A DNA stretch of 64,000 nucleotides from an uncultured Verrucomicrobiota bacterium. GTDB taxonomy: Bacteria > Verrucomicrobiota > Verrucomicrobiia > Limisphaerales > UBA9464. The stretch is from the NCBI GenBank assembly GCA_903907925.1, contig CAIVQB010000077.1, positions 62,001-126,000 on the forward strand, in the 5' to 3' direction. The position numbers and the translations under genes were made by a program. Below, piece after piece: positions 1 to 64,000 of this stretch. The notes below the pieces were generated by a model that saw only the letters and a list, made by a program, of their open reading frames with translations, made no database searches and was not told where the DNA came from. Numbering within the stretch: position 1 is the first letter of the stretch; the number at the start of each line of letters is the position of its first letter.

Positions 1-305
1 AAATGGGCCACCATGGTGGACAGGGATCCGTCAAAAACCCGCTCCAAAAAGGATGAACTTGCTGCGTTAACGCAATCTCGCTCGCGCACCAAGGCGCGAT
101 AGACGTAGGCGCGTCCGTCCAAGTCGTACCCCAGGGCACCCTTTTTCACCAAGCGGTTCAGAAGGGTCTTGGCCGTCACCGGATGCCAGGTCGGGTCGGC
201 CTTCGACAGTTCGTCAATGATTTCGGCGGCGGTGACCGGGTTGCGGGCCCAGACGACCCGCATGATTTCCCATTCCGTTTCAGAGATTCGAGGAAGATTG
301 GCCAT
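1..305 (-). CDS. BlaI/MecI/CopY family transcriptional regulator (partial, 3' end outside window)
   Basis: Minus-strand translation MANLPRISETEWEIMRVVWARNPVTAAEIIDELSKADPTWHPVTAKTLLNRLVKKGALGYDLDGRAYVYRALVRE matches the BlaI winged-helix pattern. Confidence 0.85.
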   Translation of the reverse strand, partial: MANLPRISETEWEIMRVVWARNPVTAAEIIDELSKADPTWHPVTAKTLLNRLVKKGALGYDLDGRAYVYRALVRERDCVNAASSSFLERVFDGSLSTMVAH

Positions 306-434
306 GGCAGGAGAAGAATGCGTTGCGCAGGTGACTGACTTACGTTTATGCACGTGAACGTTACCTGTCAACTCACAATCGTAAGAAGCCGGAAAGTCAG
401 TCCCCAAACGATCCGGTTGCCACTAGGAGCGCGT

Positions 435-1319
435 CTAAAGAAGCCCCTGATAGGCCAGCCAAAGCCCCCGGAAATAGCGCATGACCCGCACCGGGTCCGC
501 ACTCTCGGGAATCTCGGCCATGGTGTATCCATGGAACCCGGACGCCACCAGGCGGTTGAGCAGCGTTCGGAACGGATACTCCTCCAGGTAGAGGTCCCGC
601 ATGTGGACCGAAAAGATCTTCGCCCGGAGCCGCTCGAAATTGTTGTCGAACCCCGACCCTTCCAGATCGGTTTGGTTCGAGTTCCAACACACACCCACCG
701 CCGGATGATCGGCCACGTCCATGATGGTTCCGATGTGCGGCACCAGCGAGGTGCCCGGACCGTGCACCTCCAGACGGATTTGTTGTCCGTGATCGGCGGC
801 AAACCGCCCCAACTCGCGCAGCGACCGCCCGATCTGTTCCAGGGTTTTCTCGACCGGCACGTCCTTCGGCAATCCGTTCGGTCGAACCTTGACCCCGGTG
901 GCCCCGACATCCTGCGCAAGGAGGATGTAGTCCTGTGTCGCGACAATGTCGGCCCGCAGCTTGGATTGATCGGGTGTGTGGTAATCGAAGGCGCTGCCCA
1001 ACCCCATCAGTTGGACCGGGGAATCCGCAAACCGCCGCTTCACTTCCGCCCTTTCGTCCGCGCTCAAGGAAACCTCCACCCGATGCGCATGACTGGTCCG
1101 CAATTCCACCCCGTCAAACCGGGCCTCGGTGCAATTCTTGAGAATCGTCGCGATGTCCCAATCCTTCGCCAGGTTGTAGGTCACCAATCCGAGTTTCAGC
1201 GGGGATCGCCGGGCCGTCGGGGCCACCTCAGGCGCCGCCGTCGCGGATGGGGCAATGGAAACCGACCCGGCGACCAACAGGGGAACGGTCGCGATAAACT
1301 CCCGTCGGGTGGATTGCAT
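435..1319 (-). CDS. Sugar phosphate isomerase/epimerase (xylose isomerase-like TIM barrel) with N-terminal twin-Arg-like signal
   Basis: MQSTRREFIATVPLLVAGSVS signal; LKLGLVTYNLAKDWDIATILKNCTEARFDGVELRT and VGVCWNSNQTDL motifs; start chosen at internal Met. Confidence 0.8.
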   Translation of the reverse strand: MQSTRREFIATVPLLVAGSVSIAPSATAAPEVAPTARRSPLKLGLVTYNLAKDWDIATILKNCTEARFDGVELRTSHAHRVEVSLSADERAEVKRRFADSPVQLMGLGSAFDYHTPDQSKLRADIVATQDYILLAQDVGATGVKVRPNGLPKDVPVEKTLEQIGRSLRELGRFAADHGQQIRLEVHGPGTSLVPHIGTIMDVADHPAVGVCWNSNQTDLEGSGFDNNFERLRAKIFSVHMRDLYLEEYPFRTLLNRLVASGFHGYTMAEIPESADPVRVMRYFRGLWLAYQGLL

Positions 1320-1410
1320 TCCCTTCCCATGCGCCAACCCGGCCCGACTGGAAAGCAAAACCCTCCGCGAACCTCCGCGGGATTCCTCCATTCCGCCCTT
1401 CCGACCGAGC

Positions 1411-2817
1411 TTATCGGAACGGGATCAGCTTGTACGCCACCAGCGACAACAGCATCCCGGCGATGCCCACGATCGTCTCGCAGATTGTCCAGGTGCGCAG
1501 GGTCTGGCCGACGCTCAATCCGAGGCAATCCTTCACGATCCAGAACCCGGCGTCATTGAGATGGCTCAGGAAGAGCGATCCGCACCCGATGGCCACGATG
1601 ATCAACGCGACATGCGACGGGGTCAGCTCGGGATGTTGCAGCACCACCGGCACCAGCAGCGCGGAAGCCGTCGTGATCGCCACCGTCGCGGAACCGGTCG
1701 CCACGCGAATGAAGGACGACACCAGCCATCCGTAGAGCAACGGAGGCAGATGCGCCTCGGTCCCGGCGCGCCCGATCGAATCCGCCACCCCACTGTCCCG
1801 CAGCACCCGCGCGAATCCGCCGCCACCCCCAATGACCAGCAACGTCATGCCCACCGTGGCGATGCAGCTCTCCGTGAATTTCCAAACCTCCGCCGCAGTA
1901 TAGCCGCAATGGGTTCCCAGCGACCACGAAGCCACCAGCACTGCGATAAGCAATGCCATCGTGGGATTGCCGATGAAGGTGGCCGTTTCCCGCACCGGAT
2001 TTCCCTTGGGCAACACCAATTCAGCCAATGTTGCCATGAGCATCAACACCACCGGCAACAGGATGGAAAGCAGGGTCAGCCAGAATCCGGGGGGCTGGAA
2101 GCCCGACTGCGCCGAACGAATCCGGACCGGCATCGGCGGCGGATTCGCCACCACGCGCCGGATGGCAAACCGGGCGAACAACGGACCCGCAATGGCCGCC
2201 GTCGGAATGCCGATGGCGAAGCCCCAGAACAGGACCAACCCCATGTTCGCGTGAAGGGCTTCCACTGCCACCACCGGACCGGGATGCGGCGGCATCACGC
2301 CGTGCATCACCGACAAACAGGACAACAACGGCAGAAACAAGCGGAGAAACGGCTGCTTGGTTTCGTGGGTCAAGGTGAGGAGGATCGGCAGCAGGAGCAC
2401 CAACCCGACCGCAAACCAGGTGGTCAATCCCACCGCGAGGGCGAGCGCCATGATGCACCACTGGATACGTTTCGGGCCGAAGAACGCCGCGAATCGTCGC
2501 GCCAGAACTTCGGCTCCACCAGATTCGGCCAACAACCGGCCCACCATCGTTCCCAGGCCGATCACTGCCGCGATGCCGCCCAAGGTCGCCCCGACGCCGT
2601 CGGCAAACGACTTGGCCACCGCCAGCATGGTGTAACCCGATTCGTGGCCCGCCGCATCCTTCACCAGACGGCCCATCGCCACCGCGCCGGCTCCCACCAT
2701 CAACGACGCCAGCAACAGCGCGACGAAGGCGTTGAACTTGTAGCGGGTGATCAGCAGTACCAGCGCACCGATTGCGGCGAGCGCCAAAACGATGAGTTTC
2801 CAGTCGACGGAGGTCAT
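1411..2817 (-). CDS. GntP-family gluconate:H+ symporter-like permease
   Basis: Polytopic; MPPHPGPVVAVEALHANMGLVLFWGFAIGIPTA and HLNDAGFWIVKDCLGLSVGQTLRTWTICETIVGIAG are GntP hallmarks. Confidence 0.9.
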   Translation of the reverse strand: MTSVDWKLIVLALAAIGALVLLITRYKFNAFVALLLASLMVGAGAVAMGRLVKDAAGHESGYTMLAVAKSFADGVGATLGGIAAVIGLGTMVGRLLAESGGAEVLARRFAAFFGPKRIQWCIMALALAVGLTTWFAVGLVLLLPILLTLTHETKQPFLRLFLPLLSCLSVMHGVMPPHPGPVVAVEALHANMGLVLFWGFAIGIPTAAIAGPLFARFAIRRVVANPPPMPVRIRSAQSGFQPPGFWLTLLSILLPVVLMLMATLAELVLPKGNPVRETATFIGNPTMALLIAVLVASWSLGTHCGYTAAEVWKFTESCIATVGMTLLVIGGGGGFARVLRDSGVADSIGRAGTEAHLPPLLYGWLVSSFIRVATGSATVAITTASALLVPVVLQHPELTPSHVALIIVAIGCGSLFLSHLNDAGFWIVKDCLGLSVGQTLRTWTICETIVGIAGMLLSLVAYKLIPFR

Positions 2818-2987
2818 GGAGATCGGGAGCGAGCCTGACACGAACGTCGACCGGGTGGGAAGCTCCTCCGCGTGGAATGTCGAGGCACCTCCCTGAGCCG
2901 CGTGAACGCGGAACTCCCGGTGGGAAACTCCTCGTCGCGAGAGTCCGCTCACCTCAGGAGACACCCGACGCACGAGCCGCAGCCAGG

Positions 2988-4502
2988 TCACGTCGTCGGA
3001 GGCAAGCGCAGGGTCACATCAAGCGGGGTCCCCTCACCCAGCGCTTTCGATTCGGTGCCGCCACCCAACTTCAACAGCTTCTCGCCACCGGGCCGCACCC
3101 GGCTCTCAAAACTCCCGACCGCCTCGTTGTAGGATTTCACCGCCCGTTCGAGTCCGCCCCGGATATGAACGAAATGGCCGCTGAAGGTGACCACCCGTTC
3201 GTACAACTCGCGCGCCGCCGCCGCGATTTCACGGGCGTTCTGGGATTGCTCATACTGCTGCCAGCTCACAGAAACGCTGCGCAACAGGGCGATCAACGAC
3301 GCCGGCGTGGTCAGCAGAATCCGGCGCTCCGCCGCCCACATCAACAATTCGGAATCCCCCTCCAGCGCCGCGCTGAACAACGAGTCCGCCGGCAGGAACA
3401 GGACCACGTGATCCAACGCGTCGGGGAATTGACGCGGATAATCCCGGTCCGCCAGTGCCTTCACTGTGTCGCGCAGTTTCCGCGCGTGTTGCGCCAGCGC
3501 CTCCGCCCGACGCCCGGCATCGGCCTCGCCCAGCGCACTCAGGAAGTCGAGGTCCGGCACCTTGGAATCGACGATGATCATCCGCTCGCCCGGCAGCCGG
3601 ACGATCATGTCCGGCTTGCTCTCCCCTTCCCGAACCTGCTCGACGAAATCGCAATGCGCGCTGAGTCCGGCCGCCTCCACCACCCGGCGGAGGGTCTCTT
3701 CACCCCAACGTCCACGGGCCTGGTTGCTCGACAGCACCATCCGCAGCCGCTGGGTCTCGCTGGACAGGCTCTGGCTCTGGGTTGCGAGTTCCTGCAACTG
3801 CTGCTTCACCTTGCCCAGCGTGTCGACCTGTTGAGCTTCGGCCTGCTGCAAACGCTGTTGGTAGGCCTTCAACTGTTCCTCCAGCGGACGCACCAGCGCC
3901 GCCACACCTTCTTGGCGTTGGGTCAGATCGCCAGCGGCGGCCGTCTGGAACTTGGCGAAGGTCTCATTCGCCAGCCGTAGAAAATCAGGAGTGTTGGCGC
4001 TCAACGCCTCGGCCGCGAGTGCCTTGAACTGATCCCTCAAAGTAAGAAGCGCCCGATCGCTGGTGACCCGTAGTTCGACCAATGCGGCATCCTGCTTCTC
4101 GCGGAGTGCACGCTCGTTGTCGGCGTGAAACCGGCGCTGTTCCTCGAGCAGAACCCGGCCCATCTCCACCTCCTGGCGCGCCGCCGCCAATGCCGTTTCC
4201 GCCAATCCCACCCGCTCCCGCATCGCGGCCAAATCCTGACCGGAAGCCGCGGCCTCCGCGGTTCGGGCCAGCGACAGCGACTCAGCCGCCGCCCGACTCG
4301 CCTCCGCCCCGGCCGCCCGTGCCGCTGCCGCCGAGGCTTCCTCACGAGCCTTGGCGAGATCCGCATCGCGGGTCGCCAACTGGTTTCTCAGCTCGAATTC
4401 AACGCCGGCATCGGCCGGTGTCCGGCGTTGCCCGCGCAACACCCATCCCACCAGGAGCCCCAAAACCAGGCCGACCACTAACGCAACAATTCTCTCAACC
4501 AT
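2988..4502 (-). CDS. rmuC: DNA recombination protein RmuC
   Basis: N-terminal TM, coiled coil, RGRWGEETLRRVVEAAGL...CDFVEQ...KPDMIVRLPGERMIIVDSKVP RmuC core. Confidence 0.92.
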   Translation of the reverse strand: MVERIVALVVGLVLGLLVGWVLRGQRRTPADAGVEFELRNQLATRDADLAKAREEASAAAARAAGAEASRAAAESLSLARTAEAAASGQDLAAMRERVGLAETALAAARQEVEMGRVLLEEQRRFHADNERALREKQDAALVELRVTSDRALLTLRDQFKALAAEALSANTPDFLRLANETFAKFQTAAAGDLTQRQEGVAALVRPLEEQLKAYQQRLQQAEAQQVDTLGKVKQQLQELATQSQSLSSETQRLRMVLSSNQARGRWGEETLRRVVEAAGLSAHCDFVEQVREGESKPDMIVRLPGERMIIVDSKVPDLDFLSALGEADAGRRAEALAQHARKLRDTVKALADRDYPRQFPDALDHVVLFLPADSLFSAALEGDSELLMWAAERRILLTTPASLIALLRSVSVSWQQYEQSQNAREIAAAARELYERVVTFSGHFVHIRGGLERAVKSYNEAVGSFESRVRPGGEKLLKLGGGTESKALGEGTPLDVTLRLPPTT

Positions 4503-4593
4503 TGGCACCCCGCGAGAGACGCCACACACGGCCCCTCACGCAACGACAAAGTGCAGCGCAGCTCCTTGCACCTGAAGAGAGGACACCGATTGC

Positions 4594-4945
4594 ACGAATT
4601 GACACGGATTTAGAAAGAATGAAATCGAATGGATCGGCACTTCGGGAATCGTTGAGAATTCGTGAATCAATATCCCGATTTCCGCCGCTTCCGGTGGAGC
4701 AAATCTCGCGACAAGCCGAATCGACGTGACTCCCCGAACCGCGTAAACGCGGAACTCCGGTCGCAGTAGGGCGAACCTCCCGGTGAGCCGAGTGAACGGA
4801 CGAATTTAACCCCGCCCGGCGGCGTTCCATGCTCTGCCACGCACCCGGCTCGGCGGGAGTCTCGACCCTGTCGATCGCATTCGCCTCTTCAACTCTTCAC
4901 CATTTCAACCCTTCATCCCGTCCTCCCAATCCGTGTCTCTCCGCT
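4594..4945 (+). repeat. Composite intergenic repeat, copy 1 (modules A-B-C)
   Basis: Module B core CCGCGTAAACGCGGAACTCC...TAGGGCGAACCTCCCGGTGAGCCGAGTGAACGGACG; module C TTCAACTC TTCACCAT TTCAACCC TTCATCCC. Confidence 0.85.
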
Positions 4946-4970
4946 ACGAAATCCCCGTTCAAAGGATTGG

Positions 4971-5726
4971 TCACAGGAGCGGACCTTCGTCGGTCGGTTC
5001 ACCGAGGAGTTGTTCCAAGCGCCTGGGGAAGTTGTTCAGGAAATCACGGGTCACCGTGTAGTGTTCCGTGTCCTCAAATCGAACCTCCGCGACTCCGGAA
5101 TCGCCAAACTGCAGGATCCTCGCCCGCGGATAGGCGAGGAGGATGGGCGAGTGGGTCGCGATGATGAATTGGGAACCTTCGAGTACCAGTTGGTGGATCG
5201 CCGCCAGTGCAGCGAGTTGACGGTTCGGCGACAAAGCCGCTTCCGGCTCGTCCATGAGGTACAATCCATCGCCCCTGAACTTGTGGGTCAAAAGGGTCAT
5301 GAACGCCTCGCCATGTGAACGGGCATGCAACGACCGATTGTCGTAGCCGCCGAGGTACCCGACTTGGTCCATGTAGGTTGCGACGTTGAAGAAACTTTCG
5401 GCGCGCAGAAAATAGCCGTCGGCAGGCTTCTTGAAACTTCGGGCGAGGCGCAACGATTGATGCAGTGAGGAGACCGATTCGACGGTCTTCAGTTGAACGT
5501 TTTTGGTTCCACCTTCCGGACTGTAGCCCAGCGCGACGGCGATGGCCTCAAGCACTGTTGATTTTCCGACCCCGTTTTCGCCGACGAAGAAAGTCACGTC
5601 CGGATGAAACCTGAGGGTCCCCATTCCGCGAATGGAAGGGATGTTGAACGGGTAGACGTTCGGGTCACCCGCTGCATCCGAACGGACAGAAACCGCCTGC
5701 AGGTAGGGCTTGGCGTCGAGAGTCAT
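4971..5726 (-). CDS. Stand-alone AAA family ATPase (COG3910-like predicted ATPase)
   Basis: Walker A GENGVGKST, signature/Walker B LYLMDEPEAALSPNRQLAAL, FIIATHSPILLAYPRA. Confidence 0.85.
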   Translation of the reverse strand: MTLDAKPYLQAVSVRSDAAGDPNVYPFNIPSIRGMGTLRFHPDVTFFVGENGVGKSTVLEAIAVALGYSPEGGTKNVQLKTVESVSSLHQSLRLARSFKKPADGYFLRAESFFNVATYMDQVGYLGGYDNRSLHARSHGEAFMTLLTHKFRGDGLYLMDEPEAALSPNRQLAALAAIHQLVLEGSQFIIATHSPILLAYPRARILQFGDSGVAEVRFEDTEHYTVTRDFLNNFPRRLEQLLGEPTDEGPLL

Positions 5727-5804
5727 CGCCTCTTCAACTCATTTCCCTTCATCCCGTCCTCCCAATCCGTGTCAATTGGTGCAATCCGTGTCTCCCACCG
5801 GGCA

Positions 5805-7196
5805 TCAAGGCTTGAACACAATCCGACTCACCACGTCGTTGGTGGTGGCCTGAAACCAGCCACCGTATTCGACGAGGTACAAAGCACCGTCCGGTCCGCG
5901 ACGAAGCGAGATGGGGCCGCCGGGCAGGCCCTGGGCAAACGGTTCAGTGGCCCCGGGCTGCAGGGTCTTCGCGTCGACCGGCGCGAACCGGACTGTCTTG
6001 CGGTTGTAGTCGGAATAAAACAGGCCGCCCCGGTAGCGTTCCGGAAACGCGGCACCCGACTTCGGGGCGCGATAGATCAGGGCTCCGGTGCAGGAACCGC
6101 CACCGTTCCGCTTGTACATCAGCCAGGGTGCCGTGAATCCGTCGACGTGATTGGTCCGCGTCAACGTCGCGAGGCCATCTGCGAAAACCCGCGGCCATCC
6201 GAAGTTCGCGCCGGGCGTGATGCGGTTAATCTCCTCGTGATCGTCCAGTTCGTCGCCGCCGTTTTCTGCGAGAAGAAGAAGCCCGGACACCGAATCCCAG
6301 TTCAGCAACCACGGCTGACGATGCCCGCGGGTGAACACTTCGCCACGCGCTCCGGGCGTCTTGGTGTGGGGATTCCCGGGCGGAACCGTTCCGTCCAGAT
6401 TCAAGCGGAGCACCTTGCCCCGCAGATCGCCGATCGACTGCGCCTGATTCGCCGGATCATCACAGTATTCCTTGAGCTTCCAGATGACGTTGTTGTCCCC
6501 AGTCGTCACGTAGAGCAGGCGCTCTTTCGGGTGCATCAGGAGACCGCCACCGACGTGTTGCGCGCCTTCATCCCCGTCGAATTCAATCAGCGTCTTGTCA
6601 CTGCCGGCCACGAGCATCGCGGCGGCACCGGTCCCACGGATCTCCCAGCGACTGACCCGGCTCCGATACTTTCCCGCCGGACGTTCGAGGGCGTGCGAGA
6701 AGAGAAACAGCGTGTTGTTTTTGGGGAAGTCCGGATGAAACGCGATGCCATGAAGACCGCGGTCGCCGTTGGTATCGGTCGGAATGGTCCCGACCAGATG
6801 CCGTTGCAGCGTGGTCAGGTCCACGCGCCAGATCTGTCCGGCGCGGCCGGTGATCCAAACGGCGTTGTCGGGGGCGAACGCGAGGTCCATCGGCTCGCGA
6901 ACCTCCGGGCCGGCCACCGCCTCGCGGACAAATCCCACCGGCAGTTTCACCTCCGCCCGCGCCGAAACGATGGAACCAGCGACGACGACGAAAAGGATCC
7001 GCAGCGCGACGGGCAGACTGGATTTCACGCGGTGGCAAATCGAAGGCGGGATGAACGGCACACGCCAAGGGTGGTCGGACCAGCGTCGAAGGCAAGTTTG
7101 GACCCCGCCGATCCTCCGATGTGCCGCCACAAAAAGATGGCGACACCAAAGCGCCATGAACGCGGTCGCGAGGCAATGCGGCCCTGCGTTCAGCAC
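5805..7196 (-). CDS. PQQ-dependent sugar dehydrogenase (GSDH/sorbosone dehydrogenase-like beta-propeller)
   Basis: FAPDNAVWITGRAGQIWRVD, GLHGIAFHPDFPKNNTLFLF, RGHRQPWLLNWD, GPDGALYLVEYGGW; exact start uncertain. Confidence 0.82.
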   Translation of the reverse strand: MLNAGPHCLATAFMALWCRHLFVAAHRRIGGVQTCLRRWSDHPWRVPFIPPSICHRVKSSLPVALRILFVVVAGSIVSARAEVKLPVGFVREAVAGPEVREPMDLAFAPDNAVWITGRAGQIWRVDLTTLQRHLVGTIPTDTNGDRGLHGIAFHPDFPKNNTLFLFSHALERPAGKYRSRVSRWEIRGTGAAAMLVAGSDKTLIEFDGDEGAQHVGGGLLMHPKERLLYVTTGDNNVIWKLKEYCDDPANQAQSIGDLRGKVLRLNLDGTVPPGNPHTKTPGARGEVFTRGHRQPWLLNWDSVSGLLLLAENGGDELDDHEEINRITPGANFGWPRVFADGLATLTRTNHVDGFTAPWLMYKRNGGGSCTGALIYRAPKSGAAFPERYRGGLFYSDYNRKTVRFAPVDAKTLQPGATEPFAQGLPGGPISLRRGPDGALYLVEYGGWFQATTNDVVSRIVFKP

Positions 7197-7276
7197 CTTT
7201 TTAAAACCTACTCGACCGACCGGGTTTGGAAAACGAGCCGGTCAAAACCAACACCGGCCCAAAACCGCAAACGCGG

Positions 7277-7372
7277 TCAGGTTCCCCGACGCGACGCCGG
7301 AGGTGCCGGCTTGGGCACGACCTTCTTGGGCTTCTTCACTTCTTTTTTGTGACTGTTGCTTCCTTTGGCCAT
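7277..7372 (-). CDS. Lys-rich small ORF, 31 aa (MAKGSNSHKKEVKKPKKVVPKPAPPASRRGT)
   Basis: ATG..TGA on minus strand, not in the provided track because it is <60 aa; biased basic composition unlike neighbouring spurious frames. Confidence 0.55.
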   Translation of the reverse strand: MAKGSNSHKKEVKKPKKVVPKPAPPASRRGT

Positions 7373-7583
7373 AAAGAATTCCTGTGTGTTGCTGACCCCG
7401 AGTAACGCGGCTTTGCCGCCACATTACAACCGAAGAGAACGTCTATTTGAACGTGGAAGCCGTTTCCACACGAGTTCCCATCCCCGCCATCTCGGCCTCG
7501 ACGAGATCCATCGATTCAAACGGATTTCAGGGGAATCTTTCCGCCCGTCGAACCAAACCAGATCCAACGCGGAGTTCCACGCA

Positions 7584-7672
7584 TGGAGGAGAGGGGGGGA
7601 TTCGAACCCCCGATAGTGTTTAGCTATTCACGCTTTCCAGGCGTGCGCCTTAAGCCACTCAGCCACCTCTCC
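7584..7672 (-). tRNA. tRNA-Ser (anticodon GGA), CCA encoded
   Basis: GGAGAGG..CCTCTCC acceptor stem, CACGC-CTGGAAA-GCGTG anticodon arm, long variable arm (ATAG..CTAT), GGGGG-TTCGAAT-CCCCC T-arm, CCA at 3' end. Confidence 0.96.
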
Positions 7673-7800
7673 ACCGCGAGACGACAAGGTGCGAAAGCAG
7701 CAGTCCGCGTGCAACAAGTTTTCGGTCGCCTCATTTCGCCGGCACTCGCGAGTGCGCCGGTTGCAACTCCGAATCGACCCTCCGAAACTTCACCACGGCT

Positions 7801-8271
7801 CTACAAAAACGCCGGAAGATTCCGTAGCACGCCGAAACCGAAGACGGTCCCCAGCAGGCAGGCGATGACGTAGCGGTTGTTGAGTGGATTCGGCCACCAA
7901 CGGCCTGTCCAGACGCCCCGAACCTGGCGAATCGCAAAAGCTCCACACAACGGCAACGCCAGCACCGCCAACGGATTGAACCGCCACGCTGCCCGAAATT
8001 CCCCGTTCAACAAGGCATGCAGGGCCCGCGTGGAACCGCAACCGGGACACAGCAGTCCGGTGGTTTCGTGCAGCCAACAGCGCGGAAAAAAGAACTGGCC
8101 GCGGGGTTCAATCCGCCAGATCAGCGCTCCGACGGCGACGGCAGCAACCCCACCCACCATCAGCCACCGGCGCCCGAAGCTCCGGTCGACGCCCACCGCG
8201 CCCGGCGCATCCGGTAGAAACGGGGGAATGGCAGAAGGATCGACCTCCAACATGAAAACGGAAGGCGGCAT
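7801..8271 (-). CDS. DUF2752 domain-containing membrane protein
   Basis: TTGLLCPGCGSTRALHALLNGEFRAAWRFNPLAVLALP is the DUF2752 signature. Confidence 0.85.
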   Translation of the reverse strand: MPPSVFMLEVDPSAIPPFLPDAPGAVGVDRSFGRRWLMVGGVAAVAVGALIWRIEPRGQFFFPRCWLHETTGLLCPGCGSTRALHALLNGEFRAAWRFNPLAVLALPLCGAFAIRQVRGVWTGRWWPNPLNNRYVIACLLGTVFGFGVLRNLPAFL

Positions 8272-8294
8272 GGTTCAAAGGTCAAACCAGATCC

Positions 8295-8966
8295 TCAGCG
8301 GAAGGCCCCTTTGATCTCCGGTTTGTTCAACAAGATGATCGCCCATATTCCGATGCCAATCCCGATGCAGCAGCAGCAACTGCCGCAGGGCAGCATCACC
8401 AGGATTGCAGCGGTGAGGGCCAGTCCCCACGACTGGAGTTTCATCATCTTCAACGCGCCGAACAGCATCACGGCGTTGCTCACCAGACCAATCGCCATTC
8501 CGAAACCGTCCTTGAGAGTGAATCCCTCGTCACGCGTATTCTCCATCTGCTTGAGCGCGTCCGGTGGCAGTTGAGCGCCGGATTGCTCGATGATCCGGAT
8601 GAACCCATCCATCATCGGTTTCTTGGTGAACGGACTGCCGATTCCCAGCAGCATGCCGAGGACGGCGAAGACTATCAGAACGATGGCGGGAGCCTTGAGT
8701 TGCGCCGCCGCTGCAATCGGATCGGCAACCGCCGCTGTGGACGCGCCCGGGGGAACCGAAGACTGGAACTGACCGGATCCGGGCACGGCGGCCGCCGGGA
8801 AGGCATCGGCAAACTCCGGGAACTCACCCAGCGTCTTCCAGCCCGGGTTGTCCACCGACTCGGCCAGCGAGGCGCGATTGAGGCGGTTCTCGCGGATCCA
8901 CTGCCGGATCTGTTCCGCGGTGATGGGACCGTATTCTTTTTGATCGGCTCCTTTGATTTTATACAT
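8295..8966 (-). CDS. GYF_2/DUF4339 domain membrane protein
   Basis: MYKIKGADQKEYGPITAEQIRQWIRENRLNRASLA (GYF_2/DUF4339) followed by TM helices. Confidence 0.82.
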   Translation of the reverse strand: MYKIKGADQKEYGPITAEQIRQWIRENRLNRASLAESVDNPGWKTLGEFPEFADAFPAAAVPGSGQFQSSVPPGASTAAVADPIAAAAQLKAPAIVLIVFAVLGMLLGIGSPFTKKPMMDGFIRIIEQSGAQLPPDALKQMENTRDEGFTLKDGFGMAIGLVSNAVMLFGALKMMKLQSWGLALTAAILVMLPCGSCCCCIGIGIGIWAIILLNKPEIKGAFR

Positions 8967-8972
8967 GGCGGG

Positions 8973-10658
8973 TCAGGGCGTGAGGGGTTCGAAAGATGAA
9001 TCGTGGGGAAGTTCGACGTAGTTTTTTCCACGAAACCGCATGGCGACGAAGACAAAAACCACGGAAACCACGAAGGTGAGGAAGGCGTACCGGAAGAATT
9101 GTCCCGCGGAGGCGGCATGGGAATCGGATGCCGCACCGGTGGACGAGCCGAAATGACGCGCAAGCCAGGTGAAAAACGCCACCAGCAGGTTGCCGACGGA
9201 AATGGTCAGCAGCCAGAGGCTCGTCATGGTGCTTTTCATCGTCTTTGGCGCATGCGTAAAGGCGAATTCGTTTCCCGTGGCGGAGACCAGCACTTCACCC
9301 GCCGTAAGAACAATGTAGGGAAGGGTCTGCCACAGGACGCTGAGCTTTTGTCCCTGGGCTGCCAGCACGTCCATCCTCTGCTGCATCAGGCCGACGATGA
9401 CAAATGAAAAGGCGGTGATGAACAACCCGATCATCATCCGCCGGACCGGGGTCGCCTTCCATCCGGTCCGATCCATCGCGGGATACACGCCGAGCGTGAA
9501 CAGCGGCACCAACACCATCACGATCAGCGCATTCATCGACTGCATCTGCTCGGCGCCAATCTGCAGGGAGAAGCGTCCGAGGCTCAGTGAATACTCCGCC
9601 ATCTGGGTGCCCTGGACGACCCAGGTGGAACTCGTCTGGTCCCAAAGCGCCCAAAAGAAAGGGATCAGCGCCAGCACCTTGAGCACCCGGAGAAACGCAC
9701 CGGCATCCTCAAGTGAAGTCGCGGTCAGGAATGGGCGTCCGGCCTCGTAGAAACCGGCCCCCTTTGAATTCAGGCGGCGGGTGATCAAATACCAGGCCGT
9801 GGCGAAGGGACCCACCGGTTGCGGCGAACCCGTGTCTTGAATCCGCCGGTGCAGGCTCACGGTCGCCGGGACCACCCCGAGCAATACAACGAGACCATAG
9901 ACTGCGGCGGTGGAGAAGGCACCCAGCCCGGCATGGGAACAGCCCCAGCCAACACCAACGAGGGCGGCGAGGATGAGCAGCGTGATTCCCGACGCCTTGA
10001 GGAACTGTCCAGGCGGGTCACCGGCCGGCGGCACGCGGTCGTAGTTCGGCGTGCCCAGCCAGAAGATGAGGGTGGCCAGACCCATAAAGATTCCCGGGAT
10101 GCCGAACGCCCAGGAATAGCCATGCACCGTCGTCGTCGCCGGATCGCGTCCCACCACCCATGGGATTATGATGAACGAGAAGAAGGACCCGAAATTGATG
10201 CTCCAGTAAAACCAGCCGTAAACCTTCCGCACCAGATGGGATTGGTGCGGACGAAACTGGTCGCCGACGAAGGCCGACACACTCGGCTTGATGCCGCCCG
10301 AGCCGAGCGCGATCAGGCCGAGGCCGGCGTACAAGCCCCAATAGGTCCCCTCGCCGACCGCCATCATCGCATGCCCGGCGCAGTAGAACAGTGAGAGGTA
10401 AAGAATCGAGCGATAGCGGCCCAGGTAGCGATCAGCAATCCACGCCCCGAGCAGTGGCATGAAGTAATTGGCCGATTTGAAGAGGTGCTGGATTTCCGTG
10501 GCATGGTCCTGACCGGCTCCCAATCGGTTGGCGATGTAGAGCTGCAGGATGCTGATCATCCCGTAGAAACTAAAGCGCTCGCAGGCCTCGTTGCCGACGA
10601 TGAATTTGATCTGCGGTGGGAAACTATCCCGGTCGGCGGCGGTCGGTGCGGGGCTCAC
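8973..10658 (-). CDS. POT/PTR2 family peptide MFS transporter
   Basis: ACERFSFYGMISILQLYIANRL, GAWIADRYLGRYRSILYLSLFYCAGH, GLIALGSGGIKPSVSAFVGDQF. Confidence 0.92.
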   Translation of the reverse strand: MSPAPTAADRDSFPPQIKFIVGNEACERFSFYGMISILQLYIANRLGAGQDHATEIQHLFKSANYFMPLLGAWIADRYLGRYRSILYLSLFYCAGHAMMAVGEGTYWGLYAGLGLIALGSGGIKPSVSAFVGDQFRPHQSHLVRKVYGWFYWSINFGSFFSFIIIPWVVGRDPATTTVHGYSWAFGIPGIFMGLATLIFWLGTPNYDRVPPAGDPPGQFLKASGITLLILAALVGVGWGCSHAGLGAFSTAAVYGLVVLLGVVPATVSLHRRIQDTGSPQPVGPFATAWYLITRRLNSKGAGFYEAGRPFLTATSLEDAGAFLRVLKVLALIPFFWALWDQTSSTWVVQGTQMAEYSLSLGRFSLQIGAEQMQSMNALIVMVLVPLFTLGVYPAMDRTGWKATPVRRMMIGLFITAFSFVIVGLMQQRMDVLAAQGQKLSVLWQTLPYIVLTAGEVLVSATGNEFAFTHAPKTMKSTMTSLWLLTISVGNLLVAFFTWLARHFGSSTGAASDSHAASAGQFFRYAFLTFVVSVVFVFVAMRFRGKNYVELPHDSSFEPLTP

Positions 10659-10755
10659 GAGCGAAGCGATTACCGGTCCCGGGGCCCGCCCGCAAGCCTG
10701 CGGTTCACAGAGACAACGGATTCGAGCACCCGCGTCGGCAGGAAGTTGGGCCGTT

Positions 10756-11532
10756 TCAGCGGACTCCCAACCGCGCCAACTGGTCCCGGTGGCTGCGGCT
10801 TAACGTCAGTCGGGTCCCGTTCTTGAGGGTGACGGCGTATTCGCCATGGAACAGCGGTTGGAGTTCCCGTACCCGGTCCGCATGGACGATGGTGGTCCGG
10901 CTGATACGGACAAACCGGTCGGCCGGAAGCCGTTGTTCCATCGCCGCGAGAGTTTCTCTCAGCAGATGGGTGTGTTCCCCAACGTGCAGCTCGACGTAGT
11001 TGTCGGCCGACCCGACCCAATCAATGTCGACCACGTTCACAAACACAACACGACCCGAGGACTTCACCGAGATCCGGTCCGGAAGCTTTGCCGTCGGACC
11101 CGGTTGCATCTGCGCCAGCATGGCCGTCAACCGGGCGGACAGGTCATCCGGCTGTGTGGATTTGAGGCGATCCATCGCCCGTTGCAGCGCAAGCTTGAAC
11201 CGGTCGCGATCGAACGGCTTGAGGAGATAATCCACCGCATGCACCTCGAAGGCCTTGAGTGCAAATTGATCGTGCGCGGTCACGAAGATTACCACCGGGA
11301 TGTGGGAGGGATCCAGTCGTTCCAACACGCCGAAACCGGTCAATCCCGGCATCTGGACGTCCAGAAACACGAGGTCAGGGCGCACCTGGGAAATCAGATC
11401 CACCGCTTCGTCGCCGCTCGACGCCTCGCCGATCACCGCGACGCCGGTCTCGCGCGCCAGGAGAGAACGGATGCGTTCGCGACCGAGCGGCTCATCGTCC
11501 ACCAGCACCACACGGAGCTCTGACGATTTCAT
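10756..11532 (-). CDS. LytTR-family response regulator
   Basis: Receiver VVLVDDEPLGRERIRSLL..DLVFLDVQMPGLTGFGVLE..VDYLLKPFDRDRF plus LytTR DWVGSADNYVELHVGEHTHLLRETLAAMEQRLP. Confidence 0.92.
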   Translation of the reverse strand: MKSSELRVVLVDDEPLGRERIRSLLARETGVAVIGEASSGDEAVDLISQVRPDLVFLDVQMPGLTGFGVLERLDPSHIPVVIFVTAHDQFALKAFEVHAVDYLLKPFDRDRFKLALQRAMDRLKSTQPDDLSARLTAMLAQMQPGPTAKLPDRISVKSSGRVVFVNVVDIDWVGSADNYVELHVGEHTHLLRETLAAMEQRLPADRFVRISRTTIVHADRVRELQPLFHGEYAVTLKNGTRLTLSRSHRDQLARLGVR

Positions 11533-11614
11533 GGTTGGTGGCTCCAGCAGCACCCCGCCACCCGCGATCCGAGCGGCGTACCCGTTGAGCGGGCGAAACT
11601 AAATGGCAACAGGC

Positions 11615-12943
11615 TCATGGGTACATCGCGAGAAACCGGCGTCGGTAGGCCGTTTCCTGCTGGGGCAATCGCGAACGCAGGGTCTCCTGCCGCACCGCGC
11701 CATGTTGGAATCGGCGTTTCTCGAACACCGGCATCTCGACACCGAAACAGGACCGCAGTCCCCGGGAAATCACCTCGCCCTTCAACGAATACAGGGTCGG
11801 AACGTCATAGCGGGTCAGTTCGATGAAGGGGATTCCCTCGGACACCGCGATCACCTGCGGCCGCATGAAGGGACTGAACCCCTCAAACCCGTACTGCCGC
11901 CCGGGCGCGTAGGTCCGAACGTAGCCACGACTCAATCCACCGCTGTAGGTCAGGGAATGTTTGATCCGGCCCACACCCCAGCCTTCGTGGTAGAGCATCA
12001 GATTGTGGACGACGCTGCGAATGGTCAGTTCGGGATTCTCCTCAATCGGATAGTCCTTCAGGTTTTCGTCCCCGCCGTCGCCGTCCCACAAATGCCGCCA
12101 GTCCGGATACCGTCGACGAATGCCCCGGCACAATGCCAGTCCCATCGTCGCGCATTCCACATCCAGCGGTTTGTAGTCTTCGATCACACGAATCGACTGC
12201 TCAGCATCGAGTTCATCGGGATCCGCCTCGATCGCCTCCAGAAACAGGCCGAGATCCAGACGCGCCAGGAATTCCCGGGCCTGGGCGAGGTCGGGTCCGT
12301 CCCCGAAGCTCAGCGTGAACGCCTTCAACCGGGCCGGATTCATCCCCAGCCGGAGCATCATGTGATAGGTCACCAGGAACACCGCCCCGGAATCGCCACC
12401 GCCCGAAAACGCAATGCCCACCGGTTCCGCTTCAGGCAGGGCCTTCAATTGTTTTCCAATTTCATCAGCGAGGGCGCCGATGTAGCGCCGGCCGATTTCG
12501 TCCAGGTCCGCCGGAAGTGATTCGCGTTCCGGTGTGAAAAAACGGGTGTAGGTCGGATCGGGATCCGGGCAGCCGATCAATTGAATGCCAGTGAGGTAAT
12601 GCGCCGGAACCATCCGCGTGTAGCTCGGATGAAACTGGTCATCGAGGCCCTCCTTGCAAAGCTGTTCGTGAATCCGATCGATCCGGTCGGCGACGATCAG
12701 CGCCGGCCCTTCCTGGCGCTTGGCGAGGAAGTAACGCATCGGACGATCGAGCGAACGGGCCATGTTCACCGTCTTGCCCGACCGCGCCAGCAGAGCGAAC
12801 GATCCATCAATCTCGGCCACCTTCGCCGCATCACCGGAGAGCACCCGGGCGCGGGCCTCCCCGACGGACATGTTCAGGATCCGGTTGGCCGCCGGATCGA
12901 GAAGATCCACCACCCGCTCGACATACACATCGTTGGGATGCAT
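11615..12943 (-). CDS. Asparagine synthase-like PP-loop amidoligase, lacking canonical N-terminal Cys2
   Basis: VGIAFSGGGDSGAVFLVTYHMM PP-loop; HLWDGDGGDENLKDYP; start MHPNDVYVERVVDLL rather than MC. Confidence 0.7.
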   Translation of the reverse strand: MHPNDVYVERVVDLLDPAANRILNMSVGEARARVLSGDAAKVAEIDGSFALLARSGKTVNMARSLDRPMRYFLAKRQEGPALIVADRIDRIHEQLCKEGLDDQFHPSYTRMVPAHYLTGIQLIGCPDPDPTYTRFFTPERESLPADLDEIGRRYIGALADEIGKQLKALPEAEPVGIAFSGGGDSGAVFLVTYHMMLRLGMNPARLKAFTLSFGDGPDLAQAREFLARLDLGLFLEAIEADPDELDAEQSIRVIEDYKPLDVECATMGLALCRGIRRRYPDWRHLWDGDGGDENLKDYPIEENPELTIRSVVHNLMLYHEGWGVGRIKHSLTYSGGLSRGYVRTYAPGRQYGFEGFSPFMRPQVIAVSEGIPFIELTRYDVPTLYSLKGEVISRGLRSCFGVEMPVFEKRRFQHGAVRQETLRSRLPQQETAYRRRFLAMYP

Positions 12944-13088
12944 CTGGCGACTCTGCGCGAGGCCGGGGCCGGCGGCAAGCGGGGCGGGGTGGTCGGCCCG
13001 CCGGCGGTGGCGACCTGCCGGAGAGCCGCCGCCGGACACAGTTTACTTGCAGCCCGGGAGGGATTCGGCCAGACAGCGGGCCTGCTGC

Positions 13089-14153
13089 ATGCCGACCGTT
13101 GATCTCGCCACGTTGGGTTGGAACCCGTTTTTCGAGGATGCCTTCGTCAAACATCGGGCGACCGGACTGGTCCCGGCCCGGGTGGCGACGGAGGACAAAA
13201 ACTTCTACACCATCGTCGGCGAAACCGGCGAAACGATCGCCGTCATCACCGGACGGCTGCACTTGAAAAAGGGAAACCGAACCGCTCTGCCGAAGGTGGG
13301 CGACTGGGTCGCGGTGAGCCAGCCGGGAACCGGGGAACAGACCCACATCCACGCGGTGCTTCCCCGTCGGACCACGCTGAGCCGCAAGCTTCCGGGACGC
13401 GAAGCCGAGGAGCAGGTGATCGCCACCAACCTTGACGTCGTGTTCGTGGTGCAGGCGATGGATTCCACCTTCAATCTGCGCCGTCTCGAACGATTCCTGG
13501 TGATGGTCCATGAAGGCGGCGCGCAACCGGTGGTGCTCCTGAACAAGACCGACCTTTGCGACGATCCGGAGGCCCAGGTCGCCGCGGTCCAGGCGGCGGC
13601 GGGAACGACGCCCGTAATCCCGGTCTGCGCCAAGACTGGCAAGGGCACCGGCAAAATGCGGGCGTTTGTGACGGCCGGAACGACGGTGGCCTTCATCGGC
13701 ACGTCGGGTGTTGGCAAATCCAGCCTGATCAATCGCCTGCTCGGCGAGGCCACCCAGGCCACGCTGGAAGTTCGAAGTGAAGATTCCAAGGGCCGCCACA
13801 CCACCACCTGGCGGGAACTGATTCCCCTGCCCTCGGGCGGACTGGTCGTGGATACCCCGGGCATGCGGGAGTTTCACATGTGGGTCGCCGGCGACGGATT
13901 GGAGAGCGCGTTTCCGGACGTTTTCCAGTTCGCCTCACAATGTCGGTTCCGCGATTGCCAGCATCAGAAGGAACCCGATTGCGCCGTCCGCGCGGCGCTG
14001 GCCGAGGGCAAGATCACCGCCGAACGCTACGACAGCTTCAGCAAACTCCAGCGCGAACTCGGCCGCGTCCGCGAGGAACGCAAACAACACGCCTACTTCG
14101 TCAACAAACGGCGCTCCACCCTCGGCACCAAGGCGTGGTTGAGGAATGATTGA
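13089..14153 (+). CDS. rsgA: Ribosome small-subunit-dependent GTPase A
   Basis: Circularly permuted GTPase: LNKTDLCDD (G4), FIGTSGVGKSSLINRLLG (G1), VVDTPGMREF (G3); C-terminal Cys/His CRFRDCQHQKEPDC. Confidence 0.95.
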   Translation: MPTVDLATLGWNPFFEDAFVKHRATGLVPARVATEDKNFYTIVGETGETIAVITGRLHLKKGNRTALPKVGDWVAVSQPGTGEQTHIHAVLPRRTTLSRKLPGREAEEQVIATNLDVVFVVQAMDSTFNLRRLERFLVMVHEGGAQPVVLLNKTDLCDDPEAQVAAVQAAAGTTPVIPVCAKTGKGTGKMRAFVTAGTTVAFIGTSGVGKSSLINRLLGEATQATLEVRSEDSKGRHTTTWRELIPLPSGGLVVDTPGMREFHMWVAGDGLESAFPDVFQFASQCRFRDCQHQKEPDCAVRAALAEGKITAERYDSFSKLQRELGRVREERKQHAYFVNKRRSTLGTKAWLRND

Positions 14154-14245
14154 GTTGGGGAGGTTGAAGGGTTGGGAGATGAAGAGTTGAAAGGGGACTC
14201 AAAAAGTCGTTTGCGAGTTCATGTAAGACGGGTAAGCCTGTTCAC

Positions 14246-14497
14246 ATGAGTACGGCAATCCTTTCAACAAAGGGGCAGTTGGTGATTCCGAGCGAAATCC
14301 GGAAGGCGTTGCACCTTCAGCCCGGTGACCGGGTCGCGTTCAATATTGAGGGGGAGCGGCTGATCATGAGACGGGACGAGACGAAGCGGGCGCGATTGAT
14401 TCGCGGGAAATTTGGCCGTCCAGTCCTTTCGGCACCAAAAAACGCGCCCGCGATGACACCCGAACGAGTGAAGACCCTTTTGGAGGATCTCGCATGA
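14246..14497 (+). CDS. AbrB/MazE-SpoVT-like antitoxin (VapB-type)
   Basis: AILSTKGQLVIPSEIRKALHLQPGDRVAFNIEGERLIM; stop overlaps start of downstream PIN gene (ATGA). Confidence 0.88.
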   Translation: MSTAILSTKGQLVIPSEIRKALHLQPGDRVAFNIEGERLIMRRDETKRARLIRGKFGRPVLSAPKNAPAMTPERVKTLLEDLA

Positions 14498-14889
14498 GTC
14501 ACCTACTGGACGTGAACCTGTTGCTGGCCTGCGGATGGGACTCCCACTCCAAACACCTGGCGGCAAATCGGTGGCTCGGTTCTCTCACCTCTTTTGCGAC
14601 CTGCCCGACAACCCAAATGGGATTCATCCGCGTGAGCATGAGCCCGGGCTACTCTGCCACTTTTGAGAATGCACAAAGCGTCCTGCAGGCGATTACAAAA
14701 CTTCGGAGTCACCGATTCCTTCCGGACGAGACGATGGCAATCTCTTTACCCAACGTCCTCAACCATCGCGATATCTCAGATGGTCACCTGGTACGGCTTG
14801 CCATGACGGCTGGACTCCGGTTGGCGACGCTCGATGAAACCCTTTGCCAGCGGACTTGGGCCAAAGGCCTGGCGGAGAATCCGGTTTGA
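14494..14889 (+). CDS. PIN-domain toxin (VapC-type)
   Basis: MSHLLDVNLLLACGWDSHSKH..; ISDGHLVRLAMTAGLRLATLDETL; coupled to AbrB antitoxin. Confidence 0.87.
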   Translation: MSHLLDVNLLLACGWDSHSKHLAANRWLGSLTSFATCPTTQMGFIRVSMSPGYSATFENAQSVLQAITKLRSHRFLPDETMAISLPNVLNHRDISDGHLVRLAMTAGLRLATLDETLCQRTWAKGLAENPV

Positions 14890-14993
14890 TACCATCCACT
14901 ACTGTTCCCGGAGACCTCCGCGCCGCCTGTAAATGATCATTGGCACGAACTCTTCTTACTCGCGCTTGAAACACCGGAAGAGTTTCGCGGCGG

Positions 14994-15200
14994 TCACTTG
15001 GGACCATTCGCCGCACGGGCTCTGATGACGGGCCTCGAAACCGCCTTCGACGCACGACGGCGTGGCGATGGTTTGGTGCCATTCACGGCCACCGGCTTCC
15101 TGCTCGGCAACACTCCTGAAAATCGATAACCAATCAGCAGGTGGCTGTCGTCCAGATCGAAGGGGTCTGGCTGGGGTGTTTTTATCACCTTAGTCATGAG
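14994..15200 (-). CDS. Hypothetical small protein (MTKVIKTPQPDPFDLDDSHLLIGY...)
   Basis: Start overlaps the end of the upstream minus-strand ORF (15194), suggesting translational coupling. Confidence 0.4.
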   Translation of the reverse strand, partial: LMTKVIKTPQPDPFDLDDSHLLIGYRFSGVLPSRKPVAVNGTKPSPRRRASKAVSRPVIRARAANGPK

Positions 15201-15829
15201 GGTAATTGGAATCGTTCCGGATCCGCTGGCAAGCCCGTTTCCGCCCATCGGTTCAAATACTTAACCCGAAAGGCCCGATAAACCGGGGCTTGGATTTGAA
15301 AAACATCACCCACGATGGGGAGATCAAACCATTGACGGTAGTATTCTGCAGAAGATTCCGTCGCCTCGCCCCAGAGCAGGCCCGCATCGATTGCCTCAGC
15401 CACAGATGCAACCCAGAATAGGATGCCGACACCAATCCGTCCCGTTCCGGTAGGGGCGGCAGGATTCGTAGCCAGAAGGTCCAAGACGATGTGGTTGCAC
15501 CAAGTCCGTCTGAACAGGCAAAAGCCCAGTGGATCCGAAGCTTCGGGTGCGACGACGAGCACCATCATGGCAACCTCCGTACGCGACTCTTCGGCAATAC
15601 GGGTACGTAGTTCGGAAAGAGTGGTCGCCGTGCGATCCAAGCTGGAATACGACCGCCAACGCTTTCGAGCCAATGCACAAAACTCAAGCGCGTCTTCCGC
15701 CCGGGAATCACTGACTTTCCCGCCCGTACGTGGCAACTTCCACCGGCCCAGCGTGCCGACCGCCCGACTGTCCGCGAACTTGCAATTCGCAAGTACGAAC
15801 GCGCCACCCAGGCGTATCGGCATCTTCAC
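15194..15829 (-). CDS. Hypothetical protein, possible GNAT-like fold
   Basis: ORF with sequence AMMVLVVAPEASDPLGFCLFRRTWCNHIVLDLLATNP, GNAT-like core by eye only. Confidence 0.5.
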   Translation of the reverse strand: MKMPIRLGGAFVLANCKFADSRAVGTLGRWKLPRTGGKVSDSRAEDALEFCALARKRWRSYSSLDRTATTLSELRTRIAEESRTEVAMMVLVVAPEASDPLGFCLFRRTWCNHIVLDLLATNPAAPTGTGRIGVGILFWVASVAEAIDAGLLWGEATESSAEYYRQWFDLPIVGDVFQIQAPVYRAFRVKYLNRWAETGLPADPERFQLPS

Positions 15830-15833
15830 AAGC

Positions 15834-18032
15834 CTACCTCAGGAACGCCTCGTACAGGCCGCCGTCGACGGTGATGACCTGGCCGGTGGTCTTGCTCAAC
15901 CGCTGGCTGACCAGCAGGAAATAGGCTTCGGCCTGGTCGGCTGGCGTGATCGGTGCCTTGGTCAGGGTCCGGTCGGCGTAGAACTGCGCCAGCTTCTTCA
16001 CCAGGGATTCGGTCGCCTCGTCGTCGGTGTAGGGAATGTTATACTTGGCGAGCGATCCAATGACGCGGTCGCGCGGGAACATCGCTGAACCCTGCACCAC
16101 GGTCGCCGGCGCCACGCCATTGACCCGCACCAGCGGGCTCAGTTCGATCGACAGCTCGCGGACCAGGTGATTCGCCGCCGCCTTCGAACAGTCGTAGGCC
16201 ACACTGCCCTTCTTGGCGACCACGGCATTGGCGGAGGTCGTCAGGACCATCTGCCCCTTCAATCCCTGTTCCTTCCAGGTTTTGCCCGCCTCGTCGCCCA
16301 CCAGGTAACTGCCGGTGACATTGATGCCAAAGGTCAGCGCCCACTTGTCGTCGGGGATGTGGCCGGTGGTATCGCTGGCCACGAAAATGCCAGCCGTGAC
16401 GCAGATGGAATCGAATCCGCCATACGCCAGCGCCACCTGGTCGAGCATGCGGCGGATGCTGGGACGATCGGTGATATTGGCCGCGAATCCGATTGCCGGA
16501 CCGCAATTGGAAACACCACTGCCCGCAACGCCGATCCCGACGCCATACTTGTCGGTGATCTCCTTGGCCGTCGCCTGGGCCGAGGCTTCATTCAGATCGA
16601 CCGTCACGATGTGGGCGCCCTCGCGGACGAGGCGATGGGCGGTCTCTTTGCCGATTCCGGAGCCGGCGCCGATGACCACGATCACCTGGCGGGCGAGTTC
16701 CTTTTCCGCCGGCATGCGCTTGAGCTTGGCCTCCTCCAGCAGCCAGTACTCGATGTCAAAGGCCTCCTGCTGCGGCAATGCGATATAACGATCGATCGCT
16801 TCGGCACCGCGCATGACCTCAACGGCGCAATTGTAGAATTCGGCCGTGACGCGGGACTCCGACTTGTCCTTGCCCCAGGCAATCATTCCGACGCCCGGAA
16901 TGAGGACGACCGTCGGATTGGCATCGCGCATCGCCGGCGAGTTCGCGTGTTTGCAACGCTGATAATAGGCGGCGTAGTCCTTGCGATACTGTTCGATCCC
17001 CGCCTTGAGCTTGGTCTTGAGCGCGGCGAGATCCTCGGTCTGCGGATTCCAATCCACGTACAGCGGCTTGATCTTGGTGCGGAGGAAATGATCGGGGCAA
17101 CTGGTGCCGAGTTCGGCAAGGCGCGGGGCATCCTTGGAATTGACGAAGCGCAGGATCTTGGCGTCGTCCTGAACCGTGCCGATGAACCGCTTCTGCTGGC
17201 TGACCTGTCCACGCAACCACGGCAGGATCGCGGCCAGCACTTCGGACCGTTTCTCCGGCGCGAGCGATTCGCAACGCGCCCCGCCAAACGCCGCGGCATC
17301 CCCGCCCTTGGCTTGATATTTTGCCTCAATGTACGCGGCCGCCGTTTCAATGAAATCAAGCGTGGCGAGATAGCATTCCTTGTCGTCATCCGCCCAGGAA
17401 ATGAACCCGTGCTGACCCATCATGATGGCGCGGGCCTTGGGGTTCCCTCGGACGATCTCCTGCATGGCGAGGCCCAGTTCGAAGCCGGGCCGCATCCACG
17501 GCACGTAGGCCATCGCGTCGCCGAAGATCTCGCGGGTCAATTCCTCGCAGCGGGCGGAAGCGGCGATGGCAATGATCGCGTTCGGGTGCATGTGGTCCAC
17601 GAACTTCGCCGGGATGAAGCTGTGGAGCGGGGTGTCAATCGACGAGGCCCGCGGGTTCAGATTGAAGGTGGTGTGATTGTAGGCGCCGACCATGTCGTCC
17701 TCGGCCTGGGACTTCAGGCCCTTGTCGGCGCGGGCGGCGTAGGATTTCTGAAGGCCGATCAACTTCGCCTGGTAGAGCGACGAGAAATTCTCCCGCAGGC
17801 TGGTGCGCAAATCGCCGCCGGAACCCTTGACCCACAACACCTCCACCGATTCACCGGTCAACGGATCCTTCTCCGCGAGTTTGGAGGACGTGTTACCGCC
17901 GCCGGTGTTGGTGATGCGCTGATCGGCACCCAGTTTGTTGGAACGATAGACCAGGCGGTCCATGCCCGAGAGGGCGCCGGCTTCCGCGTCGTTCCACAGG
18001 TTACTGACGTGCTGATAGGATTTCGTAGCCAT
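15834..18032 (-). CDS. Bifunctional aldolase/short-chain dehydrogenase (rhamnulose-1-phosphate aldolase/lactaldehyde dehydrogenase type)
   Basis: N-terminal class II aldolase (DHMHPNAIIAIAAS) plus C-terminal SDR (VIGAGSGIGKETAHRL, YDCSKAA). Confidence 0.9.
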   Translation of the reverse strand: MATKSYQHVSNLWNDAEAGALSGMDRLVYRSNKLGADQRITNTGGGNTSSKLAEKDPLTGESVEVLWVKGSGGDLRTSLRENFSSLYQAKLIGLQKSYAARADKGLKSQAEDDMVGAYNHTTFNLNPRASSIDTPLHSFIPAKFVDHMHPNAIIAIAASARCEELTREIFGDAMAYVPWMRPGFELGLAMQEIVRGNPKARAIMMGQHGFISWADDDKECYLATLDFIETAAAYIEAKYQAKGGDAAAFGGARCESLAPEKRSEVLAAILPWLRGQVSQQKRFIGTVQDDAKILRFVNSKDAPRLAELGTSCPDHFLRTKIKPLYVDWNPQTEDLAALKTKLKAGIEQYRKDYAAYYQRCKHANSPAMRDANPTVVLIPGVGMIAWGKDKSESRVTAEFYNCAVEVMRGAEAIDRYIALPQQEAFDIEYWLLEEAKLKRMPAEKELARQVIVVIGAGSGIGKETAHRLVREGAHIVTVDLNEASAQATAKEITDKYGVGIGVAGSGVSNCGPAIGFAANITDRPSIRRMLDQVALAYGGFDSICVTAGIFVASDTTGHIPDDKWALTFGINVTGSYLVGDEAGKTWKEQGLKGQMVLTTSANAVVAKKGSVAYDCSKAAANHLVRELSIELSPLVRVNGVAPATVVQGSAMFPRDRVIGSLAKYNIPYTDDEATESLVKKLAQFYADRTLTKAPITPADQAEAYFLLVSQRLSKTTGQVITVDGGLYEAFLR

Positions 18033-18097
18033 AAAGATGTTCGAGGACGACCGGCAACCCGCGGTACGGGGACGATTGAGGCGATGAAGCCCGCAGG

Positions 18098-18123
18098 CGA
18101 TGCCGGTTCGAGAGCCGGCATCG
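18098..18123. promoter_or_regulatory. Perfect 9-bp inverted repeat in divergent promoter region
   Basis: CGATGCCGG-TTCGAGAG-CCGGCATCG between divergent starts at 18032(-) and 18275(+). Confidence 0.6.
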
Positions 18124-18274
18124 TCCCAAACCGCGCCCAACCGGTGCAATGGTTTTTGAGAGGCCCCAGGATTCAATTCCGGGTTGCCTGAATCCCGCCG
18201 GTTCGGCACAAACCGTCCTCGCTAGCCGCCGCTGGCTGCCTCTTCCCACGCGCAATCCTCTTCCACCCCATCCC

Positions 18275-18808
18275 ATGAAACTCATCAAGCGTCTGTTGAT
18301 CCTCGTGGTCGTGCTGATCCTGGGGGTGATCGCCGCCGGCTGGTTGCTGCCGAGCCATTATTCCGTGGAACGGGCGATTGTCAGCCAGGCCAAGCCCGAA
18401 AAGCTCTACGACATCGTCGCCGATCTGAAGACCTGGGAGGACTGGACGGCCTGGAACAAACAGTTGGATCCCACCATCACTCGAACCTTTGCGGGACCCG
18501 CCAGCGGAGCCGGTTCCTCGATGGCTTGGGACGGAAAGAAGACCGGTCAGGGTGAATTCAAGTTCACCGACGCCACTCCGCCGGGGAAAATCGTCTACGC
18601 ACTATCCTTTGAACACGGCAAATACCTGTCGACTGGCGTGTTCACATTTGAAACCAATCCGAAGGGCACGGTTGTTCGGTGGACCAATGAGGGCGATCTC
18701 GGGTTGAACCCGATCAGTCGATGGATGGGCCTCTTCATGGACCGTCTGATGGGGGATGATTTCGCCAAGGGCCTGACCGAACTGAAAGCCCGCGCCGAAG
18801 CCAAGTGA
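18275..18808 (+). CDS. SRPBCC (START/polyketide cyclase-like) family protein
   Basis: N-terminal TM then HYSVERAIVSQAKPEKLYDIVADLKTWEDWTAWNKQLDP. Confidence 0.87.
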   Translation: MKLIKRLLILVVVLILGVIAAGWLLPSHYSVERAIVSQAKPEKLYDIVADLKTWEDWTAWNKQLDPTITRTFAGPASGAGSSMAWDGKKTGQGEFKFTDATPPGKIVYALSFEHGKYLSTGVFTFETNPKGTVVRWTNEGDLGLNPISRWMGLFMDRLMGDDFAKGLTELKARAEAK

Positions 18809-18835
18809 GCCGCGATACAGCCGTCGAGGCCTTGC

Positions 18836-19288
18836 ATGCGGATCGTCCTTCAGCGCGTTTCCAAGGCCTCGGTCACGGTGGCGGGGCTTGAAACCGGATC
18901 CATCGACCGCGGATTGCTCGTACTGGTCGGCTGCGAACCCTCCGATGGTCCCAACGACATCGAGTGGCTGGCCTCCAAGCTGATCGGCCTGCGAATCTTC
19001 GATGATTCCGAAGGTGCGATGAATCACTCCGTAATGGAGAGCGGCGGCGACATTCTGCTCGTCAGCCAATTCACGCTCTTCGCCAGCACCCGGAAGGGAA
19101 CCCGTCCCTCCTGGCACCGTGCCGCGAAACCTGACATCGCCCGGCCGCTGTACGAGGCGTTTCACAAACGCGTCGAAGCCCTTCTCGGCCGACCGGTTCC
19201 GACCGGCGAATTCGGCGCCGACATGCAGGTCAGCTTGGTCAACGAGGGTCCAGTCACACTCGTCATCGATTCGAAAGCGAGGGAATGA
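18836..19288 (+). CDS. dtd: D-aminoacyl-tRNA deacylase
   Basis: MRIVLQRVSKASVTV, LLVSQFTLFASTRKGTRPSW, TGEFGADMQVSLVNEGPVTLVID. Confidence 0.96.
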   Translation: MRIVLQRVSKASVTVAGLETGSIDRGLLVLVGCEPSDGPNDIEWLASKLIGLRIFDDSEGAMNHSVMESGGDILLVSQFTLFASTRKGTRPSWHRAAKPDIARPLYEAFHKRVEALLGRPVPTGEFGADMQVSLVNEGPVTLVIDSKARE

Positions 19289-19292
19289 TCCG

Positions 19293-20111
19293 GTGACGGC
19301 CGACACACCTCAACCTTCCGGGACGCCAACGACGCCCGCCGCGGAGAGTCCGCCGATACTGGACGGCCCACCCCCCGCGATTGCACCGCAACATCCATGG
19401 GGAACTTGGCCGACCCTGGGATTTACGGTGGCGGCGATCGTCCTGTTGATGGGGGTCCAAACGGTTGTCTATGTCGCGATGTGGGTGGCCACTGCGGTCC
19501 ACCGAAATTCGAAACCGAACCTTAGCAATCTCATTACGGGTGACTCTGTGAGTGTCGCCAGCCTGCTATCCGCTCCCGTCGTATTCGGATTCATCTGGAA
19601 AATGGCCGCCCTCCGACGGCCGTATCCAGTCCGCGACTACCTTGGGTTGCGTCCATTCACCGTTCGGCAGGCCGCCGAGGGTGTGGGTGCCTTGGGTCTC
19701 TTGCTGGCTCTGTTAACCGTGATCAATCACTGGGTCCACCAGCCTCCGAATGCCATCATGCTGGACATCTTTCGGACCGCGACTGTTGCGCCGCTGCTCT
19801 GGCTGGTGATCGTGGTCGTGGTCCCGATTTACGAGGAACTCGTGTTCCGCGGATTCTTAGTTCAAGGCTTGAGCCGGTCGCGCATCGGGCCATGGGGCGC
19901 GGTGATCGCCGCCTCGGCGGGATGGACTGCGATTCATTCCCAATACGGTATCTTCGAATGCTCCGAGCTTTTTGTTCTGGGCCTCATCCTGGGCTGGCTC
20001 CGCGTTCGGACGGGCTCGATCTGGCCGGCGGTCATCGTTCATGCTGTGAACAACGGACTTGCGAGCCTGATGATCGTCCTTCTGCTCGAGGGAAAAATCC
20101 GCGTCGAGTAA
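19293..20111 (+). CDS. CPBP family intramembrane metalloprotease
   Basis: YEELVFRGFLVQGLSR, SAGWTAIHSQYGIFECSELFVLGLILGWLRVRTGSIWPAVIVHAVNN; GTG start proposed after dtd stop. Confidence 0.9.
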   Translation: MTADTPQPSGTPTTPAAESPPILDGPPPAIAPQHPWGTWPTLGFTVAAIVLLMGVQTVVYVAMWVATAVHRNSKPNLSNLITGDSVSVASLLSAPVVFGFIWKMAALRRPYPVRDYLGLRPFTVRQAAEGVGALGLLLALLTVINHWVHQPPNAIMLDIFRTATVAPLLWLVIVVVVPIYEELVFRGFLVQGLSRSRIGPWGAVIAASAGWTAIHSQYGIFECSELFVLGLILGWLRVRTGSIWPAVIVHAVNNGLASLMIVLLLEGKIRVE

Positions 20112-20226
20112 CCCTCGCAGGCGGGATGGAATCCTCTGCCGGTTTTCCAACCAGCCCAATCCGCATTGACACCGCCGCCCGCTGGTCGTATTCGCCATCC
20201 GTCTGAAGTAGCAGCCTAAGCTCATT

Positions 20227-20364
20227 CGCCTTCCTGCGAGTGAGTGCGGGGGAACCAAGTTCCCGGTGAAAGCCGGGATGGGGCGAACGGGGCCGGGTAA
20301 CCGGTTCCAAGTCCACTTCCAGGGACAAGCCCGTCAGCTAACCCCGTCGGCATTTGGAAGGGCG
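20227..20364 (+). promoter_or_regulatory. Probable ydaO/yuaA (cyclic di-AMP) riboswitch aptamer
   Basis: CGCCTTCC...GCGGGGGAACCAAG...TGGGGCGAAC...AGGGACAAGCCCGTCAGCTAACCCCGTCGGCATTTGGAAGGGCG, matching remembered ydaO conserved blocks (GGGGAACC, GGGGYGAA, AGGGA, CCCGUCAGCUAACCYCG, RGGC); terminal CGCCTTCC/GGAAGGGCG pairing. Confidence 0.72.
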
Positions 20365-20367
20365 ATC

Positions 20368-20454
20368 CTCTAGGGCCGCAGGTCGCGGCACCATCTGGTC
20401 TCCTCGTTTGTAACAACGCGCGCACGTCGTCGTGCCGCGGACTCCGCCCTAGAG
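20368..20454 (+). promoter_or_regulatory. Long imperfect inverted repeat, candidate riboswitch expression platform
   Basis: CTCTAGGGC/GCCCTAGAG outer 9-bp stem and CGCGGCAC/GTGCCGCG inner 8-bp stem. Confidence 0.6.
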
Positions 20455-20515
20455 AAAGTGTCTTTCGGGATTCGGTCCGCCACGAAGTCGCACGCGCAAC
20501 GGGATCGGGTTTCTT

Positions 20516-21874
20516 ATGAAACGCATCGTGATAGTGATGATGGTGGCCGCGGCCGTGTGGACCGCGGAAAACGGGTGGTTGAATCTGCAGCGCGCCGACG
20601 CCGCCCGATCGCTCGCCCTGGCACAACTCAACGGCGGCAACGCGGCCTCCACCGCGCTCCGCCAGTTTGAATCCGTTCAGGATGCCCCGCTGATGATCGG
20701 AGGATTCTTCCTCGGGATCACCGCCCTGCTCCTGCTCGGTTCGGGCCTCCGCGACTGGATCAGCCGTCAGAATTCCGCACTTTGGAAAAACCGCGCGCAG
20801 GAGACCGGAAGCCGGGTGGCAGTCCTGGCGGCGCTGCTCGTACTTCCGTGGTTGACGGGCTGCAAACAGTATGACCGGCCGGAATATGTCGAGATCGACA
20901 CCAGCGAAACCGGTTTCCTCATCCCGCTGGAAGGCGACACCAGTCAGCAGGCGAAGTTCCAGAGTGAGGATTATCTCCGTCAGCGCAAGGTGGCGGCCAA
21001 GCGGGTTCAAATCACCCATCGCTGGTCGCAACAAGGCCGCATGGTCTATGACGGTCAGTGGATCCCCACGGTCCGGCTGGTAAAGGTGAACCGTTCGCCC
21101 CTCACCCGCGAATGGGTGCCCACCGGGCATCGCAACAACGACGGCCAGCACCGGCCGGAGGCGCACGACCAGGCGATCTGGATCGAAAGCGCCGACAGCG
21201 TCGGATTCAGCATGGGCTTTACCTGCACCGCCTTCATCGCCGAGGAAAACGCGGCCAAATTCCTCTACTGGTATCCCAGCGGCACTCTGGCCGACGTGAT
21301 GGATCGAGAGGTGCGCGGACGCATCCAGCAGACTTCGGCTGAAGTGGCGGCGCGTTATCCGCTGGATCAATTGCGGTCCAAGAAACAGGAGATCAGCGAC
21401 GCGGTGAAACTGGACCTGACGAACTTCTTCCTCGGGCGAGGCATCACGGTCACCACCGTCGGCATGTTTGGCGGCATGACCTATGAGAATCCGGCGATCC
21501 AGAAATCCATCGACGAAACCTTCATCGCCCAGCAGTTAAAGGTCGTGTCTGCCGCCAAGTTTGAGGCGCAACAGAAGGAGAACGACCGCGTCCAACTGGA
21601 AGCCGAAGGACTCGCCGCGAAGGCTCGGCAGGAAGCCCGCGGCCTGGCGGACGCGCGGACCCTGGCGGCCCAGGCGGAGGCGGGTGCGATTCGTGAAATC
21701 AGTCGCGCCGCGCTTGAAGCCCAATCCAATCCGTTGCTGCTCCAGTTGAAGTCGCTGGAAGTGGAGAAAGCCCGCGTGGAGCGTTGGGATGGCAAGTATC
21801 CGCAATGGTGGATGGGTGGTGCCGGCTCCACGCCCAACCTCCTGGTCCAGGCCCCCGCCCTGACTCCACGATAA
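20516..21874 (+). CDS. SPFH/Band 7 domain protein with N-terminal membrane segments and internal lipobox-like motif
   Basis: VDRxx-type Band7 core, C-terminal QLKVVSAAKFEAQQKENDRVQLEAEGLAAKARQEARGLADARTLAAQAEAGAIREIS coiled coil; LLVLPWLTGCKQY at residues 108-119. Confidence 0.82.
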   Translation: MKRIVIVMMVAAAVWTAENGWLNLQRADAARSLALAQLNGGNAASTALRQFESVQDAPLMIGGFFLGITALLLLGSGLRDWISRQNSALWKNRAQETGSRVAVLAALLVLPWLTGCKQYDRPEYVEIDTSETGFLIPLEGDTSQQAKFQSEDYLRQRKVAAKRVQITHRWSQQGRMVYDGQWIPTVRLVKVNRSPLTREWVPTGHRNNDGQHRPEAHDQAIWIESADSVGFSMGFTCTAFIAEENAAKFLYWYPSGTLADVMDREVRGRIQQTSAEVAARYPLDQLRSKKQEISDAVKLDLTNFFLGRGITVTTVGMFGGMTYENPAIQKSIDETFIAQQLKVVSAAKFEAQQKENDRVQLEAEGLAAKARQEARGLADARTLAAQAEAGAIREISRAALEAQSNPLLLQLKSLEVEKARVERWDGKYPQWWMGGAGSTPNLLVQAPALTPR

Positions 21875-22034
21875 AGCCCAAAGACATCGCCTCATTCACG
21901 CGCCGCGGTTCCAAACGGGACCGCGGCGCACCGGGAGCGGCGGCATCCTGCCGACCGAAACGCCAACGGCGCGAACGCACGTTGCCCCCTCTTCAACCCT
22001 TCACCTCTTCAACCCTTCAACTTACGCTCCCCCC

Positions 22035-22541
22035 ATGAACGACGAGATCTTCGACGTGGTGGACGAACACGACCAGGTGATCGGCACCGCGCCCCGCCGC
22101 GAGGTCCATCGCCTCGGTCTGCGTCATCGCGCCGTCCACGTCCTCCTTTTCAACGTCCGCGGTGAACTATTCCTGCAACAGCGTTCACTTCAGAAGGACA
22201 ACTGGCCCGGGGTCTGGGATTCCTCTTCCTCCGGTCACGTCGACAGCGGCGAGGCGTACGACGACTGCACCCTGCGCGAAGTGCGCGAGGAACTCGGGGT
22301 GAAGCTCAACGAGGTTCCACTGCGCCTGTTTCAACTCGCCGCCTGTCCCGACACTGGCATGGAATTCTGCTGGGTCTACACCGCGAACCACGAAGGCCCG
22401 TTCATCCTCCAGGAATCAGAAGTGCGCGGCGGCGGATGGTTCTCACCCGAAGCGATCGACGCCTGGATCGACCGCCGCCCCGAAGACCTCTCCAGCGGAT
22501 TCCGCGCCATCTGGAAACGGTTTCGATCCAGCACCCGTTGA
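22035..22541 (+). CDS. NUDIX hydrolase (YfcD/IPP isomerase-like)
   Basis: DVVDEHDQVIGTAPRREVHRLGLRHRAVHVLLFN; Nudix box SGHVDSGEAYDDCTLREVREELGV. Confidence 0.93.
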   Translation: MNDEIFDVVDEHDQVIGTAPRREVHRLGLRHRAVHVLLFNVRGELFLQQRSLQKDNWPGVWDSSSSGHVDSGEAYDDCTLREVREELGVKLNEVPLRLFQLAACPDTGMEFCWVYTANHEGPFILQESEVRGGGWFSPEAIDAWIDRRPEDLSSGFRAIWKRFRSSTR

Positions 22542-22572
22542 ACTCCCGGCCGACGCCAGCCCGATTTCTGCA

Positions 22573-23943
22573 TTGCATCAGCCGCAGCGTGTGAGTTCAT
22601 CCGCGGCCGTGAAAGTGAAGTTGAAACACATCGACGGTGCCGTCGTTGCCGCGCAGGGATTCCGCGCGTCGGGCATCTTTTGCGACATCAAACGGCTCGG
22701 GACCGGCAAGGGATCGAACAAGGGACGCAAGCGCGACCTGACCCTCATCGTTTCTGAGGTACCCGCCAGCGTCGCGGGCATGTTCACCACCAACCAGATT
22801 TGCGCCGCACCGGTGAAGGTCTGCGTTCCCCGCGTCGCCAAGGGCGTCGCGCAGGCCGTGGTGGTCAATTCCGGAAACGCCAACGCCTGCACCGGCCGCC
22901 AGGGCATGAAGGACGCCCTCGCCATGGTGCGTCTTGCGGAAAAATCCCTCGGCATCCGCGACGGTTACGCGCTGGTCGGATCGACAGGCCGGATCGGCGT
23001 CGAACTCCCCATGGAACAGGTCCGCGCGGGCATCGCCGCCGCGATCGCACCCTTGGGATCCACCGTCGAACACGCCGCCCATTCCGCGGAGGCGATCATG
23101 ACCAGCGACACCAAGCCCAAACAGGTCGCGGTGGAGTTCAAGCTGGGCGGCAAGACGGTTCGACTCGGCGGCATGTGCAAAGGCGCCGGAATGATTCAGC
23201 CCGGGATGAGTTCCAACGGTGCGCGACCCGCCGCGCTGCCGCAGGGACTCCACGCGACCATGCTCTGCTTTCTCACTACCGACGCTGCCATCGAGGCGAA
23301 GGTGCTTCAATCCGCGTTGCGCGAGGCGGTCGCCCACAGTTTTAACCGCATCACGGTGGACGGCGACATGAGCACCAACGACACGGTACTGGTCCTCGCC
23401 AACGGCCTCGCAGGAAACAAAATTCTCCGTTCCGCGAAGAACCCGGACTACGCCGCGTTTTCTGACGCCCTTCAACACGTCTGCCTGACCCTCGCCAAGA
23501 TGATCGTCCGCGACGGCGAAGGCGTTCATCGGGTGGTGACGGTGCGGGTGAGCGGCGCTCGCTCGCTCGGGGAAGCCGATGCCGCCGCACGCGCTGTCGC
23601 CAACAGTGCCTTGGTCAAAACCAGTTGGCACGGCGGCGATCCCAACTGGGGCCGTATCATCGATGCCCTGGGCTACAGCGCCGCCACGATTGTGGAGAAC
23701 AAGGTGGACATCGGCTACAGCGCACCGGGCGCTCGGAAGATTCTGTGGAGTCTCAAGCGCGGCCAGCCAACGAAGGCCACCTTCAAGGAACTTTGCGCGG
23801 CGGCCGCGCCGACCGAATTCGATCTCCACATCCGGCTCAATCTCGGCAAGGCGTCAGCACTCATGTACGCGGCCGACCTCACTGAACACTACGTCGAATT
23901 TAACAAGGGCGACGTGACGGATCCGACGACGCTGGGAGGGTGA
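22573..23943 (+). CDS. argJ: Bifunctional glutamate N-acetyltransferase/amino-acid acetyltransferase ArgJ
   Basis: [41 protein letters not shown], autocleavage region [23 protein letters not shown]. Confidence 0.96.
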
Positions 23944-23973
23944 GGTGAGCACACTCTTGACAGCAACCGATCG

Positions 23974-23990
23974 TGATACATCATGTATCA
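23974..23990. promoter_or_regulatory. Perfect palindrome, candidate TA autoregulatory operator
   Basis: TGATACAT-C-ATGTATCA three bp before the proposed antitoxin ATG (23993); TTGACA at 23957-23962 upstream. Confidence 0.7.
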
Positions 23991-23992
23991 CC

Positions 23993-24214
23993 ATGAAGAC
24001 TGCCACAGTTCGGGATCTGCGGAATAACTTCGGCCAGCTCTCACAGTGGTTGGCGGAGGGTGAAACCGTTCAAATTCTCAAGCGAGGTCAGCCGTTTGCC
24101 CGTGTAGTTCCCGAAGCCGGATCTCGCAGCTTTCTCGGAGCTGGTGCGGGAACAATGTCGCTTCCATCTGACTTGGACGAACCGGTCGGAGTGGAGTGGG
24201 AGGCAAACCAATGA
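23993..24214 (+). CDS. Phd/YefM-family antitoxin
   Basis: MKTATVRDLRNNFGQLSQWLAEGETVQILKRGQPFARVVPE. Confidence 0.87.
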   Translation: MKTATVRDLRNNFGQLSQWLAEGETVQILKRGQPFARVVPEAGSRSFLGAGAGTMSLPSDLDEPVGVEWEANQ

Positions 24215-24624
24215 CCTGGCTGCTGGACACCAACGTCTGGCTCCGGGCGTATGCCGAACCCGGCTCACTTCCCCTGGCGGAACTCAAGCTTCTCCGAAAG
24301 GAAGGCGGCCGTTTCGGATTAAGTGCCATCAGTCTGTGGGAGGTCGGCAAGAAGCACCAACTGGGCAAGTTGCCGCTGCCGCTCCCTCTCGGTGAGTGGT
24401 TTCAGTTTGCGTTAGGGAATGATGTGGAGGTTCTACCTCTCACACATGAAGTGGTCACCGAGGCCATGTCTCTGCCGGACTTTCCAAACCGGGATCCGGG
24501 TGATGAATTGATTGTGGCGACCGCGTGAGTTCACGGGCTCACGTTGATGACCACGGACACCCAGTTGAAGAAGTACCGCCACGCGCGGATCCATTACTTC
24601 ACACCGGTTTTGAAACGCTCCTAA
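24211..24624 (+). pseudogene. PIN-domain toxin (VapC) interrupted by in-frame TGA at 24526-24528
   Basis: MTWLLDTNVWLRAYAEP...DFPNRDPGDELIVATA-*-VHGLTLMTTDTQLKKYRHARIHYFTPVLKRS; C-terminal conserved TTD lies in frame beyond the stop. Confidence 0.8.
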
Positions 24625-24670
24625 CTCGCCTTTGCACTTTCCCGGTTGAATTCACCGTACCGTACCCCTG

Positions 24671-25546
24671 ATGCAAGACCTCATCTCCAAGGCTGCCGCC
24701 CTCCTGGAGGCGTTGCCCTACATCCAGCGCTTCGCCGGCACCGTCTTCGTCGTGAAATACGGCGGATCGTTCATGGATTCGCCCGATGCGTCAGTCCGCG
24801 ACGGCGTGGCCCGCGACATCGTTTTCCTGGAGGCTGTGGAGATCAATCCGGTGGTGGTTCACGGCGGCGGCAAGGCCATCACCCGGGCGATGGAAGCCGC
24901 CGGCTTGAAGGCCGCCTTCATCCAAGGCCAGCGAGTCACCGACGCGGCTACGGTCGATGTGGTGGAACGGGTCCTCTCCCGCGAAATCAATCCGGAGGTC
25001 ACCGCCACCATCAACCGGCTGGGCGGACTCGCGCAGGGCTTCGCTGGTTCGGACATCTTCACCTGCCGCAAGCTCTGGCTCGACGGACCCGACGGCGCGA
25101 AACTCGATATCGGGTTCGTCGGCGAAGTCACCGGGGTCCGGACCGAACCCTTGCTCGAATGCATCGCGCGCGGGTGTACGCCGGTGATCAGTCCGACCGC
25201 CCGGGGAGAGGACGGCCACATCTACAACTGCAACGCCGACGTCGCCGCCGCGATGGCCGCCGCGGCGTTGAAGGCCCGCCGGCTGGTGTTCATGAGCGAT
25301 GTTCCTGGTCTCATGCGCGACCCTCGCGATACGGCAACGGTGATCCCGCATCTCAAGGCCGATGAAGTGCCGGGATTGAAGCGGGCTGGCATCGTGGACA
25401 AGGGGATGATTCCCAAGGTCGACAGCGCCGTCGCCGCGCTTCGGGCCGGTGTGGACAAGGTCTCCTTTGTCGACGGACAGGTGCCGCACTCGGTCCTGCT
25501 GGAGATCTTCACCGACGAGGGCGTTGGCACGGAAGTGGTGCTGTGA
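24671..25546 (+). CDS. argB: Acetylglutamate kinase
   Basis: [60 protein letters not shown]. Confidence 0.96.
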
Positions 25547-26094
25547 ACACGGCCGCGGCACCAAAACCACCGCCGACGGTTGTCATCCACACCGACGGCG
25601 GGTGCCAGGGCAATCCGGGCATTGGCGCGTGGGCTTGGGTTGCCGAATACAAGGGCCAGGTATGGGAAGGCAGCGGCGCGATGGCCGCCACGACCAACAA
25701 CCGGATGGAACTCCAGGCTGCGATCGAGTCGTTGAACCGCCTGAATCAGCCGTGCCAGGTGGAACTTCACACCGACTCCAACTATCTCCGCGACGGCATC
25801 ACGAAATGGATTGCTGGGTGGAAGCGCAACGGGTGGAAGACCGCCGCCAGGGAGCCGGTGAAGAATCGCGATCTCTGGCAGGCGCTCGATGCCGCCACCC
25901 AGCGCCATCAGGTCTCCTGGAAATGGTTGAAGGGCCACGCCGGGCATCCGCTCAACGAACGCTGCGATGTCCTGGCAGGTCACGCCATGGAACAACTCCG
26001 TCGTGAGACCTCGCCGAAAGCCCTCAAGGAAGCCCTTCACGCGTTTGAATCGGAGCGTTCCGGAGAGCCCCCAAGCCTGCCCACGCTGATCTGA
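25543..26094 (+). CDS. rnhA: Ribonuclease HI
   Basis: [70 protein letters not shown]; overlaps argB stop. Confidence 0.95.
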
Positions 26095-26180
26095 TCCATC
26101 GCACCTCCGGCGGCCGCCCGCCTGGAAATCCGCGCGATGGACGCAGAAATCTTTTGCATCGCCGGCCGGATTTTGCGGCG

Positions 26181-27500
26181 ATGCGCACCGTCACGATGAG
26201 AGAGATTGTTCCGCCACTGCCGCCGATCGTTCACAACCAGTTCGCCGAGGTCCGGGAGCTGTTCAACCGCTTTGTTGTTCCCAGCTACGGGCGTTTCGAC
26301 CTGGCCTTCAGTCATGGCGCCGGTCACCACGTCTGGGATGTCAGTGGCAAACGCTACCTCGACCTGGGCGGCGGCATCGCGGTCTGCGCGCTCGGCCATG
26401 CGAATCCCGAGATCACCGAGACGCTGATCGAGCAGTCGCGCCGCCTGGTCCATGTTTCCAATCTCTACTACCACGAACCGCAGGGACGCCTGGCCCAACG
26501 GCTCGTCGGACACCTGGCTCCGGGCAAGATCTTCTTCTGCAATTCCGGCGCTGAGGCGAATGAAGGTCTCTACAAACTGGCCCGGAAATTCGGCCATGAT
26601 GAGGGCCGGTTCGAAGTCCTGACCGCCGTGAATTCCTTCCACGGCCGCACGCTGGCGGGCATCGCTGCGACCGGTCAGGAGAAGGTGAAGAAGGGTTTCG
26701 AACCCGCCGTACCCGGGTTTCGCCACATTCCGTTCAACGACCTCGACGCCGCTCGCGACGCCCTGTCCCCGGCGACTGCGGCCATCTTGATCGAAGGCAT
26801 CCAGGGCGAGGGCGGCATCACCCCCGCAACGCCGGAATACCTGCTCGGTCTGCGCGAATTGTGCGATGAACAGGGCGTCCTCCTGCTGGTCGACGGTGTT
26901 CAATGCGGACATTTTCGCAGCGGACGGTTTCAGAGTTTTCAGCGGATCCTCGAAGGTATCCCCGGTGCGGAATCGTTCCTTCCCGATGGTCTGTCGATGG
27001 CCAAGTCGCTCGGTGGCGGCTTTCCCATCGCCGCGTTTTGGGTGCGCGAGGAATCCATGGGGGTCCGGCTCTGCGATCTGCTCGGTGCCGGTAGTCACGG
27101 CACCACCTTCGGCGGCACGCCACTGGGTTGCGCCGTCGCCCTCAAGGTGCTCGACGTCATCGAACGGGACCGGCTCGCCGATCACGTGCGAACCACCGGC
27201 GACTTTATCAAGCGCCGCATCGCCGGCCTGGCCGAAAAATATCCCAGCGTCGTGCGGAGCGCGCGGGGCCTGGGCTTCATGCTGGGGTTCGAACTTCAGG
27301 ATCGTGACCGGATTCCCGGGCTTTCCGGCAGCGACAAACCCGCCAGCCTGCAGGTGGTCAACCGCCTCCACGAGGCTGGAATCCTGACCATTCCCAGCGG
27401 CAACCAGATCGTCCGACTCCTCCCCGCACTCAGCTTGCCACGGTCCCTCGCCGAGGAGGGACTCGGTGTGATCGAAGACGTTGTCCGCTCGATCGCGTGA
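26181..27500 (+). CDS. argD: Acetylornithine/class III aminotransferase
   Basis: YLDLGGGIAVCALGHANPEIT, FFCNSGAEANEGLYKLARKFG, NSFHGRTLAGIAATGQEKVKKGFEP, IQGEGGITPA; arginine gene context. Confidence 0.88.
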   Translation: MRTVTMREIVPPLPPIVHNQFAEVRELFNRFVVPSYGRFDLAFSHGAGHHVWDVSGKRYLDLGGGIAVCALGHANPEITETLIEQSRRLVHVSNLYYHEPQGRLAQRLVGHLAPGKIFFCNSGAEANEGLYKLARKFGHDEGRFEVLTAVNSFHGRTLAGIAATGQEKVKKGFEPAVPGFRHIPFNDLDAARDALSPATAAILIEGIQGEGGITPATPEYLLGLRELCDEQGVLLLVDGVQCGHFRSGRFQSFQRILEGIPGAESFLPDGLSMAKSLGGGFPIAAFWVREESMGVRLCDLLGAGSHGTTFGGTPLGCAVALKVLDVIERDRLADHVRTTGDFIKRRIAGLAEKYPSVVRSARGLGFMLGFELQDRDRIPGLSGSDKPASLQVVNRLHEAGILTIPSGNQIVRLLPALSLPRSLAEEGLGVIEDVVRSIA

Positions 27501-27815
27501 AGGGTTGAAGGGTTGAAGAGAGGAAGACGATCCACGGGTAGGGTCGAGGCTCCCGCCGAGCCGAGCGTGTGGTACTACGCGGGACGCAATTCGGCGTGGT
27601 AGAATCCGTCCGTTCACTCGGCTCACCAGGAGGTTCGCCCTACCGGGCGGGAGTTCCGCATTCACGCGGCTCGGGGAGCCATGAATGGCGACACCGATTT
27701 CACGGATGAACACGGATTCCTGAAACACCGATCGAATTCCGTTCATTCTGTCCATCCCGTTTCCTTCTCATTCTGTCTCATTCCGTGCGAATTCGTGAAA
27801 TCCGTGTCTCGCCTC
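27501..27815 (-). repeat. Composite intergenic repeat, copy 2 (opposite orientation, C-B-A on + strand)
   Basis: GGGTTGAAGGGTTGAAGAG; CGTCCGTTCACTCGGCTCACCAGGAGGTTCGCCCTACCGGGCGGGAGTTCCGCATTCACGCGG; then CGACACCGATTTCACGGATGAACACGGATT...GAATTCGTGAAATCCGTGTC. Confidence 0.85.
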
Positions 27816-27843
27816 GATTCCGGGACGCTGCTCCCATTGGCCC

Positions 27844-29031
27844 ATGTCCACGCCCCTTCCCCTTCACTCGCTGCGCGCCGGCATCATCGGAACCGGGTTC
27901 ATCGGACCGGTCCACATCGAGGCGCTCAAACGGCTCGGCGTTCAGGTGACGGCGATTTGCGGATCGACCCGCTCCGCCTGCGCCTGCGCCGAGCAGTGGG
28001 GCATCCCCGAGGTCTACGGCGACTACGACTACGCGGCGATGGTCCGCTCACCGAACGTCGATGTCGTTCACATCACTTCGCCCAACAAAGTCCACGTCGA
28101 ACAATCCCTGGCCGCACTCCAGGCCGGGAAACATGTCATCTGCGAGAAACCCCTCGGCATGACTTCGGCCGAAACCGCATGCGTCGTGAAGGCGGTCCGG
28201 CGAAAATCATCACCGGTGTTTGCGGTGAACTACATGTGCCGCTTCTTTCCAGCGGTGCTCCAGATGCGGGCTTTGGTTCAGCGCGGCGATCTCGGGCAGA
28301 TCATTCACGTGCAGGGCCATTTCTTTCAGGACTGGTTGCTGCATCAGACGGATTACAACTGGCGGGTGCTGGCCTCCGAGGGTGGCAAACTTCGGGCGGT
28401 AGGCGACATCGGCACCCACTGGATTGATGCCGTGTCCTTCATCCTCGGTGCCAGGGCGGAGCGCGTGTTTGCCCATTTGGAAACGTTTCACAAAACCCGG
28501 CTGCGGCCCCGGGGCGAGGTTCAGACCTTTGCCAGGGTCGATCCGTCGACCATGGTGCCGTTCACCGTCGACACCGAGGATTTCGGGAGCGTCCTGCTGA
28601 AATTTGGAAAGTCGAAGCACGGATTTGCCAACGGCGTTCACGCGAATGCCTCGGTCTCGCAGGTGGCCGCCGGATGGAAATGCAGTCTGGCGTTGGGCAT
28701 CTACGGCACGAAGGGCAGCGTTCGCTGGGATCTCCAGCAACCGAACGAAATCCAGGTCGGACGACGCGACGAACCGAACCAAGTCTTGCAGCGCGGCACA
28801 GCCGGATTCAGCGAGGATGTCGCGGGATTCACCGATTATCCGGGCGGACATCCGGAGGGATTTCCGGACAGCCACAAGATGCACTATCGCGCCGTGTACC
28901 AGCACATCGCCAGCGGACGAACCACCGAGCCCCTGTTCGCCACCGCCGACGACGGACACCACGAAGTCCGCCTCTGCGAAGCAATCCTGAAAAGCAGCCG
29001 GAGCCGCGGTTGGGTGAACCTCGCGAAATGA
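27844..29031 (+). CDS. Gfo/Idh/MocA family oxidoreductase
   Basis: AGIIGTGFIGPVHIEALKRLGVQVTAICG, VHITSPNKVHVEQSLAALQAGKHVICEKPLGMT. Confidence 0.93.
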   Translation: MSTPLPLHSLRAGIIGTGFIGPVHIEALKRLGVQVTAICGSTRSACACAEQWGIPEVYGDYDYAAMVRSPNVDVVHITSPNKVHVEQSLAALQAGKHVICEKPLGMTSAETACVVKAVRRKSSPVFAVNYMCRFFPAVLQMRALVQRGDLGQIIHVQGHFFQDWLLHQTDYNWRVLASEGGKLRAVGDIGTHWIDAVSFILGARAERVFAHLETFHKTRLRPRGEVQTFARVDPSTMVPFTVDTEDFGSVLLKFGKSKHGFANGVHANASVSQVAAGWKCSLALGIYGTKGSVRWDLQQPNEIQVGRRDEPNQVLQRGTAGFSEDVAGFTDYPGGHPEGFPDSHKMHYRAVYQHIASGRTTEPLFATADDGHHEVRLCEAILKSSRSRGWVNLAK

Positions 29032-29098
29032 AACGCCCGAGCCATCAACGGTAACCAAAAGCAGCCAGCGCACAGATTGACGGTCAGGCCGGTGTGTC

Positions 29099-29362
29099 AT
29101 GCTTCATACCGTCGTGAAGGTGACCCTCCCTATCGACGAAACCCTCCTCGCTCACGTCATGAAAACCACCGAAACGACGAACAAATCGCGGGCAATTGCG
29201 GTGGCATTGCGCGAGTGGGAACGGAGGTCCCGGCTGGTCGAAATCGCCACTGCAGGTTTGGGATTGAGCCCGGATGAACTGAGGGACGCGCTCAATCCTA
29301 ACTATGACTTGGATGCACTTCGCGCTGCGGAAACACCGGTGCCCAGTGACCGCAGGTTTTAA
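29099..29362 (+). CDS. Ribbon-helix-helix VapB-like antitoxin, no adjacent toxin
   Basis: VVKVTLPIDETLLAHVMKTTETTNKSRAIAVALREWERRSRL pattern of DUF2191/VapB proteins. Confidence 0.65.
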   Translation: MLHTVVKVTLPIDETLLAHVMKTTETTNKSRAIAVALREWERRSRLVEIATAGLGLSPDELRDALNPNYDLDALRAAETPVPSDRRF

Positions 29363-29465
29363 CCGGGCTTCATTCCCACTTTTGCATTTTTCCTTTTTCA
29401 TTTTGTCTTCCCTCCCCCGATCCCCCGCCTTTGTTCGTTGACACTCTCACAGCCAACCCGGGTGA

Positions 29466-30398
29466 ATGGGTCGTCCGCTGACTCTGATGAAACTTGCCAA
29501 ACCCACCCTTCCCCCTGGCGAAGCGCCAACCACCCTTGGTGGAAAGATCCTGACCTCGACCCCGGTGATCATGACGGTGGTGGCCACCCTGCTCGCCGGC
29601 TTGGCCAACAGCGAAATGACGCGAGCGCAGTATGACCGTTCACTGGCGGCGCAGTTGCAATCGAAGGTCGGGGATCAGTGGAGCTTCTTCCAAGCCAAGA
29701 AATTGCGCGGAGCGACTCTCAAAGCCAGTCTGGAGCTGCTCCAGGCCACCAGCGACGCCGGTCCCTTGGATCCCGCGGCATTGCAACGGTTCGTGGACCT
29801 GCCGCCAGCAGCAATGAGTGTACTGACGACCGGGAGGTTTCCGAGGACGACGAATCTCCCCCAACCGACAGCATCGGTGGCGGCCGGCTTGTCGGCCGCG
29901 GCGGAAAACCTGCCGGAGGCGCTACTCATCAACGCCCTTCACGCAGTCAAATTGGAGGATCTCGATGCGGGCCTGGCTGAATTGCAGGCGTTCGCCAAGA
30001 CCGAGGACGTCGCGGTCAGCGCAATCACCGCGGCGGTGGACAAAGCTGAAACAGCGCTTCTCGTCGCCGCCGGGAAACGCGATGGAGCCCGCCAGGCATT
30101 GCGCGATTTCACCGCGGCGCGTTTCCGCCTCGACGCCGCCCGCTATGACAACGAGGCCCGATCCAACCGGGCGATCGCCGAGCTGACCGAACTGAAGGTC
30201 CGCCTGACCAATCTCTCCGCCGAGCGTCACCACAAGCGCAGCCAGCGATTCTTCTTCGGCATGCTGGCCGCCCAGCTCGCGGTCATCCTCGCGACCCTCG
30301 GCATGGCGGTGAAACACCGCAATCTGATGTGGAGCTTCGCCGCGGGCATCGGACTGCTGGCCGTCGCCTTCGGAATCTACGTGTATCTCTGGCTCTGA
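29466..30398 (+). CDS. DUF4337-like membrane protein
   Basis: LTSTPVIMTVVATLLAGLANSEMTRAQYDRSLAAQLQSKVGDQWSFFQAKKLRGATLKASLELLQ plus C-terminal TM helices. Confidence 0.78.
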   Translation: MGRPLTLMKLAKPTLPPGEAPTTLGGKILTSTPVIMTVVATLLAGLANSEMTRAQYDRSLAAQLQSKVGDQWSFFQAKKLRGATLKASLELLQATSDAGPLDPAALQRFVDLPPAAMSVLTTGRFPRTTNLPQPTASVAAGLSAAAENLPEALLINALHAVKLEDLDAGLAELQAFAKTEDVAVSAITAAVDKAETALLVAAGKRDGARQALRDFTAARFRLDAARYDNEARSNRAIAELTELKVRLTNLSAERHHKRSQRFFFGMLAAQLAVILATLGMAVKHRNLMWSFAAGIGLLAVAFGIYVYLWL

Positions 30399-30417
30399 TT
30401 CAAATCGCCATACCCGC

Positions 30418-31638
30418 ATGAGCACACGCATCGGAACGTTGGGAGCGCTGCTCGCAGCGATTGGGGGATCGGCCTTTTTTCTTCAAGCGGAGGATTGGCC
30501 TTGCTGGCGCGGTCCGCGGCACGACGGCATTTCGCGGGAGACGAACTGGGTTTCCCAATGGCCCGCCGACGGTCCGCCCATCGCGTGGAAGACCAAGGTC
30601 GGACTCGGGTTTTCCACGTTCGTTGTCAGTGGCGGCCATGCCGTTACCACCGGCCATGCCGACGATCAGGATACCGTCTGGTGCCTCGATGCTGAAACCG
30701 GCAAACCGATCTGGAAACATTCCTTCGCCGCCGACCTCGGTGATAAATTCTTCGAGGGCGGCACCACTGGGACCCCCACGCTCGACGGCGATCGCGTCTA
30801 TTCCCTGAATCGTTGGGGTGAGGTGTTCTGTTTCGAATCGGCCACTGGAAAGGTCGTTTGGACCAAGAACATAGCCACCGAAACCGGCATTCGAGTCCCG
30901 GGCTGGGGCTTTGGGGGTGCCCCGTTGGTTCATGAAAACATCGTCCTTCTGAATGTCGGGGAGGCCGGCGTTGCACTGGACAAATCCACCGGGGCGCTGC
31001 TCTGGAAATCCGCCAACAAGGATGCCGGCTATTCCACCCCCCTGCCCTTTCGGAAACAGGGTGAATGGTTTGCGGCGTTTGGCTCCGAGAAGTCCTACCT
31101 GGCCGTCAATCTGAAGACCGGCAAGGAAGCCTGGCGCATCCGCTGGTTAACCCAGTACGGCGTCAACGCCACTGATCCCATCCTCGACGGCGACGACGTC
31201 TTCGTCTCCACCGGCTACGGCAAGGGCAGCGGCCGATTCCATCTCGGCGAAGGGGAACCACAGCCGGTGTGGAAAAGCCGCACCTTTCACACCCAGATGA
31301 ATTCAGCCGTGCGGATCGGTGGATTCCTTTATGGCGTGGACGGTGATTCCACCGAGCGTGGTTCGCTCAAATGCCTGGATTGGGCGACCGGCGAGGAGAA
31401 ATGGGCCTTCCCCGACATCGGTCCCGGCTCGGTGACAGCGGCCGGCGACCGCCTGCTCGTGATGAACGACCGCGGCGAACTCATGACCGGGCCGGCCTCA
31501 TCGGACGGATTCAAACCGACCGCTCGAGCCCAAGTGCTGGGCGGAAAATGCTGGATCGTTCCCGTCCTCGCCAACGGCCGCCTCTACTGCCGCAACGCCC
31601 GCGGCGATGTGGTGGTTCTCGATCTCCGTTCGAGGTAA
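30418..31638 (+). CDS. PQQ-binding-like beta-propeller repeat protein, secreted
   Basis: DWPCWRGPRHDGISRETNW, repeated WCLDAETGKPIW / CFESATGKVVW / VNLKTGKEAW / LDWATGEEKW blades. Confidence 0.9.
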   Translation: MSTRIGTLGALLAAIGGSAFFLQAEDWPCWRGPRHDGISRETNWVSQWPADGPPIAWKTKVGLGFSTFVVSGGHAVTTGHADDQDTVWCLDAETGKPIWKHSFAADLGDKFFEGGTTGTPTLDGDRVYSLNRWGEVFCFESATGKVVWTKNIATETGIRVPGWGFGGAPLVHENIVLLNVGEAGVALDKSTGALLWKSANKDAGYSTPLPFRKQGEWFAAFGSEKSYLAVNLKTGKEAWRIRWLTQYGVNATDPILDGDDVFVSTGYGKGSGRFHLGEGEPQPVWKSRTFHTQMNSAVRIGGFLYGVDGDSTERGSLKCLDWATGEEKWAFPDIGPGSVTAAGDRLLVMNDRGELMTGPASSDGFKPTARAQVLGGKCWIVPVLANGRLYCRNARGDVVVLDLRSR

Positions 31639-31652
31639 CCGCGTTGGAATAT

Positions 31653-31752
31653 CGACACGAATTCACGAATGAACACGGATTGTGATGCGAAAAAAACGCC
31701 CCATTCAGGTTCATTCCTCCGAAATTCGTGAAAATCGGTGAAATCCGTGTCG
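31653..31752. repeat. Solo module A inverted repeat
   Basis: CGACACGAATTCACGAATGAACACGGATT ... AAATTCGTGAAAATCGGTGAAATCCGTGTCG. Confidence 0.8.
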
Positions 31753-31773
31753 AACAATTCCGTCCAGTCTCCC

Positions 31774-33096
31774 ATGCCACTTCCCCGACGTCAGTTCATC
31801 CGGAACGCCGCCCTGACCGGCGCCGCCTTCGCCGCCGCACCCTGGGTTCGATCCGACGACGCCGGCCGCAAATACAGGACCGCCCTGATCGGGTCCGGAT
31901 GGTGGGGCAAAAATATTCTCAAGGAGGCGATGGCCAGCGGTCGGATCAAGGTGATCGCGCTCGGCGACGTCGACGCCAACACGCTGGAAATCGCCGCCGA
32001 CCAGGTGAACGACCTCAGCGGCGACCGGCCCAAGACCTACAAGGATTACCGCGAATTGCTCGAACGCGAGAAGCCAGAGATCGTGATCATCGCCACACCC
32101 GATCACTGGCATGCGTTGCAAACCATCGCCGCGGTGAAGGCCGGGGCGCATGTGTTCGTGGAGAAGCCGACCGGCCACACGGTCAACGAAAGCAAGGCGA
32201 TGCTGAACGCCGGACGCAATTCCGACCGGATCATCCAGGTCGGCCTGCACCGGCGGATTGGACCGCATCACGTCAGCGGCATGGAGTTTCTAAAATCGGG
32301 AAAGGTTGGCGAGGTGGGCATGGTGCGGCTCTTCGCCCACGGCGGAGGCGGCGCGGAGAAACCCTCCCCCAACAGCGAGCCCCCGGAAGGCATGGATTGG
32401 AATTTCTGGTGCGGACCGGCCCCGATGCGTCCCTTCAATTCGCGGATTCACCCCGGTGGATGGCGCCAATTCCTGGACTACGGCAACGGTCAACTCGGCG
32501 ACTGGGGCGTGCATTGGCTCGACCAGGTGATGTGGTGGAACGGCGGTGTTCACCCGAAGCGGATCTTCTCCAGTGGCGGACGCCCCATCGCCGGTGCCGC
32601 GGTCCTCAACGACAAGGAGCAGACCACCGACGCGCCGGATCATCAGGTGGTCGTGTATGATTTCGAGAAGTTCACCTGCGTGTGGGAACACCGCCGATTC
32701 GCCGAGAACGGTGCGGAAAAACACCGTATCGGCGCCTACTTCTACGGCACCAAGGGAACCCTCCACATCGGCTGGCAGGACGGCTGGACCTTCTATCCCA
32801 CCGACTCTCGGAACCCGGTCGTTCACCAGGATTCCCAATTACAGCAACCGGATGGACACAACCTGAAACTCCTGTGGGCGGATTTCATCAGCTCCATCGA
32901 GGAGAAACGGAAACCGGTGGCCAACATCGAGGTCGCGCATCGATCCTCGGTGCTTCCGCTTCTGGGAATGATTTCGCAGCGGACCGGTCGCAGCATCGAA
33001 TGGGACGGCACCCGGGAACTGATCGTCGGTGACGCCGAGGCCACGAAGCTGATGAGCCGCCCGTATCGCGGCCCCTGGGTGTATCCGACGGTTTGA
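31774..33096 (+). CDS. Tat-exported Gfo/Idh/MocA family oxidoreductase
   Basis: MPLPRRQFIRNAALTGAAFAAAPWV signal; YRTALIGSGWWGKNILKEA; HVFVEKPTGHTVNESKAM. Confidence 0.93.
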   Translation: MPLPRRQFIRNAALTGAAFAAAPWVRSDDAGRKYRTALIGSGWWGKNILKEAMASGRIKVIALGDVDANTLEIAADQVNDLSGDRPKTYKDYRELLEREKPEIVIIATPDHWHALQTIAAVKAGAHVFVEKPTGHTVNESKAMLNAGRNSDRIIQVGLHRRIGPHHVSGMEFLKSGKVGEVGMVRLFAHGGGGAEKPSPNSEPPEGMDWNFWCGPAPMRPFNSRIHPGGWRQFLDYGNGQLGDWGVHWLDQVMWWNGGVHPKRIFSSGGRPIAGAAVLNDKEQTTDAPDHQVVVYDFEKFTCVWEHRRFAENGAEKHRIGAYFYGTKGTLHIGWQDGWTFYPTDSRNPVVHQDSQLQQPDGHNLKLLWADFISSIEEKRKPVANIEVAHRSSVLPLLGMISQRTGRSIEWDGTRELIVGDAEATKLMSRPYRGPWVYPTV

Positions 33097-33132
33097 GCCG
33101 AAGTGGGATTTGGAAAGCGGGACTGCAGGATG

Positions 33133-33170
33133 TGGAGTGCGGCGGGAAGCGGAGCGCCACGCCGCTTTGG
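33133..33170 (+). repeat. Dispersed GC-rich repeat family D, copy 1
   Basis: TGGAGTGCGGCGGGAAGCGGAGCGCCACGCCGCTTTGG. Confidence 0.55.
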
Positions 33171-33370
33171 TCTGGTTGTGGAACGTCGAATTGGCCTGAA
33201 GGGGTCCGCTTCGGCTGAGAGCGAGCGGTGCACCGGCGATGTTGATCAAAGCCCGGGATCGGCGCTTCGCTCTGCCCCCCGCACTCCAAAGGACACAGCC
33301 TCAATCTCCGCCGCAATTCCCCGCTGGATTTTCCGGGACGAACCGATCGAGTCTGGGCTTCATCACACTC

Positions 33371-34291
33371 ATGAAACTCGGTTTCGTTTCCGCCATCCTT
33401 CCCGAACTGCGCCTCCATGAGGTTCTGACCTTCGCGCGACGCGAGGGGTTTTCCTGCGTGGAGGCGATGTGCTGGCCCTCGGGCAAGGCGGAGCGGCGGT
33501 TCGCGGGCGTCACCCACATCGATGTCAACGGCCTGACCGCGACCCGCGCCGACGACATCAACGCGCTCTGCCGCGGTCATGGAGTCGGGCTTTCCGCGCT
33601 GGGCTATTACCCAAATCCGCTCGATCCCGATCCCGAGGTCTCGAAGGCCAGCGTCCAGCATCTCAAGCGGGTCATCGTGGCAGCCAGCCATCTCGGATTG
33701 AGCACAGTGAACACGTTTGTCGGACGCGATTGGACCCGCAGCGTTGACGACAATTGGCCCCGATTCCTCAAGGTATGGCGACCGCTCATGGCCTTCGCCG
33801 ACGATCACGGTGTCCGGGTGGGCATTGAGAATTGTCCGATGCGATTCACCGGCGACGAATGGCCCGGCGGAAAGAACCTGATGACCACACCGGTCATCTG
33901 GCGCCGCGCCTTCAACGACATCAATTCGCCCAACCTCGGCCTGAACTACGATCCGTCGCATTTCGTGCTGCAACGGATGGATCCTGAGTCGCCGCTCCGC
34001 GAATTCCAGGACCGCCTGTTCCACGTCCATGCGAAGGACGTGAAGATCCGGCGGGATCGGATCAATGAGGTGGGTGTGTTCGCCGACCCTCTCGAATGGC
34101 ATCAGCCGCGCATTCCCGGATTTGGCGAAATGGATTGGGGACATTTTATCGGGGCACTGATGGAAACCACCTACCGCGGACCCGTTTGCATTGAGGTCGA
34201 AGACGATACCTTCGGGCGCGAACTCGACGGCCGGAAGCGAGCACTGCGAGTGGCCGGAAACGTATTGCGACCGTTCTTGCCCGCCTGCTGA
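33371..34291 (+). CDS. Sugar phosphate isomerase/epimerase
   Basis: MKLGFVSAILPELRLHEVLTFARREGFSCVEAMCW..VGIENCPMRF..LGLNYDPSHFVLQRMDP..LFHVHAKDVKI. Confidence 0.92.
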   Translation: MKLGFVSAILPELRLHEVLTFARREGFSCVEAMCWPSGKAERRFAGVTHIDVNGLTATRADDINALCRGHGVGLSALGYYPNPLDPDPEVSKASVQHLKRVIVAASHLGLSTVNTFVGRDWTRSVDDNWPRFLKVWRPLMAFADDHGVRVGIENCPMRFTGDEWPGGKNLMTTPVIWRRAFNDINSPNLGLNYDPSHFVLQRMDPESPLREFQDRLFHVHAKDVKIRRDRINEVGVFADPLEWHQPRIPGFGEMDWGHFIGALMETTYRGPVCIEVEDDTFGRELDGRKRALRVAGNVLRPFLPAC

Positions 34292-34371
34292 AGTTTGAAT
34301 TGAGATTCCCGCGCCGAACAGCCACCTCATCCGGGCGTCAACTCACTCGTGAGACTACCGGTCCCTTTTTC

Positions 34372-35166
34372 ATGAAATACAGCTACGACGAACTGGCGAA
34401 GATGATCGATCACTCGCTCCTGCATCCCACGATGACGGATCAGGACCTGGACGACGGCTGCCGTCTGGCGGCCAAGTACGGTGCCGCATCGGTTTGCATC
34501 AAACCGTACGCGGTGAAACGGGCGGCCGAATTGTTGAACGGGACCGGCGTGCTGGTCGGAGCAGTCATTGGATTTCCCCACGGCAACGGCACGACGGAAT
34601 CCAAGCGTTACGAAACCGAACTTGCCTGCCGCGACGGTGCCGCCGAGATCGACATGGTGATCAACATCGGCAAGGCGCTGTCCGGCGATTGGGCCTATGT
34701 CGAAACCGATGTCCGGGCCGTCTGCGACGAAGCCCGGCGGCACGGTGCGAAGGTCAAAGTGATCTTCGAAAACGATTATCTGACGAAGGGTGGTGCCGGA
34801 CTGGATTCGGACGCCTTCAAGCGAAAGCTCTGCGAACTCTGCGAGCGGGCGGGTGCGGCCTGGGTCAAGACCTCGTCAGGCTATGGCTTCGTGAAACAGG
34901 CCGACGGCAGCTACAATTACAAGGGCGCAACCGAACACGACCTGGCGTTGATGCGGGCCAGTGTCTCCGAGGCAGTACAAGTGAAGGCAGCCGGCGGCGT
35001 TCGCGATCTCGACGGGTTGATCCGCGTCCGTGAGTTGGGCGGATCCCGCTGCGGCGCGACCGCCACCGCCGCGATGATGGACGAATATCGAAAGCGCGAA
35101 GCGGCGGAGAAGGCGGGCGTCACGGTCGACGGTGGCAAGGGCGGAATCGGCGCGGGCGGGTATTGA
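34372..35166 (+). CDS. deoC: Deoxyribose-phosphate aldolase
   Basis: IDHSLLHPTMTDQDLDDG, VIGFPHGNGTTESKRYE, AWVKTSSGY, VKAAGGVRDLDGLIRV. Confidence 0.95.
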   Translation: MKYSYDELAKMIDHSLLHPTMTDQDLDDGCRLAAKYGAASVCIKPYAVKRAAELLNGTGVLVGAVIGFPHGNGTTESKRYETELACRDGAAEIDMVINIGKALSGDWAYVETDVRAVCDEARRHGAKVKVIFENDYLTKGGAGLDSDAFKRKLCELCERAGAAWVKTSSGYGFVKQADGSYNYKGATEHDLALMRASVSEAVQVKAAGGVRDLDGLIRVRELGGSRCGATATAAMMDEYRKREAAEKAGVTVDGGKGGIGAGGY

Positions 35167-35292
35167 GAAGCGGGTTGAAGTGTTGAAATGCTGAAGATTT
35201 AAAGAGGAAGATGCGCGAACGGTAGAGCGAGGCTTCGCATCCATTCCGTTTCCTGCCTTCATGCTTTCCAGATTCGTCACCCATCACCCGAC

Positions 35293-35832
35293 ATGCATCC
35301 CAGCCGATTCTTTCATCATTGCCCGCGGTGCGGGTTGAAACAGGCGCCGCCCGAGGGCAAGGCACCGTTCCAATGCACGGCATGCGGCTTCAGGTATTAC
35401 TTCAACGCCGGCTCCGCGGTCGCGACGTTCGTGACCCGCGCGGACGGCCGGTGGTTGTTCATTCGTCGGGCCAGGGATCCGGGCCAGGGAAAGCTCGCTC
35501 CGCCCGGAGGCTTCGTCGACCTCGGCGAAACCGCGGAGAACGCCGTCCGACGCGAGTTGCGCGAGGAAGTGGGCATCGAACTGGAGCAGGTCGAATTCCT
35601 TTGTTCGCACCCGAACGCTTATCTTTACGGCGGGATCACCTATCCGACGCTCGACCTGTTCTTCACCGCGACGCTGGCGGACGGATCGTCGCCCCAGGCA
35701 CTGGACGAAGTGACCAGTGTCGGATGGCATGACGCCGCCCAAATCCACACGGAGGATCTCGCCTTCGATTCCATGCGGGCCGCATGGGAGAGGTTGATGA
35801 GACGCCCTGGATCCGGCGGGTTCCCAAGCTGA
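35293..35832 (+). CDS. NUDIX hydrolase with N-terminal zinc ribbon
   Basis: CPRCGLKQAPPEGKAPFQCTACGFRYYFN; Nudix box GGFVDLGETAENAVRRELREEVGI. Confidence 0.93.
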   Translation: MHPSRFFHHCPRCGLKQAPPEGKAPFQCTACGFRYYFNAGSAVATFVTRADGRWLFIRRARDPGQGKLAPPGGFVDLGETAENAVRRELREEVGIELEQVEFLCSHPNAYLYGGITYPTLDLFFTATLADGSSPQALDEVTSVGWHDAAQIHTEDLAFDSMRAAWERLMRRPGSGGFPS

Positions 35833-35879
35833 TCCCAAGCGCCGCACGACAAAGACCGGCCTCCTCGCAATGGCGTCTG

Positions 35880-36920
35880 CTACTTTTTCGCCTCGTCTTT
35901 TTTCTCGGACTTGGCGGCGGGGGCGTTGGTGGTGACCGGGATCAATTCCCAACCGGTGTTGATGTTGAGCCCCGGCAGGGCAGCCTGCAGACGGTCGACT
36001 CCGTTCGTGGTCACCTTCGTTTGCCACAGGTAGAGATTGTGGAGGTGCTTCATTCCCGCGAGCGCATCCAGCGCGGCGTCGGTCACCTTGGTTCCGTACA
36101 AGTTCAGATAGGTCAGGTTCTGCAGGCTCTTCAGCTCACCGACGCCGGCATCGGTCACGCCGGTCAATTCGAGTCCGAGCACTTCGAGATGGGGGAGATT
36201 CTTCAGCACGCCCATCGCCTTGTCCGAAATCTTGGTCGTGCCCAACCGGACTTCGATCAGGCTCGGGATGTCCTTCAACGGGGCGATGGTCGCGTCAGTG
36301 ACGTTGGTGCCGAGGAGGCGGAGATTGACCTCGTGCCACGGCACGTTGAGGGCGACCGGGCGAACGTCGATGCCGGTCTTGGCGAGGGCTTCGATGGCGG
36401 CCGCCTCACCGGCCGGGGCCTTGAAATCCTTGGGCAACTCGGGCGCCGGGACCGGAGGCTTCACCTTGCCGGACGGCTTCCAACCGTCATCCACCGGCGC
36501 AGCGGCGGCCGTCGCGGGAGCAGCGGGTGCGGCGGCGGGCGCCGGAACCACCACACCCTCGGGCCACTTGGCGCCTTCATTGACCCAATTCTTGATCAGC
36601 TCGATCTGCGGGGCGGTCAGCGAATCCCCCTTTGGCGGCATGCGATCGTCGTTGTCCTTGGGCAGGATCACGCGCTTGTAGACTTCGCTGTCGGCGGCGG
36701 CGCCGGCCTTGACGATCTCGCCATCCTTGCCGCCCTTGAAGAAATCGGCGCGGGTGTCGAGGCGCAGCTTGCCCTTCTGCTTGTCCGGCCCGTGGCATTC
36801 CACGCACCGCTGTTGCAGGATCGGCACGATCTCCTTGTTGAAATCGACCGCCGCAACGACGGGGGTGGCGGTGAGAATCGCAACGGACCAGAGGCGGGCG
36901 ACGGCGGCGGAAGTCTTCAT
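35880..36920 (-). CDS. Planctomycete-type cytochrome c domain protein with leucine-rich repeats
   Basis: FNKEIVPILQQRCVECHGPDKQKGKLRLDTRADFFKGG (CXXCH); C-terminal LRRs NLTYLNLYGTKVTDAALDALAGMKHLHNLYLWQTKVT. Confidence 0.88.
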   Translation of the reverse strand: MKTSAAVARLWSVAILTATPVVAAVDFNKEIVPILQQRCVECHGPDKQKGKLRLDTRADFFKGGKDGEIVKAGAAADSEVYKRVILPKDNDDRMPPKGDSLTAPQIELIKNWVNEGAKWPEGVVVPAPAAAPAAPATAAAAPVDDGWKPSGKVKPPVPAPELPKDFKAPAGEAAAIEALAKTGIDVRPVALNVPWHEVNLRLLGTNVTDATIAPLKDIPSLIEVRLGTTKISDKAMGVLKNLPHLEVLGLELTGVTDAGVGELKSLQNLTYLNLYGTKVTDAALDALAGMKHLHNLYLWQTKVTTNGVDRLQAALPGLNINTGWELIPVTTNAPAAKSEKKDEAKK

Positions 36921-37114
36921 GGCTGGGTGTTCTGACGCCGCCATTCCGGGTGTGTTCAGACGAATTTTCCGGGGAGCAGCGGGCTGTTTATACGCAACGA
37001 CCGGCGCGATTTCAAATGGGATGTCCGGCGCGAATCGCAAGTTAGGGCGTGACGTGACCCGGGGGGGTGTATTAACAGAATCGCTTTCCGGCGTCGGCCG
37101 GAGCCGTCCGTGTC

Positions 37115-38077
37115 ATGAAAAATCTGCTCAGTCTCGAAACTCTGGCTGCTTCCGACATGCGATCCATCCTGGACCGCGTGGCGGGGTTCAAATCCGCCCG
37201 GACCACCCACGCCCGCCCGCTGACGGGCCAGACTTGGGCTCTGATTTTCAGCAAATCGTCGACGCGCACCCGGGTCAGTTTCGAGGTCGGGCTCCGCGAA
37301 CTCGGCGCCGAAGTGCTCTTCCTCAACGCCAACGACATCCAGCTCGGACGCGGCGAACCCATCAAGGACACCGCCCGCGTCATGGGCCGGATGATCCACG
37401 GCGCGGTGATCCGGACCTTCGCCCAGAAGGATGTCGCGGACTTCGCCCAATTCAGCGGCATTCCCACGATCAACGCCCTGACCGACGACGAACACCCATG
37501 CCAGATCCTGACCGATATCTTCACCTTCGAAGAAAAGACCGGACGCCGGATCGAGGGTTCGGTGGTGACGTTCGTGGGCGACGCCGCCTGCAATGTTCCC
37601 GCCAGTTGGATCTTCGCCGCCGCCAAGCTCGGGTTTGAGCTGCGACTCGCCGCGCCGCGCGCCTATTGGCCCTCGCCGGAGATCCTCGCGCGCGCCGGTG
37701 CGGGTGCGACGGCGGATTGGACGAAACGCCCCGACAGCACGACGGAGCGGATGACCGCCGGGATCGGGACGATCGTCTTGATGACCGACCTGAAACTCGC
37801 CGCGAAACAGGCCGACCTGCTGTACACCGACGTCTGGGTCTCGATGGGCAAGGAGGCCGAAGCCGCCCAACGGATCGCGGAATTGACCGGCTATCAGATC
37901 AACGCCGGGTTGATCCAATGCGCCAAGCCCGGCGTGGCGGTGATGCACTGCCTGCCGGCATATCGCGGGAAGGAAATCGACGATGCCACCTTCGAAGCCC
38001 ACGCCGACCTGATCTTTACCCAGGCCGAGAACCGCCTCCACACCCAGAAGGCGATCGTGGATTGGATGGTTGCGTGA
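37115..38077 (+). CDS. argF: Ornithine carbamoyltransferase
   Basis: FSKSSTRTRVSFEVGL, HPCQILTDIFTFEE, VMHCLPAYRGKEIDDATFE. Confidence 0.95.
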   Translation: MKNLLSLETLAASDMRSILDRVAGFKSARTTHARPLTGQTWALIFSKSSTRTRVSFEVGLRELGAEVLFLNANDIQLGRGEPIKDTARVMGRMIHGAVIRTFAQKDVADFAQFSGIPTINALTDDEHPCQILTDIFTFEEKTGRRIEGSVVTFVGDAACNVPASWIFAAAKLGFELRLAAPRAYWPSPEILARAGAGATADWTKRPDSTTERMTAGIGTIVLMTDLKLAAKQADLLYTDVWVSMGKEAEAAQRIAELTGYQINAGLIQCAKPGVAVMHCLPAYRGKEIDDATFEAHADLIFTQAENRLHTQKAIVDWMVA

Positions 38078-38622
38078 AGCCACCGACCAATCGTCGCCGG
38101 CGCATCTTGCGGATCGGTGTCGCGCTCGTTCTGCTCACGTGCGTGTCGGTTGGGCTGGTTCACGCAATCCTCGGGAGTCGCGAAGCGCCAAATATCCAGG
38201 TTCGGTTCGAGAATATTGAACCGAACAACTTCGGTTTTGGAGGTGAGTTTGTCGTCCAAAACCTGGGAAAGAAGATTGTGGTACTGGGTTCGCTTCAAGC
38301 GACGGTTTCTTCCCGATCGGGTTCTATTTCAAATCTCAACGTGTACCGACTACCAGGGGTGAACGGCCAAATGGTTCCGACCATCGATCCCGGCGGCTCG
38401 AATGTATTTGTGGTAAATGGGCTCCAGAATCCGAGCCAGTGGACTGCGGAGGTTAAATATTTTGAGAATTCGTGGGTGTCGGAAAAGACGGAAGAACTTG
38501 TTGTTTGGTCGGACGGAAGAATCGCGAGGTGGATTCCCTGGCGTCTGTTGACTTGGGTCCGAGGAATGAAACCCCACCATTTCTCCATCGAGCCTCAGGA
38601 AATCCCACCGCCCCACCCCTGA
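38074..38622 (+). CDS. Hypothetical single-TM protein
   Basis: GTG start overlapping argF stop; N-terminal TM RILRIGVALVLLTCVSVGLVHAIL then beta-rich domain. Confidence 0.6.
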   Translation: MKPPTNRRRRILRIGVALVLLTCVSVGLVHAILGSREAPNIQVRFENIEPNNFGFGGEFVVQNLGKKIVVLGSLQATVSSRSGSISNLNVYRLPGVNGQMVPTIDPGGSNVFVVNGLQNPSQWTAEVKYFENSWVSEKTEELVVWSDGRIARWIPWRLLTWVRGMKPHHFSIEPQEIPPPHP

Positions 38623-38667
38623 CATCCCCCTCGACGCTCGCCGGTAGCCCGCTAAACTCCCCACCGC

Positions 38668-39927
38668 ATGTCAACCGCTGTGCCCCTCGCAACCCCGGCC
38701 ACCGACGACTCCAGTCCGAAGCCGAAGAAGATCAATCTCCGGACGCCCGACGTCATGGAGGCGGTCCAGGCGCAGGTGGTGCTGCATTACCGCAGTGAAC
38801 TGGTGGAGCGCATACGGGCCAACGGCGGCGTCCTCAGCGCCAGCGGTCTCACCATCAAACTGGCCAAGGAATTCGGTTTTTGTTACGGCGTCGAACGGGC
38901 CATCGACCTGGCCTACGCCGCCCGCAAGGTTTTCCCGGCGCCCAAACGCATCTTCCTGCTCGGCGAAATCATCCATAACCCGGAGGTCAACGACCAGATC
39001 CGCGGCATGGGCATCGTCAGTCTCAAGCCCAAGCCCACCACCGACGACATCGCCCACATCACCGCCGACGACGTGGTAATCATCCCCGCCTTCGGCACCG
39101 AGGTGGCAACCCGCCGGAAGCTGGAATCCAAGGGCTGCCAGTTGGTGGACACCACCTGCGGCGACGTGATGAGCGTGTGGAAACGCGTCCGGCAGTACTC
39201 CAAGGAAAACGTCACCAGCATCATCCACGGCAAGGCCAAGCACGAGGAAACCAAGGCCACCACCAGCCAGGCCACCGCCTACGGATCGGGACATTATCTC
39301 GTCGTCTACAACCTCGAGGAGACCGATTACGTCTGCGACTACATCCTGAACGGCGGGAACAAGGACGACTTCCTCACCCGCTTCAAGGGCGCCTATTCCC
39401 AGGGATTCGATCCCGATCTCCATTTGAACGCCGTGGGTGTCGCCAACCAGACGACGATGCTGCGTGGCGAAACCGAGGAGGTGCAGCGCCGGTTCAAGGC
39501 GGCGATGGAAAAGAAGAACGGGCCGGTCAAACTGCCCGATCATTTCCGCTTCTTCGACACCATCTGCGGTGCCACCCAGGAGCGTCAGGACGCGTTGGAA
39601 AAGATGCTGCGCGAGCCGATGGACCTGTTGCTGGTGGTCGGCGGATACAATTCCTCCAACACCTCACATCTGGCGGAAATGGGCGAAAAAGTCCTGCCCA
39701 CCTTCTTCATCAAGAACGCGGCCAAGATGGAATCGGCCGGCATGATCCGTCATTGGAACCAGCACGTGTCTCAGGAGGAGGAGACGCTGAACTGGCTGAC
39801 CGCCGACCGCCCCCTGACGGTGGGCATCACGGCCGGCGCCTCGTGCCCGAACAATCTCATCGAAGACACGATCAAGCGCCTCTTTGAGCTGCGCGGCCTC
39901 AGCGTTCAGGATGTCCTGAAGCAATAG
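38668..39927 (+). CDS. ispH: 4-hydroxy-3-methylbut-2-enyl diphosphate reductase (long form)
   Basis: FGFCYGVERAIDLAY, LGEIIHNPEVND, DTTCGDVMSVWKRV, VGGYNSSNTSHLAE, GASCPNNLIEDTI. Confidence 0.94.
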   Translation: MSTAVPLATPATDDSSPKPKKINLRTPDVMEAVQAQVVLHYRSELVERIRANGGVLSASGLTIKLAKEFGFCYGVERAIDLAYAARKVFPAPKRIFLLGEIIHNPEVNDQIRGMGIVSLKPKPTTDDIAHITADDVVIIPAFGTEVATRRKLESKGCQLVDTTCGDVMSVWKRVRQYSKENVTSIIHGKAKHEETKATTSQATAYGSGHYLVVYNLEETDYVCDYILNGGNKDDFLTRFKGAYSQGFDPDLHLNAVGVANQTTMLRGETEEVQRRFKAAMEKKNGPVKLPDHFRFFDTICGATQERQDALEKMLREPMDLLLVVGGYNSSNTSHLAEMGEKVLPTFFIKNAAKMESAGMIRHWNQHVSQEEETLNWLTADRPLTVGITAGASCPNNLIEDTIKRLFELRGLSVQDVLKQ

Positions 39928-40000
39928 GCATTGATCCGGCAATCGTGCTGGTGTTCGCTGGGCGCACCGCCCCATCTCCTGCACCCAACCCCGCACCTCC

Positions 40001-41257
40001 ATGTCTCATCCCACACCATTGGGTCTGAAAAAATCGTTCGGCTACGGCGACCGTCTCGGCCTGGCCACGCCGGGGCATCTGGCCGCCGCCCGGAAGTTCC
40101 CTGATTTCGCACCCATTCTCGCCCAGCAATCGATCCGGGAAATGACCCGGACCCGCCGCACGGCGAAGGAAGTCATGGCCGCCGCCAAGCGTGGCGTGGA
40201 ATCGACTGGCTACGCAGGAATCTGGGGGGCGGATGGCGATCACTTGAAAACGCCGGAGGACGTCCGGGTGGTTTCCGATGCCGGATTCCGTTTCTTTACC
40301 ATCGATCCCAGCGCGTTCGTCAACAATGACGCCGATCATCTGGACGCCGCCGCGCTGGAAGCGGGAGTCGCTGGGTTGGAAGCCGATGGGACCCTCGCTG
40401 GTTTCGACTGGCGCGGCGCGTATCTCGACCGTTCGTTCGACATCGGCACCGACGCGCCGCTGCGGTTCGATCGTGAGTCGTTGTTCCGCGCCCTCGTCAA
40501 ATACGGCCGTGCGACCGCTCATTGCCAGGTGATGGGCCGGGCCATTTCCGGGGTCAGTGCCGACCGCGGATTCGACATCGAGGTCTCGGTGGATGAAACT
40601 GATTCACCGACGAGCCCGCTGGAACATCTGTTCTTCGCGCTGGAATTGAAACGCCGTGAGGTTCCGAACGTGGTGAGCCTGGCGCCGCGATTCATTGGGG
40701 AGTTCGAGAAGGGCATCGACTACAAGGGCGACCTGAAGGCGTTCGAGGCGCAGTTGCGGTTGCACGCCGCCATCGCCCGCAGCACCGGTCCGTACAAGAT
40801 CAGCGTCCACAGCGGTTCCGACAAATTCACCGCGTACCCAGTGGTGGGCCGCGTTTGTGGCAATCTCCTTCACGTGAAGACGGCGGGAACCAGCTACTTG
40901 GAGGCGCTTCGGGTGATTGCCCGGATTCGTCCCGGATTGTTCGCCGAGATCGCCGAATACTCCCGGGGCCGTTTCGAGACCGACCGCGCCAGTTACCACA
41001 TCAGCACCACGGCGGCGCAGGTGGCCGCGCTGCCGGCCTTCTCCGGACCCGCGGACGAAGCGGTCTACCTGGACGAGATTCCCGGGCGGCAATTGCTGCA
41101 CGTCACCTTCGGCAGCGTTCTGACGGTCGGAGTCGATGCCAAGGGACGGCCGTTCAAGGACGGAATTCTCGAAGTCCTCCAGGAACGGCCCGATCTACAC
41201 CTTGAATTCCTCGAACGCCATTTCGTGAAGCACCTCTCCCTGCTGAACGCGGGTTGA
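40001..41257 (+). CDS. uxaE: Tagaturonate epimerase family protein
   Basis: SFGYGDRLGLATPGHL, GADGDHLKTPEDV..GFRFFTIDPSAFV, YKISVHSGSDKFTAYPVVGR. Confidence 0.8.
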   Translation: MSHPTPLGLKKSFGYGDRLGLATPGHLAAARKFPDFAPILAQQSIREMTRTRRTAKEVMAAAKRGVESTGYAGIWGADGDHLKTPEDVRVVSDAGFRFFTIDPSAFVNNDADHLDAAALEAGVAGLEADGTLAGFDWRGAYLDRSFDIGTDAPLRFDRESLFRALVKYGRATAHCQVMGRAISGVSADRGFDIEVSVDETDSPTSPLEHLFFALELKRREVPNVVSLAPRFIGEFEKGIDYKGDLKAFEAQLRLHAAIARSTGPYKISVHSGSDKFTAYPVVGRVCGNLLHVKTAGTSYLEALRVIARIRPGLFAEIAEYSRGRFETDRASYHISTTAAQVAALPAFSGPADEAVYLDEIPGRQLLHVTFGSVLTVGVDAKGRPFKDGILEVLQERPDLHLEFLERHFVKHLSLLNAG

Positions 41258-41264
41258 GTTCCCT

Positions 41265-41550
41265 TCCGTGAGAATGGGTGGAATCGGTGTCTGGATTCGT
41301 TTCGATCCCTGGACGATCCGAGTGAACGTGGCTCCCCGAATCGCGTGAACGCGGAACTCCCCCGGTAGGGCGAACCTCCCGGTGAGCTCGGTGGACGGAC
41401 GGATTCAATAACGCACCGCTGCGTCCCACATCCTACCACGTTCCGGCTTGGCAGGAGCCGCGCCCTACCGATGGACCGCGTCCCTCTTAAACTCTGCAAC
41501 TCTTAAACCTTTCAACCGACTCGCTTCCTTCCGTGAAAATCCGTGCCCTC
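41265..41550 (+). repeat. Composite intergenic repeat, copy 3 (modules A-B-C)
   Basis: GAATCGCGTGAACGCGGAACTCCCCCGGTAGGGCGAACCTCCCGGTGAGCTCGGTGGACGGACGGATT; TTAAACTC TGCAACTC TTAAACCT TTCAACCG. Confidence 0.85.
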
Positions 41551-41644
41551 CACGTCGCCCCGGGAGCGCGAATTTCACCCATCCAATCGTCACCGCCACG
41601 ACGCTTGTCGGCCGGCCCGTCGTCTGCCATGGTTCCCGGCTTCG

Positions 41645-43543
41645 ATGCTGACGATTTCCAACATTGCCAAGGCCTACGCCGGCCGGACCCTGTTCGAGGA
41701 CCTGACCCTGCAGGTCAATGCCGGCGACCGGCTCGGTCTGGTGGGTCCCAACGGCGCCGGTAAATCCACCCTGTTCAAGATCATCTTGCGCGAGGAGGAA
41801 GCCGATGACGGCCAGATCTCCTTCCAGCGCGGATTCACCGTCGGGTTCCTGCCCCAGGAAAGCGCACCGGTGGGCGAGGAAACCGTCCTCGAAGTGGCCA
41901 CCGGGCAGATGCATCACGAGGATGGCCGTGGCGGAATGGGTGACTCCAGCGACACGCCGAAGGCCAAGCGCATCCTCAAAGGGCTGGCCTTCCGCGAATC
42001 CGACTTCGACCGACCCGCCCGGGAACTCTCCGGCGGCTGGGTGATGCGCGCGCATCTGGCGCGGTTGCTGGTGCAGGAGCCCGACCTCCTGATGCTCGAC
42101 GAACCGACCAACCATCTCGACCTGGAAACGCTGCTGTGGTTTCAGGAGTATCTGCAGGAGTATTCCGGCGGGATCATGCTAATTTCCCACGACCGCGAAT
42201 TCCTCAACCAGCTCGTGACCGGCATCGTCGAGATCCGGAACCAGCGGCTGTGGAACTACACCGGAAACTACGACAACTTCCTCGCCCAGCGCGCCGCCCT
42301 GCAGCAGCAGCAGTCGGCCGCGTACAAGAACCAGCAGAAGGAAATCGCCCGGCTGCAGGAATTCGCCGACCGCTTCCGCGCCAAGGCCAGCAAGGCATCG
42401 CAGGCCCAGTCCAAGCTCAAGCAGATCGAGCGCATGGAGAAGATTGACGCGCCCGAAGCTGAGGCTGCGACGGTCAATTTCAGTTTCCCGCAACCCGAAT
42501 CCAGCGGTCAGCGGGCCATCACCCTGCGCTCGGTGGAGTTCTCCTACGGGACGCATCGCGTTTACGAAAACCTCGATTATCAGGCCGAGCGTGGCGATCG
42601 AACGGTCCTCGTCGGCCCCAACGGCGCCGGCAAATCGACGTTGCTCAAGCTGCTCGCAGGTGTCCTGCAACCACAGGCGGGCGAGCGCGATCTCGGTCTG
42701 CGCACCAAGGTCGGTTACTTCGCCCAGTACCGCGGCGAAATGCTGAAATCGGGTCGGACCGTCCTCGAAGAGGCGTTCGACACCCCGCGGTTGATGAAGG
42801 AAACCGATGTTCGTTCGCTCCTCGGCTGCTTCCTGTTCCGCGGCGATGACGTGTTCAAGAAGGTGGATGTCCTCAGCGGTGGTGAAAAAAGCCGGCTGGC
42901 GCTGGTCAAGATTCTCCTCGATCCACCGAACCTGCTGCTGATGGACGAGCCGACCACTCACCTCGACATGTCGAGCATCGACGCGTTGGTGGGTGCGCTC
43001 AAGAGCTACACAGGCACTCTCGTTTTCATCAGCCATGATGTGTACTTCATCCGGGCCCTCGCGACCCGCGTGGTACATGTCCATGCGGGCCGCCTGATCG
43101 CCTATTCCGGCGGCTACGATTACTTCCTGGAGAAGACCAAATCCTCCTCTGCGCGAGCCGCGCTCACCGCAGCCCTGACCAACAGCAGCCCGGTTCAATT
43201 GCCCAAAGTGGTCAAACCGGCCCCCGCTCCGGTGGCCCCGGTGGTCAACGGAAACACCAAGGAACGCCGTCAGGAAGCCGCCGAGGCCCGCCGCCAGATC
43301 GCGGATTTGCGCCGGCGCGTCGGAACGCTCGAGCGCGAGATCGCCACATTGGAAGCGCGCCAGGTCAACCTGACCACCGAAATGGAAAAGCCCGAGACCT
43401 ACGCCAAGGGGGGTGCCGTGATGCAGTTGAACCGCGAGTTGATGGCGGTCCAGGATGAGCTGTCCACGAAGACGGCCGAGTGGGAATCCGCCGCGTCGAA
43501 GATTTCCGTTCTGGAAGAGACTGCGAACGGAGTGCCCGCCTGA
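41645..43543 (+). CDS. ABC-F family ATP-binding protein (Uup/EttA-like)
   Basis: Two ATPase domains: GPNGAGKST x2, LSGGWVMRAHLARLLVQEPDLLMLDEPTNHLD and LSGGEKSRLALVKILLDPPNLLLMDEPTTHLD; C-terminal coiled coil. Confidence 0.95.
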   Translation: MLTISNIAKAYAGRTLFEDLTLQVNAGDRLGLVGPNGAGKSTLFKIILREEEADDGQISFQRGFTVGFLPQESAPVGEETVLEVATGQMHHEDGRGGMGDSSDTPKAKRILKGLAFRESDFDRPARELSGGWVMRAHLARLLVQEPDLLMLDEPTNHLDLETLLWFQEYLQEYSGGIMLISHDREFLNQLVTGIVEIRNQRLWNYTGNYDNFLAQRAALQQQQSAAYKNQQKEIARLQEFADRFRAKASKASQAQSKLKQIERMEKIDAPEAEAATVNFSFPQPESSGQRAITLRSVEFSYGTHRVYENLDYQAERGDRTVLVGPNGAGKSTLLKLLAGVLQPQAGERDLGLRTKVGYFAQYRGEMLKSGRTVLEEAFDTPRLMKETDVRSLLGCFLFRGDDVFKKVDVLSGGEKSRLALVKILLDPPNLLLMDEPTTHLDMSSIDALVGALKSYTGTLVFISHDVYFIRALATRVVHVHAGRLIAYSGGYDYFLEKTKSSSARAALTAALTNSSPVQLPKVVKPAPAPVAPVVNGNTKERRQEAAEARRQIADLRRRVGTLEREIATLEARQVNLTTEMEKPETYAKGGAVMQLNRELMAVQDELSTKTAEWESAASKISVLEETANGVPA

Positions 43544-43625
43544 ACCGGGCCGATTGAATTGAGTGCAGTCAGAAAAACTGGATCAGATTCCGTGAAAATC
43601 AGTGGAATCCGTGTCGTCCCTCTCC

Positions 43626-44366
43626 TCAGTTCGCCAGAGCACGACTGTTGCGGAATTTGTCAGTCACCGCCCAGAGGTTCAGCGGATACAGAACGCCGCG
43701 GTATTTGAGATACTCGGCGTGACCATCGGCAAAGGTGTAGTTGGAACCCCCGTCCTTGGCCAGGGGGCCGCTGCTCATGTGGCGGTTGCGAATGATCTCG
43801 GTGACGTCGTTCCCACCGTTCTCGAGGAAATCCATGTAGAAATTGCCCGAGTTGGTTTTCACCTCGCCCATAATGATGGTCTGTGACGGTGAGGAGATCG
43901 CACTTTCAGGGACATACTTCCCGACCATTTGATCGACCGAGGTGTAGCCGAAGGCCTCGTTGAAGTAGTCATTCCAACCATTGATGATGTAGCTGATCGC
44001 CGCCACGTCGGGATTCTTCTCGGCGGCCGCGATCTGGGCGGTCGTCAACCGGCGCCGGTCCTCGGTGCACTGGAGGACGGACAGGGTTCGATAACCCGGA
44101 CGCAGTTGGGTCGGCCAGCGCCGGTCATCGCGACGCTCCGGGAATCGTCCCCGATTCTCATCGGTGTAGAAAACGTGTGCGAGCCCGAGTTGATGAAGCT
44201 GGTTGAGGCATTGGGTCGCCTTGGCCCGCATCTTGGCGCGGCCCAGGGCCGGCAAAAGCATCCCGGCGAGAATGGCGATGATGGCGATGACCACCAGCAA
44301 TTCGATGAGCGTGAACGCGCGCCGACCGGGTCGGAGAGGTGCCGAAGGGAAAAGGATCCAGGCCAT
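43626..44366 (-). CDS. Prepilin-type N-terminal cleavage/methylation domain protein
   Basis: [35 protein letters not shown]-terminal [15 protein letters not shown]. Confidence 0.92.
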
Positions 44367-44530
44367 GGCGGAAAATGCGTCGGGGGTTCACTCGCGGTGG
44401 TAGCAGCCCGAACCACCGCCGGAAAGAAGATTGGAGGTGTTCTTGAAAACCCCGGGCTCACCCGCGGGCTCGCGTCCCGACGCCCAAAGGTCCAACGGCT
44501 CGCGCAAGTCGTGGTTGCTGCGTTTTCCAA

Positions 44531-44640
44531 GGGCCGAAGGCCAGCCCTGTGACGATCACTCCATTTCTCAAGGGCCAAAGGCCCACCCCATACCAGCCTT
44601 GGGCATCGCCCAAGGATCTGAGTTCGAACCTCCCCAAGCT
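44531..44640. repeat. Hairpin-rich intergenic element
   Basis: GGCCGAAGGCC, GGGCCAAAGGCCC and CCTTGGGC-ATC-GCCCAAGG in tandem within 110 bp. Confidence 0.6.
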
Positions 44641-44783
44641 CTGAAGGAGCGTTCCATTCCCACCGGAAACCCGACGGGAACTTGAACGATTGTTTCGATA
44701 GTGAGGACCCGGCGTTTTGATGGGTGACCCGTTTTCCCGGGTTCAGCGACGGGACAGGCTTTTAGGCCTTGAAAAAAGGTCTG

Positions 44784-45047
44784 TCAGTATTGCATGTCGG
44801 CCCATACGCAGAACGCCATGACGACTGCGAAGTAACCACAAAAGGAACTGAATCGGAATGAGCGGAGCACAATGCTCGCAACGAGGCGCACGGTCACCAG
44901 GAGAACCAAGGCGAGCTTGAATTGAGATGCGATCTCACCGCCAGGACACAGGCATGGCAACGTGAGCAAGCCATTGACGGCCACGAACAGCAAAACGAGG
45001 AAAACCTCCCTCGGCACGCTTCTACTATTGGCAATCGAACGCTTCAT
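44784..45047 (-). CDS. Hypothetical small membrane protein
   Basis: MKRSIANSRSVPREVFLVLLFVAVNGLLTLPCL...FCGYFAVVMAFCVWADMQY, three hydrophobic segments. Confidence 0.5.
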   Translation of the reverse strand: MKRSIANSRSVPREVFLVLLFVAVNGLLTLPCLCPGGEIASQFKLALVLLVTVRLVASIVLRSFRFSSFCGYFAVVMAFCVWADMQY

Positions 45048-45207
45048 CTCACGTCGTGGTTGAACTCTCCTTTCGACCCCCAGCTTAGCGACAGGCGGAG
45101 CGGGCGCGGCACCTGCCGGTGGGCGGAAAGGTGGCGGTGGTCTGCCGCAGCTGGCGTGACCGCGGAACCTGTTCGCTGCAGCGCTTGGTTCGCCGTTGCG
45201 GTCATTG

Positions 45208-45651
45208 TCATTTGAGCTTCGCCAGTCTGAGGCGTCGTGCCTGTTGATTCTTGCGTCGTTGCGCCAGACGCCTCCGCTCCTCAATTTGGCGTTCCTCGTC
45301 TTGGTGAGCTTTGGAGCGGGCGTGCTCCGCGCGGAATTGCCGGGCGGTGAGTGTTTCTTGGTTGCGTTGGAGGAACGCTCGCGCCTCCTGCAGCGTGTCG
45401 GGAAACTGCCCGAGCTCGCCGGACTGAGTGCCGGAGAAACGAATGCCAGCCTGATACAGCATCTCGACCTTGCGCCATTGTTTGGTCGCGCGGACGGAAG
45501 GTGCTCGAAAGGTGCGTCCCATGAGGTGCGTGGTTGAGCCACAGTCGGGGCACTTCGGACCGGCCTCCCACGTCGCAATGCTTCGCTTGAAACTCTTGCG
45601 GCAGTGAAAGCACGCGCACTGGATTAAGTAGCCGAGCTTCTTGGTTTTCAT
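45208..45651 (-). CDS. Hypothetical zinc-ribbon protein with basic C-terminus
   Basis: CACFHCRKSFKRSIATWEAGPKCPDCGSTTHLMGRTFRAP; Arg/Lys-rich coiled C-terminus. Confidence 0.75.
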   Translation of the reverse strand: MKTKKLGYLIQCACFHCRKSFKRSIATWEAGPKCPDCGSTTHLMGRTFRAPSVRATKQWRKVEMLYQAGIRFSGTQSGELGQFPDTLQEARAFLQRNQETLTARQFRAEHARSKAHQDEERQIEERRRLAQRRKNQQARRLRLAKLK

Positions 45652-45731
45652 TCTCGGGATGCGCGAGCGACGGCTAACAGTTTAGTGAGCCGTCTCGAAT
45701 TGGACTACCTGCGGCAATCTTTAATCTGGCC

Positions 45732-46127
45732 TCAACCTCCCTTTGGCGGCTCCCAGAGTTCGATGCGGTTGCCTTCGCCGTCCTTGATCCACGCGAACTT
45801 TCCATATTCGGAGGCCTGAATCCCCTTCGGGTCGATCCAGACGCCTTCCTTCTTCAAGGCCGTGAGCACCCTCTTCAGGCTTGCGACGCGGTAGTTGATC
45901 ATGTGGCCCTGTTTCCCGCGGCCGAAATATTTGGTGTCGGCATCGAACGGACTCCACAAGGTCGAACCCTTCTCCTCCGGGTTTTCGGCATCGCGCCAAG
46001 GAAAGGCGGCACCGCCCCATGCCTCGACCGGCAGGCCGAGATGTTCCTGATACCAGACGCCCAGCTTGGATGGGTTTCTGGCCTTGAAGAAGATCCCGCC
46101 CAGCCCGGTGACGCGTGATTTTTTCAT
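45732..46127 (-). CDS. VOC (glyoxalase-like) family protein
   Basis: GLGGIFFKARNPSKLGVWYQEHLGLPVEAWGG...WIKDGEGNRIELWEPPKGG. Confidence 0.9.
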   Translation of the reverse strand: MKKSRVTGLGGIFFKARNPSKLGVWYQEHLGLPVEAWGGAAFPWRDAENPEEKGSTLWSPFDADTKYFGRGKQGHMINYRVASLKRVLTALKKEGVWIDPKGIQASEYGKFAWIKDGEGNRIELWEPPKGG

Positions 46128-46381
46128 GTGACTGAAGCAACCACAAGGCACCCGGAAAAACAAGTTTGTCGGGGAGGCACCCGGCGTGGATCTAAAGGCA
46201 GACAATCTCTGGACGGCGATCTTGTGGCCTCGGGAGGCACAGATTGTGGGGATCGGAATTCTTGATCGGCATGGTTTTATGCTGGGAGTGCCAGGGAGGA
46301 TCCGATGATTCGCTCCCTGCAGCCGAATTCTGGAGCGGGGCTGGGTGGAAGGATCCACGGCTTGCAAGCCGAAGTCCCGCT

Positions 46382-46421
46382 CCATAGCGCCGTCGCCGCT
46401 TCGCTTTGCCGGCGCACTCCA
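46382..46421 (-). repeat. Dispersed GC-rich repeat family D, copy 2
   Basis: Reverse complement TGGAGTGCGCCGGCAAAGCGAAGCGGCGACGGCGCTATGG aligns to copy 1. Confidence 0.55.
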
Positions 46422-46529
46422 TGACGACAAGCGTGCTCCAACACCTCGCGGCGGAGACAACGCCACCCGCGTGTCCAGGCGGACCGGACTTGACTTCCGG
46501 CCGGAGAACGGCCAACAGGTTGCCTCGAA

Positions 46530-46616
46530 ATGAAACGCGCGTTTATTGCCTCCGCCGCCCCAGCCCGTGCCGCCATGGCCGGGGCAGCCGCCGTTTCGCG
46601 TCTGCGTCGGGCCTAA
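46530..46616 (+). CDS. Ala-rich 28-aa leader-like ORF upstream of aminotransferase
   Basis: ATG..TAA encoding MKRAFIASAAPARAAMAGAAAVSRLRRA (12 Ala of 28); not in track because short. Confidence 0.3.
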   Translation: MKRAFIASAAPARAAMAGAAAVSRLRRA

Positions 46617-46714
46617 CTCTTCCAGGCATCACGCAGGCGAAGTCCGGGGTTTCCCCTTTCCCGGGCCTCCATCCTTTGTTGAGCTTTCCCAGCGACCCTT
46701 ATCCCCACGTTCCC

Positions 46715-47890
46715 ATGTTCGAGCCCCGCCGTTTCATCGCGAGCCACGTCTCCGGAATTCCACGATCCGGAATCCGCGACTTCTTTGACATCGTCCAAAA
46801 CACCCCTGGCGTGATTTCGCTGGGAGTGGGTGAACCCGACTTCGCCACGCCCTGGCACATCCGCGAGGCCGCCATCTACGCGTTGGAGCGCGGCCGGACG
46901 CAGTACACCTCCAATCTCGGCCTCCTACGCCTGCGCGAGGCTATCGCCACCTACGTCGGCCGGACGTTTCAGGTGGACTACGATCCGAAGACGCAGGTGC
47001 TGGTCACCGTCGGCGTCAGCGAAGCACTCGATCTCGCCCTGCGTGCGTTCATCAATCCCGGTGACGAGGTAATCTACCACGAACCCTGCTACGTCAGCTA
47101 TTCGCCCAGCATCGTTCTGGCCCACGGGAAACCGGTCGCGGTGGCCTGCCGTGCCGAGGATGGATTCGCGGTCACCGCCGCCGCGCTGGAGGCGGCCGTC
47201 ACGCCGCGGAGCAAGGTGTTGATGCTGAACTTCCCCACCAATCCAACCGGTGGAACGATGACCCGCCCCCAGTTGGAGGAGATCGCCGCGGTGGTTCGGA
47301 AACACAATCTCCTGGTCATCACTGATGAAATCTACAGCGAACTCACGTTCGAAGGAGAGCACGTCTCGATCGCCAGCCTTCCCGGGATGGCCGAGCGCAC
47401 GATTTTCCTCCACGGATTCTCGAAGGCTTACGCGATGACCGGTTTCCGGATCGGTTACGCCTGCGGACCGGCGGAGCTCATCGACGCGATGATGAAGATC
47501 CATCAGTACTCGATGCTTTGCGCGAGCATCATCGCCCAGGAGGCGGCGATCGAGGCGTTGGAACACGGCGCGACCGCCACAGCCGAGATGCGCGAGCAAT
47601 ACCGGCTCCGGCGGAATTTCATCGTGGGTGCGTTGAACAACATGGGGCTCAAATGTCACCTGCCACGGGGTTCGTTCTACGCCTTTCCCAGCATCGAAAG
47701 CGTCGGCATCCCCGCGCGTGATTTTGCGCTGGGTCTTCTTCGTGAGGAAAAGGTGGCCTGTGTTCCCGGCGGTGCCTTCGGCGAGAGCGGCCAGCTCTTT
47801 GTCCGCTGCTGCTTCGCCACGGCCTTCGATCAGATCCGCATCGCCATGGAACGGATGGAGCGGTTCGTCGAACGCACCCGTAGGAAGTAG
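46715..47890 (+). CDS. PLP-dependent class I/II aminotransferase
   Basis: GVISLGVGEPDFATPWHIREAAIYALERGRTQYTSNLGLLRLREAIA, LNFPTNPTGGTM, FLHGFSKAYAMTGFRIGY. Confidence 0.95.
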   Translation: MFEPRRFIASHVSGIPRSGIRDFFDIVQNTPGVISLGVGEPDFATPWHIREAAIYALERGRTQYTSNLGLLRLREAIATYVGRTFQVDYDPKTQVLVTVGVSEALDLALRAFINPGDEVIYHEPCYVSYSPSIVLAHGKPVAVACRAEDGFAVTAAALEAAVTPRSKVLMLNFPTNPTGGTMTRPQLEEIAAVVRKHNLLVITDEIYSELTFEGEHVSIASLPGMAERTIFLHGFSKAYAMTGFRIGYACGPAELIDAMMKIHQYSMLCASIIAQEAAIEALEHGATATAEMREQYRLRRNFIVGALNNMGLKCHLPRGSFYAFPSIESVGIPARDFALGLLREEKVACVPGGAFGESGQLFVRCCFATAFDQIRIAMERMERFVERTRRK

Positions 47891-48001
47891 AACCGGGATC
47901 CGCAGGCCGGCATCTGGTGGCGGAAAAAATCTCATAAACAATGCGCGTCATCTCATGGCGCGCCGACACGGGGCAGTTCAGGGTGTGTCCGTTCCACCCG
48001 C

Positions 48002-50860
48002 ATGAAACCACGCCCTCATTCCCTTCCCGTGGCCGCATTGCTGCTTTTTGGCAGCGTCCAGGCTCTCACCCCCGCGGCCCAGGCCGCACTCATCCACCGG
48101 TACCCGTTGAACACCGACGCCAAGGATGTCGTCGGCACCGCCAACGGCTCCGCGGTCGGCGGCGTCACCTTTGATGGCAGTTCGGCCATTCTGGACGGCG
48201 TCGACGGCTACATCGATCTTCCCAACGGCCTGATCTCCAGTCTGTCGAACGCCACCTTCGAAGCGTGGGTCAACTGGACCCAACCGGACGGCGGAACCTG
48301 GCAGCGCATCTTCGATTTCGGTTCCAACAGCAACGGCGAGGATGCCCAGGGCACCGGCACGACATACCTTTTCCTGTCACCGCTGGGCGGCAGTGGTCAG
48401 ATGCGATTCGCCATCACCGACGGCGGTGGCGGCGCGGAACGCCCGGTGCTCAACGCCGGGGCCGAACTGCCGCGGAACCAACTCTCGCACGTGGCCGTCG
48501 TCTATGATCAGGCCAACGCCGTCGCCCGCCTCTACCTCAACGGGCGGCTGGTTTCGTCGGGGGCGGTGGACATTCCGCTTTCCGGCATCACGGATGTGAA
48601 CAACTGGTTGGGCCGCTCCAACTGGCCCGACCCGTATTTTGCCGGTTCCCTCAGCGAGTTCCGGATCTACAACTCCGCACTGAACGACCTCGAAATCGCC
48701 GCCAGTGCGGCCGGCGGTCCTGATGCGCCAACCACCGACCCCGGCACGCTGCAATCGCTGGCCTTGAACGTGGATGCCAACATGATTCTCGGCGGCGTCC
48801 AGGTTCCGGACGCGGTCGCGACCTATTCCAAGGTCCCCGCCTACCATCTGCCGGCCAAGTCGGCGGTCGTTACCTCCGGATCGCCAACGATTGTGGCCGT
48901 CGATGCCGACGGAAACCTGAATGCGTTGCTGGCCGGCACGGCGGTCATCACCGCCACCTTCCAGGGCCAGACCGCGACCCAGACGATCACCGTCAAACTC
49001 GCGCCGCCGGTACTCAAGCACCGCTATTCCTTCAAGGAGGCGGCGGGTGCCACGCTGGTGGTGGATTCGGTCAGTGGATCCAACGGAGTGCCCGTCGGCG
49101 GCATTACTTTTGACGGGAAACAGGCGACCTTCGACGGCAGCACGGGCTACATTGACCTGCCCAACGGGATGATCTCGGCGCGGACCAATGTCACCATTGA
49201 GACCTGGGTCACCTGGGCCGGACCGGCGGCCTCCAACTGGCAGCGGATCTTTGACATCGGCAGCAACAGCGCCGGCGAAGATCAGCAGGGCACCGGACAA
49301 ACCTACCTGTTCCTCTCGCCGCGAAACGGTGCCAATGGCCGGGTCCGCTTCACCATCACCAAGGCTTCCGGCGGCGGCGAAGCGCCGGTCCTGGACAGCC
49401 CTGCAGCCCTGCCCGTCGGCATTGCCCAACATGTTGCCGTGGTCTACGCGCCGCAGAGCCGATCCGCCCGGTTGTTCGTGAACGGCGTGTTCGTGGCCAG
49501 TGGCACCGCCACCATCCCGTTGACCAGCATCAAGGACGTCAATGTCTGGCTCGGTCGATCGAACTACAACGATCCCTATTTCGCGGGATCGATGGATGAA
49601 TTCCGCATCTGGGAAGGTGCCCTCGCCGACGAGGATGTCGCGTTCAGCTTCGCCAGCGGTCCGGACAAGACCGCACCCATCGCCGGCGACCTCAAGAGCA
49701 TCCGCCTCGCCACAGCCAACCCGGTGGTGACCATTGGCGCGCCCGACCCCAACGCCAGCCTGTTGGCGACCTACCAGAATCTCACCGACGTCGACATCAG
49801 CGGATTCAAGGGTGTCACCTTCACATCGAGCGACACCACGATCGTCCGCGTCTCCGCCACCGGCGCCTTGCGTGCCTGGCTTCCCGGTTCGGCGGTAATC
49901 ACCGCCTCCTACAAAGGCATCACCGCCACCCTGCCGGTGACCACGGCCCTGCCGGCGGCCCGTCCGGCCCCGACCCTGATCCATCGCTACAGCTTCACCG
50001 ACGCGGTGGGCTCTGCGACCGCCAAGGACAGTGCCGGTACGGCGGACGGATTCGTCCTCGGCGGGGCGACGTTTGACGGCACCGGCCATCTCACGCTCAA
50101 CGGGACGGATGGCTATGTCTCACTGCCCTCGGGTCTGATCTCCGACAAGATCGCGCTCACAGTGGAAGGCTGGGCGACCTGGAATGGCACCAGCGTCTGG
50201 CAACGCCTGTTTGATTTCGGCAACAATTCGAACGGTGCCGACCAGTCCGGCACCGGCGACAACTACATCTTCCTGAGCCCGGCCAACGGAGCCACCGGCA
50301 ACCTGCGGTTCGGTTTGAAGAATGACACCGCCGAGACGCTGGACGTCGATGCCGCCACACCGTTCCCGAAGGGCCGCGCGTCGCACTTCGCGGTCGCGTT
50401 CGATCCCATCGCCGGTGCCTGCCGGTTGTACGTCAATGGCGTTCGGGTCGGCATCCAACCCACCGGTGATCCGCTCAGCGTCGTCCAGGATGTGAACATG
50501 TACATCGGGCGTTCGAACTGGCCTGATCCCTTCTTCAAGGGCATCTACGACGAGTTCCGGATTTACAACGGCGGGCTCACCGACGCGGAGATCGATGCGT
50601 CGTTCAAGGCCGGACCCGACTCACTCCCCGCTCCGCCCACCACACCGCCGGCGCTGACGGCGAGTTGGAAGACGGGGACGTTGACCCTGACCTGGCCGTC
50701 CACCGCGACCGATGCCGGCTACTACGTGGAATCGACCGGGGACATTTCATCAACCGGAACGTGGCTTCGGCCGACTCAACCGGTAATCACCGCCAACGGA
50801 ATCTCTTCCATGACGCTCACTCCGGCCGGTGCGGCGGCGTTTTACCGGCTGCGCAACTAG
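48002..50860 (+). CDS. Secreted protein with three LamG domains alternating with Ig-like (BIG2-like) segments
   Basis: Signal peptide; three repeats each starting HRY(P/S)(L/F) and containing GYIDLPNG, WQRIFDFGSNSNG, YLFLSP, RSNWPDPYF, EFRIY. Confidence 0.9.
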   Translation: MKPRPHSLPVAALLLFGSVQALTPAAQAALIHRYPLNTDAKDVVGTANGSAVGGVTFDGSSAILDGVDGYIDLPNGLISSLSNATFEAWVNWTQPDGGTWQRIFDFGSNSNGEDAQGTGTTYLFLSPLGGSGQMRFAITDGGGGAERPVLNAGAELPRNQLSHVAVVYDQANAVARLYLNGRLVSSGAVDIPLSGITDVNNWLGRSNWPDPYFAGSLSEFRIYNSALNDLEIAASAAGGPDAPTTDPGTLQSLALNVDANMILGGVQVPDAVATYSKVPAYHLPAKSAVVTSGSPTIVAVDADGNLNALLAGTAVITATFQGQTATQTITVKLAPPVLKHRYSFKEAAGATLVVDSVSGSNGVPVGGITFDGKQATFDGSTGYIDLPNGMISARTNVTIETWVTWAGPAASNWQRIFDIGSNSAGEDQQGTGQTYLFLSPRNGANGRVRFTITKASGGGEAPVLDSPAALPVGIAQHVAVVYAPQSRSARLFVNGVFVASGTATIPLTSIKDVNVWLGRSNYNDPYFAGSMDEFRIWEGALADEDVAFSFASGPDKTAPIAGDLKSIRLATANPVVTIGAPDPNASLLATYQNLTDVDISGFKGVTFTSSDTTIVRVSATGALRAWLPGSAVITASYKGITATLPVTTALPAARPAPTLIHRYSFTDAVGSATAKDSAGTADGFVLGGATFDGTGHLTLNGTDGYVSLPSGLISDKIALTVEGWATWNGTSVWQRLFDFGNNSNGADQSGTGDNYIFLSPANGATGNLRFGLKNDTAETLDVDAATPFPKGRASHFAVAFDPIAGACRLYVNGVRVGIQPTGDPLSVVQDVNMYIGRSNWPDPFFKGIYDEFRIYNGGLTDAEIDASFKAGPDSLPAPPTTPPALTASWKTGTLTLTWPSTATDAGYYVESTGDISSTGTWLRPTQPVITANGISSMTLTPAGAAAFYRLRN

Positions 50861-50887
50861 AAGTTCACGGACTCCAGTTAGTCCCGG

Positions 50888-50925
50888 CGCGGCTCCAGGT
50901 TTTCATCCTGGAGCCGCGTTTTTTT
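50888..50925 (+). terminator. Rho-independent terminator
   Basis: CGCGGCTCCAGG-TTTTCAT-CCTGGAGCCGCG-TTTTTTT, perfect 12-bp stem. Confidence 0.95.
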
Positions 50926-50954
50926 GAGCGGACTCGTCAGAGCCCGTCCGCGGT

Positions 50955-51431
50955 TCAACGCCGGATCCGTCGCAACACCGCTGCCATTTCGAGGGCGGTG
51001 GCGGCGGCCTCGGTGCCCCGGTTCGTTTTCGGTTCGAGGCACCGAACGCGTGCCTGTTCGGTGGTTGAAACGGTCAGAACTTCGTGAATCACCGGCACCC
51101 CCGTTTCCATGGCCAGCGTCATCAGCGCACCGGTAACCGCTTCGCCGATGTGCTGCGCATGGGTGGTTTCCCCCTGCCAGATCACGCCGAGACAGAGAAT
51201 GGCATCGGGCCGATCCGCGGTCCGGCGGGCGAGGGCCGCGGCGGCCATCGGGATCTCGAACGAACCCGGCACGCGAACGACTTCGACCGCATCCGGTCGC
51301 GCCTTCGCGAGCGCGGCGCGCGCGGCGGCGACCATTCCGTCGACATAGCGACGGTTGTAAAGCGAGGCAACGATGGCATAACGGCCGCCCGGGGTCGGGG
51401 GCCGCGAGGATTTCCGATGAACGCGCAACAT
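50955..51431 (-). CDS. ribH: 6,7-dimethyl-8-ribityllumazine synthase
   Basis: YAIVASLYNRRYVDGMV, VVRVPGSFEIPMAAAALA, LGVIWQGETTHAQHIGEAV. Confidence 0.93.
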   Translation of the reverse strand: MLRVHRKSSRPPTPGGRYAIVASLYNRRYVDGMVAAARAALAKARPDAVEVVRVPGSFEIPMAAAALARRTADRPDAILCLGVIWQGETTHAQHIGEAVTGALMTLAMETGVPVIHEVLTVSTTEQARVRCLEPKTNRGTEAAATALEMAAVLRRIRR

Positions 51432-51531
51432 GACCTCCCACTGTGTCGACGACGACCCTACCGAGGGCAAGAAAACAAGGCCGGACGAGCCCGGGCTGTC
51501 TTTCTCCCCAAAAACCGCTACCACTCGCCCC

Positions 51532-52011
51532 GTGAAGGCATTCAAAGCCATCGCCGCGATGGCGGAGAACCGGGTGATCGGGAACCGTGGTTCCATTCCG
51601 TGGCATCTCCCCGAGGACTTCAAATGGTTCAAGCAATCCACTCTGGGAGGCATCCTGGTGATGGGACGCCGCACTTTTGAATCGATCGGCCGTCCGCTGC
51701 CGGGTCGGGAGACGGTGATTTTGTCGCGATCGGGATTCACCGCTCCGGGCACCCGGACCGTGGCCACGCTCGCCCAACTCGACGCAGAAGTTGGCAATGA
51801 TCCGCGGGAGGTGTGGATCGCCGGTGGGGCCGAGATTTATGCGCTGTTGCTGCCGCGATGCAGCGATTTGTTCCTGACCCGGGTCCGCAGCAATCCGGTC
51901 GGCGACGCCTTTTTCCCGGAGTTCGAATCCGGTTTCGCTCCCGGACAGCCGGTGTTGGAACGGGAGGGATTCACCGTGCTGCATTTCGCGCGGCGGACCG
52001 CTGCACCATGA
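51532..52011 (+). CDS. folA: Dihydrofolate reductase
   Basis: FKAIAAMAENRVIGNRGSIPWHLPEDFKWFKQSTLGGILVMGRRTFESIGRPLPGRETVILSR; GTG start proposed. Confidence 0.93.
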   Translation: MKAFKAIAAMAENRVIGNRGSIPWHLPEDFKWFKQSTLGGILVMGRRTFESIGRPLPGRETVILSRSGFTAPGTRTVATLAQLDAEVGNDPREVWIAGGAEIYALLLPRCSDLFLTRVRSNPVGDAFFPEFESGFAPGQPVLEREGFTVLHFARRTAAP

Positions 52012-53147
52012 ACCCCTTTGCGTTGCGGTCTCGAACACTCGCCTGTTTTGGACAAGTGCTGCTGGCCGCCGCGGCATTCGCAATCCGCGTGCCGGCCGCG
52101 GATCCACCGCCGACGATTCCGGCTTCCGAATCCAAACCGGCCACTGCGTTGATCCTTGTCGAACACTTTGAATCCGCCGTGAAATCCACCAATGCCCAGG
52201 GCATCGAATGGATTCTGCCCTTGGTCGACCCGGGAATTCCCTGGTCTGAGCTGGTGGTGTCGTGGAACACCGAACCCGCGACCCGACTCGAAATTTCCGC
52301 CCGTTCCGTTTCGGAAACACACACCTCGGAATGGTTCATCCTTGGCCGATGGTCCGCCGATCCGTCGCGGGGTCCACGAACCAGCGTCAACGGACAGGAC
52401 ACACCGGACGCGCGGGTGGCCACCGATACCTTGATTCTGCGCCGCCGCAGTCCGCGGGCGCAGGTTCGACTGGTGTTTCCAACGGGGGGAGATGCCGCGG
52501 GATTGCGATTGGTGGTCTACTCGTTCTCCGATCCGACGCGGAACCCACCACCCAATCCTCCAGACCGGCGCGCGTGGGGCCGTGAACTCGCCGTCCCCAT
52601 CCGATCGCAGGCCGACTATCCCGAAGGCGTCCAGAACTGGTGCAGTCCGACCAGCCTCAGCATGGTACTGGCGCATTGGGCGAAACGACTGGCGCGACCG
52701 GAACTGGATGTGAACGTCCCCACGACGGCCGCCGCTGTTCTCGATCCGGGATGGCCCGGGACCGGGAATTGGCCCTTCAACACTGCCTTCGCGGGGTCAC
52801 TTCCCGGCCTGCGCGCGTGCGTTGCCCGGCTGGACGATTTACGCGAGGTGGAAGGATGGATCGCCGCGGGCAGCCCGGTCGTTGCATCGGTCAGCGGAAG
52901 CCTCCTGCGGGGACTCGGTGAAATCCGGGCAGGCGAGGGCCACCTGGTGGTGATCCGCGGATTCAGTGCGGACAGCGATGTGATGATCAACGATCCGGGA
53001 GTCGCACCGGCACGAGGCCAGCGCACGATTCCCCGGGCGCTGTTCCTCCGGGCATGGGCGGCATCGCACCGGACGGTCTATTTCGTCTGGCCGGCGACAG
53101 GAGCCGGAGCGCGGCCGGCGGAACTCAACCTTTCCCGATCTTTTTGA
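52008..53147 (+). CDS. C39-like peptidase family protein, secreted
   Basis: VPIRSQADYPEGVQNWCSPTSLSMVLAHW, GHLVVIRGFSADSDVMINDPG; ATGA overlap with folA stop. Confidence 0.87.
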   Translation: MNPFALRSRTLACFGQVLLAAAAFAIRVPAADPPPTIPASESKPATALILVEHFESAVKSTNAQGIEWILPLVDPGIPWSELVVSWNTEPATRLEISARSVSETHTSEWFILGRWSADPSRGPRTSVNGQDTPDARVATDTLILRRRSPRAQVRLVFPTGGDAAGLRLVVYSFSDPTRNPPPNPPDRRAWGRELAVPIRSQADYPEGVQNWCSPTSLSMVLAHWAKRLARPELDVNVPTTAAAVLDPGWPGTGNWPFNTAFAGSLPGLRACVARLDDLREVEGWIAAGSPVVASVSGSLLRGLGEIRAGEGHLVVIRGFSADSDVMINDPGVAPARGQRTIPRALFLRAWAASHRTVYFVWPATGAGARPAELNLSRSF

Positions 53148-54993
53148 ACTGCGCCGCCATCCACAGGGTCTGGGATTCCATCAACCGCGAACCATCGATC
53201 TGCGAATAGATCTCGCGGGCGCGATCCAGGTTGCCACGCTGCAGGTGAAGCTCAAACCATCCCAGGTTCACTGAAGCCGCCTCGACGGCATTCAGGGCGG
53301 CGGGATTGAACCCCTTCAGCAACGCCTCCGCCTCGTCCAGCCGGCCGTTCTGGATCAGGGCGAGGCAGTGATTGATGCGGTAGGAACGATTCTGCGGGAA
53401 CTTGGAGACGAGACGGAATGTCAGCTTGATCGCCTCATCCGGCCGCTCCCGGAGGGCGAGGAGGACTGCGGAATAGTTGTTGATGTAGACCGGCACATTG
53501 GGGCCGAGCTCCCAGGTTTTCCGCGCGGCGGTGAGCATCAGGTCCATCTGGCGGCTTCCATACGCAGCGGTCGTGAGCTGGTACCAAAACGTGACGTTGG
53601 TGGCGAAGGTGGTCTCCACCGACTTGAGAAGTTTTGACGCGGACTCCGGATAGCCCAGTTGGAGGATTTCCCCTGCGACGTGATAGGCATCCATCGGCCG
53701 TGGATAATTGCCGGTGCTGGCCACCTCGAAGAACGTCTTTGCCGCGGCGGAATCGCCGGTGCGAAGGCTGACCACTCCCTCGATGAAACTGCTGACGCCG
53801 GTCATCTTGCCCTGCAATGCCGGTTCGTTGCGCATGTTCATCGCGGACTGGCGAAGCTCGGTCCAGGTCTTGATTTGGATGCGTTGCTCCACGAGCAGCA
53901 TCCACAGGTCCGAACTGAACGGATAATCCTTGAGCTGCGCGGACGCGAATTCCACCGCGAGCTGGGGCAGACCCAGTTCGGCAAAAGTGGACGCAACCCC
54001 GAGCGCGTCCAGAATTGTCTCCGGCGGCCTCGAGAAACGGCGAGCCAGCTCCTGCGCCTCCGACCGGCGACCGGAACGCACAAGCAGTCTCCAGTAGTTG
54101 ACGTGTTCGTTCACCTTGTCGACGTGGTGATCGATCAGCCAGTCGAGCGCCGTGCGAAATTGGGCGGCGTCGTTCAACTGAAAGGCCAGATACAATTGCA
54201 ACCGGTGCACGACCTCCGCGGCCTCACCCGTCGCGGTCGACTGCAGCTCCATCAGACGCCGGCGATTCGCCTGCATGCCCGCGGGCGGACCCCAGCCCGC
54301 CTCCCACGCCATGTGGAAAAGAGGCAGCATTTGATTCGTCGACTGGGCGGCCTGTTGCGACTCCCAAAGCTGTCCAAAACGCACCATTTGTCCGCGGTTG
54401 AAGCAGGCAACAAGAACGTCGGCCGCGAGGGTGGCCGGCATGCGATTGGTCACCGAATCCGTCAACTGAAGGAGCCAGTCGTCGATCTCATACTTGCGAA
54501 GGAAACGCCCCGCAATGGCCAGATCGTCCAGGTTGGTGCGGGTCAATTTCAGCAACCACACCGAGCGGTCATAGCCGATGGCGGTGAAACGCCGGTCGGG
54601 CTTGGGCAGCGCAGTGATCGCCCGCAGCATCGCGCGGGCAATTTCCGGCTGGCCCGGATTGTGGTAGCTGGCCGAACGCCAGGTGATGACCGCCTCGGTC
54701 ATGTTGCCCTGACGCGCCAGTTCATCGGCGCGACGTCCCAGCGACCAGGCCTGCGCCTTGTCGAGTCCGCTGATTTTGATGGTCGGCAGGAGCCAATCCG
54801 GGGTCGCCGTCCAGATCTTGGTGAGGAACAGGCCGAGAAAAATGAGGAAGCAAAAGAACAGCAGCGTGGCCACTCCAAACCAGTGGTCGAACAGGAAGAC
54901 ACGGAGCCATCCATCGCCCAACCGGTCGCGCCAACCGCCACCGGGTGGCAGTTCGTCTCCGGGCGGCGTAACGTGGGTATCAGAAGATTCCAT
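53125..54993 (-). CDS. TPR-rich single-TM protein
   Basis: One TM (FGVATLLFFCFLIFLGLFLTKIW) and long alpha-helical TPR-like repeats. Confidence 0.75.
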   Translation of the reverse strand: MESSDTHVTPPGDELPPGGGWRDRLGDGWLRVFLFDHWFGVATLLFFCFLIFLGLFLTKIWTATPDWLLPTIKISGLDKAQAWSLGRRADELARQGNMTEAVITWRSASYHNPGQPEIARAMLRAITALPKPDRRFTAIGYDRSVWLLKLTRTNLDDLAIAGRFLRKYEIDDWLLQLTDSVTNRMPATLAADVLVACFNRGQMVRFGQLWESQQAAQSTNQMLPLFHMAWEAGWGPPAGMQANRRRLMELQSTATGEAAEVVHRLQLYLAFQLNDAAQFRTALDWLIDHHVDKVNEHVNYWRLLVRSGRRSEAQELARRFSRPPETILDALGVASTFAELGLPQLAVEFASAQLKDYPFSSDLWMLLVEQRIQIKTWTELRQSAMNMRNEPALQGKMTGVSSFIEGVVSLRTGDSAAAKTFFEVASTGNYPRPMDAYHVAGEILQLGYPESASKLLKSVETTFATNVTFWYQLTTAAYGSRQMDLMLTAARKTWELGPNVPVYINNYSAVLLALRERPDEAIKLTFRLVSKFPQNRSYRINHCLALIQNGRLDEAEALLKGFNPAALNAVEAASVNLGWFELHLQRGNLDRAREIYSQIDGSRLMESQTLWMAAQFKKIGKG

Positions 54994-55029
54994 GGCGATA
55001 GTTTGAACGAAACAACGGTTAAGGCAGCA

Positions 55030-56040
55030 TCAAACCAATCCGCCGGGGCTGACCAGCAGACATTCGACACCCAATTCAGAAACCACCGCGGCACCCTTCA
55101 GCGCCGCCGGAAGCACCGCCACCCCGCCGGCGGGAAGGTCGATTGCAACGCCGCCGCCGGACAGACGCGCGGAGCCGGCCACCACGGCGATGACGGCGAG
55201 CGTGGCAGGTTCGGGACGCAGGACGGCACCGGGCGCGATCGTCCAGTGGTCCACGGAAAACAGCGGATCCCGCACCAATTGGCGTCGATGCAACCCCGTC
55301 CCCATCGATTCCGTCTTCGCGGAAACCAGCGACGGCTCGCAGTCGAAATAGTCGATGGAGGCAAACGACGGCTCCAGATGCAATTCACGCGGACGGCCGT
55401 CCGCACCAACCCGGTTCCAGTCGAAGACCCGGTATGTGGTGTCGGAATTCTGCTGGATCTCGAAGACCAGGTTGCCCGCACCCAGCGCATGCACGCGACC
55501 GCTGGGAAGGAACATCACGTCACCGGCCACCACGGAATGAACATGAAACAACGACGCCACCGTCCCGTCCCGGGTGCGGCGTTCAAATTCCGCCCGCGTC
55601 ACGCCTCGACGCAGACCGGTGTACAGGCGGGCTCCGGGTGCGGCGGCCACCACGTACCACATCTCAGTCTTCGGTTCGCCGGCCAGTTCCGCAGCGCAGC
55701 GGGCCGGTGGATGGACCTGCAGGGAAAGATCCTCCCGGGCATCCAGAAACTTGACCAGCCACGGGAAGCGACCTCCGGGTGTCGGGACCGTTCCCGTCAA
55801 CCAGTGCGGCCGCTCCTCCATCAAGGTGCGCAGGGTCCGGCCGCGGTCGGGGCCGTTCGCGATCACCGAGACGCCCTCCGGCCGGTCGGTCACCTCCCAC
55901 GATTCCCCGATGTTCACCCCCTCCGGCAACATCTTGCCAGGAAAGCCACCCAACCGGCATCCACCCCAAAGCCGTTCCTTGAAGAGCGGTTCGAAGGTCA
56001 GCGGATACGCAAGAGGCGCGCTGTCGGAGCCCGGCGTCAT
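55030..56040 (-). CDS. manA: Type I mannose-6-phosphate isomerase
   Basis: EPLFKERLWGGCRLGG, LVKFLDAREDLSLQVHPP, KTEMWYVVAA, VFLPSGRVHALGAGNLVFEIQQNSDTTYRVFDWNR. Confidence 0.93.
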   Translation of the reverse strand: MTPGSDSAPLAYPLTFEPLFKERLWGGCRLGGFPGKMLPEGVNIGESWEVTDRPEGVSVIANGPDRGRTLRTLMEERPHWLTGTVPTPGGRFPWLVKFLDAREDLSLQVHPPARCAAELAGEPKTEMWYVVAAAPGARLYTGLRRGVTRAEFERRTRDGTVASLFHVHSVVAGDVMFLPSGRVHALGAGNLVFEIQQNSDTTYRVFDWNRVGADGRPRELHLEPSFASIDYFDCEPSLVSAKTESMGTGLHRRQLVRDPLFSVDHWTIAPGAVLRPEPATLAVIAVVAGSARLSGGGVAIDLPAGGVAVLPAALKGAAVVSELGVECLLVSPGGLV

Positions 56041-57008
56041 GCCGCCTCCCGGACCTCCAGATACCGCCCAAAGGAGCGGAATTTCGCGTATCGCCCTTCC
56101 AGACGTGCCGCCGCAGTCCGGTCTTCCAAATCCGCGAGATGCCGCAAAAGCGTGTCCCGCACCGTCACCGCCGTCGCGACGTGGTCGTTGTGGGCCCCGC
56201 CCAGCGGCTCGGGAACAATCTCGTCGACCAATCCCAACTCTTTCAAATCCCCCGCCGTGATCTTCAGCGCCGCCGCCGCCTTGGGTGACGCCGCCCGATC
56301 CTTCCAAAGAATCGCCGCGCACCCTTCCGGGCTGATCACGGAATAGTAGGCGTTTTCGAGCATCAGGACGCGATCGGCGACGCCAATCCCCAGCGCACCG
56401 CCGGACCCGCCTTCACCAATCACCGCCGCGATGATCGGGACCTCCATCAGCATCATTTCGCGCAGGTTCACCGCGATCGCCTCACCGATGTGGCGCTCCT
56501 CGGATCCAATTCCTGGATAGGCTCCGGCGGTGTCGATGAGAGTGATGATCGGCAGACGAAACTTGTCCGCGAGGCGCATCAATCGGAGCGCTTTGCGGTA
56601 GCCCTCGGGATGGGCCGAACCGAAATTGCGGAGGATGTTTTCCTTGGTATCGCGTCCCTTTTGGGTGCCGATCACCATCACCCGGCGATGGCCCAGCTTG
56701 GCGAAACCGCCGACCATCGCCCGGTCGTCGGCGAACATCCGGTCGCCGTGCAACTCCTCAAACTCGGTGAAGGCCAGCTTGAGATAGTCCAGCGTGTAGG
56801 GCCGCTTCGGATGGCGGGCCAGTTGCACCCGCTGCCAAGGGGTCAGATTGGAAAAAACCTGCCGAAAGGCCTCATCCAGCTTCGCCTGAAGCCCGTCGTA
56901 CTCGGCCTGGAAATCGCCCACCGCGTGTTGGGCGGCATGCTGCTTCAGATCCTCCAACTTTCGCTGGAGTTCCACGATCGGTTTTTCGAAGTCGAGATAG
57001 TGTTTCAT
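56037..57008 (-). CDS. accA: Acetyl-CoA carboxylase carboxyltransferase subunit alpha
   Basis: LDFEKPIVELQRKLEDL, TPWQRVQLARHPKRPYTLDYL, GTQKGRDTKENILRNFGSAHPEGYRKALRLM, GEGGSGGALGIGVADRVLMLENAYYSVISPEGCAAILW. Confidence 0.97.
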   Translation of the reverse strand: MKHYLDFEKPIVELQRKLEDLKQHAAQHAVGDFQAEYDGLQAKLDEAFRQVFSNLTPWQRVQLARHPKRPYTLDYLKLAFTEFEELHGDRMFADDRAMVGGFAKLGHRRVMVIGTQKGRDTKENILRNFGSAHPEGYRKALRLMRLADKFRLPIITLIDTAGAYPGIGSEERHIGEAIAVNLREMMLMEVPIIAAVIGEGGSGGALGIGVADRVLMLENAYYSVISPEGCAAILWKDRAASPKAAAALKITAGDLKELGLVDEIVPEPLGGAHNDHVATAVTVRDTLLRHLADLEDRTAAARLEGRYAKFRSFGRYLEVREAA

Positions 57009-57159
57009 TGCGGTCCGCATGCCCGGATCCAAACAGGTTGATCCTAGTTTCTCAGATTACCCGAGGCAATGGGTCATTTCCCCGGGGATAACCGCCCGAT
57101 CCCGCTCGTTTCGGACTTTCGCACCTGCCTCCGAGAGACCACAGTGCCGGCCGCTGATC

Positions 57160-58578
57160 ATGGCACGGACTCCTTCCATTCCCGCACCCGCTCCCGTCTC
57201 GCGCTCCGGCCGGTTCGCCACGGGTCCGGCGGCCGATGTCGCCGCGTTTTCCGAATCCATCAGTTTCGACTGGCGGCTCTGGCGTCAGGACATCCGTGGA
57301 TCCATCGCCCACGCCACCATGCTTCAGGCGGCGGGAATTCTCACTCCCGCGGAATTGGCGGCCATCCGGTCGGGTCTGGAGTTGATCGGCGCCGACATCG
57401 AGGCGGGACGGTTCGTTTGGAAACCTTCCCTCGAGGATGTCCACATGAACATCGAGTCGGAGCTCACCCGCCGCGTGCCGGCCGGTGCCAAGCTCCACAC
57501 CGGCCGCTCGCGCAACGATCAGGTCGCCCTCGATGTCCGGCTCTGGCTCCGCGACGAAATCGACGCCTTCGCCTCCGAAATCCGACTTCTCCAAAAGGCC
57601 CTGGTGAATCTCGGCACCCGCCACACCGAAGTCATCATCCCCGGCTACACCCATCTTCAACGGGCTCAACCGGTCTATTTCTCGCACCACCTGCTGGCCT
57701 ACGTGGAGATGTTGGAACGCGACCTCGGGCGGCTCGACGATTGCCGGAATCGGACCAACGTTTGCCCGCTGGGCTCCGGCGCCATCGCCGGAAGCACCCT
57801 GCCGCTCAACCGGAATCTCGTCGCGCGACTGCTCGGCTTCGTCGATCGCCGCGGGGCCCCTCGCATCACCCAGAACTCGATGGACGGCGTCAGCGACCGG
57901 GATTTCATGATCGAGTTTTGTGCGGCGGGCGCACTCATCGCCGTGCATCTCAGCCGGCTCAGCGAGGACCTCATCCTCTGGGTCAGCAGCGAATTCGGAT
58001 TCATCCGCATCGCCGATGCCTACACCACGGGTTCATCGCTGATGCCGCAGAAGAAGAATCCCGACGTGGCGGAACTGACCCGTGGCAAATCCGCCCGGGT
58101 GATCGGCAACCTGATGTCGCTCCTCACCCTGCTGAAGGGCCTGCCGATGACTTACAATCGGGATTTGCAGGAGGACAAGGAACGGCTCTTCGACACCGCC
58201 GACACGGTTCGTCGTTGCGTGCGCCTGACCGCGGCCATGCTCGATCACACAAGCGTCGTGCCCGGCACCTGCGCAGCGGCGGCCGCCGATCCACTGCTAC
58301 TCGCCACCGATCTGGCCGATTACCTCGTCCAAAAAGGAATGGCCTTCCGGACGGCCCATCATGTCGTCGGCGCTGTTGTTGCGTACGCCGAGTCGAAAAA
58401 GACCCCGTTGAATCGCATCACCGGGGCTGAATTCAAGGCCATCGATGCCACGTTCGAATCCGACGTCGCCGCGGTCTTTGATCTCAAGGAAGCCATGAAT
58501 CGCCGCACGCTCCCAGGTTCGCCCGGCACTCGCGAGGTCCGTCGACAACTTGCCCGCTGGACGAAAAAGCTCGGGTAA
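57160..58578 (+). CDS. argH: Argininosuccinate lyase
   Basis: EDVHMNIESELTRRVPAGAKLHTGRSRNDQVALDVRLW, TGSSLMPQKKNPDVAELTRGKSARVIGNL. Confidence 0.97.
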   Translation: MARTPSIPAPAPVSRSGRFATGPAADVAAFSESISFDWRLWRQDIRGSIAHATMLQAAGILTPAELAAIRSGLELIGADIEAGRFVWKPSLEDVHMNIESELTRRVPAGAKLHTGRSRNDQVALDVRLWLRDEIDAFASEIRLLQKALVNLGTRHTEVIIPGYTHLQRAQPVYFSHHLLAYVEMLERDLGRLDDCRNRTNVCPLGSGAIAGSTLPLNRNLVARLLGFVDRRGAPRITQNSMDGVSDRDFMIEFCAAGALIAVHLSRLSEDLILWVSSEFGFIRIADAYTTGSSLMPQKKNPDVAELTRGKSARVIGNLMSLLTLLKGLPMTYNRDLQEDKERLFDTADTVRRCVRLTAAMLDHTSVVPGTCAAAAADPLLLATDLADYLVQKGMAFRTAHHVVGAVVAYAESKKTPLNRITGAEFKAIDATFESDVAAVFDLKEAMNRRTLPGSPGTREVRRQLARWTKKLG

Positions 58579-58611
58579 CGCGCGTCAAAACATCCGCGCG
58601 GTCACCCATTC

Positions 58612-59913
58612 TCACACCCGCGGTTCCCAGCCCTTCCGATATTCCCGGCCCCAGAGTTGGCGGGTCGCACTGCTGCCGTTGCGGATCTTTCCCGTTGCCG
58701 GATCGGTCTCCAGAACCGAATGCGTCCGGTAGGCGATATTGCCCAAGTGACAGAGCAGCGTGCTCTTCTGGGCTTCGCCGATCTCCGAGTTCAATGCCGT
58801 CCCGGAGCGGATGGCTTCGATGAAATTGGTGAAGTGCGGCACATCGCTGAATCGTCCGGTGACCTTCCGCACTTCCTTGCCCGCCAGATCGAACACCCGG
58901 TAACCCGCCCCGCTGTCGATCGAAAGACTGCCGGCATCGCCGTAGAAGGTCACAAACGGATGCGCCTCCTCCTTGCGCTGGAGGCAACTGCTGGAATCCC
59001 ACGTCGCACCACACGTACCAAAGTCGTAGCTGGCGATGGTGGTGTCCGGTGTTTCCTGGTCGTCATCGAAATGATAACGCCCACCGGAAACGGTGACGCT
59101 TCGCGGCAATTCCACCGCGAGACCCCAGCGAACCAAATCCAGCGCGTGGATGCCGTTGTTCGCCAGTTCGCCGCCGCCCCAATGCCAGCGCCAGTGCCAG
59201 TTGTAATGAACCAGGTTGTCGACGTACGGCCGCTCGGGAACGGGTCCCTGCCACAAGGCATAGTTCAACGAAGCGGGCACCGGGACGGGACGGCCGCGAC
59301 CGATCGTCGGCCGGTTGGCATCATACCAACTCCGCGCATACCGCACCGGTCCGATGTCACCGGCCCGCAGACGTTCCATCGCCTCCCGGATTTGCGGGAC
59401 GCTACGACGTTGGTTTCCCATCTGGACCTTCCGCCCGTGACGCCGCGCAGCTTCCACCATCCAACCCGATTCGCGGGCATTGTGGCTGCCGGGTTTTTCG
59501 ACATAGACGTGTTTGCCCGCCGCGCAGGCCAAGATCGTCATCGGCGCATGCCAGAAATTCGGAAGGGCAATGGACACCGCATCGATCGAGCGATCGTCGA
59601 GAATCCGGTGAAAATCCCCCACCGCGGCCGGCGTACGGCCGGTCTTCGCCTCCACCGCCTTTACTCCCGCCGCCACCCGGCGTTCATCCACATCACACAC
59701 CGCCGCCACCTCCACTCCCGGGATTTGCAGATAGGCGCTGACATGATCCATGCCGCGCCCCAGCCCCAGTACCGCCACGCGAACCCGTCCCGGCAGCGCG
59801 TCGGCACGCAACACCGCGGGAGCTTCGCCGGCGGCCAGCATCATCGCCAGGGCTCCCGAAGCCTGGAGGAATTGGCGTCGGTCAACGGAGGGAACCGGAT
59901 TCGGAGTGTTCAT
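58612..59913 (-). CDS. Tat-exported Gfo/Idh/MocA family oxidoreductase
   Basis: [25 protein letters not shown] signal; [44 protein letters not shown]. Confidence 0.93.
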
Positions 59914-60037
59914 GGGGTGGGTCCCAGAAAAGCCCAAGCGCCGTCCGCGCTCAACTGTTTCCGCCACCGTTTTCGCACGCGGTCGCGGCGGATTCGCAGG
60001 CTGAAGAATTCCGCCGATCCGCCCGACGACCCAGACA

Positions 60038-60877
60038 TCACCATTCGGAGCCGCGTCCACCAAAGTCCCGCCGGTAACGCCGGAGCAACTGCTGTGGGTC
60101 GTTGGGAACCCAATAGATCTTCTGCCGGATCCGCTTTACCTCGCCCGGCTTGAGTCCACCGATCAACGGATCGCTGTGAAGACACACATAAACCCCTTCG
60201 AAGACCTCATGCGTGCGGCTGCTGGCGGTGGCCAGAATCCAGCGATTGTCGGCGGAGAAACATCCGATCAGCCCATTGATCACCCGGTCTTCGCACAACG
60301 GTCTCGGGTTGGCATCGGCCGAGAGGGTCCACGGCGGAAGGTACACCTGACCGCCGCGATACAGGGCGTCCGTCGTGCGATGCACCCGGTCCAGCGTGGT
60401 CAAGCCGGCCCCGGTGAAGACGAAGCTTCGAGAAGTGTAGCCCGCCTGGTCATGCCCGGTAATTCCATCCACCCGAATGCACGCTGGCTGGAACCATTGA
60501 AGATCCGACGCGGTCGAACCCCGGTTCCTAAAGGTGAACGTGAAGTCCAGTTCATCGGCCCGTGCCCGAACTTCGTGCATCACTTCAATCTCCGAATCCA
60601 CCAGGGTCCGGAAGCGCAGTTCGGTCTGCTCACGATTGGTTCCGATCAAGGTTGTCTGGTGCGGCAGAACCGATTGCCGCCAATCCCGCTGCTGCGCGCC
60701 CGGCCGCAGGAAGGCTTCCAAATAGAGAACTTCAAGATGCCCCTGCGGCAGTCGTTCAGACCGAACCGTCAGGATCCGATTGGTCCAACTGACATGCATC
60801 GGTTCGGCGGCACCGACGTCGCCCGCCGCGAAGCCCACCAGAACCAATATCGCCAGCCGGCAAAACACTCGAGGGAA
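60038..60877 (-). CDS. Hypothetical secreted protein
   Basis: [24 protein letters not shown] signal-like; coding-like composition; start approximate. Confidence 0.65.
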
Positions 60878-61041
60878 CATGGCAGGACTCTGGCCTGAAA
60901 CCTTCGGAACCGGCAATCGTCGACAAACGCATCTCCGTTGCCCTCGCCGGGCGCTTTCCCGGAGCGCGGCTCAATTCGTGTCCAAATATCGAAGGACTAG
61001 ATACGACCTCATTACCCTTCGATTAGCACCAAGGTCAATGT

Positions 61042-61458
61042 TCACCTAGGCACATTATTTGTAACGCTTCCACTTTTTCGATACTCCACAAATGGAACAA
61101 GTGAACGTTTCGCAATAGAAAATCGGAACACATGCTCGGAGGCGGCTACATCTACCTTTCGATACTTTCTATCTAGCCATAGCACCTTGGAGTCGTACCT
61201 ATGAACCACTCGATTTTCAGATATCAACTCTGAAACGTCCCAAGGCAATCGCCCATGTTCCTTCTTGAATGCCTCAACAGCCTCAGTTGAATCCTTTATC
61301 TCGTCTTCCAATTCGACATCAATAAATCGCGCCTCCACGGAAGTCCACACCTTCAAAAAAATAGAAACCGCCGCGACAATGCACGTCGAAGCGACAGCCA
61401 CCAAAACAATCTGCCGTCGCTCCTTTCGCTTCCTTGCAGGCTTTTTTGAATTCCTCAA
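61042..61458 (-). CDS. Hypothetical single-TM protein with pilin-like helix in AT-richer islet
   Basis: TTG start; RRQIVLVAVASTCIVAAVSIFLKVW TM and EAVEAFKKEHGRLPWDVSELI, GspG-like spacing. Confidence 0.55.
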   Translation of the reverse strand: MRNSKKPARKRKERRQIVLVAVASTCIVAAVSIFLKVWTSVEARFIDVELEDEIKDSTEAVEAFKKEHGRLPWDVSELISENRVVHRYDSKVLWLDRKYRKVDVAASEHVFRFSIAKRSLVPFVEYRKSGSVTNNVPR

Positions 61459-61607
61459 TTTGTTCTAACTCTTTTGATGAGAAAGTGGGGTGGTATCCAA
61501 TCATTCTCCATTCGATCTACTTCCCGACATTCCCATTCTAAAATCTCGTTAGATTTTTCAGCGGCAACGAGTTCTGCCGCGGTTTCATACGAACTTTTCC
61601 ATCTCAA
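61455..61607 (-). CDS. Possible small ORF (50 aa, TTG start)
   Basis: MRWKSSYETAAELVAAEKSNEILEWECREVDRMENDWIPPHFLIKRVRTN; stop overlaps TTG start of the 61458 ORF (ATTGA). Confidence 0.35.
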   Translation of the reverse strand: MRWKSSYETAAELVAAEKSNEILEWECREVDRMENDWIPPHFLIKRVRTN

Positions 61608-61616
61608 ACCGTCGGC

Positions 61617-63164
61617 TCAAAACACCGGTCCCAGCAGCCACGGGGCGAATTCTTCGTCGCCCAATCCCTGCGCCTCGCTGCGGGTCTTTTTTCCACCGGC
61701 GACGGCGATCATTTCTTCGAAGATGCGATGCCCGACCTGCTCGACCGACTCGGTGCCGTCCAGGATGGTGCCGGCGTTGATGTCCATGTCGTCGCGCATC
61801 CATTCGAAGAGCGTGGTGTTGGTGGCCACCTTGATGCACGGCGTCGGTTTGCAGCCGTACACGCTGCCACGACCGGTGGTGAAGACGCCGACGTTTGCAC
61901 CGCCGCAGACCAGGCCAGTCATGCTCACCGGGTCGAATCCCGGGGTGTCCATGAAGGCGAAACCCGGCCGCGTGACCGGCTCGGCATAATCGTACACGGC
62001 GGAGAGCGGTGCCTGACCGCCCTTGGCCACCGCGCCCAGACTTTTTTCGACGATCGTGGTGAGACCACCCGCCTTGTTGCCGAAGCTCGGATTGTTGTCG
62101 ATCGAAGCATTGTGCAGGCGGGCGTGATCCTCCCACCACCGGACCTGCGCGATCAGCTTCTCGCCCACTTCACGCGAGACCGCCCGGCGGGTCAGCAGAT
62201 GTTCCGCACCGTAGATTTCCGGCGTTTCCCCGAGCACGCTGGCACCTCCGTGTCGGACAAGTTGATCGCTGGCCACGCCGAGTGCGGGGTTGGCGGTGAT
62301 GCCGCTGGCACCATCGGAACCACCGCAATTCATGGCCAGCACCAGCCGGCTGAGGGGTTGTGGTGTCCGGCGCATCGCCGCCGAAACCGGCAGCAACCGC
62401 TCGACCGCTTTGGTGGCCGCCTCAATGGTCCGGGCAATCCCGCCCTGGGTCTGGATATTCATCACCGCGGGCGGAACCTCTCCCGGTTCCAATTGATCGA
62501 GGGAGAATTCGCGCACCAACCGGTCCGTTTGATTCACCTCGCATCCGAGGCCGATCAGCACGTAGCCGGTGATGTTCGGATGTCGCGCGATGCCCGCAAG
62601 CACCCGCTGCAGAAGCCGGGTCGGTTCGTTGTCCGGCATGGCGCAACCGCTCTTGTGGGTGAACGCCACCACGCCGTCCACGCCGGGGAAATCATGCGCG
62701 AACGACGGGCCCCGGAACCGTTCGGCGACGTATTTCGAAACCGACGCCGAACAATTCACGCTGGAAATCACGGCGATGTAGTTGCGCGTGCCGGCTCGGC
62801 CGCCGGGACGGGAATACCCGGGAAAGGTGCGCTCCGATCCGGGCGGAAGCGGCGACAACGGCCGAGCGTCGGTGCCGATGGCATGGTCCCGCACGAAATC
62901 GCGCAGCTCCAAATTGTGAAGGTGCACCAGATCACCGGGGCGGATTTCGCCGCGGGCAAACCCGATCACCTGTCCATACTTCCGGACCGTTGCTCCGTCG
63001 GCGAGATGGCGAACGGCGATTTTGTGGCCACGACCGATATCGGCCGAGAGCAGCACTTCGCCGTCGCGATCGGACAACAACAAGCCCGCCTTCAACGGAG
63101 CCTTGGCGACCGCCACGTCATCATCGGGGTGAAGCCTCAGGGCGATGGATTCGAGGGATTGCAT
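61617..63164 (-). CDS. uxaA: Altronate dehydratase family (UxaA)
   Basis: LHNLELRDF, GRAGTRNYIAVISSVNCSASVSKYVAERF, GLGCEVNQTDRL, NCGGSDGASGITANPALG, TTGRGSVYGCKPTPCIKVATNT. Confidence 0.92.
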   Translation of the reverse strand: MQSLESIALRLHPDDDVAVAKAPLKAGLLLSDRDGEVLLSADIGRGHKIAVRHLADGATVRKYGQVIGFARGEIRPGDLVHLHNLELRDFVRDHAIGTDARPLSPLPPGSERTFPGYSRPGGRAGTRNYIAVISSVNCSASVSKYVAERFRGPSFAHDFPGVDGVVAFTHKSGCAMPDNEPTRLLQRVLAGIARHPNITGYVLIGLGCEVNQTDRLVREFSLDQLEPGEVPPAVMNIQTQGGIARTIEAATKAVERLLPVSAAMRRTPQPLSRLVLAMNCGGSDGASGITANPALGVASDQLVRHGGASVLGETPEIYGAEHLLTRRAVSREVGEKLIAQVRWWEDHARLHNASIDNNPSFGNKAGGLTTIVEKSLGAVAKGGQAPLSAVYDYAEPVTRPGFAFMDTPGFDPVSMTGLVCGGANVGVFTTGRGSVYGCKPTPCIKVATNTTLFEWMRDDMDINAGTILDGTESVEQVGHRIFEEMIAVAGGKKTRSEAQGLGDEEFAPWLLGPVF

Positions 63165-63243
63165 GATTCAACCAGGGAGAGTGCCCCGGGGAGCAGACCT
63201 GTTCGGCGAACGACTGACAAGGGGTCGATCCACTTTCGGCAGA

Positions 63244-64000
63244 TCAACTCCGCACGAATTCAGCGTGCAACCGGGAATAGACGCCTCCCAGCGCGAGCAG
63301 TTCCGCATGCGTCCCCCGTTCCACAATCCGGCCGGCCGACAAGACCAGGATGAGATCTGCGTGCCGGACGGTGCTGAGCCGATGGGCGACGACAAAACTC
63401 GTCCGGCGGGCGAACAATTCCTGGAGCGCGTGCTGGAGGATCTGCTCGGTCTGCGGATCGACCGCGCTGGTGGCTTCGTCGAGGATGAGGATGCGCGGCT
63501 CGGCCACCATCGCTCGGGTGAAGGTGACCAGTTGTCGTTCACCCGCGCTGAGGTTGCCGCCGCGTTCTCCGATTTTGGTCTGATAGCCCTGAGGGAAACG
63601 GGCAATGACGGCATCTGCACCGAGTCGCCGGGCCGCCGCCATCACTTCGTCGTCGGTCGCCGAGGGCCGGCCGAATTTCAAATTCTCCATCACCGTGCCG
63701 GTAAACAGAAAGTTCTCCTGGGTCACGATCCCGAGTTGGCTGTGGAGGGATTCCAACGTGTGGGTTCCAATGTCCCCGCCGTCGATGCAGATGCAACCCG
63801 ACTGGGGTTCATAGAACCGCGCCAGCAGGCTCACGATGCTGGTCTTGCCGGATCCGGTGTGGCCGACCAGCGCGACGGTGGCTCCGGCGGGCACGGTGAA
63901 ATCGATGTCCTCCAGCACCCAGCGTTCCGCGGGTGTGGTGTCGTAGCGGAACGACACGTGTTCAAACCGGACTTCGCCCTCCAGCCGCGGCAGTGCGACC
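63244..64000 (-). CDS. ABC transporter ATP-binding/permease protein, C-terminal part
   Basis: GHTGSGKTSIVSLLARFYEP, LSAGERQLVTFTRAMVAEPRILILDEATSAVD; N-terminus beyond window edge. Confidence 0.93.
   Translation of the reverse strand, partial: VALPRLEGEVRFEHVSFRYDTTPAERWVLEDIDFTVPAGATVALVGHTGSGKTSIVSLLARFYEPQSGCICIDGGDIGTHTLESLHSQLGIVTQENFLFTGTVMENLKFGRPSATDDEVMAAARRLGADAVIARFPQGYQTKIGERGGNLSAGERQLVTFTRAMVAEPRILILDEATSAVDPQTEQILQHALQELFARRTSFVVAHRLSTVRHADLILVLSAGRIVERGTHAELLALGGVYSRLHAEFVRS

Follow-up and report, generated by a model that had tools for sequence, protein, structure and literature searches.

Intergenic repeat mosaics with a REP doublet core in the genome of an uncultured Verrucomicrobiota bacterium

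Results

Three intergenic sites and their modules

The window that we analysed is a stretch of 64,000 nucleotides from an uncultured Verrucomicrobiota bacterium (contig CAIVQB010000077.1, positions 62,001 to 126,000), and the same ordered chain of repeat modules is present at three of its intergenic sites. The second site lies behind a class-III aminotransferase gene and the third has a UxaE-like (tagaturonate epimerase) gene upstream (40001-41257). The original prediction gave these three sites a common module order, with the second copy inverted, and one profile built from the three indeed matches all of them, at 4594-4944 (+), 27796-27495 (-) and 41261-41546 (+), so that the chain occurs in both orientations. 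It was also right that no transposase is encoded, as there is none in or between the modules of the chain. An Rfam search of the window returned only a tRNA and a c-di-AMP riboswitch (20203-20367, + strand, RF00379, 52.7 bits), and no Rfam family at the chains.

Read 5' to 3', the chain consists of A, B0, B1, B2 (about 109 bp), a short tail (TGGACCGCGTTC), C and half an A (Table 1). B0 is missing from copy 2, and most of A is gone from copy 3. Several of the boundaries first proposed had to be redrawn. Module A is present, but as an inverted repeat of about 105 bp with 30-bp arms (GGACACGGATTTCACGAATTNNCACGGATT), which is more than the ATCCGTG motifs, and in copy 3 it is a remnant only. Copy 1 is confirmed as a site, with its left edge at about 4582, where the A palindrome starts, and not at 4594. 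The B module of 145 bp is present too, but as two modules, B0/B1 and B2, which are also found apart, and C does not end the chain, since half an A (AATCCGTGTC) follows it.

Table 1. Repeat modules at the three sites and elsewhere in the window (window coordinates; CM, covariance model)
Feature	Position	Strand	Description
Copy 1 module A	4582..4668	+	palindrome, GACACGGATT-type arms, right arm decayed; A profile 52 bits
Copy 1 B0	4694..4717	+	decayed REP head (GTGGAGCAAATCTCGCGACAAGCC); lay-out as in B2 heads, by reading
Copy 1 B1	4725..4760	+	hairpin module, stem-loop CCGCGTAAACGCGG at 4739-4752; B0/B1 profile 68 bits
Copy 1 B2	4764..4873	+	REPIN-like REP doublet; GTAG at 4766-4769, inverted decayed head at 3' end; CM R1 108.9 bits, E 3.8e-20 (a score of a copy that belongs to the seed of CM R1)
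Copy 1 C	4888..4919	+	TTCAAC minisatellite; direct reading
Copy 1 half-A	4928..4937	+	AATCCGTGTC at 3' edge; direct reading; equal position in L002, L016, L028 and L208
Copy 2 module A	27690..27808	-	full palindrome; A profile 97 bits
Copy 2 B1 (without B0)	27639..27701	-	B0/B1 profile 44 bits
Copy 2 B2 REP doublet	27536..27645	-	CM R1 120.7 bits
Copy 2 C	27500..27520	-	abuts TGA stop of + strand aminotransferase gene (26154-27500)
Copy 3 B0/B1	41294..41369	+	only an A remnant precedes; B0/B1 profile 56 bits
Copy 3 B2 REP doublet	41363..41470	+	CM R1 107.1 bits
Copy 3 C minisatellite	41487..41520	+	then half-A-like TTCCGTGAAAATCCGTG (about 41531-41547)
B1 alone	2889..2924	+	overlaps end of predicted gene; 31.9 bits
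C then half-A, without B	5733..5792	+	
Full A alone, without B or C	31654..31751	+	45 bits
B2 3' end and C, rest absent	35168..35236	-	23.8 bits, E 2.4e-7
Half-A, partial chain	43547-43615		

Module A is paired in 87% of cells, and in its terminal inverted repeats, short length, dispersal and lack of an ORF it resembles a MITE. Its arms do not co-vary above shuffles, and A was rejected as a co-varying structure. B0 has, by reading, the lay-out of a REP head, with a GTGG tag, a GA/GA-type internal mismatch and an ATC/GAT upper stem in L013 and L028. B1 is a 5-bp hairpin, CCGCG-TRAA-CGCGG, with a DNA fold z of -2.8 in copy 1, and C is a minisatellite of 8-bp period.

The B2 core as a REP doublet

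Both ends of B2 are inverted copies of a head that reads GTAG-GGC-GA-NNN-TCCY-N'N'N'-GA-GCC. The heads face outward, and most copies are about 109 bp long with a centre of about 60 bp; other lineages have other centres and lengths, and related heads with other centres are found in other families of the order. The upper stem NNN/N'N'N' is variable (ACC/GGT, GGC/GCC, ATC/GAT, GCG/CGC, GGA/TCC, CGC/GCG, AGC/GCT and others), and within a single element the triplets at the two ends are mostly different (ACC/GGT and GGC/GCC).

A perfect 3-bp upper stem is formed by 173 of 191 heads compared to a shuffled maximum of 77, and within the own genome alone by 30 of 34 compared to a maximum of 21. In a set of 50 distinct heads 95.7% of cells are paired, there are 48 double changes, and the covariation of 0.479 (0.181 shuffled) was reached by 0 of 500 shuffles, which take no account of relatedness among the heads. 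This covariation is lost when the partner is shifted by one, two or three columns. The pattern used to collect the heads required a GTAG or GTGG tag, the fixed GA/GA and most of the GGC/GCC positions, and thus only NNN is an independent test. The tag was also seen in a 21-copy alignment (A1) that was found by similarity and not by pattern, in which 20 copies keep the GGTAGG block (one with CAGTAGG) and one has lost it. Folded as DNA and unaided, heads of two of the three types tried (ACC/GGT and ATC/GAT) adopt this hairpin, ....(((..(((....)))..))), and the MFE fold departs from it for a GGC/GCC head with an extra T.

Long-range pairing of the two B2 arms involves 26 pairs with no compensatory change, whereas the single heads co-vary, and the reading of B2 as a single long RNA hairpin kept by selection was therefore rejected. 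Given that the heads co-vary and the arms do not, and that the end triplets differ, the single head is the unit under structural constraint, as would be expected for a RAYT/TnpA-REP substrate.

By its anatomy the B2 core is a REP doublet. It has the tag, an imperfect palindrome that folds as single-stranded DNA, extragenic dispersal and an inverted doublet with characteristic spacing, and its solo copies end sharply at GGTAG/CTACC. Its copies are divergent, with a mean identity of 71-86% within groups, and its copy number of about 36 places is below the more than 100 usual for REPs.

Copies in the genome

The own genome (G000) measures 4.6 Mb in 148 contigs. Copy 1 as query finds 41 places in all of it, and a search with the B2 covariance model returns 54 rows, which come to about 36 distinct places once opposite-strand echoes of the near-palindromic B2 are removed. 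In a 770-kb sample made up of six contigs, the profiles match A 39 times, B0/B1 13 times and B2 14 times, with 0 matches for all three in a shuffled 770-kb control; C-type runs number 51, as against 6 in a reversed control. Most matches in this sample are intergenic (A 38/39, B2 13/14, B0/B1 11/13), though only roughly so, as gene positions come from a home-made gene caller with a coding fraction of 0.755. In the same sample B2 is scarce between divergent genes. A is commoner between convergent genes (16/32 vs 61/255, Fisher p 0.003, one of several comparisons), which fits promoter avoidance as well as it fits a 3'-end role.

Order and separability of the modules

The order of the modules was assessed from the genome-wide B2 sites and the 770-kb sample. 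C lies on the 3' side of B2 and on the same strand in all 13 B2 sites that have a neighbouring C. A model of B2 only also recovers C-bearing sites, so this order is unlikely to be an artefact of searching with copy 1. In the 770-kb sample, C is no more than 60 bp away from 7 of 14 B2 copies where 0.39 would be expected from random intergenic placement, and A lies within 150 bp of a B module in 15 of 27 cases where random intergenic positions would give 1.29. The joints are conserved as well, B1-B2 at 11 sites and B2-C with a spacing of mostly 18-21 bp, which points to fused chains having been duplicated. A mosaic of REPs and other motifs in a preferred order is what defines a BIME, and the chain has this form. 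The original prediction of a dispersed repeat, in both orientations and ordered beyond chance, thus finds further copies at about 36 core places, no match in the shuffled control and a preferred order.

The other side of its claim, that of a single composite element, is not right in that form, as A, B2 and C differ in their genomic and phylogenetic distribution and each is found without the others. Many B2 copies have sharp ends and lie in unique sequence (L024, L204, L207), B2 with C but without B1 and A without B are also found, and only a minority of B2 copies carry the chain. In a tree, B2 copies with and without the chain are intermixed. A second type of chain (L014, L015, L017, L018, L020, L025, L026) has B2 in another conserved frame, with about 100 bp to its left and 38 bp to its right; this group is a younger B2 subfamily of 86% identity, and its long conserved flanks are unrelated to A-B1-C. 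One site with A-B1-C and no B2 (L028) was considered as a pre-insertion site and rejected, because the CCGCG repeats that border it would be explained just as well by a deletion.

Among relatives the distribution is patchy. The congener contigs were recovered by name and are those of Verrucomicrobia MAGs. B2 is found at about 36 places in the own genome, about 60 in G006 and 32 in G001, with 0 in G002, G004 and G007 and shorter relatives in G003 and G005. G006 also has tandem B2 arrays, one of them with five copies at a period of 135. A arms number about 102 in the own genome, 30 in G006, 28 in G007 and 6 in G001, with none in G002-G005. At the copy-2 site the modules can be seen to separate in the relatives, as G001 and G006 have A alone and G007 has C alone, while G003 keeps the gene pair and carries none of the modules there. 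For the gene upstream of copy 3 no orthologue was found in seven congeners (E 1e-40). The A-B-C arrangement is therefore a mosaic of separately distributed repeat families and not one element.

RAYT and Y1 transposase genes

REP doublets (REPINs) are a class of single-stranded DNA substrate of RAYT transposases (Y1 HUH). The own genome has one RAYT over the NCBIfam cut-off (C47:80594, 82 bits; L188:2481-3095) and two IS200-like transposase genes, all flanked by other palindromes and not by B2. No Y1 transposase with B2 at its flank was found in the own genome, nor a RAYT beside B2 in the seven congeners, whose contigs are short. The lack of a B2-flanked Y1 transposase in the own genome makes its B2 copies look old and orphaned. 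The own RAYT, which was missed by PF01797, has another long repeat family at its flanks (GGAGTGCGCCGGCAGAGCG...CCGCAGTCCA), and a RAYT in G032 (L202) is bordered by a similar repeat. The IS200-like genes (L031, L032) each lie amid a palindrome family of their own (CCCAGGGCAACGCCCTGGG and CCTGGGGCGATGCCCCAGG). The chains themselves, at about 350 bp or less and without a transposase gene, do not have the IS200/IS605 form of an own TnpA between palindromes.

Another genome gives a closer link. In G058 ('bacterium isolate BP7.bin47', 4.6 Mb) four of five exact heads are in or beside one RAYT gene (L277), and with a looser pattern 12 heads fall within 1.2 kb, inside and around the RAYT-like ORF. 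The RAYT match of L277 scores 64.5 bits, below the NCBIfam cut-off of 80, perhaps because heads have been inserted in the reading frame. This ORF (L277:1264-2298, 344 aa) stays open despite several in-frame GTAG REPs inserted in it. The REPtron link thus comes from one other genome (G058) plus one weak case (L202).

Discussion

Each site is probably a BIME-like mosaic whose B2 core is or was a REPIN, with fused chains sometimes duplicated as units. The REPIN reading of the core is suggested by its co-varying hairpins, by its dispersal and position between genes, by the sharp ends of solo copies, by the tandem arrays in a relative and by the RAYT packed with heads in another genome. A RAYT acting in trans would recognise each head as folded single-stranded DNA, cut near the GTAG ends and spread the doublet. 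The cognate RAYT may have been lost from the own genome, or could be unassembled there, and the B2 copies would now be decaying. The other modules would be neighbours accumulated in the same intergenic spaces, B0/B1 among them, with A as an independent palindromic repeat family and C as a slippage minisatellite anchored to the B2 tail. Later on, a number of fused chains could have been copied as units, which would account for the fixed order and the conserved joints.

The main alternative is a single non-autonomous mobile element of about 350 bp that comprises the whole A-B0/B1-B2-C-half A chain, has GACACGGATT as its inverted ends and moves in one piece, the partial chains being its deletion derivatives. 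The fixed order and conserved joints would be expected from such an element, copy 1 folds with its ends paired, and copying of units that exceed B2 in size is shown to be possible by the L014-L026 group. However, the chain is found in only a minority of B2 copies and these do not separate from the others in the tree, A and B2 are distributed differently among the congeners, A or C stands alone at the copy-2 site, and a target duplication was not established. We regard this alternative as unlikely, and since the modules separate in relatives we reject a single composite element as the sole explanation.

The mosaic reading with its REPIN core also leaves something to be explained. Conserved sequence reaches far beyond the REPIN in two subfamilies, the A...C chain and the L014-L026 group, and this is not predicted by canonical REPIN mobility. 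Neither insertion nor excision of a copy was observed. A RAYT-type enzyme might have moved or copied the longer chains, with unrelated palindromes and the minisatellite carried along, a proposal that we hold to be improbable. If it were true, the REPIN machinery could spread composite cargo beyond the doublet of about 100 bp.

A different possibility is that the chains work as RNA structures, at 3' ends or in regulation, and are maintained by selection on transcription or mRNA stability. The excess of A between convergent genes, the scarcity of B2 between divergent ones and the strong fold of copy 1 (z -2.9) could all be read in this way, but promoter avoidance gives the same positional bias. 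Moreover, neither the A arms nor the two B2 arms show co-variation beyond shuffles, the copy-2 site is not conserved among congeners, and there is no Rfam match, and such a role appears quite improbable. C is a simple repeat, but the idea that the chains are a chance product of GC-rich or low-complexity sequence between genes hardly deserves consideration, being refuted by the lack of shuffled-sequence matches and by co-occurrence far above random intergenic placement.

Comparison to known systems can help to place the mosaic and its REPIN-like core. B2 resembles REPINs (Bertels and Rainey 2011, PMC3116915) in being an inverted doublet of short tagged hairpins around a conserved centre, dispersed outside genes with some copies in tandem arrays, and plausibly moved by a RAYT in trans; it differs from them in its divergent copies, in an own genome without a cognate RAYT and in that some copies lie within longer conserved chains. 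Within the same phylum, the description given by Di Nocera et al. 2013 (PMC3733652) already includes GTAG-tagged REPs in Opitutus terrae, which share with B2 the GTAG (or GTGG) tag beside a short hairpin and the frequent dimers, a likeness by description and not by consensus sequence. The substrates of E. coli TnpA-REP (PMC8266576) also combine GTAG with a mid-stem mismatch bulge. The bulge is AA/GC in E. coli, where the enzyme requires it, and GA/GA in B2; stem and loop sequences differ. As far as could be tested, B2 is thus known in kind and new as a family, the O. terrae families having been compared by description alone. The chain as a whole is like enterobacterial BIMEs in being a mosaic of REPs and other fixed motifs in a preferred order, but here the REPs are joined, among others, by a long palindrome that is independent of them (A) and by a minisatellite (C).

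These findings add to the Verrucomicrobia, a phylum with known but little-studied REPs, a REPIN-like family that is well supported and whose stems clearly co-vary, and they show site by site how repeat families that are independent of each other accumulate in a single intergenic space with a preferred order. The RAYT gene of G058, packed with the same hairpins, makes the link between enzyme and substrate directly testable. For A and C, a literature search by their sequence strings returned no paper. Two further observations concern these modules. Near a contig end of the own genome, two identical A palindromes lie 150 bp apart (G000:C1:98480-98583 and 98630-98733), and this pair is a recent tandem duplication. 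On the same contig, at about 34760-34880 (L009), C is expanded to more than 10 CCCCTCAA units.
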